Assembly (NCBI GenBank): GCA_946491665.1
Contig: CAMLYL010000018.1
Location: 1 to 39,211 of the forward strand
DNA: 39,211 nt
Reading direction: 5' to 3'
Source: an uncultured Lachnospiraceae bacterium
Lineage (GTDB): Bacteria; Bacillota; Clostridia; Lachnospirales; Lachnospiraceae
Shown here: positions 1 to 39,211 of the stretch, in pieces
Layout: the number at the start of each line of letters is the position of its first letter
Numbering within the stretch: the first letter of the stretch is position 1
Made by a program: the position numbers and the translations under genes
The notes under the pieces: model-generated
The model's database searches: none
What the model was told of the DNA's origin: nothing
Seen by the model: only the letters and a program-made list of their open reading frames with translations

Positions 1-18
1 ACATTTTAACGATAGCCC

Positions 19-55
19 TACTCTGTAACGATAGCTTTTCTATCGTTACAGAGTA
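19..55. repeat. Perfect 16-bp stem hairpin at window edge
   Basis: The arms at 19-34 and 40-55 are exact reverse complements around a five-base loop. The half-site AACGATAG also occurs once more at 8-15, just outside the hairpin. There is no T-tract directly after it on either strand, so it is not a clean intrinsic terminator. It could be the end of a small repeat, a regulatory hairpin or part of a structure that continues to the left of the window. The neighbouring gene on that side is not visible. Confidence 0.6.
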
Positions 56-124
56 TCATTGAAAAGAGCGAATCCCCCTGGCAAGACCGCTGTTCTGCCT
101 CCGCCGCCACAGTGCCGAAAATAG

Positions 125-146
125 AAAAACCGCCCAGAAACGGCGG
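125..146 (-). terminator. Possible intrinsic terminator, minus strand
   Basis: On the minus strand a CCGCC/GGCGG stem (130-134 with 142-146) is followed by TTTTTCTATTTT. It lies about 260 bases past the end of rlmD and behind a better-placed terminator, so it may be a backup or belong to something else. I see no convincing gene in 55-408. Confidence 0.4.
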
Positions 147-326
147 ATTTGCGGCATTTTTGAGGGTATGGAATTGTATCAATCTCGGCGTGGTTTTGTC
201 CATTAAACTTATCAACTCCACATACCATTTATCCAACCTGTCAACTCAACACCCCCAATATCAAAATCAACCACTCAACTCTCCGCCATTTTTCACAGTA
301 GACCAGTTCCCACTTACCCATAAAAT

Positions 327-377
327 GAAAAAATCCGGGAACCGGAACCTGTCCTCTGACAAGCCCCGACTCCCGGA
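327..377 (-). terminator. Intrinsic terminator after rlmD
   Basis: Read on the minus strand, TCCGGGA (371-377) pairs with TCCCGGA (334-340). An inner CTTGTC/GACAGG helix lies between them, and a run of six T residues follows. It sits about 30 bases past the rlmD stop codon, where a terminator is expected. Confidence 0.65.
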
Positions 378-408
378 AATTCCTTGTTTTCTACACTTTT
401 TCGCTATC

Positions 409-1800
409 TTATTCTTTGACTTTTGACATCAATACTACGCACTCCACATGCACAGTCTGACAAAAGTTATCGACCGCTCTGACCCGTTCCAGGCGATATC
501 CTCCCCCGCACAGAATCTTCAGATCCCTTGCCAGGGTAGCGGAATCACAACTCACATACACCACCTTGGGAGGAGACATTTTCAAAATCGTATCCAGCAG
601 TTTTTCATCGCAGCCCTTCCGGGGCGGATCCACCACGATCACATCCGCATAGGGCTGACGCCCCTCCGCCTTTTCTTTTTCATAAAATTCCGGCAGCACT
701 TCCTCCGCTTTTCCAACAAAGAATTCCGCATTTTCTATCTGATTCAGCCGGGCATTCCGGCGGGCATCCTCAATGGCCTGGGGAATGATTTCCACCCCAT
801 AGACCTGTTTCGCCTTCTGAGCGAGAAACAGAGAAATGGTCCCGATACCGCAGTACAGATCCCATACCGTTTCCGTTCCGTGCAGATCCGCGTAGTCCAG
901 CGCCAGTCCGTACATGACCTCTGTCTGAGCCGGATTCACCTGGTAAAATGATACCGGGGAAATCTGATATTTCACATTCCCGATATAGTCTGTAATATAG
1001 GGCTGTCCCCAGATGGTTCTGGTTTCTTTCCCCAGAATCACATTGCTTTTCTCTGTATTACAGTTGATGGAAATACTGGTCATGCCCTCCAGCCGGGCCA
1101 GGGTCTCTGTCAGTTTTTCCTCACAAGGCAGTTTCTTTCCATTAATGATCAGACAGACCATGATCTCTCCCGTGGTAAAGCCATACCGGATAAGAATATG
1201 ACGCACCAGACCTTTTCCGTTTTTTTCGTCATAGGCGGATACATGATATTTTTCCATAAATCCCAGAACAATATCCAGAATTTCCCGGTTCACAGGCACC
1301 CCCAGGGCGCAGTCCCGGTTGGGGATGATCTGATGGGTCCGCCCGGCATAAAATCCGGTAATCAGTTTTCCGTTTTTATCAGTTCCCACTGGAAACTGGG
1401 CCTTGTTCCGATAATGGAAAGGATGCTCCATCCCCGCAATGGGCTCCATCACCTGCTGCAGGAGCTCCTGGGAAAAACCGCCGATCCGCCGCAGGTTGTT
1501 CTCCACTTTTCTCTGCTTAAACGCAAGCTGCTTTTCATAGGAAAGCGCCTGGATCTGGCAGCCGCCGCACTGACGGTGAAAAGCGCAGACAGGCTCCACC
1601 CGATCGGGTGAAGCCTTCATAATTTCCACAATCCGCGCATAACCATAAGTCTTTTTCAGCCGGGTAACTCCGGCGCGCACTACGTCGCCGATCAGGGCAT
1701 CTTTCACAAAGAAAGTCATTCCTTCGTATCTGCCGATACCCTCGCCGTCAGCGCCCATATCTTCGATTGTCAATATAATTTCATCATTCTTTTTCAACAT
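409..1800 (-). CDS. rlmD: 23S rRNA (uracil-C5)-methyltransferase, RlmD/TrmA family
   Basis: This 463-residue protein is an S-adenosylmethionine-dependent enzyme that methylates C5 of a uridine in 23S rRNA. An N-terminal TRAM-like RNA-binding domain (about residues 1-60) is followed by the [4Fe-4S] cysteines C72, C78, C81 and C164. The SAM motif DLYCGIGTISLFLAQ lies in the C-terminal half, followed by VDPPRKG and the catalytic cysteine C418 in VSCDSATL, and QTVHVE near the end is the conserved general-base region. All key residues are present and the length is normal. Bacillota often carry two or three paralogues (RlmCD, TrmFO-independent TrmA-like), so whether the target is U747, U1939 or both cannot be decided here. 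It is transcribed alone or with yhaM, 114 bases upstream. Confidence 0.92.
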   Translation of the reverse strand: MLKKNDEIILTIEDMGADGEGIGRYEGMTFFVKDALIGDVVRAGVTRLKKTYGYARIVEIMKASPDRVEPVCAFHRQCGGCQIQALSYEKQLAFKQRKVENNLRRIGGFSQELLQQVMEPIAGMEHPFHYRNKAQFPVGTDKNGKLITGFYAGRTHQIIPNRDCALGVPVNREILDIVLGFMEKYHVSAYDEKNGKGLVRHILIRYGFTTGEIMVCLIINGKKLPCEEKLTETLARLEGMTSISINCNTEKSNVILGKETRTIWGQPYITDYIGNVKYQISPVSFYQVNPAQTEVMYGLALDYADLHGTETVWDLYCGIGTISLFLAQKAKQVYGVEIIPQAIEDARRNARLNQIENAEFFVGKAEEVLPEFYEKEKAEGRQPYADVIVVDPPRKGCDEKLLDTILKMSPPKVVYVSCDSATLARDLKILCGGGYRLERVRAVDNFCQTVHVECVVLMSKVKE

Positions 1801-1914
1801 ATTATTCTGTTCTCCAAATCCGGAAATGGGTTCCGCATAAAATTCTCATATTGCATTGACCGGAAATATCCTGTTCCGCTCCCCGCATCCCGGCTCTGCT
1901 CCCTCTGCATATGT

Positions 1915-2859
1915 TTACTTGCTGGTTTTCCGGATGTTGGATTCCAGCAGCCGGTTGTATCCCAGCCATTCCATGCTTCCCTCCGGAGCGCTTCCTAACG
2001 CCTCCTTAATCGTCTCCAGCTTGGCGTCGGAATTATCCGCAAAGCTTAATGCTATTGCTTCTGCCAGCGCAGGCTTTTTCGGAGATCCGTATTCCAGTTC
2101 TCCGTGATGGGCCAGAATACAGTGAATCAGCTCCGATGCAGTCCGCTCCGGGAAATCCGGAATAGCTTCAATATGCTTCTGTACTTCCATTGCTCCAATC
2201 ACAATATGTCCCAGCAGCTGTCCTTCATCTGTATAATCATTGGCCGGGAACCGGGAAATCTCCTTCAGTTTTCCCATGTCATGCAGCATGGCCGCGCACA
2301 GCAGCAGATCCCGGTTCAGCATGGGATAAAGCTTACAGAAAAAGTCACAGATCTGCGTCACATGCAGGGTGTGCTCCAGCAGCCCTCCCACAAATCCGTG
2401 ATGTACACTTTTGGCCGCTGAATGAAACTGAAAACGTTCTGCGAATTCTTTATCCATAAAGAAGGACTCTGTCAGCTGTTTTATATGGGGATGTTTCATC
2501 TCTCCAATATAGTCTGTCAGCTGCTTATACATCTGCGGAATATCATTCTGGCTGACCGGCAGATAATCCGCGGAATTCACATCCTGGCTGTTTACTTTCT
2601 GCACACGTTTGATATTCAGCTGCAGATTACCCTGAAAACTGATTACATCGCCCATTACCAGAATATAATCCAGCGCGTCAAAATTCTCTATGCCATTGGA
2701 ATTCACATCCCAGATTTTGCCGTCCAGAGTTCCTGTTTTATCCTGCAGCACCAGGGAATCATATGGCTTCCCCGCCTTTGTCATAAATGTCTGTTTCTGT
2801 CTGCACAGATAAACCTCCGAAATCCGGTCTCCTTCACGCAGCGTATCAATATATCTCAT
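1915..2859 (-). CDS. yhaM: 3'-5' exoribonuclease YhaM family
   Basis: This protein is a 3'-5' exonuclease for single-stranded RNA and DNA that acts in mRNA decay. An N-terminal OB-fold (about residues 1-90; starts MRYIDTLREGDRI) precedes an HD domain with HH near HGFVGGLLEHTLHV and the metal-binding HD pair in AAMLHDMGKLKEI. A longer reading frame starts at 2937. The start at 2859 is preferred because it has AGAGGAAGAGGAGAG just upstream and gives 314 residues, the length I know for Bacillus subtilis YhaM. A good promoter lies 130 bases upstream. Confidence 0.92.
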   Translation of the reverse strand: MRYIDTLREGDRISEVYLCRQKQTFMTKAGKPYDSLVLQDKTGTLDGKIWDVNSNGIENFDALDYILVMGDVISFQGNLQLNIKRVQKVNSQDVNSADYLPVSQNDIPQMYKQLTDYIGEMKHPHIKQLTESFFMDKEFAERFQFHSAAKSVHHGFVGGLLEHTLHVTQICDFFCKLYPMLNRDLLLCAAMLHDMGKLKEISRFPANDYTDEGQLLGHIVIGAMEVQKHIEAIPDFPERTASELIHCILAHHGELEYGSPKKPALAEAIALSFADNSDAKLETIKEALGSAPEGSMEWLGYNRLLESNIRKTSK

Positions 2860-2991
2860 GGACTCTCCTCTTCCTCTTTCGTTGTTATCTCCCAGTGAAA
2901 TCTGCTGCTGCAGCATCACATCTCTCATCAAATACATAACCTCTCTCGTCCCCTTCTATACAATCAGGTAATCAGAATCGATTCCCTGAAT

Positions 2992-3020
2992 ATTATACGT
3001 GCTCTTAAAAACGTATGCAA
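2992..3020 (-). promoter_or_regulatory. Sigma-A promoter for yhaM
   Basis: On the minus strand TTGCAT and TATAAT are separated by 17 bases. The position fits a leader of about 125 bases before the yhaM start. The rest of the 2860-3182 gap holds only this promoter and the terminator of the preceding operon. Confidence 0.7.
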
Positions 3021-3112
3021 CCCGAAAATTTTTCTTTCTGACAAAAAGTAATCATCGCAATATTATGCCTGATTCTGTTTATGTTGTCTGCATCTCGCTT
3101 CAAAAATATCAT

Positions 3113-3150
3113 AAAAAGAAGAGATCCAGTCCGACAGTTCTGAATCTCTT
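3113..3150 (-). terminator. Intrinsic terminator of the six-gene operon
   Basis: On the minus strand AAGAGAT (3144-3150) pairs with ATCTCTT (3119-3125), with an inner CAG/CTG extension. CTTTTTAT follows. It lies just past the stop codon of the last operon gene, the MFS transporter ending at 3183. Confidence 0.7.
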
Positions 3151-3182
3151 TCGCTTTTCTTCTGTATAAAAAACAGAAAAAT

Positions 3183-4469
3183 TTAATTTTGTTCCTCAAT
3201 ACTGTTTCTTCCCAGTCTCCGGTCATCCAGCAGTACCGCATTTAATAAAGCCAGTGCGCTGAGGCCAATCAGAATGAAATACACCGGCTGATAAGATCCT
3301 GTAACTGTTTTCACGACTCCGGTCAATGCATAGCCACAGGATTTTACCGCCACACAAATAGGGTATATTACAGCAAAAGCATTGGCAAAATCATACCGGC
3401 CAAATACTGTATTTGTTATAGATCCCATCATATTTCCGGAACCGCCGATAAAGCCTCCAATCATAAAAATCGAAACAAACAGCGTCCATTTTCCCGGAAG
3501 AACCATAAATATCAGTGCAGTTATTGTCCAGATAAAAAATACAATAATCGCCGTTTTGGTCTTAAATTTTGTATCAATCCAGCCAAACAAATAGCTCAGC
3601 GGGAGAGCGCACAGGGCAAGCACAGTCATCATCCCGGTCGCCTCCGCTCTCTCATATCCATAGGACATAATCGTGGGAACCATCTGACTGATCACTGCCG
3701 CTCCAATCAGAAAATTGATGCCTCCAACGCCAATTCCGATCTGCCACACCTGCCTGGTCTTCAGTAATTTTTTCGGGGTCCAGGGACTGGTTCTTTTATA
3801 CATCAGTCCTTTTTCATGAAGCTCCATAACCCGCTCTTTTGACACAGATCTGTCATTATCCGGATAACATCCTTTATCCTCCGGATAATCACGGAACCAG
3901 AAAATAACAATCAGAAGAAGGATTAAAAAGGCAAGCGCGATCACATCAAAATATCCATGGAATCCGAACTTTTTTCCTCCCCAGTTAATGAGATATAAGA
4001 TGGATGCCGTTGCCAGCAGCGGCCCCATCGTTACCCAGCCCATGGCAAGCCCTTTTTTTGTAGGGAACCAGTTATTCGTCGTATTGTCCCGGATAATCAT
4101 AATGGCACTGGCTGAACAGGAACATAAGACAACACCCAGAAAATACATCGCCGGAGATACTGCTCTGGACCAGACCAGCATACCCACTGTCGCCAGCGAC
4201 AGCGCCACGATAGCCGTCGCTCTCGCACCCTTTCTTTTTGCCAGCCATCCATACAATATAATCCCTCCGATGGAAATCCATCCGGCATAGGTTGAGAATG
4301 ACAGCAGAAGGCCGGAAGACCATCCGTACTGTGCTTCAAAAGCTCCTACAAACGTGTTGAGACCATCATTCATACTTCCATTTTCAAAATACCCTAAAGC
4401 CATCATAAGAATCATTATCATCCAGTGTGTTACACCGAAATTATTTCTGACACGTTTCTTCTTACGCAT
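3183..4469 (-). CDS. MFS transporter, OFA/MCT-like
   Basis: This 428-residue membrane protein has about 12 hydrophobic segments and the major facilitator layout, with a cytoplasmic loop near residues 200-240 rich in charged residues. The overall pattern (long first helix with GYFENGSMNDGLNTFVGAF, then QYGWSSGLLLSFSTY) resembles the oxalate/formate antiporter and monocarboxylate transporter group. Known members of that group move carboxylates, so an organic acid is a reasonable but unproven substrate. A start at 4469 is chosen over 4514 because GGGAGGAGAAAGG precedes it. It is the last gene of the operon, 51 bases after the LVIVD gene, and is followed by a terminator. It differs in type from the transporter that opens the operon. 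Confidence 0.82.
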   Translation of the reverse strand: MRKKKRVRNNFGVTHWMIMILMMALGYFENGSMNDGLNTFVGAFEAQYGWSSGLLLSFSTYAGWISIGGIILYGWLAKRKGARATAIVALSLATVGMLVWSRAVSPAMYFLGVVLCSCSASAIMIIRDNTTNNWFPTKKGLAMGWVTMGPLLATASILYLINWGGKKFGFHGYFDVIALAFLILLLIVIFWFRDYPEDKGCYPDNDRSVSKERVMELHEKGLMYKRTSPWTPKKLLKTRQVWQIGIGVGGINFLIGAAVISQMVPTIMSYGYERAEATGMMTVLALCALPLSYLFGWIDTKFKTKTAIIVFFIWTITALIFMVLPGKWTLFVSIFMIGGFIGGSGNMMGSITNTVFGRYDFANAFAVIYPICVAVKSCGYALTGVVKTVTGSYQPVYFILIGLSALALLNAVLLDDRRLGRNSIEEQN

Positions 4470-4520
4470 ACCTTTCTCCTCCCAAAATTCAGATCCATGA
4501 GGCCCCTGAACCAATCCTTA

Positions 4521-5882
4521 TCACACGGTTGTCCTTAAAATGTATAATCCATCCTCCAGACAGTCCATATATATATAGCCGCGGTCATCTACAATGCAAT
4601 CCTCAGTTGTCGCAACAAGCGGCCCCGGATAATGAGGAAATCTTCTTTTTTCCGGATTCGGCGGAATAAAATAGGCAATTTCTTTAATATAATAAGGATC
4701 GCTGACATCATATACCCGCATTCCCGCTGAAAAATAGCAGCAGTAAACACGATTCGGGTTATCCTCCAGCCATGGTTTATTTGACATCGGCTCATGTACA
4801 TTATGCGGTCCGAAAGGCCCCTGCACATCCAGCATCATTTCATTAAAATTACGGTAGGGGAAATTCTCCGGCACTTCCGGATAAGGGAACTCCGCAATCA
4901 GCGTCGGCTTCTCCGGATTTCTCACATCTACCATGTGAAGATTATTCATCGGCTGGGCTTCCGTCAGCTTTTCCTTATCCATCCAGGCAAAACGCTCTCC
5001 CTCGTTTGTTACCACAACCAGATTTCTTCCAGTCAGAGGAAGCGCAGTATGACATCTGCTTCCGGCGAGTCCTCCGGAAAAAGGAGGATGAAGTTTCAGC
5101 TGACCTTTCAGCTTCGGTCTGGCTACATCAGATATATCTACAATACACAGACCGGCTCCGGAATAGCCGCAATATGCAAGCTGATCCACCACAAACGGCG
5201 GCCCATGCATATGCCCCTTATCCATAAACACGGGATTATGCTTCGCTGTCGGATCATAATCCGCTCCCAGTATTCCGTCAACATACTGTTCTGCCAGCCA
5301 CCATCTGCCGACTTCCTTCGGATGACGCGGATCCGCAATATCAAGAATCCTGTAAATCATCCCTTCAAATCCGGCGCAATCCGAGGACAGATGCACATAA
5401 CGGCCGCCATTATAGCAAAATCTGTGAACGCCGATTCCGCCGGGCACTCCATTATCCCAATAACTCAGGAATTCGGGATGTTCGGGATCATCTTTCAGGC
5501 TCCAGATCTGCACTCCATTCTGATACTTCGACGCAGTTCCCCTGTCCGCGCTGGACACCGCGGCTCCGCCGCCGCTGGACATGGCAACAATCATGAGATC
5601 ATCTGCAATCTGAATTTTCGGCGTTCTTGTGGTCGGATATTCAACGGGATCCACCACCTTCAGCCGCTGTATGTATTTCGGATGTTCCGCATCTGTCACA
5701 TCCAGAATTGTGACTCCCATAGAACTGAACGCCGCACAGTAAAGATAATACTTTCCTGCCGAGGTTCTGTACAGCGCCATCTGAAATATATTATCTTCAT
5801 TAAGATCATGAAATGCTATTACTTCCATGTTCTTAATATATCCCTCGTTTCCGGGACTCTTCGCGTAAAATTTCTCACTCAT
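4521..5882 (-). CDS. LVIVD-repeat beta-propeller protein (copy 1)
   Basis: This 453-residue protein has recurring blades of the type 'ILDVTDAEHPKYI', 'ILDIADPRHPKEV', 'IVDISDVARPKLK', 'MVDVRNPEKPTLI' and 'VYDVSDPYYIKEI', the LVIVD-repeat pattern that builds a propeller. No signal peptide is visible, so it is probably cytoplasmic. Histidines H25, H153, H224, H226, H278, H360 and H363 lie in motifs (FHDLN, VHR, HMHGPP, CHTALPL, HNVHEP) that are kept in the second copy at 15645-16955. Such a set would suit a metal centre in the propeller channel, as in carotenoid oxygenases or SBP56-type proteins; this is inference. The start has AAAGGGG upstream. It lies 19 bases after the dehydrogenase gene and so is co-transcribed. 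The biochemical role is unknown. Confidence 0.82.
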   Translation of the reverse strand: MSEKFYAKSPGNEGYIKNMEVIAFHDLNEDNIFQMALYRTSAGKYYLYCAAFSSMGVTILDVTDAEHPKYIQRLKVVDPVEYPTTRTPKIQIADDLMIVAMSSGGGAAVSSADRGTASKYQNGVQIWSLKDDPEHPEFLSYWDNGVPGGIGVHRFCYNGGRYVHLSSDCAGFEGMIYRILDIADPRHPKEVGRWWLAEQYVDGILGADYDPTAKHNPVFMDKGHMHGPPFVVDQLAYCGYSGAGLCIVDISDVARPKLKGQLKLHPPFSGGLAGSRCHTALPLTGRNLVVVTNEGERFAWMDKEKLTEAQPMNNLHMVDVRNPEKPTLIAEFPYPEVPENFPYRNFNEMMLDVQGPFGPHNVHEPMSNKPWLEDNPNRVYCCYFSAGMRVYDVSDPYYIKEIAYFIPPNPEKRRFPHYPGPLVATTEDCIVDDRGYIYMDCLEDGLYILRTTV

Positions 5883-5901
5883 TAAACAATACCCCTTTCT
5901 G

Positions 5902-6897
5902 TCATTTTCTTCGATCCTTCCATACCTGTGGATTTACCAGACTTTTCGGCTGTCTCCCCTCTAAGACGGAAATAACATTCTCTGCGGCGATCTGTGACAT
6001 TCCCGCCATACTCTCACGGGTGATTGCCGCTATATGAGGCGTAATGTATACATGAGGCGCAGATCTCAGCGGATGATTCTCCTGTAAGGGTTCCTCCTGC
6101 GTAACATCCAGCGCGGCGCCCGCGATTATTCCGTTTTTCAGCGCTTCAGCCAGCGCAGTTTCATCTGCCAGTATTCCTCTGGCACAGTTAATCAGATACG
6201 CTGACGGCTTCATCATTTTTAGCCGCCTTTCATTAATCAGTCCCCTGTAAATATCCATTCCGGGAAGATGCAGGGAAAGAAAATCTGATATCGGAAACAC
6301 GTCATCCAGTTCATTCAGTCTCTTTACATGCATTTCCCGAAAAACCTCATCCTCCACATAAGGATCATACGCGGCAACCTGCATTCCCATTGCCGCTGCC
6401 AGGCGGGCTGTCTGCTTTCCTATATTGCCAAAACCAATAATTCCAAGCACTTTATTTTGTATATCACACCCCAAAAGTTCTGCCTTTTTACTGAAATCAC
6501 CGCTTTTTCCCATTTGAATACCCGGAATCATATTTTTTGCCAGCATTAACAGGAACGCTATTGTAAACTCCGCAACACTTTCTGTATTGGAACCGGGCGC
6601 ATTCGTCACACAAATCCCTCTCTCAGAAGCCAGCGCTACATCAATCTGATCAACTCCTACTCCGTGCTGAGAAATCACTTTCAAATTCGGCGCTTTTTCA
6701 ATAAAGCGGGCGTCAACAGAACAGGATCTGGCAATGAGAGCATCTGCACACTCCAGTTCCTTTTCTATTTCTTCCGGATTTAACTTTTCCATATTCACGG
6801 TTCTGATCCAGGGAACACGGTCCAGAATCTGTTTTCCTGACGGATCAATCTCCTTTGATAAAAGAACCGTTCTTATCTTTTTCTCATCGTGTAACAT
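5902..6897 (-). CDS. D-2-hydroxyacid dehydrogenase (NAD(P)-dependent)
   Basis: This protein probably interconverts a 2-ketoacid and a D-2-hydroxyacid. The 331-residue form has the substrate domain in two parts and a central Rossmann domain with GFGNIG (155-160) followed by D178 in AAYDPY. The catalytic triad of the family is present: R240 (NCARG), E269 (QEEP) and H288 (TPHIA). A C-terminal serine-regulatory (ACT) domain as in long PGDHs is absent. The frame stays open to 7032. The start at 6897 (or 6906) is preferred for family length and overlaps the end of the upstream EthD-like gene by 14 bases, suggesting translational coupling. The exact substrate (hydroxypyruvate, glyoxylate or another ketoacid) cannot be read from sequence. 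Confidence 0.87.
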   Translation of the reverse strand: MLHDEKKIRTVLLSKEIDPSGKQILDRVPWIRTVNMEKLNPEEIEKELECADALIARSCSVDARFIEKAPNLKVISQHGVGVDQIDVALASERGICVTNAPGSNTESVAEFTIAFLLMLAKNMIPGIQMGKSGDFSKKAELLGCDIQNKVLGIIGFGNIGKQTARLAAAMGMQVAAYDPYVEDEVFREMHVKRLNELDDVFPISDFLSLHLPGMDIYRGLINERRLKMMKPSAYLINCARGILADETALAEALKNGIIAGAALDVTQEEPLQENHPLRSAPHVYITPHIAAITRESMAGMSQIAAENVISVLEGRQPKSLVNPQVWKDRRK

Positions 6898-7732
6898 AAT
6901 ATCCATCCCACTGCCGCAAATGATTCGAATTCGGATAATCCAGCACAAAAATTCCTGTAAAGTCTTTATACGGTTCAAGATACGGGAACTGATCGTATTG
7001 CGCCCATTCCGGCTTTGTAAATCTCGCCGCATTTTTTACCATGGCATCATGCCATCTGTTTGAATCTTCAAACCAGATTTCTGCCACCCGGTTCCACGGT
7101 CCTTTCTCAAAATGAGGAATACAGGGAGCTGTCAGAAAACGTCTGACCTCCTCCGCCTCACAGACTTCCGGTACAAACGTATGCAGAAACCACTCGTCTC
7201 CTTCTTCCTGCGAAACTCCTGCGGGATACTTAAAAATGATTACCCATCTGTAATTCGGTCCGTCATCAATCGTCCGTTCACTTCCCTTGAAATCATATTC
7301 CCACATCAGGGGAGTATAGCATGATACAAAAGGATGATATCCATCTCGGCTTCCATGCCATTCGGGATCCCGGAATTCATTTGTCGGCGGCTGTGATGTC
7401 ATCTCCAGAAAATTTTCCGGCCAACGCTCACAATACGGCCGAATCCAGGTGCCTTGCGGACCATAATATTCTGCCCTGTCCAGGTAAAACAGATGATTCG
7501 TCATAAACAAATTATATGTTCCAAAATCCTCTCCGTCCAGCGGCACCGGCAGCGCATGATATGTGGAATAATGTCCGCAGAAGGGACCGGTCATTGAAAT
7601 ACTGTCTTCCACATGATCTTTATAAAACCACCGCAGAACCTTCGGTATATATGCAGGATCTGAAACATTCTGAAAAATCCAGTTCTTATACGGCGGCTGC
7701 ATATACTTACTTCCAACTTTTACCTGACTCAT
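6884..7732 (-). CDS. EthD-like dimeric alpha-beta barrel protein (copy 1)
   Basis: I do not recognise this 282-residue family with certainty. Two halves look alike in layout. The first has DPAYIPKVLRWFYKDHVEDS (H40); the second (from about residue 162) has VIIFKYPAGVSQEEGDEWF followed by WNRVAEIWFEDSNRWHDAM. Each resembles the ferredoxin-like EthD/dimeric alpha-beta barrel fold, where a short chain with a histidine near the first helix is typical, so this may be a fused tandem of that fold. Residues shared with the adjacent copy include YHALPVP, GYHP, ERTIDDG, GPWNRV, LEPYKDFT and SNHL. No signal peptide or membrane segment is seen. AAAGGAGGG precedes the start, and that site overlaps the stop codon of the upstream copy. 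Function unknown; enzymes of this fold act on small organic compounds. Confidence 0.7.
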   Translation of the reverse strand: MSQVKVGSKYMQPPYKNWIFQNVSDPAYIPKVLRWFYKDHVEDSISMTGPFCGHYSTYHALPVPLDGEDFGTYNLFMTNHLFYLDRAEYYGPQGTWIRPYCERWPENFLEMTSQPPTNEFRDPEWHGSRDGYHPFVSCYTPLMWEYDFKGSERTIDDGPNYRWVIIFKYPAGVSQEEGDEWFLHTFVPEVCEAEEVRRFLTAPCIPHFEKGPWNRVAEIWFEDSNRWHDAMVKNAARFTKPEWAQYDQFPYLEPYKDFTGIFVLDYPNSNHLRQWDGYYVTR

Positions 7733-7747
7733 CGCTTTCTCCCTCCT

Positions 7748-8584
7748 TTATCTTGAAACAATATAGCCCTTGTACTGCTGCAGATGATTGCTGTCCGGTC
7801 TGTCCATAAGGAAAATACTTGTAAAATCCTTATAAGGTTCCAGGTATGGGAAAACATCATACTGCGCCCACTCCGGCGGCCGAACTGTCTCCATACATTT
7901 GCGCATCGCATCCTGCCATCGGTAAGAATCATCAAACCACAGTTCCATCACTCTGTTCCAGGGCCCCTTTTCCGGATGCGGAATACATTTTGTACTCAGA
8001 AACCGAAGTACCTCTCCGCAGTCACACAGTTTCGGCGCCAGCTCACTGAAAAACCATCGGTCTCCCTCCTCCCGGGATACCCCTTCCGGATATTTAAAAA
8101 TACACAGCCATCTTGTATTCGCCCCATCATCGATCGTCCGTTCTTTTCCCTTCAGATCTTTTTCCCAGTACAACGGTACAAAACAATTTACAACCGGATG
8201 ATATCCGCCGCGGCTTCCGCACCACTCTGTATTTCGCAGTTCTTTTCCAACTGGCTGATTTGTAATTTCAAGAAATTCATCATCAAATCGCTCCGCATAG
8301 GGTTTTACATTCCCGTCCTCTCCGTAAAAATCACTTCTGTCAATCACATAATGGTGTTCCGTCATAATCCAGTTGTATGCGCCAAAATCATCTCCCATAG
8401 CAGGAACCGGAAGCGCATGATATGTGCAGTACTTTAAACAAAATGCGTCAAACATGGAAATGCTGTCCTCCACATGCTTTTTATACAGCCAGTAAAAGGC
8501 CTTTGGAAGATACGCCGGATCCTTTACATCATTCAGAATATAACTCCGAATGGGCCCTATTTTGTTTTCTTTGCTGTCAATCAT
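7748..8584 (-). CDS. EthD-like dimeric alpha-beta barrel protein (copy 2)
   Basis: This is a tandem paralogue of the next gene downstream; by eye more than half of the residues match over the full length. The 278-residue protein keeps H37 (KKHVEDSIS), H56 (YHALPVP), H129 (GYHP) and H267 (SNHL), the ERTIDDG segment, and the WAQYD-FPYLEPYKDFT tail. The frame is open to 8617, but the start at 8584 has AAGGAGG at the right distance. The N-termini of the two copies differ, while the cores do not, which fits two subunits of a heteromer or two enzymes with different substrates. The gap to the upstream MFS gene is 88 bases and to the downstream copy 15 bases. Confidence 0.7.
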   Translation of the reverse strand: MIDSKENKIGPIRSYILNDVKDPAYLPKAFYWLYKKHVEDSISMFDAFCLKYCTYHALPVPAMGDDFGAYNWIMTEHHYVIDRSDFYGEDGNVKPYAERFDDEFLEITNQPVGKELRNTEWCGSRGGYHPVVNCFVPLYWEKDLKGKERTIDDGANTRWLCIFKYPEGVSREEGDRWFFSELAPKLCDCGEVLRFLSTKCIPHPEKGPWNRVMELWFDDSYRWQDAMRKCMETVRPPEWAQYDVFPYLEPYKDFTSIFLMDRPDSNHLQQYKGYIVSR

Positions 8585-8672
8585 TCTCTTTTCCTCCTTA
8601 AAATTCAGAAACCCCATCCTGTGTTTCTATTTTGATCACAATACCAAATCATATTCTCTGCTGATACATTTC

Positions 8673-9887
8673 TCACATTTTCATCTTTTTAACGGCTATA
8701 ATCGTAAATACCAGCGTAGCCAGCGTCATAATGATACTGCCCTTGAAAAAGCCCGAAAAACCAAATGCATCAATTACAAATCCCCATACGAAAGCAGCCA
8801 GGCCAAGCCCTGCCGCAAATGCAATATTCAGGGTTCCCTGTGTTTTGCCTTCCCGTCCTTTCGGGCAGCGCTTCATACCTATTGCTATGCAGGGACTCTT
8901 CAGCAATCCGGCCGCAACTCCCCATAAGATTCCGAGAACAAAGAAATTTGTTCCGCCTGCAATCATATACACATAGGATAAAGCGCCAAGCACCAGTGAC
9001 GGAACCAGAATCGGGAGGTTTCCAAATTTGTCAGTAATTTTTCCCGCAAAGAGACACATTACGAACTGAGCAATTCCATTTGCCGTAAAAAACAATCCCA
9101 CTCCGCCAAGATCATTAACAGATGCAAATAACGTTACATAAGACTGGAAGCCCTGAAAACCAATCGCTCCAAACAGATAAATCAAAGCCGGGACAATAGC
9201 TGAAACTTCAATGACTCTGGAAATTCCTTTTCCAATAACCTCTTCTGAAACTTCCTCTTTCTTCTCTGCTGCCGGACTATCTGATTCTGCTTCAATGTCT
9301 TTTTTCTGCAGAAAATTACAGAGTACCGCTATAACTACCAGCAGAGTCGAAACCGTAAATACCATAAAATAATCTGCGTTTCCAACTACATAAGACACTC
9401 CGGCCACACCAACCAGCGCAACTCCGAGATTGCCGCCCACAAACTGAGATGCAGTCTGCGGAATACCATTAAAGAAAAATGCCCCTTCACCGGACCGGCT
9501 CAGCGGAACTGACTTATGAGCGGCTGTCAGAGATGCGGTGATCAGACAGGCATGTCCGCAGGCCTGTATAATCCGAAGAACCAGAATAATATACGCATTT
9601 GTTACAAATATCATTGCAAACAGACCGGCGCCAAATAAAATACCGCCCAGAAAAGCAATTTTCTTCGTTCCCTTTGCGTCAGACAAACTTCCCGCCAACG
9701 GTCTCACAATTACTGCGGTAATTGTCCAGGCAAGGCTGATCGCGCCTGTTACAGCCGCTCCATTTCCCAACGAATTAATAAAAACCGAAAAAACTGATCC
9801 CGTTACCTGATAGCCGATATACAAAGCTGCAATACCGATTACAATAATGACAAAATTACGATTAAATAATTTTTCTTTTGTCTGCAT
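8673..9887 (-). CDS. MFS transporter, drug/sugar-efflux-like
   Basis: This 404-residue protein has about 12 hydrophobic segments. A motif-A-like loop RPLAGSLSDAKGTKK lies after helix 2 and a matching loop AGKITDKFGN sits in the second half, both typical of the major facilitator superfamily. A charged central loop (about residues 195-215: EAESDSPAAEKKEEVSEE) separates the two six-helix halves. It is not of the same subtype as the transporter at the other end of the operon. It is the first gene of the operon, with GGGAGGG before its start and a leader of about 70 bases. It could import the substrate or export a product; direction cannot be told. Confidence 0.82.
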   Translation of the reverse strand: MQTKEKLFNRNFVIIVIGIAALYIGYQVTGSVFSVFINSLGNGAAVTGAISLAWTITAVIVRPLAGSLSDAKGTKKIAFLGGILFGAGLFAMIFVTNAYIILVLRIIQACGHACLITASLTAAHKSVPLSRSGEGAFFFNGIPQTASQFVGGNLGVALVGVAGVSYVVGNADYFMVFTVSTLLVVIAVLCNFLQKKDIEAESDSPAAEKKEEVSEEVIGKGISRVIEVSAIVPALIYLFGAIGFQGFQSYVTLFASVNDLGGVGLFFTANGIAQFVMCLFAGKITDKFGNLPILVPSLVLGALSYVYMIAGGTNFFVLGILWGVAAGLLKSPCIAIGMKRCPKGREGKTQGTLNIAFAAGLGLAAFVWGFVIDAFGFSGFFKGSIIMTLATLVFTIIAVKKMKM

Positions 9888-9959
9888 ACGTAAATCCCTC
9901 CCTGAGTAAATTCAAGTCTTTTTTCAATGAACTGCGTACGGGCCCTGAACGATAATAAA

Positions 9960-9987
9960 ATCATAAATCAATGTCCTTTTTTTGCAA
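9960..9987 (-). promoter_or_regulatory. Candidate promoter of the six-gene operon
   Basis: On the minus strand TTGCAA and TATGAT are 16 bases apart, about 70 bases before the first start codon. A TTGACA (9989-9994) is also present but spaced too far from any good -10 box. The -35 lies inside the inverted repeat at 9972-10002, which would let a bound regulator control the promoter. Confidence 0.4.
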
Positions 9988-10002
9988 ATGTCAAAAGGGA
10001 CA
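9972..10002. promoter_or_regulatory. Candidate operator, inverted repeat
   Basis: TGTCC (9972-9976) and GGACA (9998-10002) are exact inverted arms, with flanking T-rich and A-rich stretches extending the symmetry inside. The site lies between the operon and the divergent CdaR-type regulator and overlaps the candidate -35 box. It is a plausible binding site for that regulator, but this is not shown. Confidence 0.35.
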
Positions 10003-10076
10003 AAAATATATTGCGCAGTTTATGCACCAAAACAAACACAGAAAAAACTGATTCTATTTTATGGAACTCCTATGAT

Positions 10077-10168
10077 ATAATAGGAGCACTTAGTGAGGTA
10101 TTTTCGAGCTTAGTGCGAGTCATGCTGTGCATAATAGGAGCACTTAGTGAGGTATTTTCGAGCTTAGT
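10077..10168 (+). repeat. 54-base tandem repeat, 1.7 copies (locus A)
   Basis: A 54-base unit starting ATAATAGGAGCACTTAGTGA begins at 10077 and again at 10131; the second copy stops after AGCTTAGT at 10168. The same arrangement, with one repeated base change (AGT to AGC in CTTAGTGAG) and the same 54-base period, is found at 24279-24360. Both loci begin with TGATATAAT, an extended -10 promoter motif. Each unit can fold by GCACT/AGTGC pairing. The length of 54 keeps a reading frame open through the unit, but no credible start codon with a ribosome site leads it. Confidence 0.75.
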
Positions 10169-10188
10169 ACTTCCTGGAGTATTTTAGA

Positions 10189-10290
10189 CTTCAGCTGATA
10201 TTCAAGACCCGCTCACGGGTCTTGGCGCGGGATTCGGGTCAGCTTCAGCTGACATCTTCCTTACTGAATCCCTGCGCATCCCCGCGGAGC
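10189..10290. repeat. Folded intergenic block (nested hairpins)
   Basis: Several strong stems follow each other. CAAGACCCG (10203-10211) pairs with CGGGTCTTG (10216-10224). GGGATTC (10229-10235) pairs with GAATCCC (10266-10272), extended by GCGC arms. Within that loop GTCAGCT (10238-10244) pairs with AGCTGAC (10247-10253). The motif CTTCAGCTGA occurs twice (10189-10198 and 10244-10253). No protein-coding frame explains it. It could be a structured RNA in the regulator leader or part of a small non-autonomous mobile element. Confidence 0.6.
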
Positions 10291-10291
10291 G

Positions 10292-10380
10292 TATATCAGG
10301 TGGGGGATTGACACACGCCACTGATACCGATTTGTTGCTCGCCGACTATAGAGGCGGGAGTCATCTCCCCACCTGATATA
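10292..10380. repeat. 89-base element with 14-bp terminal inverted repeats
   Basis: TATATCAGGTGGGG (10292-10305) and CCCCACCTGATATA (10367-10380) are perfect inverted repeats around a 61-base centre. The layout is MITE-like, or it may be the hairpin end of an IS200/IS605-type element without its genes. It ends 32 bases before the start codon of the regulator, so it would be in or beside that gene's leader. No transposase gene is in the window. Confidence 0.55.
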
Positions 10381-10412
10381 TAATTACTCAGCATTATACA
10401 ATGGAGGTTTTT

Positions 10413-11639
10413 ATGGCTAATGAAACAAATGAATTCTCTGCATTGATATTTCATGATTTAAAACATTTATTAAATTGTTCGTCATATGAAAACTTAGCGC
10501 TGTCTGTCGGGAAAATCTCCCATACAGATGTAATCATTTTGGATCATACTTTTCAGGTTTCCGGAATCTGCACTCAGAAGGATTCTGTCATTCCGGAAGA
10601 ATTTTCTTTTAAAATGGGAATGTATATTTCATCTGCGACAAAACATTTCAGTAAACTTTGTTCTGCTTTCGAACAGTCGCAGCATTTAAATAGTACCGTT
10701 GTTTTAAAAAATCTGATAACAGAGAAATGTGTTGTCTGTAAAACTGTATTTGACAAAAACTGTATCATCGGATACATTTTGCTGATTGCATCCCATGACC
10801 AATACTCTGATTTTTTTATATTTACAGCAGAAAGCGCCTCGCTGGGGATGGCAAAAATATTTTATTCTCAAAACAAAGAATATCCCCCTGACACACTGCT
10901 GCTTTCTGAACTTTTAAGCAATAAAAAAGTACCGGAAGAAATTATAAATCAATGGCTGGAGCAGATGCATTGGAAACCGTCCGATTACATCTATGTTATT
11001 GTCATCCGCAATCCAGTCGGAAAAGTACTCCCGCCTGATATTGTCCATCAGTTTGATATCCTGAGTTCAGATCGCGCTCTGATCTTTGACTATGATCTGG
11101 TCTGGATTATGACGCAGCCAAAACGTCTGGAAGGTTTTGATATAGAAAGAATCGAACCCCTTAATAAAAAACTGAAAGAACTCAATTTGTATGCAGGACT
11201 GAGCAGACGCTGTCCCGCCATAGGGAGTCTGTATACTTCTTACAGACAAGCGGTCTGTTCCCTGGAAAAATGTATTTACAATCAGGAACCCAATTTGCAT
11301 ATTATGCCTTATATCGACACCTGGATTGACGATTTGCTAAATGAGATATACCCTCTGGTAGATTTGAAAAAATACTGTACTCCTCAGCTTACTGCCCTGG
11401 AAACTTATGATAAAAAAACAAACAGCGATTTACTTAATACATTAATCTGTTATTTTGAACACAATCAAAATCTTAAGGAAACTTCAGAAACAATGTATCT
11501 CCATCGTAATACGGTAAAATACCGATTGAGTAAATGCGAAGAAATATTGGAAACAGATCTGAATAATATGAACAGAAATCTTGGAATCTACTTTTCTCTG
11601 AAAGTAATCAGTTTTCTAAAAAATAAGAGCCGGCAATGA
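10413..11639 (+). CDS. CdaR/PucR-family transcriptional regulator
   Basis: This 408-residue protein carries a sensory N-terminal half without clear motifs (about 1-180), a central region like the GGDEF-related domain of CdaR (about 190-310: YIYVIVIRNP, AGLSRRCPAIGSLYTSYRQA) and a C-terminal PucR-type helix-turn-helix (about 340-408: NQNLKETSETMYLHRNTVKYRL). Characterised relatives activate genes for sugar acids, glycerate, purines or similar compounds. It is divergent from the six-gene operon and is its most likely regulator. An ATG at 10401 is in frame, but the GGAGG at 10403 serves the ATG at 10413, so that start is used. The protein is AT-richer than its neighbours. Confidence 0.85.
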   Translation: MANETNEFSALIFHDLKHLLNCSSYENLALSVGKISHTDVIILDHTFQVSGICTQKDSVIPEEFSFKMGMYISSATKHFSKLCSAFEQSQHLNSTVVLKNLITEKCVVCKTVFDKNCIIGYILLIASHDQYSDFFIFTAESASLGMAKIFYSQNKEYPPDTLLLSELLSNKKVPEEIINQWLEQMHWKPSDYIYVIVIRNPVGKVLPPDIVHQFDILSSDRALIFDYDLVWIMTQPKRLEGFDIERIEPLNKKLKELNLYAGLSRRCPAIGSLYTSYRQAVCSLEKCIYNQEPNLHIMPYIDTWIDDLLNEIYPLVDLKKYCTPQLTALETYDKKTNSDLLNTLICYFEHNQNLKETSETMYLHRNTVKYRLSKCEEILETDLNNMNRNLGIYFSLKVISFLKNKSRQ

Positions 11640-11664
11640 AGAGTTTCATTGCCAGCTCTCTATT
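11615..11664. terminator. Bidirectional intrinsic terminator
   Basis: GGCAATGAA (11632-11640) pairs with TTCATTGCC (11645-11653), flanked by GAGC/GCTC. T-rich tracts follow on both strands (TATTTT on plus, TTATTTTTT on minus). It lies between two convergent genes and overlaps the stop codon of the regulator, so it can end both transcripts. Confidence 0.75.
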
Positions 11665-12843
11665 TTACTTCCTTTGTCTTTCCCAGGCTTCCACGCCGGC
11701 TTTCAGTCTCTGCAGACCATCTTCTACCAGCGCCCGCGGGCAGGCCACATTCATCCGCAGAAATCCCGCTCCGGCCTTCCCGTAGTGAACGCCGTCCGTG
11801 ATGTAAAGCCCGGTTTCTTTCCTGATAAATTTTCCCAGCCCCGCCTGGCCGCCGGTCAGTTCCAGACAGTCCAGCCACAGCAGATAAGTTGCCTCGGAGG
11901 GCACCAGATGGATCTGAGGAATTTCCTTCGCAATAAAATCACCCACAAACTTCCGGTTTCCGGAAATATATTCCCGCAGCTCATCCAGCCAGTCTCCGCC
12001 TCTGGTGAGGGCGGCAATCACTGCCTCGGAAGCAAAAGCATTGCCCTCGCCTACATCATCTGTATTAATCCCCCTCCAGACCTTATGACGGAGAAAGGGG
12101 TCTGCAACTGCCACTGCCGCACTCTGCATACCCGCCAGATTGAAGGCTTTTGTCACGGCAATACAGGTAACGCTGTTATTTTTACAGGTCTCTGATACGG
12201 ATGCAAACGGAATATACCCGCGGCCCGGTTCGGTCAGATCACAATGAATTTCGTCAGACACCACCAGCACATGGTATTTTGCACAGAGTTCCCCAATTCT
12301 TTCCAGTGTCTCCCGCTCCCAGATCTTTCCAATGGGATTATGCGGATTACAAAGAATCATCATAGTCGTCTGAGGATCCGCCAGTTTCTTCTCCAGATCC
12401 TGCCAGTCAATGCTGTAAGAACAGCTCTCTCTGTCATAGACAAGAGGGCTCTCCAGTACATTTCTTCCATTATTGACAATGGAATTAAAAAACACATTAT
12501 ACACCGGAGTCTGAATCAGAACATTCTCACCGGGCGTTGTCAGCTTCCTTACCAGACTGGAAAGCGCAGGCACCACTCCGGTACAGAATACCAGCCAGTC
12601 TTTTTCCATCACCAGGCCATGACGTTCCTTCCACCAGTTTATAATAGATGTGTACCATTCTTCCGGAGTAATGGAGTAGCCGAAAACCCCGTGATTGAGC
12701 CTCTCCTGCAGGGCCTCCAGAATCTCCGGAGCCGTTTTGAAATCCATATCAGCCACCCACATGGGAAGTTCATTCTCAGCCACATCCCACTTTAAAGATG
12801 TCGTTCCCCGCCGGTTCACTATCGTATCAAAATCATATTTCAT
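11665..12843 (-). CDS. MalY/PatB-family aminotransferase (C-S lyase)
   Basis: This 392-residue pyridoxal-phosphate enzyme of fold type I resembles MalY/PatB cystathionine beta-lyases, which split C-S bonds of cystathionine or cysteine conjugates to give a thiol, pyruvate and ammonia. Visible signatures are MWVADMDF near the start, NPHNPIGKIW, the SDEIHCDL segment with the cofactor-binding Asp, and K232 in AVTKAFNLAGMQ, which should form the internal aldimine. RMNVACPR near the C-terminus supplies the carboxylate-binding Arg. The frame is open to 12867, but the start at 12843 fits the family (MKYDFD) and has GAGAGGGA upstream. It may share a transcript with the DUF3737 gene 70 bases upstream. 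A true transaminase role cannot be excluded. Confidence 0.88.
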   Translation of the reverse strand: MKYDFDTIVNRRGTTSLKWDVAENELPMWVADMDFKTAPEILEALQERLNHGVFGYSITPEEWYTSIINWWKERHGLVMEKDWLVFCTGVVPALSSLVRKLTTPGENVLIQTPVYNVFFNSIVNNGRNVLESPLVYDRESCSYSIDWQDLEKKLADPQTTMMILCNPHNPIGKIWERETLERIGELCAKYHVLVVSDEIHCDLTEPGRGYIPFASVSETCKNNSVTCIAVTKAFNLAGMQSAAVAVADPFLRHKVWRGINTDDVGEGNAFASEAVIAALTRGGDWLDELREYISGNRKFVGDFIAKEIPQIHLVPSEATYLLWLDCLELTGGQAGLGKFIRKETGLYITDGVHYGKAGAGFLRMNVACPRALVEDGLQRLKAGVEAWERQRK

Positions 12844-12913
12844 CGTGTCCCTCTCTCCTTTATCCATTTACCTGATCCGTCATACTTTCTGTCGCCGGAA
12901 CAGCTTCACATCC

Positions 12914-13756
12914 TCAGTTTCTGCAGGTAATCACTGTTTTAGACGGATCAATCTTATCTTTCTCAATAATCAGTTCATCTATACTTTCCGCGGTAATCGT
13001 GCCGGAAGACGGATTCAGTACGCTGTCGATCTTGCTGGTGATTTCTGCATCCACGGAAGAATATTCAAAAGCCAGTGTTGTATTGATCAGCTTACAGTTT
13101 TTCATCACCAGATTGTCAATATAGCACATTCCCTGCAGACTCTCGATTGTACAGTTGATCAGTGTCAGATTCTTTGCATTCCATCCGAGATACTCTCCGG
13201 AAATAAAAGAGTCATAGACCGTTACATGATCTGTATTCCAAAACGCATCCTTGGAAAGCATTTTTGCATTTCGGATCGTCAGATTTTTCACTCCGTCAAA
13301 GGAATAATTGCCCACCAGAGAAAAATCCTCAATTTCCATATTTTCACTGTTCATGGCAAAATAGTCGCCTTTGGCATAGACATGCTTCATATGCACATCA
13401 CTGCAGCTCCAGAGAGTTTCCTCCGCATTTGAAAAAGAAACATTTTCCAGCGTCAGGTTTCTGCATCTGCGGAAATTTTTCGGCGCTTCAATTACACAGT
13501 CTTTTACAGAAATATCATTCGTATACCACACTCCGGCCCGGGCCATCTCAAACCATGTCGTCCGTTCCGCCTGAATATTGCTGCAGTACCAGAGAGGATA
13601 TTTCCATTTGAACATGCTGTCCTTCAGGGAAATATTGCTGCTCTCCTTCAGAGGAGATTCTCCGTCGTCAAAAATTGTATCATAAATATCCAGATCCTTC
13701 GCGTGAAACAATGCGCGCTCCCCAGTTAAAAACTGCTGATGTATTTCCTGCTTCAT
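12914..13756 (-). CDS. DUF3737 family protein
   Basis: This 280-residue protein consists of short repeats of the form 'NLTLENVSF', 'NLTIRNAKM', 'HVTVYDSFI', 'NLTLINCTI', 'NLVMKNCKL', which would stack as a right-handed beta-helix. The opening MKQEIHQQFLTGERALFHAKDL is typical of the DUF3737 family as I know it. No signal peptide or catalytic motif is visible, so a cytoplasmic location is likely. The function of the family is not established. It is followed closely by the MalY/PatB gene on the same strand, often seen as a loose pairing. Confidence 0.8.
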   Translation of the reverse strand: MKQEIHQQFLTGERALFHAKDLDIYDTIFDDGESPLKESSNISLKDSMFKWKYPLWYCSNIQAERTTWFEMARAGVWYTNDISVKDCVIEAPKNFRRCRNLTLENVSFSNAEETLWSCSDVHMKHVYAKGDYFAMNSENMEIEDFSLVGNYSFDGVKNLTIRNAKMLSKDAFWNTDHVTVYDSFISGEYLGWNAKNLTLINCTIESLQGMCYIDNLVMKNCKLINTTLAFEYSSVDAEITSKIDSVLNPSSGTITAESIDELIIEKDKIDPSKTVITCRN

Positions 13757-13931
13757 CCTAAATCATCCTTTCCTTATTACTGCATGGCCATAGAGCTATC
13801 CTTTCAGGGTTTCCTCAATATTGACCGCAAAACTGTCCCCGCCTGCAGCCGCAGGCGTTAAAAGCCTCTGTAGATTGTAACAGATATACCCGAAATAATC
13901 CAGTTATTTCCTTTACCCGTATTCTGTTATC

Positions 13932-14615
13932 CTATTTTTTTATTTTCAGGGATCTCAGATATGTTTTCTGCTCCTGGGTGATCCGATAACTTTCCACAGC
14001 CTTCTGAATCGCTTTATTGTGCGTCCATACATCCATTTTCCTGTTCTCTATGAAAGGAAGAACCGCATCATACTGCTTGGCCAGAGCCGTGGCAAAATAC
14101 CATGCCGTCATCATATTCACGTAATACTCATCCGAGCGGATTCCCGCCACCCTTTCAGCATACTTTACATCAAAATCCTCATTCAGAAAATGCTGCATAA
14201 GCATTCCGATCCCAAAACGGATGGTGTAAACATGATCAGATTCCAGCCATACATCAATACGTGAAAGCAGTTCCTCCCGGTGCTTTGCGAATACCTTCGG
14301 AGAAAGCTGATCACAGGTAGCCCAGTTGTCTATATACGGAAGAAAACGCTCCACTTCCGCCAGGCATCTTTCAAAATCCTTTTCCAGAGCGATCACAAAA
14401 GCATGGAGCTGATTCTCCTCAAAATACGCATGGGGAAGTCCCTGCAGAAGAAGCTGTTTCTCCTCCGTTTTTGCAATTTCCTTCGCCAGCTTCCGCAGCT
14501 GCGGCGTCCGCACGCCGATTACTGTGTCCGGATCCACGGTCGGCATCAGCTTTGACTGAAACTCCCTGTACTTCGTATCCTGTAATGCAAACAATTTTTC
14601 CTGTATGCCTGTCAT
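13932..14615 (-). CDS. DNA alkylation repair protein, AlkD-like
   Basis: This 227-residue all-helical protein matches the HEAT-like-repeat DNA glycosylases that remove 3-methyladenine and 7-methylguanine from DNA. Landmarks are GVRTPQLRKLAKEI near residue 35, the helical repeats around YIDNWATCDQLSPKVF, and the HFLNEDFD and YYVNMMTAWYFATALAKQYD regions. The WATCD aspartate corresponds to the catalytic-region residue of AlkD. Length is normal for the family, and GGGAGAAGG precedes the start. It lies 42 bases after the YdcF-like gene and is probably co-transcribed with it. Confidence 0.85.
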   Translation of the reverse strand: MTGIQEKLFALQDTKYREFQSKLMPTVDPDTVIGVRTPQLRKLAKEIAKTEEKQLLLQGLPHAYFEENQLHAFVIALEKDFERCLAEVERFLPYIDNWATCDQLSPKVFAKHREELLSRIDVWLESDHVYTIRFGIGMLMQHFLNEDFDVKYAERVAGIRSDEYYVNMMTAWYFATALAKQYDAVLPFIENRKMDVWTHNKAIQKAVESYRITQEQKTYLRSLKIKK

Positions 14616-14657
14616 ATTTCCTTCTCCCTTCTTTTTTCTCCGCGCATGCTCCGCTTC

Positions 14658-15407
14658 TCAGATCTGCCCGGAAATCTTATACTTAATCACCGCCAGCGCC
14701 TCCCGCAGATAATAGCTGGGAATCATGATCCGGTTGCTGGGGGCTCCCAGCCCCTGCACATTTTCAAGCCTCTGTTTTTTACATATTTCCAATGTCCGGA
14801 AAATATGAAAAGCATTGCTGACTACAACCACAGAATCTTCCCGGCTGTCCATGAATCTCCGACTGAAATCAATATTCTCATCTGTATTTACAGACTGGTC
14901 TTCCTCCAGAATTCTGCTGCCCTCTATTCCTTTTTTCTCCAGATATATCTTCATGGCGCGGGCTTCCGGTATCTCCTCACCAGATCCCTGTCCCCCGGAT
15001 ACAATCACAATTGTACCGGGATTCTCTTTCAGATACGCATAAGCGGTATCCAGGCGGCAGGCCAGCGGCCGGGAAATCTCCCTGCCCCGCACCTGAGCGC
15101 CGGGAATAATCATATATTTTGCGCCCGGATCCGGTTTTCCATGTCCGCGGGAAATAATCAGCGCTTCCGTCCAGAAGAACAGGCAGGCTGCTGCCGCACT
15201 GACTGATCCGGCCGTAATTTTCACCCATAACGGGATCTGAATTTCCCCCGTCTGCTGCAGTCCGGCAATCCCTCCCAGCGCCCCGAACAGAACAGCAAAG
15301 CACAGCCAGATCAGATGAAACTTTGATGTCAGCCCGGTATAAACAGCTGCCGCCACAAAATAAATTCCGCAACATATCGCTGCCGTATAGAAAATTATGT
15401 CTGCCAT
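14658..15407 (-). CDS. YdcF/SanA/ElyC-type (DUF218) membrane protein
   Basis: This 249-residue protein has three hydrophobic segments in the first 90 residues, followed by a DUF218 domain. The domain is recognised by MIIPGAQVRG, the DTAYAYLKENPGTIVIVSGGQGSGEEIPEA stretch read in pieces, and the SNAFHIFRT motif. Relatives (SanA, ElyC) act in envelope integrity or peptidoglycan precursor metabolism; the reaction is not settled. The Q and R of the usual GAxVxxxxxS motif are retained. A promoter with a 17-base spacer lies 60 bases upstream, and GGAGG precedes the start. Confidence 0.82.
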   Translation of the reverse strand: MADIIFYTAAICCGIYFVAAAVYTGLTSKFHLIWLCFAVLFGALGGIAGLQQTGEIQIPLWVKITAGSVSAAAACLFFWTEALIISRGHGKPDPGAKYMIIPGAQVRGREISRPLACRLDTAYAYLKENPGTIVIVSGGQGSGEEIPEARAMKIYLEKKGIEGSRILEEDQSVNTDENIDFSRRFMDSREDSVVVVSNAFHIFRTLEICKKQRLENVQGLGAPSNRIMIPSYYLREALAVIKYKISGQI

Positions 15408-15466
15408 AAATCCTCCGGTTCGATTCCTTCCACTCTGAAAATCCAGAAATCTCCTTATCTCATCTG

Positions 15467-15495
15467 ATTTTATCGCAAGACATTTGAAATGACAA
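15467..15495 (-). promoter_or_regulatory. Sigma-A promoter for the YdcF-like gene
   Basis: On the minus strand TTGTCA and TAAAAT are separated by 17 bases, placed about 60 bases before the start codon at 15407. It lies beyond the terminator of the LVIVD copy 2 gene, so the two genes are separate units. Confidence 0.65.
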
Positions 15496-15557
15496 CCATC
15501 TGATTTTTCTGCTGAGAAATCCGTAAAACATTTTTCTGACAGGAACTCTGAACATAC

Positions 15558-15610
15558 AAAAAAACCTGTCTGACAGACAGAATCCGGTAATTCCGCAATA
15601 TCAGACAGGT
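15558..15610 (-). terminator. Intrinsic terminator of LVIVD copy 2
   Basis: On the minus strand ACCTGTCTGA (15601-15610) pairs perfectly with TCAGACAGGT (15564-15573), and a T7 run follows. It starts 34 bases after the stop codon at 15645. Confidence 0.85.
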
Positions 15611-15644
15611 ACTGTCTTATTTTGATCTAATATATCAGTCTTTT

Positions 15645-16955
15645 TTACACCGTACACCGGAAAACTGACAGGCCTCCGTTGGAATCTGTCATGTAAATAT
15701 ATCCTCTGTCATCCACCAGAACATCTTCACACCTGGAAATTACCTGTCCGGCGTTCATCATCGGCGGAACCGGCCAGAGATCTTTCTCAGGATCCGCAGG
15801 AATATAATATGCGATCTCCCGGATATTATAGATGTCTTCCGTATCATAAACCCGGATTCCTCCATTGAAGCAGGTCAGATACTGCCGATCCGGCCGATCC
15901 TCATAGTGGGGCTGTCCCTGAGGCTGATGGAAATTATGAAGTCCCGGTCTTCCGCCTTTCTCCACATAATTCTTGAACGGTGCGTCCTCCGGCACAGAAT
16001 ATGGAGGAAACAGTGACACCAGCGCCGGGTGCGTTTTATCTGAAATATCCACAATCCCCGCGAACTGTGCGTGTCTGCCGTCGCCTCCCAGTTCCTGGGT
16101 CAGAATCAGATAGTTTTCATTCGACCCTGTCAGCGGCAGCGCCGTATGACAGGAAATAAAATCAGAAAATGGCGGATCTGTTTTCAGACTCCCCACATAT
16201 TTGGGCCTGGCAGGATCTTTCACATCCAGAATAATCAGTCCGTAACCACAATAGGCCAGATACGCATACCCATCCTTTACCTGAGGCATATGAAGATGGT
16301 AATGCTTATATCCCGGATACGGACAGAGGGAGTCCGGATCAATTTTATCCGTATCCCATTCCACATGATCCATACCGTCCAGCCACTGCTCTTTCAGATA
16401 CCAGCGTCCCACCTCCACAGGATTTGCCGGATCAATAATATCAATAATCCGGAAAATATTGTTCAGAAATCCAGGACAGCTGGATGTTGTATACACATAT
16501 CTGCCGCCTGCATAAAAATTCCTGTGCGTATTGATACCGTCAATCCCGGCTCCGCCGCCATTGCTCCAGAACCCCAGCAGTTTCGGATTCATAGGATCTG
16601 TTTTCACATCCCAGATCCCGATCCCTGCATCATAATCGTCATAATCCACACCTTCCATAGGCAGAAACCGAACCCGCTGTCCGGAGGCAGTAATCATAAT
16701 ACCATCCGCAATCTGGATCTTTGGGTGAACTGTTCCCGATTTTCCTCTCGGATCATCCAGATGCTTACAGCGGATATCTTTCATGTCCGTCACATCCAGA
16801 ATCTGCCACCCCTGATGATAGTAAGTTGTCACATACAGATAATATCTGCCGTCCACCACCTGAAGCGCCATCTGGAACCCCGGCTGCCCGTTCAGATCAT
16901 GGTATGCCGCCAGTTCCATATTCTTCGATAAAGGTTTTTCTACTTTTACTCCCAT
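15645..16955 (-). CDS. LVIVD-repeat beta-propeller protein (copy 2)
   Basis: This 436-residue protein is a clear paralogue of the protein at 4521-5882, with the same order of blades and the same end (DDRGYIYM..., then a final VFRCTV). Blades include ILDVTDMKDI, IIDPANPVEVGRW, ILDVKDPARPKYV and IVDISDKTHPALV. The histidines H19, H144, H220, H222, H270, H340 and H343 occupy the positions of the seven named for copy 1, in motifs YHDLN, THR, HLHMP, CHTALPL and HNFHQP. No secretion signal is seen. It is a single-gene unit with its own promoter and terminator, divergent from a LysR gene. Function unknown; the conserved histidines suggest metal binding. Confidence 0.82.
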   Translation of the reverse strand: MGVKVEKPLSKNMELAAYHDLNGQPGFQMALQVVDGRYYLYVTTYYHQGWQILDVTDMKDIRCKHLDDPRGKSGTVHPKIQIADGIMITASGQRVRFLPMEGVDYDDYDAGIGIWDVKTDPMNPKLLGFWSNGGGAGIDGINTHRNFYAGGRYVYTTSSCPGFLNNIFRIIDIIDPANPVEVGRWYLKEQWLDGMDHVEWDTDKIDPDSLCPYPGYKHYHLHMPQVKDGYAYLAYCGYGLIILDVKDPARPKYVGSLKTDPPFSDFISCHTALPLTGSNENYLILTQELGGDGRHAQFAGIVDISDKTHPALVSLFPPYSVPEDAPFKNYVEKGGRPGLHNFHQPQGQPHYEDRPDRQYLTCFNGGIRVYDTEDIYNIREIAYYIPADPEKDLWPVPPMMNAGQVISRCEDVLVDDRGYIYMTDSNGGLSVFRCTV

Positions 16956-17008
16956 TTTTCCATCTCCTTTTTTCTTTAAAGTGTATCACCGGAAAAAAGG
17001 AATGTGAA

Positions 17009-17038
17009 ATTATAAAATATCATATTCTGGCATAACAA
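17009..17038 (-). promoter_or_regulatory. Candidate promoter for LVIVD copy 2
   Basis: On the minus strand TTGTTA and TATAAT are 18 bases apart, about 55 bases before the start at 16955. A second possible pair, TTCACA and TACACT with 17 bases, lies closer to the gene. Either would be controlled by the LysR protein transcribed the other way. Confidence 0.45.
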
Positions 17039-17052
17039 AATGGAATAATATG
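17021..17052. promoter_or_regulatory. Candidate LysR operator
   Basis: CATATTC and GAATAATATG form interrupted dyad symmetry in the 127-base gap between the divergent LysR and LVIVD copy 2 genes. The arms overlap the -35 region of the LVIVD promoter and sit just before the LysR gene, the usual place for an autoregulatory LysR site. Confidence 0.3.
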
Positions 17053-17082
17053 TTATACTGTTTCAAAGGAGGAACGATCTTT

Positions 17083-18033
17083 ATGAACAGCAGTCAGATC
17101 ACATGCTTTTTAGAAGCAGCCAGACAACGGAGTTTTTCAAAAGCTGCGGAAAATCTGTATCTCTCCCAGCCGGGGGTCAGCAAACTGATCGCCGCGCTGG
17201 AAAAAGAACTGGGACATCCTCTGTTCTTCCGCACGCCTCACCGCCCGGTGGAACTGACTCCCGCCGGCCGCCTGTATTATGAATTTTTTTCAAAAACAGA
17301 ACATGAATTTCATCAGATCGGCGAAAAGGCCCAGATCATGTCCCGCCAGCTTTCGGGAAAAATACGCCTCGGTTTTCTCTCGGGATGGAATGTCATTTCT
17401 ATTCTGCAGCCATATCTGGATGAATATAAAATGCATTATCCCCAGGTAGACATCCAGCTTTTTTTCTGCGATCCCTCTCCTCTGCGGGATGAACTTCTGC
17501 ATGCTTCTCTGGATGCCATTGTCACGCTGGACGATTCCCTTCAGAATTGCAGTTCTCTGAAAAAAATCGCTTTCGGAAAGATACAGCGTATGCTTTTCAT
17601 TTCCAGAAATCATCCTTCTCTTCCCAGAGATCATGTTCCCACTATTCAGGATTTAAAAAATATAACTTTCTATATCGTTGCTGACGCCTCCTTCGATTCC
17701 CGGACATTTGTCTCAAATCACCTGGAAGCCTGTGGAATCACGCCGAATATACAAATTGTGCCAAATGTAGAACACGCTGTCGCCTGTGTACATAATCATA
17801 TGGGAGCCGCCGTAATTGATGAATGGTCCAGAGAAATGGGACAGTCATCCCTCTGGCACATCCCTTTAAACACTTTCAACCAGGCAGTTCTGGCCTGGAA
17901 TCCGGACAAAATGAGTCCTCCATTGAAAGCTTTTACAGAACAATTTTCTTTTATAACTCATCCGCTGCCTGACATTCCTGTACAAACAGGGGAAGTACCG
18001 GATTCGTGTTATCTTTCCGATAATACAGATTGA
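17083..18033 (+). CDS. LysR-family transcriptional regulator (divergent to LVIVD copy 2)
   Basis: This 316-residue protein has an N-terminal winged helix-turn-helix (residues 1-60: SQITCFLEAARQRSFSKAAE, LSQPGVSKLIAALEKELG) and a C-terminal substrate-binding domain of the periplasmic-binding type. An ATG at 17050 is in frame, but AAAGGAGG at 17065-17072 points to the start at 17083. Its divergent partner is the LVIVD copy 2 gene, which is its most likely target. The C-terminal tail extends about 25 residues past the expected end and is encoded by DNA that also encodes the C-terminus of the next LysR gene on the other strand. Confidence 0.88.
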   Translation: MNSSQITCFLEAARQRSFSKAAENLYLSQPGVSKLIAALEKELGHPLFFRTPHRPVELTPAGRLYYEFFSKTEHEFHQIGEKAQIMSRQLSGKIRLGFLSGWNVISILQPYLDEYKMHYPQVDIQLFFCDPSPLRDELLHASLDAIVTLDDSLQNCSSLKKIAFGKIQRMLFISRNHPSLPRDHVPTIQDLKNITFYIVADASFDSRTFVSNHLEACGITPNIQIVPNVEHAVACVHNHMGAAVIDEWSREMGQSSLWHIPLNTFNQAVLAWNPDKMSPPLKAFTEQFSFITHPLPDIPVQTGEVPDSCYLSDNTD

Positions 18034-18850
18034 TCTCCGCCCGGTATCCGCCTGTGTCCAGAGGCACATAGCTGATATTCAGATTCATTTTCTTAAAACC
18101 CAAATCAAAATTGGGGAGAATCGCAGCGCCCATTCCCGCCGCCACAAGAACCAGCGCAGTATCCGTATCTGATTCGACAGATACCACATTCTCATAGAGC
18201 TCCGGATTAAGCACCTGCCGGGAAATCTGTTTCTGCTGCATTCCTCCGGAGAGATTGCAGTCATGCAGAATCAGAGGCTCTTCCGCCAGATCACTCTGAT
18301 GAACCATCTTCTTCCCGGCCAGCCGGTGATTCTGCGGCACTGCCACGGAAAAACCGCAGTAAATCAGGTGTACCGCTTCGGAATCCGGATACACATAATA
18401 ATCCCGCGCAATATTGAAAATTGCATCAAATTTCCCTTCCAGATACGCATCGTAAAGATTTTGCGCATGGAGCCGCTCCAGACTTAATTTTACTCCGGGA
18501 TATTTGATATGAAAATTCTGTATCGTAACAGGAAAATAACCCAGTTCCATAGCCTGCAGATAACCTATGCGCAGCTGTCCGCTGTAGCCTTTCTTTACCG
18601 ACTGTACCTTTTCGATGGCTTCCTTTGTGCGCTCAATCAGAGCCCGCGCCTCTCCCACCCAGATCTCTCCCGCATCTGTTAAATACAGTTTCCGGTTAAT
18701 CCGCTGAAACAGCGCCACATCCAGTTCGCGCTCCAGATTTCTGATCTGCTGGGTAACTGCAGACTGAGAAATGTAGAATTTTTCCGCAGTTCTTGTAAAA
18801 TTCAGTGTTTTCGCCGCATCCAGAAAATATTCCAGCTGCTGAATATTCAT
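17951..18850 (-). CDS. LysR-family transcriptional regulator
   Basis: This 299-residue protein has the winged helix-turn-helix at residues 1-60 (IQQLEYFLDAAKTLNFTRTA, ISQSAVTQQIRNLERELD) and a normal effector domain. The start at 18850 is chosen because GGAGGGG precedes it; the frame is open to 18874. Its 3' end overlaps the convergent LysR gene by 83 bases. Its target is not obvious, since no divergent gene starts at its promoter. The sequence differs substantially from the neighbouring LysR, so the two are not a recent duplication. Confidence 0.88.
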   Translation of the reverse strand: MNIQQLEYFLDAAKTLNFTRTAEKFYISQSAVTQQIRNLERELDVALFQRINRKLYLTDAGEIWVGEARALIERTKEAIEKVQSVKKGYSGQLRIGYLQAMELGYFPVTIQNFHIKYPGVKLSLERLHAQNLYDAYLEGKFDAIFNIARDYYVYPDSEAVHLIYCGFSVAVPQNHRLAGKKMVHQSDLAEEPLILHDCNLSGGMQQKQISRQVLNPELYENVVSVESDTDTALVLVAAGMGAAILPNFDLGFKKMNLNISYVPLDTGGYRAEINLYYRKDNTNPVLPLFVQECQAADEL

Positions 18851-18866
18851 ATGTGTCCCCTCCATC

Positions 18867-18882
18867 ATAAGCATATGCTTAT
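18867..18882. promoter_or_regulatory. 16-bp perfect palindrome, candidate autoregulatory operator
   Basis: ATAAGCATATGCTTAT is a perfect palindrome that begins at the -10 box and covers the expected transcription start of the LysR gene. A protein bound here would block transcription, so autorepression is likely. Confidence 0.5.
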
Positions 18883-18909
18883 TATATCAGCCGTTTTTTG
18901 CGTTTGCAA
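18881..18909 (-). promoter_or_regulatory. Sigma-A promoter for LysR at 17951-18850
   Basis: On the minus strand TTGCAA and TATAAT are separated by 17 bases, about 30 bases before the start codon. Confidence 0.75.
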
Positions 18910-19010
18910 TCTCAGAAACCTGCGTTTATAATAACCAATATCAAATCTATGTTCCGTTTTGAACATACAGAACGGAGCATGTACCAGATAAAAATATTAA
19001 TTCCATTACC

Positions 19011-19052
19011 AAAAACCTTTTCGGGCGGTCTGCAATTATCTGCAGGCCGCCC
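19011..19052 (-). terminator. Intrinsic terminator of the subtilase gene
   Basis: On the minus strand GGGCGG and CCGCCC close a stem with an inner CTGCA/TGCAG helix (19023-19052), followed by GAAAAGGTTTTT. It begins 7 bases after the stop codon at 19059. Confidence 0.75.
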
Positions 19053-19058
19053 TCCTTA

Positions 19059-21299
19059 TTAATCCTCAAATTCATATGTCAATGTAAATGCTGTGTCCAG
19101 GGATTCATTTCCATATACCAGCGAACCCAGAATGTCTACAGAAATCATATCCAGCATTCCGTCATCAGAAACAGTAACCGTAGCCGTGGCCTGGTCCATT
19201 TCTATATTTTCCATCTGCGCCAGTTCCGCGATAAATCCGAAACTGCCGTCCGGCATCGCTCCCTGTGTCAGGTCAAAGGTCATCGTCTGTCCCTTCACAG
19301 ATGCGTCACGGATGGTTCTGTCTGAAATCATAGTGAAATCGAACACGCTCATTTCCCCTTCTGCCTCATAAGACAGAGGAAACGGGGCCGTCATCGTATA
19401 GGTAGTCACTCCCTCCGCATATTCAATATCATAATCCATCTCCGCTCCGAATACATTTCCATGAGCAGTTCCGCTGGCTCTGGCCCCGGCAGGATTATCT
19501 GCAGTATAACCGGTAACATGAAGATCATATACACACTCTACTAAGGAAGAAGCGGTGTCTGCGTCACCGTTCATCCCCATATCGATCCGCATCGTCGTTC
19601 GCTCATTCCAGTCTCCGTCTCCCACAGTCTTGTCCACTGCATCATTATACTCATCCAGGGGATCCTTATCTTCCTGTGCTTCCGTATTCAGCGCTTTCTG
19701 CACTGCGGCATTCGCATCCACCATACCGTAAGTTCCGGACGGATTCTCCACCACCGGAAAATCCTTTTCATAGCCTGTATAAGATACCACATTATTCGCC
19801 GCCGTAGATGTCAGAATATCCTTTACCTGAGCTGCTGTCAGATCATTGTTTGCAGACCATGCCAGCTCCACAATACCGGTTACAATAGGCGCGGCAAAAG
19901 AAGTTCCCGGAACAGAAGCATATTTGCTGCCCGTCCAGCTTACTTCAGATGTGGTATAAATATCCACTGCCGGAGCACAGATATCAACCATATCTCCGTA
20001 ATTGGAAAAGTGTGCCAGCTGATACTGGCCGCTGTCTGTTTTTTTGTCAGACACTCCTCCTACTATTATTTTCGCTCCCATTACATCATCAACAGTCATC
20101 TCACCCGAATACCCCAGTTCCTGAATTGCTTTTTGAGCCGCAGTCTCATCTACAGAGCAGAAAACATCATTATACCTCGCTTCCCTCCCTTTATTGCCCG
20201 CCGACTGAACAATAATAAAATCATTTCCATATACATGTATCAGCCTGCAGAGCATTTTAGAAAAAACTTCTGCCGTTTTTTTTGCCGCTTCCTCATTTTC
20301 ATTATATCCGCCTGAGGAAATATTGATTACCCGGCAGTTATTTTTTAACTGTTCATTGATGACATCTTCATACCGCGATGTAGAAAGTGCAAACATCGTT
20401 TTGTCTTCATCTACATATTCACTCTCAGAATAAAGCAGACCGGTAAAAAAGATTTCGGAATCCTTTGCAATCCCGGTAATACCTTTCTTATTATCTGCTG
20501 TAGCTCCGACAATTCCGGTTACTTCTGTACCATGAGCGTCTTCCAACAGCTGTCGGTCTGAGGTGGTGGAAATCTGTATATCTTCATGATTCCTGTATAT
20601 TCCGGTATCTATCACCCCTACCGGAACACTTTGAACCCGTTCACTTTCCTGCTCCAGCAGATTCCATGCAGAAGGAACTTTCGTCGCTTCCAGGTGCCAG
20701 TTTTTTCCATCCGGTTTGTTTTCGTCCCATTTTTCCTTAAAAAACAAAAAACCTCCCCACTTATCGTCAGGCGTATATTCTGCGGAAGCTTCCATCACAT
20801 TGTCAATCCGGGCATCCGATACAATCTCATTGTCTTCCAGCTGCTCGCACAATGCTTCCAGTTCTTCTTCCTCCGCCGCAGTCACCTCCACCTGATATTC
20901 GTTCAACTGCGGGATGCTCCCGATGATCTCTCCGTCAATTTCCTCCGCAAGCACTTCTGCATCCTCCGGATCCGTACCATCTTCCACATACACAATCACC
21001 ATATTATTCACATATCCCTGGCCGGTCTCTTCATCAAAAACGATATTTTCCGCCCTGGGGGTATAACACTGATCCGTAGGATTGTTTTCTCCGCCATCTG
21101 TATCCTGCGCGGTCTCTCCCGTCTTCTCCGCCTGTTTGTCCGCCCTCCGGTCACTGATTTTTTCCCGAAGCGCCGGAACCAATTTAAAAACAATCAGCAA
21201 TATAACCACAATAATCACCGCTGCGATTATGACTCTGACAATTTTTCCTGATCCGGAAGACCTGCGCCGTACTTTTCTCTTCTTCTTTTTCTTCGCCAT
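19059..21299 (-). CDS. Membrane-anchored S8 (subtilisin-like) serine peptidase
   Basis: This 746-residue peptidase begins with a very basic stretch (residues 4-19) and one membrane segment (about 20-41), so the chain is likely anchored with its body outside. A region of about 90-170, rich in acidic residues, resembles an I9-type propeptide. The catalytic triad is complete: D231 in VIDTGIYRNHED, H256 in AHGTEV and S467 in PGTSFAAP, with the oxyanion N369 in QSAGNKG. The last 200 or so residues form a beta-rich domain without known motifs, including repeated 'MDIxx' type strands. AGGAGGAG precedes the start. It stands alone with its own promoter and terminator. Role (processing of surface proteins or nutrition) is not known. 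Confidence 0.88.
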   Translation of the reverse strand: MAKKKKKRKVRRRSSGSGKIVRVIIAAVIIVVILLIVFKLVPALREKISDRRADKQAEKTGETAQDTDGGENNPTDQCYTPRAENIVFDEETGQGYVNNMVIVYVEDGTDPEDAEVLAEEIDGEIIGSIPQLNEYQVEVTAAEEEELEALCEQLEDNEIVSDARIDNVMEASAEYTPDDKWGGFLFFKEKWDENKPDGKNWHLEATKVPSAWNLLEQESERVQSVPVGVIDTGIYRNHEDIQISTTSDRQLLEDAHGTEVTGIVGATADNKKGITGIAKDSEIFFTGLLYSESEYVDEDKTMFALSTSRYEDVINEQLKNNCRVINISSGGYNENEEAAKKTAEVFSKMLCRLIHVYGNDFIIVQSAGNKGREARYNDVFCSVDETAAQKAIQELGYSGEMTVDDVMGAKIIVGGVSDKKTDSGQYQLAHFSNYGDMVDICAPAVDIYTTSEVSWTGSKYASVPGTSFAAPIVTGIVELAWSANNDLTAAQVKDILTSTAANNVVSYTGYEKDFPVVENPSGTYGMVDANAAVQKALNTEAQEDKDPLDEYNDAVDKTVGDGDWNERTTMRIDMGMNGDADTASSLVECVYDLHVTGYTADNPAGARASGTAHGNVFGAEMDYDIEYAEGVTTYTMTAPFPLSYEAEGEMSVFDFTMISDRTIRDASVKGQTMTFDLTQGAMPDGSFGFIAELAQMENIEMDQATATVTVSDDGMLDMISVDILGSLVYGNESLDTAFTLTYEFED

Positions 21300-21335
21300 T
21301 CCTGACTCCTCCTCTGTTGTCTGTCTGTTTCATAT

Positions 21336-21365
21336 ATTTTACTAAACAACAGCAGCCAAAAGCAA
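21336..21365 (-). promoter_or_regulatory. Candidate promoter for the subtilase gene
   Basis: On the minus strand TTGCTT and TAAAAT are separated by 18 bases, with a leader of about 30 bases to the start at 21299. Confidence 0.5.
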
Positions 21366-21483
21366 TATCTTCCAGCCGTTCATTCTATCTTTTTCATTTT
21401 TTTCGGCTCTGTATTTTCCCTTTCCGTCCGACGCCGCCGGCTGCCGGAATTTTTCCTTGCAGAAACGGACGTTTTATATTAAA

Positions 21484-21501
21484 CTACTATATATCAAGTA
21501 G
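21484..21501. promoter_or_regulatory. Candidate Rrf2 operator
   Basis: CTACT (21484-21488) and AGTAG (21497-21501) form an inverted repeat separated by eight AT-rich bases. It lies 29 bases before the Rrf2 start and follows a weak promoter, TTGCAG 17 bases from TAAACT at 21457-21485. Rrf2/IscR proteins often bind such sites at their own promoters, so autoregulation is plausible. Confidence 0.4.
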
Positions 21502-21529
21502 GAATTAAGGGATAATAAGGAGGCTTTCC

Positions 21530-21973
21530 ATGAAAGTATCTACAAAGGGAAGATATGCCCTGCGCCTGATGATCGACCTGGGCATACACGGCACGGATGA
21601 TAAATATATTTCATTAAAGGATATTTCGGCAAGACAGAACATTTCCATTAAATATCTGGAACAGATTGTGACACCTCTGCACCGGGCCGGACTGGTTCGC
21701 AGTATCCGGGGCGCTCAGGGCGGCTACCGTCTGAGCAAAGATCCCGAGCGCTATACAGCGGGCGAGATTCTCCGGGCAATTGAGGGAAGCTTTGCCCCCA
21801 TCGCCTGCCTGGAGACGGAGACGAATGAATGTAAAAACTACAAAAAGTGTCCCACCGTCGGATTCTGGGAAGGCATGTATAAGGTAATCTCCGATTATGT
21901 AGACAGTGTGACTCTGAAACAATTAATCGACGAACACCTTGCCAGCCAGCAGGGCGGCTGTGTAGAGCGCTGA
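21530..21973 (+). CDS. Rrf2-family regulator, IscR-like
   Basis: This 147-residue protein has the Rrf2 winged helix-turn-helix (residues 1-65: STKGRYALRLMIDL, ISIKYLEQIVTPLHRAGLV, GAQGGYRL). C93, C101 and C107 lie in the expected cluster-ligand loop, so it probably senses an iron-sulfur cluster and represses or activates cluster-assembly genes as IscR does. No isc or suf genes follow; instead a tRNA gene does. In many Clostridia this regulator precedes cysteine desulfurase, so the break here is notable. AAGGAGG precedes the start. Confidence 0.87.
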   Translation: MKVSTKGRYALRLMIDLGIHGTDDKYISLKDISARQNISIKYLEQIVTPLHRAGLVRSIRGAQGGYRLSKDPERYTAGEILRAIEGSFAPIACLETETNECKNYKKCPTVGFWEGMYKVISDYVDSVTLKQLIDEHLASQQGGCVER

Positions 21974-22011
21974 TTTTTTCATATTTAGTGTAAAACTTTT
22001 CAAAAAAGTTG

Positions 22012-22040
22012 TTGACATTTGTCTCTAAAAACAGTATTAT
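22012..22040 (+). promoter_or_regulatory. Sigma-A promoter for tRNA-Pro
   Basis: TTGACA and TATTAT are 17 bases apart, and the tRNA begins 38 bases after the -10 box. The -35 is a full consensus match, as is common for stable RNA genes. Confidence 0.8.
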
Positions 22041-22078
22041 ATATTAGCGGCTTGCGGAACGCAGGCTGCATATATTTA

Positions 22079-22152
22079 CGATGCGTGGCTCAGTTTGGTA
22101 GAGCGCTGCGTTCGGGACGCAGAGGTCGCAGGTTCAAATCCTGTCGCATCGA
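22079..22152 (+). tRNA. tRNA-Pro (anticodon CGG)
   Basis: The 74-base sequence folds as a cloverleaf. The acceptor arms CGATGCG and CGCATCG pair perfectly, the D arm is GCTC/GAGC, the anticodon arm is CTGCG/CGCAG with loop TTCGGGA, and the T arm is GCAGG/CCTGT around TTCAAAT. The anticodon CGG (22113-22115) reads the proline codon CCG. The 3' CCA is not encoded. It is a single-gene unit with its own promoter and terminator. Confidence 0.93.
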
Positions 22153-22169
22153 TATCCTTGGCAGGGGCG

Positions 22170-22210
22170 CCGGGAGCTCATCGGTCGGATGAGTTCCCGG
22201 TTCTTTTTTT
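22170..22210 (+). terminator. Intrinsic terminator after tRNA-Pro
   Basis: A 13-bp stem with one G-T pair (22170-22200) around a five-base loop is followed by TTCTTTTTTT. It starts 18 bases past the tRNA end. Confidence 0.85.
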
Positions 22211-22249
22211 GCCCGGATAATTCAGACTTCTTATTTCATCGAATTTTTC

Positions 22250-22258
22250 TGATATAAT
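22250..22258 (+). promoter_or_regulatory. Extended -10 promoter of the sigma factor operon
   Basis: TGATATAAT is an extended -10 element, with no clear -35 box at the normal distance. The first in-frame ATG (22257) lies inside this box, so it cannot be transcribed from here. A start further downstream is therefore implied. Confidence 0.55.
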
Positions 22259-22319
22259 GAGACAAAACACTTCCCACGGTTGTTATATATATGAGTACTC
22301 AAAAGAGGAGGATCTATCT

Positions 22320-22790
22320 TTGGATATTGCGCAGGTTTACAATGACAATAAAAATTCCGTATATCGCCTGGCATTTACCTACCTGCATTCACGGGCAGAA
22401 GCAGAAGATATCTGTCACAATGTCTTTATAAAAATGATAGAACACAAAGCTTCTGTTTTTCCCGGGAAGGAAAAAGCATGGCTCCTGACAGTGACAGCCA
22501 ATGAATGCAAAAACTGGCTGAAATTTCAGAAACGGCATAAATGCGAAGAACTGACGGACACCATTCCTACAAAGGAAGCGGCGTCACAGGATACAGATAT
22601 ATTGGAAGCAGTTATGTCATTATCGATAAAAGAGAGAACGGTAATCTATCTTTACTACTATGAGGGATATACAACAGAGGAACTTGCAGGGATTCTAAAA
22701 ATCTCCGGTTCTGCCGTAAGATCCCGCCTGGAACGGGCCCGGAAGCATCTGAAATTCAAGTTGGAAGGAGAGAATTATCATGCCGGATAA
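22320..22790 (+). CDS. ECF-type RNA polymerase sigma factor
   Basis: This sigma-70 family protein is about 156 residues long from the TTG at 22320, which has GAGGAGG at the right distance; the in-frame ATG at 22257 overlaps the -10 box. Region 2 (VYRLAFTYLHSRAEAEDICHNVFIKM) and region 4 (LSIKERTVIYLYYYEGYTTEELAGILKISGSAVRSRL, given here in part) are recognisable, with a short linker between, as in the ECF group. It would direct RNA polymerase to promoters under control of the co-transcribed membrane protein. Its stop overlaps the next gene's start by 11 bases. Confidence 0.88.
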   Translation: MDIAQVYNDNKNSVYRLAFTYLHSRAEAEDICHNVFIKMIEHKASVFPGKEKAWLLTVTANECKNWLKFQKRHKCEELTDTIPTKEAASQDTDILEAVMSLSIKERTVIYLYYYEGYTTEELAGILKISGSAVRSRLERARKHLKFKLEGENYHAG

Positions 22791-23937
22791 ATATATCGAA
22801 AAATATCGCATGCAGATGGATAAGATAACTTTATCTGAGTCTGCTGACCAGAGAATCCTGGATGATCTCCTGAAGGCTGAAGCCGGGAAAGGAGAATCTT
22901 ATATAAAAAGACCGCAGAAACATATCCGTGCAGCCGCAGCTGCCGCTGCCGTGATCATCGCCGGTTCTGCCGCGGCTGCCGCAGGCGCCGCCATACATGG
23001 AATCATCATTCGTTCTGAGAAAACAGAATCAGAGCTGGAGGACTCCGGAGCATCAACTGTAAATGTCGGCGAATCTTATTATTATGATCTGCTGGCAGGG
23101 GACTCCGGTGAAATCTACGCCCTTACAGACAATGACTATTACGGAGAGCTGACAGAACAGCACGCCATTGTCTGGAAAAGCGCCGACCAGTGTGACACCT
23201 GGGAATCCGTTCTCTTTCAGCCGGATGATCTGAATGAGGAAAGTTCTCTGTTTGCAGGAGATCTTCGGGAAGGCCCATCCGGAATTGAGGCGGTTGTCAT
23301 TATCCAGGAAGACGATCCGAACGGGAACGGCAGCTATACCAACCGGGTATATCAGGTTTCCGCAGACTCCTTCGTGGAATACAATATGGATGAAGTATAT
23401 GCTCTGCTGGGAAGTCAGGATCATTTATTTAATGTAAAATATGTGAATGATCACGTCATAGCCCTGATAGCTGCCGAAACATGTCTGCTGTATGATACCG
23501 ATACACAGGAAATAATAAAAGAATTGCCCTATGATTTAACCATGGGATGTCTGCTCACTCAGGATCAGTTCCTGATATTGGGGAAAGAGATCAGCGCCTG
23601 TCTGGACGCAGACACGCTGGAGGAACAGGCGCCGGATCCGGGATTACAGGAGTTTGTCCGGGCCATGTTTGCCAGCAACGGCAATGATGTGTTCCCTCCC
23701 ATGCAGGCTCAGGATGACACAATTATCTGTGTAACGGCCACGGGCATCTATGAATATTGTGCCGGAGAAACGAAACAGATCAGACAGCTGTCATCTGTGG
23801 CGGCATTCGGCAATCATGCATTAAACGGTCTTCTTCCGGTCTGCCGGGGACAGGAAAATGAATATTATGTATGCATATTCGGAGGTACCGGCATGAATTT
23901 ATGGAAAATTGACAGCGATACAGAAGAAATGAAATAA
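22780..23937 (+). CDS. Membrane anti-sigma factor candidate with large outer domain
   Basis: The 385-residue protein has a cytoplasmic N-terminus of about 50 residues, one alanine-rich membrane segment (about 51-77) and an outer domain of about 300 residues. Its start overlaps the ECF gene by 11 bases, an arrangement typical of an anti-sigma factor controlling its sigma partner. The outer domain has an Asp-box-like patch, KSADQCDTWESV, and repeating strands, so a beta-propeller sensor is possible. No zinc-binding HxxxCxxC motif of classic anti-sigma factors is seen. Function is inferred from context, not from a recognised domain. Confidence 0.7.
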   Translation: MPDKYIEKYRMQMDKITLSESADQRILDDLLKAEAGKGESYIKRPQKHIRAAAAAAAVIIAGSAAAAAGAAIHGIIIRSEKTESELEDSGASTVNVGESYYYDLLAGDSGEIYALTDNDYYGELTEQHAIVWKSADQCDTWESVLFQPDDLNEESSLFAGDLREGPSGIEAVVIIQEDDPNGNGSYTNRVYQVSADSFVEYNMDEVYALLGSQDHLFNVKYVNDHVIALIAAETCLLYDTDTQEIIKELPYDLTMGCLLTQDQFLILGKEISACLDADTLEEQAPDPGLQEFVRAMFASNGNDVFPPMQAQDDTIICVTATGIYEYCAGETKQIRQLSSVAAFGNHALNGLLPVCRGQENEYYVCIFGGTGMNLWKIDSDTEEMK

Positions 23938-23964
23938 ACTTAACAAAAAGAAAGGAGGGTTACT

Positions 23965-24201
23965 ATGGCAGGCTTCAGTTCGGATTATATACCATCGTTT
24001 TCAACAATGCTGCTTGATAAACATAAGAACGGCAGGTTCTGGTATGAAACCAAATGTCCGCGCTGCGGGAATGATGATGTCAGCGAAAAAAACATCAACG
24101 AAACCGCATATATAGTATGTGAAAAATGTGGATATATGGAAAAAGCAGAAAGAAAAGAACGAATAACGAGCAAAAAATCGCACAAAGAAAAAGATGCATG
24201 A
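23965..24201 (+). CDS. Small zinc-ribbon protein
   Basis: This 78-residue protein has C31, C34, C52 and C55 in CPRCG and CEKCG, spaced as in a zinc ribbon, followed by a lysine-rich tail. AAGGAGGG precedes the start and it follows the anti-sigma gene by 27 bases, so it may be part of that operon and ends at a strong terminator. I do not recognise a family. Nucleic-acid binding or a metal-site role is possible. Confidence 0.7.
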   Translation: MAGFSSDYIPSFSTMLLDKHKNGRFWYETKCPRCGNDDVSEKNINETAYIVCEKCGYMEKAERKERITSKKSHKEKDA

Positions 24202-24207
24202 GCATAA

Positions 24208-24250
24208 ATACCGGAAACCTTTCACTTTTCAGGTTTCCGGTATTTTTTAT
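24208..24250 (+). terminator. Intrinsic terminator of the sigma factor operon
   Basis: ATACCGGAAACCT (24208-24220) pairs perfectly with AGGTTTCCGGTAT (24231-24243), and a T run follows. It separates the sigma operon from mutS2. Confidence 0.88.
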
Positions 24251-24278
24251 GCTGTTTTCAGAAAACCCGGATTATGAT

Positions 24279-24360
24279 ATAATAGGAGCACTTAGCGAGG
24301 TATTTTCGAGCTTAGTGCGAGTCATGCTGTGCATAATAGGAGCACTTAGCGAGGTATTTT
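24279..24360 (+). repeat. 54-base tandem repeat, 1.5 copies (locus B)
   Basis: The same 54-base unit as at 10077-10168 starts here at 24279 and again at 24333; the second copy ends at GAGGTATTTT, just before the mutS2 ribosome site. The extended -10 motif TGATATAAT (24275-24283) opens it, and TTTTCA lies 17 bases before TATAAT, so this can be the mutS2 promoter with a repeated leader. Compared with locus A, the only shared change is AGT to AGC in both units. Confidence 0.75.
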
Positions 24361-24374
24361 TGAGGAAACAGATT

Positions 24375-26750
24375 ATGAATCAGAAAGTATTAAAAGTTTT
24401 AGAATATGACAAAATAATTTCTCTTCTTATGGAGCAGGCCACCTCAGATTCCGGCCGGGAGCTGTGCCAGAACCTGCTTCCCATGACTGATCCGGAACGG
24501 ATCGAACAGGCACAGAGGGAAACGGGCGACGCCTTAAACCGGATTTTCCGCAGAGGAACCCTCTCCTTCTCCGGCCTTAAAAATCCCGGCTTTCAGATGA
24601 AGCGCCTGGAAATCGGGGGCACTCTGAACATTGACGATCTGCTGATGATCTGCCGTCTGCTGGAAATCGCCAAACGCGCAAAGTCCTACTCCCGGGAAGT
24701 CCGCGAGGACACTCCCGCCGATTCACTGGACGAGCTGTTTGCCGGTCTGGAACCGCTGACGCCTTTATGCGACGAGATCCGCAGATGTATTATTTCTTCC
24801 GATGAGATTGCGGACGATGCCAGCCCGAAGCTGCACAGCATCCGGCGTTCCATCCGGAATATCAATGATAAAATTCACAGTTCCATGAACAGCCTGCTGA
24901 ACAGTTCCACTACCCGTTCCTATCTGCAGGACGCAGTCATCACCATGCGCAATGACCGCTACTGTCTTCCGGTAAAAGCAGAGTATAAGAACCAGGTGCC
25001 GGGCATGATTCATGACCAGTCCTCCACAGGCTCCACGCTCTTCATTGAGCCTATGTCTGTGGTAAAGCTGAATAATGACCTGAAGGAAGCCTTTCTGCAG
25101 GAAAAAGCGGAAATCGAAGTGATTCTGGCGGATCTCAGCAATAAAACCGGAGAATACGCTGCGGAAATCATACGGAACTACAAGCTTCTCACCCGGCTGG
25201 ATTTTATTTTTGCCAAAGGGAAGCTGGCGAAAATACACAACGGTATGGCTCCCGTCTTCAACAGCGAGGGACGGATCCATATCCGCAAAGGACGGCATCC
25301 GCTTCTGGATCCCAAACGCGTCGTTCCCATTGATGTATGGCTGGGTGAGGATTTCCATCTGCTGATTATCACCGGTCCCAACACCGGCGGCAAGACAGTC
25401 TCTCTGAAAACAGTGGGACTTCTGACGCTGATGGGGCAGGCAGGACTTCACATTCCCGCCGCAGATCGCTCCGAGCTTTCTATCTTTAAACAGATTTACG
25501 CGGATATCGGGGATGAACAGAGTATTGAGCAGAATCTGAGTACGTTTTCCTCTCATATGACCAACATTGTGTCAATCCTGAAAAAGGCCAACCGGGGAAG
25601 CCTGGTGCTTTTTGACGAGCTCTGTGCCGGGACAGATCCCGATGAGGGCGCAGCCCTGGCTATTTCGATTCTGGATCAGCTTCGCCGCAGAGGCATCCGC
25701 ACAATGTCCACAACCCATTACAGTGAAATCAAGCTTTATGCGCTTTCCACAGAGGGCGTGGAAAACGCCTGCTGTGAATTTGATGTGGAGACACTGAGCC
25801 CCACTTACCATCTTCTGATCGGAATTCCCGGCAAAAGCAACGCCTTTGCCATCTCACAGAAGCTGGGGCTCGCGCCCAGGCTGATCGAAGACGCCAGAAA
25901 CCGGATTTCCAAGGAAAATGAAAGCTTCGAGGATGTTATTGCCGATCTGGAAGAAAGCCGCCGTACCATCCAGCGGGAACAGGCGGAAATCAGCCGTTAC
26001 AAGGCAGAAGCGGAAGAACTGAAGAAACAGCTGGAAGCCAGACAGGAAAAGCTGAACCAGAGCCGTGACCGGATTCTCCGGGAGGCGAATGAACAGGCCG
26101 CAGCCATCTTAAAAGAGGCGAAAGATACTGCCGATGAAACCATCCGCAACTTCCATAAATTCGGAAAGGCCGGAATTGATGCAGCCGCCATGGAAAAAGA
26201 ACGCGAGAAGGTCCGGAAAAAAATGACCTCCGCACAGAAAAAGGCTTCTGTTGCAAACAAACCGGTGGAGAACACAAATGTTCCCAAAAAACTCCGTCTG
26301 GGAGACAGCGTAAAAGTCCTCAGCATGAATCTGAAAGGTACTGTCCATACGCTTCCGGACGCCAGGGGCAATCTTTTTGTCCAGATGGGTATCCTTCGTT
26401 ATCAGGTCAACATTAAAGATCTGGTACTTCTGGAAGACGAGAATCCGATTCAGGCCCGTGCGCCGAAAACCGGAGCAGGAAAACTGAAAATGTCCAAAAC
26501 GCTTTCTGTCTCTCCTGAGATCAATCTGATCGGCATGACAGTGGACGAAGCAATGTCCGTGCTGGACAAATATCTGGATGACGCCTATCTGGCTCATCTG
26601 AAAAGTGTCCGGATCGTTCACGGCAAAGGAACCGGCGCGCTTCGGAAAGCAGTACAGAACCATTTGAAACGGCAAAAATATGTATCCGAATTCCATCTGG
26701 GCGAATTCGGGGAGGGAGACGCAGGCGTGACGATTGCCACCTTTGAATAA
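24375..26750 (+). CDS. mutS2: MutS2 family ATPase (RqcU-like)
   Basis: This 791-residue protein is a MutS-fold ATPase. In Bacillus subtilis the family acts on collided ribosomes and feeds ribosome quality control; in other bacteria it suppresses recombination. The MutS core and lever domains precede the Walker A motif GPNTGGKT (near residue 335), Walker B LVLFDELCAGTDP and STTHYSEIK. A long charged coiled coil (about 510-640) and a C-terminal Smr domain with HGKGTGALR follow. The usual Smr motif LDLRG reads INLIG here. The frame is open far upstream, but the start at 24375 gives the family length and has GAGGAAA before it. It is followed in 44 bases by the response regulator. Confidence 0.92.
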   Translation: MNQKVLKVLEYDKIISLLMEQATSDSGRELCQNLLPMTDPERIEQAQRETGDALNRIFRRGTLSFSGLKNPGFQMKRLEIGGTLNIDDLLMICRLLEIAKRAKSYSREVREDTPADSLDELFAGLEPLTPLCDEIRRCIISSDEIADDASPKLHSIRRSIRNINDKIHSSMNSLLNSSTTRSYLQDAVITMRNDRYCLPVKAEYKNQVPGMIHDQSSTGSTLFIEPMSVVKLNNDLKEAFLQEKAEIEVILADLSNKTGEYAAEIIRNYKLLTRLDFIFAKGKLAKIHNGMAPVFNSEGRIHIRKGRHPLLDPKRVVPIDVWLGEDFHLLIITGPNTGGKTVSLKTVGLLTLMGQAGLHIPAADRSELSIFKQIYADIGDEQSIEQNLSTFSSHMTNIVSILKKANRGSLVLFDELCAGTDPDEGAALAISILDQLRRRGIRTMSTTHYSEIKLYALSTEGVENACCEFDVETLSPTYHLLIGIPGKSNAFAISQKLGLAPRLIEDARNRISKENESFEDVIADLEESRRTIQREQAEISRYKAEAEELKKQLEARQEKLNQSRDRILREANEQAAAILKEAKDTADETIRNFHKFGKAGIDAAAMEKEREKVRKKMTSAQKKASVANKPVENTNVPKKLRLGDSVKVLSMNLKGTVHTLPDARGNLFVQMGILRYQVNIKDLVLLEDENPIQARAPKTGAGKLKMSKTLSVSPEINLIGMTVDEAMSVLDKYLDDAYLAHLKSVRIVHGKGTGALRKAVQNHLKRQKYVSEFHLGEFGEGDAGVTIATFE

Positions 26751-26794
26751 GGCCGGACATCATTCCTGATTCTTCGCAAAAAAAGGAGAAAAAC

Positions 26795-27493
26795 ATGGCA
26801 ACAAAACAAAAAATTCTCATTGTAGATGACGACGACAACATCGCGGAGCTGATCTCCCTGTATCTGATCAAGGAATGTTACGATACAAAGACCGTCGGCG
26901 ACGGAGAATCCGCTCTTCTGGAGTATAAAAACTATCAGCCGGATCTGATTCTGCTGGATCTGATGCTTCCGGGCATTGACGGCTATCAGGTCTGCCGTGA
27001 GATCCGCGCGCAGTCCAATGTACCGATCATCATGCTTTCCGCCAAAGGCGAAGTATTTGATAAAGTTCTGGGACTGGAGCTGGGTGCGGATGATTATATT
27101 ATCAAACCCTTTGACTCCAAGGAGATGGTGGCCCGGGTCAAGGCAGTTCTCCGGCGCTACCAGACTGCCGCTCCGAAAAAACAGGATCCGGACATCAAGT
27201 GTGTAGAATACCCGGATCTTGTCATTAATCTGACCAACTATTCTGTTTTATATAAAAATCAGGTCATTGACATGCCGCCCAAGGAACTGGAGCTTTTATA
27301 CTTCCTCGCCTCCTCCCCGAATCAGGTATTCACCCGCGAACAGCTCCTGGACAATATCTGGGGCTACGAATATCTGGGCGACACCCGCACCGTAGACGTT
27401 CATGTCAAACGTCTCCGGGAAAAAATCAAGGATCACAAAAACTGGGGAATCACTACCGTCTGGGGAATCGGCTACAAGTTTGAAACACGGTAA
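26795..27493 (+). CDS. OmpR/PhoB-family response regulator
   Basis: This 232-residue protein has a receiver domain with D11-D13 and the phospho-acceptor D55 (LILLDLMLPG), the conserved K in IIKPFD near residue 106, and a C-terminal winged helix domain with RTVDVHVKRLREKI. It is paired with the histidine kinase that starts 15 bases after its stop. The signal is not evident from the window, as no target genes adjoin. Confidence 0.92.
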   Translation: MATKQKILIVDDDDNIAELISLYLIKECYDTKTVGDGESALLEYKNYQPDLILLDLMLPGIDGYQVCREIRAQSNVPIIMLSAKGEVFDKVLGLELGADDYIIKPFDSKEMVARVKAVLRRYQTAAPKKQDPDIKCVEYPDLVINLTNYSVLYKNQVIDMPPKELELLYFLASSPNQVFTREQLLDNIWGYEYLGDTRTVDVHVKRLREKIKDHKNWGITTVWGIGYKFETR

Positions 27494-27508
27494 AGAGGTG
27501 ATCCATCC

Positions 27509-28636
27509 ATGACAGTAAAATCAAAAAAGCAAAACGCCAGACAAAACAGAGAACGTCAGAAAGAGCCTCGCATGAAAAGGAGGCTCCTTTTGCGTATGAT
27601 TCTGGCCTATATTCTCTTTGTAATCGTCGGATTTATCGGGACAACCCGGCTGGCTGCCAGAAATGATCATCCTCTGATGGATGTCACCGCGACCCTTTCC
27701 GATATCCGTGAATATTTTCTCAGCGGTTCCTACTTTAAGACCTGGCTGATTCTCTGTCTGGCCGGTCTCATTCTTCTATTTGTATACATCCTGACTATCC
27801 ACCATCCGCTGAAGCGCATGATCCAGTCCGCGGCAGCTTATGCTGACGGAGAGTATCAGACGCCGATACCTGTTTATCGGGAGGACGAACTGGGATTTCT
27901 TGCAAACGTCATGAACTTTATGGCCCGGGAGCTGGATTCTCTGGAGGAGGACCAGAGAAAATTCATCTCCAATATTTCTCATGATTTCCGCTCTCCCCTG
28001 ACTTCCATTAAAGGCTACGCGGAAGCCATGGCTGACGGAACGATTCCTCCGGAGCTGCAGGAAAAATACCTGAACATTATAGTTTTTGAATCAGAACGGC
28101 TGGAAAAGCTTACTCAGAGCCTTCTGGAACTGAACAAATACAGCGCCGGCGGCATTTACCTGGATCTCAGCGTCTTTGACATCAATGACCAGATCCGCCG
28201 CACAATTCTCACCTTTGAGGGCCGCTGCCAGGAAAAGAATCTGGGATTCGAACTGCATCTTCAGCAGGGCGGTCTGCATGTAAAAGCAGATGCCGCCAAA
28301 ATCGATCAGGTGCTTCACAACCTTATCGACAATGCTGTGAAATTCAGCAATCCCAATTCTTCTATTGTTATCGAAACTACGCTGCGGAACGGAAAGGCCT
28401 TTATCTCCATCAAGGATTCCGGCATCGGCATTCCCAGAGACAGCCTCAGTAAAATCTGGGAACGTTTCTACAAGACGGATCTTTCCCGGGGCAGAGATAA
28501 AAAGGGTACCGGCCTGGGCCTCGCCATTGTAAAAGAAATTATTCATGCCCATCATGAAAACATTAATGTTATCAGTACGGAAGGCGTCGGCACGGAATTT
28601 ATCTTTTCGCTCACTCCGCCCCGTCCGCAGAACTGA
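27509..28636 (+). CDS. Sensor histidine kinase
   Basis: This 375-residue kinase has two membrane segments (about 27-46 and 79-97) with a very short outer loop of about 30 residues. A HAMP domain (about 98-150), H158 in the HisKA dimerisation domain (ISHDFRSPLTSIKGY), and an ATPase domain with N-box HNLIDNAVKF, DSGIGIP and GTGLGLAIVKEI follow. The short outer loop suggests it senses the membrane or a partner protein. It is co-transcribed with the preceding response regulator. Confidence 0.92.
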   Translation: MTVKSKKQNARQNRERQKEPRMKRRLLLRMILAYILFVIVGFIGTTRLAARNDHPLMDVTATLSDIREYFLSGSYFKTWLILCLAGLILLFVYILTIHHPLKRMIQSAAAYADGEYQTPIPVYREDELGFLANVMNFMARELDSLEEDQRKFISNISHDFRSPLTSIKGYAEAMADGTIPPELQEKYLNIIVFESERLEKLTQSLLELNKYSAGGIYLDLSVFDINDQIRRTILTFEGRCQEKNLGFELHLQQGGLHVKADAAKIDQVLHNLIDNAVKFSNPNSSIVIETTLRNGKAFISIKDSGIGIPRDSLSKIWERFYKTDLSRGRDKKGTGLGLAIVKEIIHAHHENINVISTEGVGTEFIFSLTPPRPQN

Positions 28637-28664
28637 TTTCCGGATTTGTTCACCCCTTTTTGTC

Positions 28665-28693
28665 TTGTACGAAAGACTTCCCTGGACTATAAT
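28665..28693 (+). promoter_or_regulatory. Sigma-A promoter for the phosphohexomutase
   Basis: TTGTAC and TATAAT are separated by 17 bases, with a leader of about 35 bases to the start at 28735. It makes the mutase independent of the two-component operon. Confidence 0.75.
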
Positions 28694-28734
28694 GAGACCA
28701 GGATCGAAAAATATTCCATAAAGGAGCAAAACAT

Positions 28735-30279
28735 ATGTCCATTTCAAAAAAAGACTTTTTAAAACTGCAGAACGGAAGCGATATCAGAGGTGTCGCCTGC
28801 GAAGGCATTGAGGGAGAACATGTTAATCTGACCTCAGAAGCAGCCTTTGCCATCGGACAGGCCTTTGCCCTCTGGCTGATGAAAAAACGGAATCTGAAGC
28901 CGGAAGAATGTATTGTAGGCGTCGGTATGGATTCCCGGATCACCGGCCCGAAACTGAAAGCCGCAATCATAAAAGGCCTGATGTCACAGGGAATTTACGT
29001 CTCCAACTGCGGGATGGCATCCACCCCGGCCATGTTCATGTCTATCGTCTATCCGGAAACACAATACGACGGCGCATGTATGATTACTGCCAGTCATCTC
29101 CCCTTTAACCGGAACGGAATCAAATTCTTTGACCGGGACGGCGGACTGGAACACGACGATATCACCGAAATCCTTGCCATAGCCGCTGATTTGTCCCCTT
29201 CTGTTTCCGCGGAAATGCTGGAAGCCGATGTGGCTGTATCAGATAACCGCTATACAGAGATGGAACTGCTGGATCTGTATGCAGCAAAGCTCTGTATGAA
29301 AATCAGCAGCGATCTCTCCAATGATGATTACGCAGACGATCCGCTGGCCGGTTTGAAGATTGTAGTAGATGCAGGAAACGGCGCCGGAGGGTTCTTTGCC
29401 ACAAATGTTCTCGCAGAACTGGGCGCGGATATCACCGGCAGCAATTACCTGGAGCCGGACGGAACCTTCCCCAATCATATTCCCAATCCGGAAAATAAAG
29501 AGGCCATGAAGTCCATCTGCGACGCCACAGTAGCTGCGCATGCAGATCTGGGACTGATCTTTGACACTGATGTGGACCGCATGTCTGCCGTTCTGTCTGA
29601 CGGCACACCAATTAACCGCGACTCCATTATCGCCATGATTGCCGCGATTCTGGCTCCCGATTACCCGGGCAGCACGATTATTACAGACTCCGTGACTTCA
29701 GACCGTCTTACAGACTTTCTGGAGCGCCGTCTGGGGTTAAAGCATCTGTGCTTCAAACGCGGCTATAAAAATGTCATTAACAAGTGCAGAGAGCTGAATG
29801 CCGCAGGAGAAATCAGTCCCCTGGCCATGGAAACCTCCGGCCACGGGTGCCTGAAGGAAAACTACTATCTGGATGACGGCGCTTACCTGGCCGTGAAACT
29901 GGTAGTTGCGGTCGCAAAAGCAAAAAAACAGGGAAAAACCATAGATCATCTGATTGCAGATTTTGACACTGTATGCGCTCCCCGCGAGGTCAGATTCCCT
30001 ATTCTGACAGAGGATTTTAAATCTTACGGAACTTCCGTACTGGAAGAGTTCAAAAACCGCGCGGCTGCCTCCGGTTATGAACTTCCTTTCTCTTATGAGG
30101 GCATCCGAATCCGCTTTGCCGGCGTATGCAGCGGCTGGGTTCTTCTGAGAGCTTCACTTCATGATCCTGTAATGGTTATGAACCTGGAAGGCAGGACAGA
30201 GACTGATCTGGAAATAATTACCGGTATTACCCAGAGTCTTATGGAAGGCTTCGAGTATCTGGATATATCGGCACTGTAA
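28735..30279 (+). CDS. Phosphomannomutase/phosphoglucomutase family
   Basis: This 514-residue alpha-D-phosphohexomutase moves a phosphate between C1 and C6 of a hexose phosphate. The phospho-serine S120 lies in TASHLPFNRNG, the magnesium loop is D277-x-D279-x-D281 (FDTDVDR), and the sugar-specificity loop is in METSGHG. The C-terminal phosphate-binding domain is present (YEGIRIRF). In this group both glucose-1-phosphate and mannose-1-phosphate forms occur, so the precise substrate is open. It would feed cell-wall or exopolysaccharide sugar pathways. Confidence 0.88.
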   Translation: MSISKKDFLKLQNGSDIRGVACEGIEGEHVNLTSEAAFAIGQAFALWLMKKRNLKPEECIVGVGMDSRITGPKLKAAIIKGLMSQGIYVSNCGMASTPAMFMSIVYPETQYDGACMITASHLPFNRNGIKFFDRDGGLEHDDITEILAIAADLSPSVSAEMLEADVAVSDNRYTEMELLDLYAAKLCMKISSDLSNDDYADDPLAGLKIVVDAGNGAGGFFATNVLAELGADITGSNYLEPDGTFPNHIPNPENKEAMKSICDATVAAHADLGLIFDTDVDRMSAVLSDGTPINRDSIIAMIAAILAPDYPGSTIITDSVTSDRLTDFLERRLGLKHLCFKRGYKNVINKCRELNAAGEISPLAMETSGHGCLKENYYLDDGAYLAVKLVVAVAKAKKQGKTIDHLIADFDTVCAPREVRFPILTEDFKSYGTSVLEEFKNRAAASGYELPFSYEGIRIRFAGVCSGWVLLRASLHDPVMVMNLEGRTETDLEIITGITQSLMEGFEYLDISAL

Positions 30280-30303
30280 AAAGAATACGAACTGTACAGC
30301 ATG

Positions 30304-30340
30304 AAAAAGCTGCATCCTGGGCGGGATGCAGCTTTTTCGC
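30304..30340 (+). terminator. Intrinsic terminator of the phosphohexomutase gene
   Basis: A 14-bp perfect stem (30304-30317 with 30324-30337) has a six-base loop and ends in TTTTT. It begins 25 bases past the stop codon. Confidence 0.75.
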
Positions 30341-30737
30341 TTTACACTTTTTCAAGTATAAAATTAGGAGTTTGGTTTTTTATGAAGGTTTGGTATTTAT
30401 ATAAATTGAGATATTTCAAATTTGTTTTGTTCTTTTTCAAGAACAAGTTTATAATACCCTATGTTTTGCAAAATGAGAAATAGATTTTTCCTGCATATTA
30501 ATCACTTTTTCTTATTATTTATAATTCCTGTATATTTTTTCTATTATTTCGTATGCATTTTATACAACAGATTCTTTACTCTCGCCTTACATTATATGCA
30601 CAATCACCCGAAACATTTCATGTCTGTTAATTATTTGGCAGTTTTTTTATTGAATTTCTCCTTTATAAAAAATGCATAAATTAACTAAAAACTCACTTAT
30701 TTTGACAATATTGCAGTCATTTTATGATATTATACGG
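30341..30737. other. AT-rich gene-poor interval
   Basis: About 400 bases of strongly AT-rich sequence between the two terminators of convergent units. Open frames here (for example 30461-30679) would encode only hydrophobic, Phe-rich chains without ribosome sites or recognisable domains, so I call no gene. I see no repeat, tRNA or promoter of note. Confidence 0.6.
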
Positions 30738-30778
30738 CAAAAAATCCCCCGAAAACCATATTGCGGTTTTCGGGGGAT
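30738..30778 (-). terminator. Intrinsic terminator of the ribosomal operon
   Basis: On the minus strand ATCCCCCGAAAACC (30765-30778) pairs perfectly with its complement at 30744-30757, and a T run follows. It lies 15 bases after rplQ and ends the alpha operon. Confidence 0.9.
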
Positions 30779-30792
30779 TATCCCTCATCTGA

Positions 30793-31317
30793 TTAAACCA
30801 GCTCGAGAACTACCTGCATAGCGCCGTCACCCTTACGGGGTCCGATCTTTACGATACGTGTATATCCGCCATTGCGGTCTTTATACTTGGGTGCGATCTC
30901 AGTAAATAACTTATCTACCAGATCTACCTTCTTTGTATCTCTCTTCTTTGCGCCGGTCTCTACTACCGGATAAAGAACCTTCAGCATCTGTCTTCTTGCA
31001 TGAAGACGGGAAGGCATATCCTTTTTAATAGTTTTGTCAACTTCGTCATATACGGTCACTTTCTTGCCGTCTACAACCTCTTTGACTCTCTTGCCGTCTT
31101 TATCTTTGCGGGCAACTTTAGCTTTTACAGTTACCTCCTCAAAGTTATCAGCCTCTTTTACTGCGGAAGCAATCAGGCCCTCAGCAACTTTGCGAACCTC
31201 TTTTGCTCTTGCCTCTGTAGTAATGATCTTTCCATTGTACAGCAGTGCTGTAACCTGATTTCTGATCAGGGCCTTTCTCTGGTCAGATGTTCTTCCTAAT
31301 TTACGATACTTTGCCAT
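30793..31317 (-). CDS. rplQ: 50S ribosomal protein L17
   Basis: The 174-residue chain starts and ends as normal L17 ([20 protein letters not shown] and [20 protein letters not shown]), but carries an insertion of about 50 residues between 53 and 100, just before the LHARRQ motif. Typical L17 is about 116-130 residues. The inserted stretch is highly charged ([17 protein letters not shown]). I recall similar long forms in Lachnospiraceae, so this is likely lineage-specific, not an error. It ends the alpha operon. Confidence 0.93.
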
Positions 31318-31345
31318 TTTTCAGTCCTCCAATCTTGTGGCACAT

Positions 31346-31373
31346 CCGGCAGCGCTCCCTGGTCTTATCCACC
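31346..31373 (-). repeat. rpoA-rplQ spacer repeat, copy 1
   Basis: One of two near-identical segments of about 28 bases in the 200-base rpoA-rplQ spacer. On plus it contains CAGCGCTC followed by CTTATCC. The partner is at 31452-31480, about 106 bases away. The centre CAGCGCTC also recurs in the rpsD-rpoA spacer (near 32506). There is no open frame that fits both. It may be an RNA-folding or protein-binding motif. Confidence 0.5.
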
Positions 31374-31451
31374 GAATGCTCGTACACGGCTCTGCCATGT
31401 ACCTGTATGACCCGCAGGCCATTACATTAGTTCCTCCACTCATGAAACTGA

Positions 31452-31480
31452 CCGGGCAGCGCTCATCGGACTTATCCGCC
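31452..31480 (-). repeat. rpoA-rplQ spacer repeat, copy 2
   Basis: Second copy of the segment described at 31346-31373, with one inserted base and about five changes. Read with the first copy it makes the spacer between rpoA and rplQ unusual for its repeated content. Confidence 0.5.
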
Positions 31481-31517
31481 CCGCCATATGAGTTATTCGA
31501 ACCTTCAGCTGAGACGA

Positions 31518-32477
31518 TTATTCCTCGCCCTGATTCAGCTGAAGACCCAATTCTTTTAATTTTGCCAGTACTTCCTCTAAAGACTTGCGTCCCAGATTCC
31601 GAACCTTCATCATATCTTCCGGTGTTCTGTTTGTCAGTTCCTCAACAGTGTTGATACCTGCCCGTTTCAGGCAGTTGTAGGAACGAACGGACAGCTCCAG
31701 TTCATCGATGTTCATCTCCAGAACCTTTTCTTTTGCGTTGTCTTCCTTCTCAATCATAACCTCTGCGGTCTTCGCATTCTCGGAAAGATCAATAAAAAGA
31801 TTCAGATGCTCGCTCAGAACCTTTGCCGCAAGGCTGACCGCCTCATCCGGCTCAAGGGTTCCATTGGTATATACATCCAATGTAAGTTTATCATAATCAG
31901 TGATCTGGCCCACACGGGTATTCTCCACGGAGAGATTTACCCGGTCAACCGGGGTGTAGATAGAATCCACTGCAATTACGCCGATAGGAGTATCTTCGCT
32001 CTTATTCTTATCGGAGCTGACATATCCGCGTCCTTTTGTAATGGTAAGCTCCATATAAAGCTTGGAATCTGCGCCGCCGTTCAGGTGCGCAATCACCAGA
32101 TCCGGATTCATGATCTGAATGTCCGGATCCACCTGGATATCAGCAGCAGTTACGACACCCTCACCTTCAAATTCAATGTAAGCAACTTTAGACTCATTTG
32201 TCGGACTGGTATTCTTTAACGCCAAATTCTTAATGTTCATAATGATTTCAGTTACATCCTCTTTCACACCGGGAATGGAGCTGAATTCATGTAAAACACC
32301 ATCAATCTTGACCTGACTTACCGCGGCGCCCGGCAGAGAGGAAAGCATGATTCTTCTCAGAGAATTACCCAGAGTCGTACCATATCCTCTTTCGAGGGGC
32401 TCTACGACAAATCTGCCGTACTTTTTGTCTTCTGAAATCTCAGCAATCTCAATTTTGGGTTTTTCAAAATCGAACAC
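31518..32477 (-). CDS. rpoA: RNA polymerase alpha subunit
   Basis: This 319-residue subunit has the N-terminal assembly domain ([28 protein letters not shown]) and a C-terminal domain with the contact helices ([18 protein letters not shown] is the conserved start of that domain, read as [16 protein letters not shown] type). Length is normal. It assembles the polymerase and contacts regulators and UP elements. It sits between rpsD and rplQ, the common Bacillota order. Confidence 0.96.
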
Positions 32478-32554
32478 TACATAGTCCTCCTTTAAAGATT
32501 TAAAACGCAGCGCTCGCCCGGAATATCTTTCGGCACTGCTTATTGCCTACATGA

Positions 32555-33148
32555 TTATTTGCTATATAACTCGACGATGAGCATCTCGTCTACCGGAACG
32601 TCGATCATCTCTCTTGTGGGGAGCTCTTTTACAACACCTTTCAGGTTCTCCTGATCAGACTCCAGCCACTCCGGTACGATACGTCCGCCTGTCACCTCAA
32701 GAATATCTTTATATCTCTGAGATCCTTTGGATTTCTCTCTGATCTCAATGGTATCACCTGCTTTGATCAGGTAAGAAGGAATATTTACGCACTTTCCGTT
32801 TACCAGAACATGCTTATGATCAACGATCTGTCTTGCCTCTCTTCTTGTTCTTGCAAAGCCAAGACGGAAAATAACATTGTCCAGTCTGCTCTCCAGCATG
32901 ATCATCAGGTTCGCACCTGTCATGCCTTTCATACGGTCAGCCTTTACATAATAATTGTGGAAAGGCTTCTCCAGAACGCCGTAAATAAATTTGGCTTTCT
33001 GCTTTTCTCTCAGCTGAAGACCGTACTCGGAAACTTTTCTGTTGCTTCTCTTTAACTGTCTGTTTGATTTCTTATCTATTCCTAAATATGTTGGTTCCAA
33101 ACCAAGTGATCTGCATCTTTTAAGAACAGGTACTCTATTTACTGCCAT
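32555..33148 (-). CDS. rpsD: 30S ribosomal protein S4
   Basis: This 197-residue protein has the S4 RNA-binding fold in the middle ([37 protein letters not shown]) and the N-terminal domain without zinc-binding cysteine clusters ([21 protein letters not shown]), the C-minus type. It binds 16S rRNA early in assembly. It lies 18 bases after rpsK on the same strand. Confidence 0.96.
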
Positions 33149-33166
33149 GTTAGATTAACCTCCTGA

Positions 33167-33562
33167 TTAGACTCTTCTGCGTTTGGGCGGGCGGCAGCCG
33201 TTATGCGGCACCGGTGTTACGTCTGTAATACTTGTTACTTCAAGACCTGCTGCGGAAAGAGCACGGATCGCAGCCTCTCTTCCTGAACCCGGTCCTTTTA
33301 CAAAAACGTCAACTGTCTTTAAACCATGAACCAGAGCAGCCTTTGTAGCAGTCTCTGCAGCCATCTGTGCAGCATAGGGAGTAGATTTCCTTGAACCTCT
33401 GAATCCAAGACCACCAGCACTCGCCCATGACAATGCATTGCCCTGGGTGTCAGTCAATGTAACAATGGTATTATTGAAAGAAGACTGAATATGTGCCTGT
33501 CCGCGTTCAACGTTTTTCTTTACACGCTTTTTCGTTACTTTTTTTGCAACTTTCTTAGCCAT
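33167..33562 (-). CDS. rpsK: 30S ribosomal protein S11
   Basis: 131 residues with the S11 hallmarks [42 protein letters not shown] and [18 protein letters not shown]. Normal length and position between rpsM and rpsD. Confidence 0.97.
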
Positions 33563-33587
33563 AATTAAACTAACCTACTTTCTGATC

Positions 33588-33959
33588 TTATTTTTTCTTG
33601 TTTGCTACTGTTTTCTTAGGACCTTTTCTTGTTCTGGCGTTGGTCTTTGTCTTCTGACCGCGAACCGGAAGTCCTTTTCTGTGGCGGATACCACGATAGC
33701 ATCCGATCTCCTGAAGTCTCTTGATGTTCATGGCAATGTCTCTTCTGAGATCACCTTCTACCATAACACCTTCTGTCTCAATTGCCTCGCTGATTGCCTT
33801 TACTTCTTCGTCTGTAAGGTCTTTGCAGCGGGTATTGGGGTCAACATTTGCTGTAGCAAGCAGACGGTTTGATGTAGCAACACCGATACCGTAAATATAA
33901 GTCAACCCAATCTCTACACGTTTCTCTCTTGGTAAATCTACACCTGCGATACGAGCCAT
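33588..33959 (-). CDS. rpsM: 30S ribosomal protein S13
   Basis: 123 residues starting [21 protein letters not shown], with [28 protein letters not shown] near the C-terminus (read in pieces). Normal S13. It follows rpmJ after an unusually long 312-base spacer. Confidence 0.97.
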
Positions 33960-34217
33960 GTGTGTTTACACCTCCATAAAGTTTTCCTTGGACAATCGTC
34001 CTTTTTTAGTTTCGTGCAGTGCTTTTACTCATTCCGTGAACAGCGAATGTTTGAGGGAACTTCGCTGCAGCCGCACACAGAAAAAGTCTCAGGCTCACTG
34101 CTGCCCTTCTGATTCAAACAGATCCTGTTCCAAATCGGTGCTCTGTGGCAGAGTCATCCGGGGAGGAACGGATTTACGCAGTTTAAGCTTCGCTCCAACC
34201 TGCTCTCATCATCTAAC

Positions 34218-34254
34218 TATGAAAGTACTTCGCACATGGCTGTCAACTTTCATA
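34218..34254. promoter_or_regulatory. Hairpin and possible internal promoter before rpsM
   Basis: TATGAAAGT (34218-34226) and ACTTTCATA (34246-34254) are a perfect 9-bp inverted repeat. On the minus strand a TTGACA (34246-34241) and TTCATA (34223-34218) are 17 bases apart and fall in the same site, so this may be an internal promoter for rpsM and genes after it. The rest of the 33960-34271 spacer shows no open frame and no T-box, although rpsM has a strong GGAGGTG site. Confidence 0.35.
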
Positions 34255-34271
34255 TTTATATAGAATGATAA

Positions 34272-34385
34272 TTAACCCTGTCTCTGTTTGTGTTTCGGAT
34301 TCTCACAAATAATCATGATACGTCCTTTTCTCTTAATAACTTTGCACTTCTCGCACATCGGTTTAACTGATGATCTGACTTTCAC
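34272..34385 (-). CDS. rpmJ: 50S ribosomal protein L36
   Basis: 37 residues, read from a GTG start at 34385 with AAAGGAGG seven bases upstream. The sequence begins [15 protein letters not shown] with the zinc ligands C11, C14, C27 and H32 (C-X2-C-X12-C-X4-H) all present. It was missed by a length cut but is certain from motif and position between infA and rpsM. Confidence 0.95.
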
Positions 34386-34585
34386 AGTAAATCCTCCTTT
34401 CCTCTCTGCATAAAAAGCCCCATGTTACAGGCCTTTTACGCTCTTGAATGTGCCCGGGAATAAGCGTACAAATATGCGCAATACTCCCTTGGTTTCTCAA
34501 AGCGTCAATTAGCATTATAACACGGGGTTTTCTGCAATGCAAACACTTTTTTCACTTTTTGGAAAATATTTTGCAACAGTTCAGC

Positions 34586-34649
34586 CATGACAGTAAATCG
34601 GAAAGAAAAGGACTGCTGGCAGATTTTTTCTTTCCGATTTACTGTTATG
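34586..34649. repeat. 24-bp inverted repeat between infA and rpmJ
   Basis: The arms 34586-34609 and 34626-34649 pair over 24 bp with one G-T pair and a 16-base loop. Transcribed in either direction it gives a long hairpin. It would fold in the infA-rpmJ message, but it has no strong T run at the end, so a terminator role is uncertain; it looks like a small mobile repeat inserted in the operon. Confidence 0.65.
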
Positions 34650-34682
34650 AGCGGAGCGCCCGGGCAATAAGCAAAACGAAGA

Positions 34683-34713
34683 GCTGCGAAGCAGCGAATT
34701 CTGCGCAGCAGAA
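34683..34713. repeat. Two short hairpins next to the inverted repeat
   Basis: GCTGC-GAA-GCAGC (34683-34695) and TTCTGC-GCA-GCAGAA (34699-34713) are adjacent perfect hairpins in the 370-base infA-rpmJ spacer. With the long inverted repeat at 34586-34649 they make a compact structured block of about 130 bases, like a REP/MITE-type element. No gene is called in 34386-34755; the open frame 34505-34747 runs through these hairpins and has no family match. Confidence 0.5.
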
Positions 34714-34755
34714 TGTTTTGTGCATGTACCGGGCTGAACTGATACAATTATTTTA

Positions 34756-34974
34756 TTATTTGTCTCTCCAGATAATCCGTCCCTTGGTCAGATCATAGGG
34801 AGACAACTCCAGAGTTACCTTATCTCCGGGAAGAATACGGATAAAATTCATCCGCAGCTTTCCGCTGATAGTCGCCATAATCTGATGGCCGTTCTCAAGC
34901 TCCACTTTGAAAAATGCGTTGGGAAGCTTCTCCACAACAACACCTTCCACTTCAATCACATCTGCTTTTGACAT
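34756..34974 (-). CDS. infA: Translation initiation factor IF-1
   Basis: 72 residues forming a single OB-fold ([59 protein letters not shown] in the second half, read in pieces). Normal length. GGAGG precedes the start. It follows the KOW gene. Confidence 0.96.
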
Positions 34975-35047
34975 TCACGTTCCTCCTGTTTTCAAATGTC
35001 AGCTCATTCATACTCAACACTTTCTCCCCTTTTACAAATCCCGGATT

Positions 35048-35326
35048 TTACTGAAAGTGTTCTTCCTTTTCCATGCTCTTTTCATAAAGTTTCAGGGCCC
35101 GCTTCAATTCCACATCTCCGGGAAGCGTCTCCCGGCAGAGCAGCTCCTCCACCGGCCCCGGTATCTTTTTAATGATCTGAATATGCTTTCTGTTTTTCTT
35201 CTTGGGCCGTGCCGCAGGCTTTAACCTGCCGTCCGCCAGATAAACATACTCTTCCTCTTCTTTTATAATGACATAAATCTGTCCTTTATCGTGCCCCGCT
35301 TTTGATCTCGCCAGCTTAGCCTCCAT
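35048..35326 (-). CDS. KOW-domain RNA-binding protein
   Basis: About 92 residues from 35326, preceded by GGGAGG; an upstream frame to 35365 overlaps map and is less likely. A KOW-like segment (KAGHDKGQIYVIIKEEEEYVYLADG) is followed by a basic patch (KKKNRKH). This gene sits between map and infA in many Clostridia and is thought to bind RNA or ribosomes. Its role is not defined. Confidence 0.8.
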   Translation of the reverse strand: MEAKLARSKAGHDKGQIYVIIKEEEEYVYLADGRLKPAARPKKKNRKHIQIIKKIPGPVEELLCRETLPGDVELKRALKLYEKSMEKEEHFQ

Positions 35327-35339
35327 CTGTACCTCCCGC

Positions 35340-36116
35340 TTACTCCATGTCTGCCCTTTCGGCATCTGTAAGGGTCAGTATTTCCGGTTCCCCATCTGTA
35401 ATGAGCACCGTGTTTTCATAATGGGCGGACAGGGATCTGTCACGGGTCACAACGGTCCATTCATCATCCAGCCAGTCTACCTCCCAGCCGCCGGCATTGA
35501 TCATCGGTTCGATAGCCAGAGTCATTCCTTTCTTCAGACGGATTCCTCTGCTTTTCTGATGAAAATTCGGTATCTGAGGATCTTCATGAAGCACAGCTCC
35601 CACTCCATGGCCAACCAGATCCCGGACAACTCCGTATCCGAAGCCTTCACAGTAATCTCCGATGGCGTTGGAAATCTCATGAAGATGACACCCCTCCTTC
35701 GCATACCGGATTCCTTCAAAAAAGCTCTGGCGGGTACGCTCAATCAGCAGTCTGGCCTCCTCAGAGACCTGGCCGATGGCATGGGTTCTTGCCGCGTCGG
35801 AATGATATCCTTTATAAATACATCCCATATCCAGGCTGACAATATCGCCTTCTTTGATGATGCGGTCTTTGCTCGGAATCCCGTGCACCACTTCCTCGTT
35901 AATAGATACACATACGGAACCCGGGAACCCGTTATAGTTTTTAAAATTAGGAATACATCCATAACTGCGGATCATTTCCTCTGCCTTCTGATCCACCTCA
36001 AGGGTAGACATTCCGGGCTTTAATTCCCTTCCCAGTTCCTCGTGTACTTTTGCAATAATCCTGCAGGCCTCGCGCATCAATGCGATCTCGCGGTCTGATT
36101 TAATAGATACTGACAT
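35340..36116 (-). CDS. map: Methionine aminopeptidase, type I
   Basis: 258 residues of the pita-bread fold without the N-terminal zinc finger. Metal ligands are visible in SLDMGCIYKGYHSDAART (two Asp), GHGVGAVLHEDP (His), LAIEPMINAG (Glu) and HYENTVLIT (Glu). It removes the first methionine from new proteins. GGAGG-like sequence precedes the start (CGGAGGC). Confidence 0.95.
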   Translation of the reverse strand: MSVSIKSDREIALMREACRIIAKVHEELGRELKPGMSTLEVDQKAEEMIRSYGCIPNFKNYNGFPGSVCVSINEEVVHGIPSKDRIIKEGDIVSLDMGCIYKGYHSDAARTHAIGQVSEEARLLIERTRQSFFEGIRYAKEGCHLHEISNAIGDYCEGFGYGVVRDLVGHGVGAVLHEDPQIPNFHQKSRGIRLKKGMTLAIEPMINAGGWEVDWLDDEWTVVTRDRSLSAHYENTVLITDGEPEILTLTDAERADME

Positions 36117-36172
36117 AAACTGCCTCCGTTTAAGTTACTGTTCTTAGTATTAAAACCTTAACAATAACCCAT

Positions 36173-36817
36173 TTAAGCCTCTAATACTTTTATAATCGCC
36201 TCAAAAACAGCATCCATCGGCTGTGTACCGTCCACTGTTTTCAGGATGCCCTGATTGCTGTAATATTCAATCAGCGGCTGCGTCTGCTCATGGTATACAT
36301 CCAGACGTTTCTTCACGGTCTCCGGCTCATCATCGGCTCTCAGTACGACCTCTTTTCCGCAGCGGTCACAGATTCCCTCCACCTTTGTGGGAATATTTAC
36401 GATATGATAGGTTGCTCCGCAGTTCAGGCATACCCTTCTTCCTGACATTCTGTTGATGATATTTTCATCCGGAACATCTACATCTACCGCATAATCCATC
36501 TTTTCACCGCGCTTATCCAGCGCGTCTGTCAGACACTCTGCCTGGGGAATTGTGCGCGGGAAACCATCCAGAATAAATCCGTTTTTGCAGTCATCCTGGG
36601 AGATCCGGTCTACGACCAGATCACAGGTCAGCTCATCCGGAACCAGAAGTCCCTGGTCCATATAGGTTTTTGCTTTCTTTCCAAGTTCAGTTCCGTTTTT
36701 GATATTTGCACGGAAAATGTCACCTGTGGAAATGTGCGGAATGTCATACTTATCCGCAAGCATTTTGGCCTGTGTTCCTTTGCCGGCACCCGGTGCCCCT
36801 AACATTATAATTTTCAT
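36173..36817 (-). CDS. adk: Adenylate kinase (zinc-containing)
   Basis: 214 residues converting ATP and AMP to two ADP. The P-loop is G7-T15 (GAPGAGKGT), the nucleotide motif FILDGFPRT lies at 81-89, and the lid carries four zinc cysteines C130, C133, C150 and C153. A GGAGGAG site precedes the start. Confidence 0.96.
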
Positions 36818-36860
36818 TTTGCTCCTCCTTTATATAAAAATCATTTTATATGGTTCAAAA

Positions 36861-36896
36861 AGCAAAAAGAGATACCATTATCCCTGGTATCTCTTT
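36861..36896 (-). terminator. Intrinsic terminator or attenuator between secY and adk
   Basis: On the minus strand a 12-bp perfect stem (36866-36877 with 36885-36896) is followed by TTTTTGCTTTTTG. Placed between secY and adk, it would reduce or end read-through from the ribosomal operon into adk, map and infA. No clear promoter for adk is visible, so partial attenuation is more likely than a full stop. Confidence 0.65.
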
Positions 36897-36943
36897 CATT
36901 CACAATAGCGCTCAATGGAAAATCTCTTCAGAATTTTCCAGAA

Positions 36944-38260
36944 TTAATCATTTAAAAAACCTTTATAATTTCTAACGAGCATTTGAGATTCAATCTGCTT
37001 CAGGGTTTCAATGACAACGCCTACAATAATGATCAGTGATGTGCCACCGAAAGAAACGCTCGCATTGAACACTCCCTCAAAGAAGATCGGGATAATCGCT
37101 ACTATTACCAGACCTACAGCTCCGATAAATATAATATAGTTCAGCATCTTTGCCAGATAGTCACTGGTAGGTTTTCCCGGACGGATACCAGGAATAAAAC
37201 CACCCTGTTTCTTCATATTATCTGCAATCTCCAGCGGATTGAAGGTGATAGAGGTATAAAAGTATGCAAAAGCAATTACCAGCAAAATGTATATACCCAG
37301 GCCGATATTATTTATCGGCGTCTCAAAATCGAACCAGTTGGTCTGAGATAACATGTTCAGAATTTTACCTCCGATGCCGGACCCCCCTGTGACACCTGCC
37401 AGATTACAGATAATCACGGGGAACATCAGAAGCGACTGTGCAAAGATAATCGGGATAACGCCTGCGGTGTTTATTTTCAGCGGAATATGAGAGGACTGTC
37501 CTCCTACCTGTTTTCTTCCCATTACCTTGCGGGAATACTGTACAGGAATCCTTCTCTGCGCTCCCTGAAGCAGTACTACCAGAATAACGATTCCTACAAT
37601 AATCGCTATAATGATTGCCGCATTCAGAACTGCATTTGCGATTTCTTTTCCCTGCACAAACTGTTCAAATAACCGAGTCAGATCAGAGGGGATTCTCGAG
37701 ATAATATTAATCACCAGGACGATGGAAATTCCATTTCCGACACCCTTCTCCGTGATTCTCTCACCAATCCACATAACAACTGTAGAACCTGCTGTCAATG
37801 TAATAACTGTCATTATCACATTCAATGCATTATACTCAAGCAGCAGCCCCTGCCTTCCAAAACCTATGGACATGGCAAGTGACTCCAGTACAGCAAGCGC
37901 AACTGTGAGGTATCTCGTGATTGCAGTAAGCTTCTTTCTTCCCTCTTCTCCATCCTTGTGCAGCTCTTCAAACTTCGGAATCGCAATCGTCAGAAGCTGA
38001 ATAATAATGGAAGAAGTAATGTACGGAGTGATATTCAGGGCGAATACTGACATGTTCTCAAAAGAACCGCCAGTAATCGCATCAAAAAATCCGAATGCTC
38101 CGCTCGCATTTTCGGAGAACCAGTTTGAAAAGAATTCTCCGTTGATTCCGGGAATCGGAAGCTGTGAGCCAATACGCACTACAATCAGCATAAGAAGCGT
38201 AAATATCAGACGCTTTCTTATTTCCTTGATCTTAAATGCATTACGTATCGTTTCGAGCAT
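36944..38260 (-). CDS. secY: Preprotein translocase subunit SecY
   Basis: 438 residues with about 10 membrane segments and the normal SecY motifs (RIGSQLPIPGI, GGSFENMSVFALNITPYI as pieces, PGIRPGKPTSDYL, KQIESQMLVRNYKGFL). It forms the channel of the Sec translocon with SecE and SecG. Its ATG overlaps the rplO stop by one base (TAATG). Confidence 0.97.
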   Translation of the reverse strand: MLETIRNAFKIKEIRKRLIFTLLMLIVVRIGSQLPIPGINGEFFSNWFSENASGAFGFFDAITGGSFENMSVFALNITPYITSSIIIQLLTIAIPKFEELHKDGEEGRKKLTAITRYLTVALAVLESLAMSIGFGRQGLLLEYNALNVIMTVITLTAGSTVVMWIGERITEKGVGNGISIVLVINIISRIPSDLTRLFEQFVQGKEIANAVLNAAIIIAIIVGIVILVVLLQGAQRRIPVQYSRKVMGRKQVGGQSSHIPLKINTAGVIPIIFAQSLLMFPVIICNLAGVTGGSGIGGKILNMLSQTNWFDFETPINNIGLGIYILLVIAFAYFYTSITFNPLEIADNMKKQGGFIPGIRPGKPTSDYLAKMLNYIIFIGAVGLVIVAIIPIFFEGVFNASVSFGGTSLIIIVGVVIETLKQIESQMLVRNYKGFLND

Positions 38261-38700
38261 TAGATCACCTCTGCTTTTCCGCCCAGGGCTTCAATTTTCT
38301 CCTTTGCTGAACCACTGAATGCGTTTGCCTGAACAGTGAGTTTCTTTGTCAGCTCTCCATTACCAAGGATCTTTACTCCATCCTTCGGATTTCTGACAAT
38401 TCCAGCCTCAATAAGAGTCTCAACTGTTACTACAGCATCATTGTCAAATGCTTCCAGTGATGAAATATTTACAGCAACGATTTCCTTGGAGTTTCTGCAT
38501 GTGAAACCTCTCTTGGGAAGTCGTCTGTATAAAGGCATCTGACCACCTTCAAATCCGGGTCTCGGAGCTCCGGAACGAGCTTTCTGACCTTTGTGGCCCT
38601 TACCTGCGGTCTTACCATTTCCTGAACCATGGCCGCGGCCTCTTCTGAAGTTATCACTCTGCTTGGAGCCCTCTGCCGGTCTTAAGTTAGATAATTCCAT
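38260..38700 (-). CDS. rplO: 50S ribosomal protein L15
   Basis: 146 residues starting [13 protein letters not shown], with [21 protein letters not shown] and [11 protein letters not shown]. An in-frame GTG at 38712 lies inside the ribosome site, so the ATG at 38700 is used. Normal length. Confidence 0.96.
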
Positions 38701-38720
38701 CGTACGTAGCACCTCCTTTA

Positions 38721-38903
38721 TTAAATTTCCTCAACTTTTACCAGATGTCTTACCTGCTGAATCATTCCTCTGACAGCTGCATTGTCCGGAAGCTCAACGC
38801 TCTTGTTCAGCTTGCGCAGCCCCAATGCTTCTACTGTCTTTACATGTTTCGGAACTGCTCCGATTGTGGATTTAACAAGTGTGATTTTTAACTTATCTGC
38901 CAT
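38721..38903 (-). CDS. rpmD: 50S ribosomal protein L30
   Basis: 60 residues with [26 protein letters not shown] and [12 protein letters not shown], the bacterial L30 form. It lies between rpsE and rplO as usual. Confidence 0.96.
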
Positions 38904-38917
38904 TTGTCTGTCCCTCC

Positions 38918-39211
38918 TTAACCAAGAATCTCTTCTACGGACTTACCGCGAAGTCTTGCAACTTCCTCCGGGGATTTCAGCTGGCCCAGTGCAGCGATTG
39001 TTGCAAGAACAACATTCTGCTTATTATTGGAACCCAGGGACTTGGTACGAATGTTGCGGATACCTGCAAGCTCGCACACGTTACGAGCAGGACCGCCGGC
39101 AATAACACCGGTACCTTCCGGAGATTTCTTTAATAATACAGATGCACCTGTATGTTTGCCCATTGTATCATGTGTAATACTGTTGTTCTCATCCAGCTTA
39201 ACCTCGATGAG
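38918..39211 (-). CDS. rpsE: 30S ribosomal protein S5 (partial, 5' end outside window)
   Basis: The C-terminal 97 residues are inside the window. The frame is open to the right edge ([12 protein letters not shown]), and the S5 motif [20 protein letters not shown] follows. The N-terminal domain lies beyond the window. Confidence 0.95.

Follow-up and report, generated by a model that had tools for sequence, protein, structure and literature searches.

Flavonols, quercetin among them, rank with the main polyphenols of the diet, and it depends on gut bacteria which phenolic acids are absorbed by the host. The chemistry by which the chalcone isomerase (CHI) of E. ramulus converts taxifolin to alphitonin is known. 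This isomerase step and the flavone reductase (FLR) are parts of a described pathway (consulted sections of PMC7862272 and PMC9694015), and the route from taxifolin through alphitonin to a phenolic acid and phloroglucinol has also been described, alphitonin being cleaved "by an unknown enzyme" in the consulted section of PMC12203004 (2025). E. ramulus, which possesses both CHI and a propeller of the LVIVD family, degrades quercetin via taxifolin and alphitonin, with 3,4-dihydroxyphenylacetate as the end product (PMC6548854, consulted section). In Flavonifractor plautii ATCC 29863, a representative of the FLR-CHI flavone/flavonol pathway (PMC7862272), our locus scan places the FLR, CHI and LVIVD genes within 4 kb (L077). 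Catenibacillus scindens converts quercetin and taxifolin to 3-(3,4-dihydroxyphenyl)lactate with aryl-pyruvate as a proposed intermediate, and, as far as the consulted section of PMC11170127 extends, its authors did not find an E. ramulus-type CHI. One genome in our set (G697), from the genus of Candidatus Scybalocola faecavium and possibly C. scindens itself, encodes FLR but neither CHI nor LVIVD.

The window analysed here, a stretch of 39,211 nucleotides from an uncultured Lachnospiraceae bacterium, comes from a genome that belongs to the genus of E. ramulus. It contains a six-gene operon, and the conclusion that this operon degrades flavonoids is well supported. CHI and the LVIVD family are common to the window and F. 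plautii, but in the window CHI is doubled, a D-2-hydroxyacid dehydrogenase (HDH) and two major facilitator (MFS) genes are added, and FLR resides outside the operon on another contig (G000:C66:4558-5499; 53% identity to the F. plautii protein, E 3e-97). The predicted end product is an aryl-lactate, in contrast to the aryl-acetate of E. ramulus; the kind of product and the proposed aryl-pyruvate are those of C. scindens.

Organisation of the Operon

The features of the window discussed below are as follows.

8673..9887, minus strand: MFS_A, 404-aa transporter of the major facilitator superfamily, encoded first in the operon (PF07690, E 9.6e-32)
7748..8584, minus strand: CHI_A, divergent bacterial chalcone isomerase, 278 aa, start set by the ribosome-binding site (PF18232, E 8.8e-20)
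6884..7732, minus strand: CHI_B, divergent bacterial chalcone isomerase, 282 aa (PF18232, E 1e-16)
5902..6897, minus strand: HDH, D-2-hydroxyacid dehydrogenase, 331 aa (PF02826, E 7.6e-57, and PF00389, E 1.5e-33, both for the longer ORF)
4521..5882, minus strand: LVIVD1, beta-propeller, 453 aa (PF08309, E 3.9e-9)
3183..4469, minus strand: MFS_B, 428-aa MFS transporter of the carboxylate type, encoded last (PF07690, E 1e-27)
3110..3150 (approximate limits), minus strand: intrinsic terminator, 11-pair hairpin with U-rich tail (fold of 3095-3185)
10401..11639, plus strand: divergent PucR/CdaR-type transcriptional regulator, 412 aa (PF13556 HTH_30, E 1.2e-18)
15645..16955, minus strand: LVIVD2, second LVIVD-family propeller (PF08309, E 3.6e-13)
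17050..18033, plus strand: regulator divergent from LVIVD2 (ORF)

All six operon genes are encoded on the minus strand in the order given by the original prediction, and the spacing that it had listed, 15-88 bases with one 14-base overlap, exactly matches the recomputed gaps of 88, 15, -14, 19 and 51 bases (starts set by ribosome-binding sites, that of HDH by family alignment), HDH being the gene that overlaps CHI_B. The longest ORFs are overlong for CHI_A, HDH and MFS_B, for which starts at 8584 rather than 8617, 6897 rather than 7032, and 4469 rather than 4514, respectively, are more likely. The predicted terminator was recovered 3' of the last gene: the fold of 3095-3185 reaches -22.3 kcal/mol (z -2.55) and was equalled in stability by 2 of 200 shuffles, while the output of a simple pattern scan did not contain the hairpin. 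The single candidate promoter was not borne out by the scan of 2900-10500, which listed 24 promoter-like sites where shuffles gave 15.3 +/- 4.2; one of low strength, matching at 9 of 12 positions, is situated upstream of the first gene (9988-9960, minus strand). The divergent regulator adjoining the operon was assigned correctly and also matches the PRK11477 CdaR model (2.9e-12, under the cut-off). LVIVD2 is accompanied by a divergent regulator too, presumably of the LysR type judging by its sequence, and proteins similar to it are present in 40 of 80 LVIVD loci.

The family names D-2-hydroxyacid dehydrogenase, LVIVD and MFS were all correct by profile search. D-2-hydroxyacid dehydrogenases are characterised by a GxGxxG motif and an Arg-Glu-His active site. 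HDH has both domains of the family as well as the GxGxxG and Arg/Glu/His motifs, and its best PDB match is 1wwk (E 1.4e-61). The ncbifam matches of MFS_A all fall far under the cut-off (best TIGR00880, 3.6e-9; bile-salt MFS, 1.2e-6). The SfMCT (3.8e-21) and 2A0111 (2.6e-14) models match MFS_B, also under the cut-off, and relatives of this transporter occur near LVIVD or CHI in four loci (L035, L067, L087 and L253).

A Tandem Pair of Divergent Chalcone Isomerases

The two proteins originally labelled EthD-like match only Chalcone_N (PF18232) in Pfam, with 71.5 and 61.6 bits against a cut-off of 25. An EthD identity was rejected, since a profile search extended to E 1 lists Chalcone_N alone for both. 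Alignments to solved structures of E. ramulus CHI run over nearly the whole length, with 4d06 for CHI_A (E 1.9e-50) and 3zph for CHI_B (E 1.5e-43). On sequence evidence CHI_A and CHI_B are divergent bacterial chalcone isomerases with predicted activity. The original guess of an uptake and catabolic operon for an aromatic or plant compound stands in outline, and the near full-length relationship to E. ramulus CHI narrows it to flavonoid-type compounds.

The two copies are 57-59% identical to each other and form sister proteins in the tree (branch support 97/91), where the canonical CHI clade of 36 rows does not include them; the identity of CHI_A to 14 aligned canonical CHIs is 32-40%. His33, described as the catalytic residue of E. 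ramulus CHI in the consulted section of PMC9694015, is present in all 16 proteins of the alignment, Asp36 is nearly invariant, and the equivalents of His33, Asp36 and His73 are kept in both window proteins. The same section presents Asp79, Gln101 and the lid 106-130 as substrate contacts that set specificity rather than family. As read from the alignments to 4d06 and 3zph, both window proteins have Arg for Asp79 (with Asp one place earlier) and Thr for Gln101, and their lid is about 11 residues shorter. The loss of Asp79 and Gln101, together with the position outside the canonical clade, means that the substrate of CHI_A and CHI_B may differ.

The LVIVD Propeller

LVIVD1 contains an LVIVD repeat (36.1 bits, cut-off 20.2), and its structure model (pLDDT 88.0, pTM 0.90) has propellers as best structural matches. 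The top Foldseek match is the haloalkylphosphorus hydrolase/phosphotriesterase of Sphingobium sp. TCM1 (5hrm, E 8.1e-18; also 5ioj), with the next protein far behind at 9e-9. This enzyme acts on another substrate, matches LVIVD1 weakly by profile (E 1e-6) and is 14% identical to it. In phosphotriesterase-type propeller hydrolases such as 5hrm, the central pore houses a binuclear metal site. Gln34, Lys89, Gln91, His153, Arg154, His278, Glu294, His360 and Asn361 are invariant in 96 of 96 proteins, and a probable metal site, built from conserved His and acidic side chains, is proposed for the central pore of LVIVD1. The core pore residues are also kept in LVIVD2, which is 44-46% identical to LVIVD1, and in a distant homologue (G065) from a genome lacking Chalcone_N, where Gln199 and Glu427 are not conserved. 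As the pore residues persist there without Chalcone_N, the pore is not enough by itself to determine the substrate.

Co-Occurrence of LVIVD, CHI and FLR

In each genome draw the window's own genome was counted. Among 299 genomes of the family, nine carry PF18232, and these nine are exactly the ones with a close LVIVD homologue; among 391 genomes of the class, a CHI_B search matched six, of which four have LVIVD and two (G457 and G519) do not, and no genome has LVIVD outside these six. The Fisher test gives 2e-17 for the family and 1.6e-8 for the class, kinship being ignored in both. Within the genus (20 genomes) CHI occurs in 16 and LVIVD in 13, with both in 12, CHI alone in four and LVIVD alone in one (Fisher p 0.10). 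In a set of 18 genomes, G692 (Treponema) and G695 have LVIVD but no Chalcone_N.

The original prediction proposed a search for the gene set in other genomes. The linkage of LVIVD with CHI and FLR does recur: of 80 LVIVD loci, 43 contain CHI, 40 FLR and 39 both, and the LVIVD tree forces at least nine gains or losses. The FLR-like protein of L098, the one tested, matches the solved FLR 7d38 (E 6.7e-77). Within the loci scanned, the window is the only place where a dehydrogenase accompanies CHI and LVIVD; a relative of HDH (30-32% identity) occurs in one of the 80 loci (L094), at least 6 kb from LVIVD and without CHI. The statement that no described pathway has this set consequently stands for the exact set, within the scope of the search, but not for the CHI step and FLR, which belong to a described pathway. 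In E. ramulus (L068, L035) and E. oxidoreducens (L126) the LVIVD genes do not adjoin CHI; E. ramulus ATCC 29099 (L068, G684) has LVIVD and three CHI matches, and G159, assigned to the genus of the window genome, agrees with it in the position of LVIVD and in these three matches. A 2-oxoacid oxidoreductase with Ptb and Buk was identified in 7 of the 80 LVIVD loci, and this combination is also present in L027 and L257.

Two CHI loci without LVIVD (L259, L260) encode a protein resembling DAPG hydrolase, with PF18089 matches under the cut-off (E 2.6e-4 and 1.5e-3). This arrangement suggested an exchange for LVIVD, but the gene also adjoins LVIVD in Clostridium puniceum (L049).

Proposed Pathway and Alternative Readings

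In the proposed pathway, MFS_A would take up the polyphenol, and a flavonol would first be reduced to a flavanonol by the flavone reductase encoded on the other contig. The duplicated and diverged CHI_A and CHI_B would then open the flavanonol C ring via His33, and the resulting chalcone or diketone would close to an auronol such as alphitonin. LVIVD1 is predicted to hydrolyse the aryl-carbonyl C-C bond of the auronol or diketone, giving phloroglucinol and 3-aryl-pyruvate, which HDH may reduce with NADH to aryl-lactate for export by MFS_B. In some relatives, 2-oxoacid:ferredoxin oxidoreductase, phosphotransbutyrylase and butyrate kinase would instead yield aryl-acetate and ATP. We regard the chances of this full reading, in which a flavonol/flavanonol-type flavonoid or a close C6-C3-C6 polyphenol passes through CHI, an LVIVD C-C hydrolase and HDH, as evenly balanced; what LVIVD catalyses and the ending in an aryl-lactate are predictions within it. 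Gene linkage, fold and pathway logic make LVIVD a good candidate for the alphitonin-splitting enzyme; in the literature searched, the LVIVD propeller was not tied to flavonoid breakdown. The model predicts LVIVD in species whose route passes through alphitonin, such as C. decagia, and would not require it in C. butyricum, a species that does not degrade quercetin (PMC11868195, consulted section). More tentatively, and at somewhat less than even chance, LVIVD propellers may form a new class of C-C hydrolases that split auronols into phloroglucinol and aryl-pyruvate, with the window variant adding duplicated CHI and an aryl-pyruvate reductase and so making aryl-lactates where relatives make aryl-acetates.

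Flavonoid catabolism could be right and the propeller could still perform another step, acting on alphitonin or the chalcone as a racemase, tautomerase or isomerase, or on a related polyphenol as a lactonase or esterase, with the C-C cleavage left to an enzyme of the phloretin-hydrolase type. Propellers serve many functions, and the Foldseek list for LVIVD1 includes a putative isomerase (1ri6) and a 6-phosphogluconolactonase (6nau). The DAPG-hydrolase-like gene, next to LVIVD in C. puniceum and present at the two loci without LVIVD, would fit such a division of labour, but it was not found in the scanned DNA of the other six of the seven oxidoreductase-Ptb-Buk loci, and alphitonin cleavage is the step named as lacking an enzyme in the consulted section of PMC12203004. 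We consider this reading unlikely. Departing further from flavonoids, the CHI pair may have moved to another plant or host compound, e.g., a stilbenoid, a lignan or another Michael acceptor, so that the operon would serve a different pathway. Its position outside the canonical clade, the exchanged substrate contacts, the shorter lid and the operon's lack of FLR point that way; the retained catalytic residues and the 60-65% identity of the propeller to those of FLR-CHI loci argue against it and render it improbable.

The reactions of the D-2-hydroxyacid dehydrogenase family are reversible, and HDH might accordingly oxidise aryl-lactate to aryl-pyruvate after reductive flavanonol cleavage by Fcr and hydrolysis by Phy. 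These two enzymes yield 3,4-dihydroxyphenyllactate according to the consulted section of PMC12203004. The operon, however, contains neither Fcr nor PHY, and its two CHI genes favour the isomerase route, which leaves this branch with a slim chance. That transport and redox genes have simply come together here without a shared function appears highly improbable: the exact gene set was seen once, but the genes are densely packed on one strand before one terminator, and in many genomes CHI and LVIVD are found together and close to each other.

Conclusions

The conserved LVIVD family often travels with CHI and FLR, which makes the alphitonin step of flavonol degradation directly testable with a substrate that can be bought. 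If the proposed role of the propeller is true, it would become possible to score genomes for the full degradation of flavonols, and the dehydrogenase would hint at which bacteria make aryl-lactates. C-C hydrolysis, which to our knowledge is absent from the tasks known for beta-propellers, would then join them.

The operon and its surroundings

The window is one entire contig (C18) of a 3.35 Mb assembly, which is incomplete (84% complete, 3.5% contamination), so absences from it mean little. The source organism is related to Eubacterium ramulus, and an E. ramulus genome (G159) belongs to the same genus. The stretch looks like a chromosomal piece, given the genes that we take, from ORFs named from sequence, to encode ribosomal proteins, RpoA, SecY and adenylate kinase at 30.8–38.7 kb. 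The features discussed here are:

3183–9887, minus strand: operon in the order MFS transporter (MFS_A), two chalcone isomerases (CHI_A, CHI_B), D-2-hydroxyacid dehydrogenase, LVIVD beta-propeller (LVIVD1) and MFS transporter (MFS_B), with gaps of 88, 15, −14, 19 and 51 bases, a hairpin terminator at the 3' end and a divergent PucR-type regulator
10077–10168: 38-base direct repeat upstream of the operon, two copies 54 bases apart
10292–10380: imperfect inverted repeat between operon and regulator, 31-base arms, 81% complementary
15645–18033: region of a second propeller (LVIVD2), 44–46% identical to LVIVD1, and of a LysR-like gene divergent from it; the operon is only 10 kb away
24279–24361: first 29 bases of the 38-base repeat again as a pair, 14 kb off, with 1–2 mismatches (0 of 100 shuffles)

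The original prediction was a sound observation, exact as to the genes, their order and spacing, although its single promoter is only a candidate and its "EthD-like" label for the two middle genes has to be replaced, as Pfam assigns both to Chalcone_N (PF18232). Flavonoid-degradation clusters as such are already known, and the exact six-gene set is a new variant. The 38-base sequence looks like a dispersed repeat. The inverted repeat may be a small mobile element, because its 14-base end is found once more, on contig C66 (L263). Relatives of LVIVD2 with 88–89% identity occur in G291 (L036) and G698 (L261), the latter also adjoining a LysR-like gene, and no CHI was seen in the stretches read around these two.

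The chalcone isomerase pair

The solved E. ramulus chalcone isomerase aligns to CHI_A (E 1.9e-50) and CHI_B (E 1.5e-43) over nearly its full length. Among the residues named for the enzyme in PMC9694015 (His33, Asp36 and His73), the catalytic His33 is invariant in 16/16 aligned CHI proteins, and the other two are present in both window proteins. Alignments to the solved enzyme also reveal Gln101 replaced by Thr, Asp79 by Arg and a shorter lid in both. In a tree of 43 of the 62 collected proteins, with a midpoint root only and long branches flagged by the tool, the pair forms its own clade (97/91) outside the 36-row canonical clade (100/100). Apart from CHI_B, full-length matches to CHI_A in 20 genomes of the genus reach 34–42% identity, and thus the pair is without a close orthologue among the sequences searched. 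Its substrate may be a different C6-C3-C6 compound. The assembly encodes two further CHIs: contig C1 carries an ordinary one, and C137 a distant one of a shorter type (L008:2267-3055). This shorter type is also a neighbour of LVIVD at L060, L061, L075 and L092, two of which come from a single genome, and could be a further enzyme of the flavonoid pathway.

Linkage of LVIVD to flavonoid genes

LVIVD relatives in public records numbered 180, of which 80 were kept and their neighbours detected by tblastn. CHI was found in 43/80 loci (two with the distant C137 type only), flavone reductase (FLR) in 40 and both in 39, many of them belonging to one group that shares one gene order. Tracing CHI linkage over the LVIVD tree nevertheless requires 12 changes of state, and well-supported branches force at least nine of these; gene order also varies among LVIVD–CHI loci. 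One FLR-like neighbour, when tested, proved similar to the solved FLR structure 7d38 (E 6.7e-77); PMC7862272, devoted to F. plautii flavone/flavonol catabolism, describes the FLR of this species and contains the term 7D38. The FLR, CHI and LVIVD genes of F. plautii ATCC 29863 (L077) span no more than 4 kb. LVIVD is present in E. ramulus, F. plautii and E. oxidoreducens, the last of which uses quercetin. Quercetin is also degraded by E. ramulus (PMC6548854). Records labelled Chloroflexota (Leptolinea), Acidobacteriota (Holophagaceae) and Spirochaetota (Treponema) contain LVIVD as well, and some LVIVD genes are without CHI neighbours.

The source assembly itself was included in every genome draw. 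In the family draw (299 genomes; LVIVD threshold E ≤ 1e-30), LVIVD occurred in 10 genomes and Chalcone_N in nine. Precisely these nine have a close LVIVD (E 1e-156 or better); the tenth, G065, has a distant homologue only (38%). The class draw (391 genomes; CHI_B query at E ≤ 1e-10) gave CHI in six genomes and LVIVD in four, all within the six, G457 and G519 having CHI without LVIVD. LVIVD, FLR and CHI form one cluster in G416 and G592; in G644, LVIVD and CHI are on separate contigs. Within the genus the link is looser: 16 of 20 genomes have CHI, 13 LVIVD and 12 both (Fisher p 0.10), with CHI only in G700, G706, G708 and G712 and LVIVD only in G705. Chalcone_N was matched in 16 of 18 genomes chosen via their LVIVD loci (15 above the cut-off), and G692 and G695 gave no match. 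The LVIVD–CHI linkage is evidence of a shared pathway, not of a reaction.

Further genes lie at some LVIVD or CHI loci. Four Clostridioides difficile loci (L070, L071, L072, L122) cluster LVIVD, FLR, CHI and a DUF1097-type membrane protein, an arrangement suggesting that some lineages break down flavonoids. Small membrane proteins of this kind (L113:11364-11855; the L257 member is PF06496 DUF1097) accompany 27/80 LVIVD loci and may be flavonoid transporters. A conserved protein of ~205 residues, weakly DAPG-hydrolase-like, lies near FLR, CHI or LVIVD at L049:11568-12182, L259:10302-10979 and L260:7747-8367 (74–78% identity). In E. ramulus G159 a second LVIVD gene shares a run (L035:8759-12798) with genes for an MFS_B-like transporter, another small protein and what is probably a short-chain dehydrogenase, and Flavonifractor sp. 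AGMB03687 has two adjacent LVIVD genes (L125:10001-12805).

The propeller and its proposed reaction

LVIVD1 is modelled as a propeller (pLDDT 88.0, pTM 0.90; 34 sequences used). Its top Foldseek match is phosphotriesterase 5hrm (E 8.1e-18), nine orders above the next distinct protein, and an LVIVD profile also finds 5hrm by sequence, weakly (E 1e-6). Nine residues (Gln34, Lys89, Gln91, His153, Arg154, His278, Glu294, His360 and Asn361) are invariant across 96 LVIVD proteins, and three more (His226, Asp428 and Asp432) are altered or missing in one. Judging by predicted strands, several conserved residues would begin inner blade strands, as expected for a pore site. Largely the same pore occurs in the G065 homologue, whose genome gave no Chalcone_N or FLR match.

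Seven of the 80 LVIVD loci (L047, L049, L056, L069, L078, L087, L093) encode a 2-oxoacid oxidoreductase, Ptb and Buk, a usual means of converting a 2-oxoacid to an acid and ATP; the same genes occur in two loci beyond the 80, L027 and L257 (families confirmed for L257), and two more oxidoreductase matches (L065, L112) are weak. The window operon has the D-2-hydroxyacid dehydrogenase in their place, and both sets fit an aryl-pyruvate from the preceding step. CHI converts taxifolin to the auronol alphitonin (PMC9694015). If the open diketone form of alphitonin were hydrolysed, phloroglucinol and 3,4-dihydroxyphenylpyruvate would result. These products are proposed in PMC11170127, passages of which name no enzyme for the step and report that C. 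scindens forms aryl-lactate and C. decagia aryl-acetate; the alphitonin-cleaving enzyme is called unknown in a passage of PMC12203004. Since the neighbours are compatible with an aryl-pyruvate and the alphitonin step lacks a named enzyme, LVIVD is proposed as a putative auronol C–C hydrolase, a proposal drawn from linkage, fold and pathway gap.

A different source of aryl-lactate is the reductive cleavage enzyme Fcr with phloretin hydrolase (PHY), offered in PMC12203004. G697, a congener of Cand. Scybalocola faecavium, encodes FLR, and a genome search found neither CHI nor LVIVD; should G697 be C. scindens, that organism would form aryl-lactate in a different way, with Fcr and PHY as the candidates. 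Among the open-licence papers retrieved, no title links a propeller to this flavonoid pathway, and none of the titles of papers that contain LVIVD concerns bacterial flavonoid breakdown; of two broad searches, the papers listed for one contained no LVIVD and those listed for the other no beta-propeller. A subscription paper could exist. The flavonoid type of the operon's substrate is fairly firm, and the LVIVD propeller is a strong candidate for the missing alphitonin-cleaving enzyme, one that is cheap to test.
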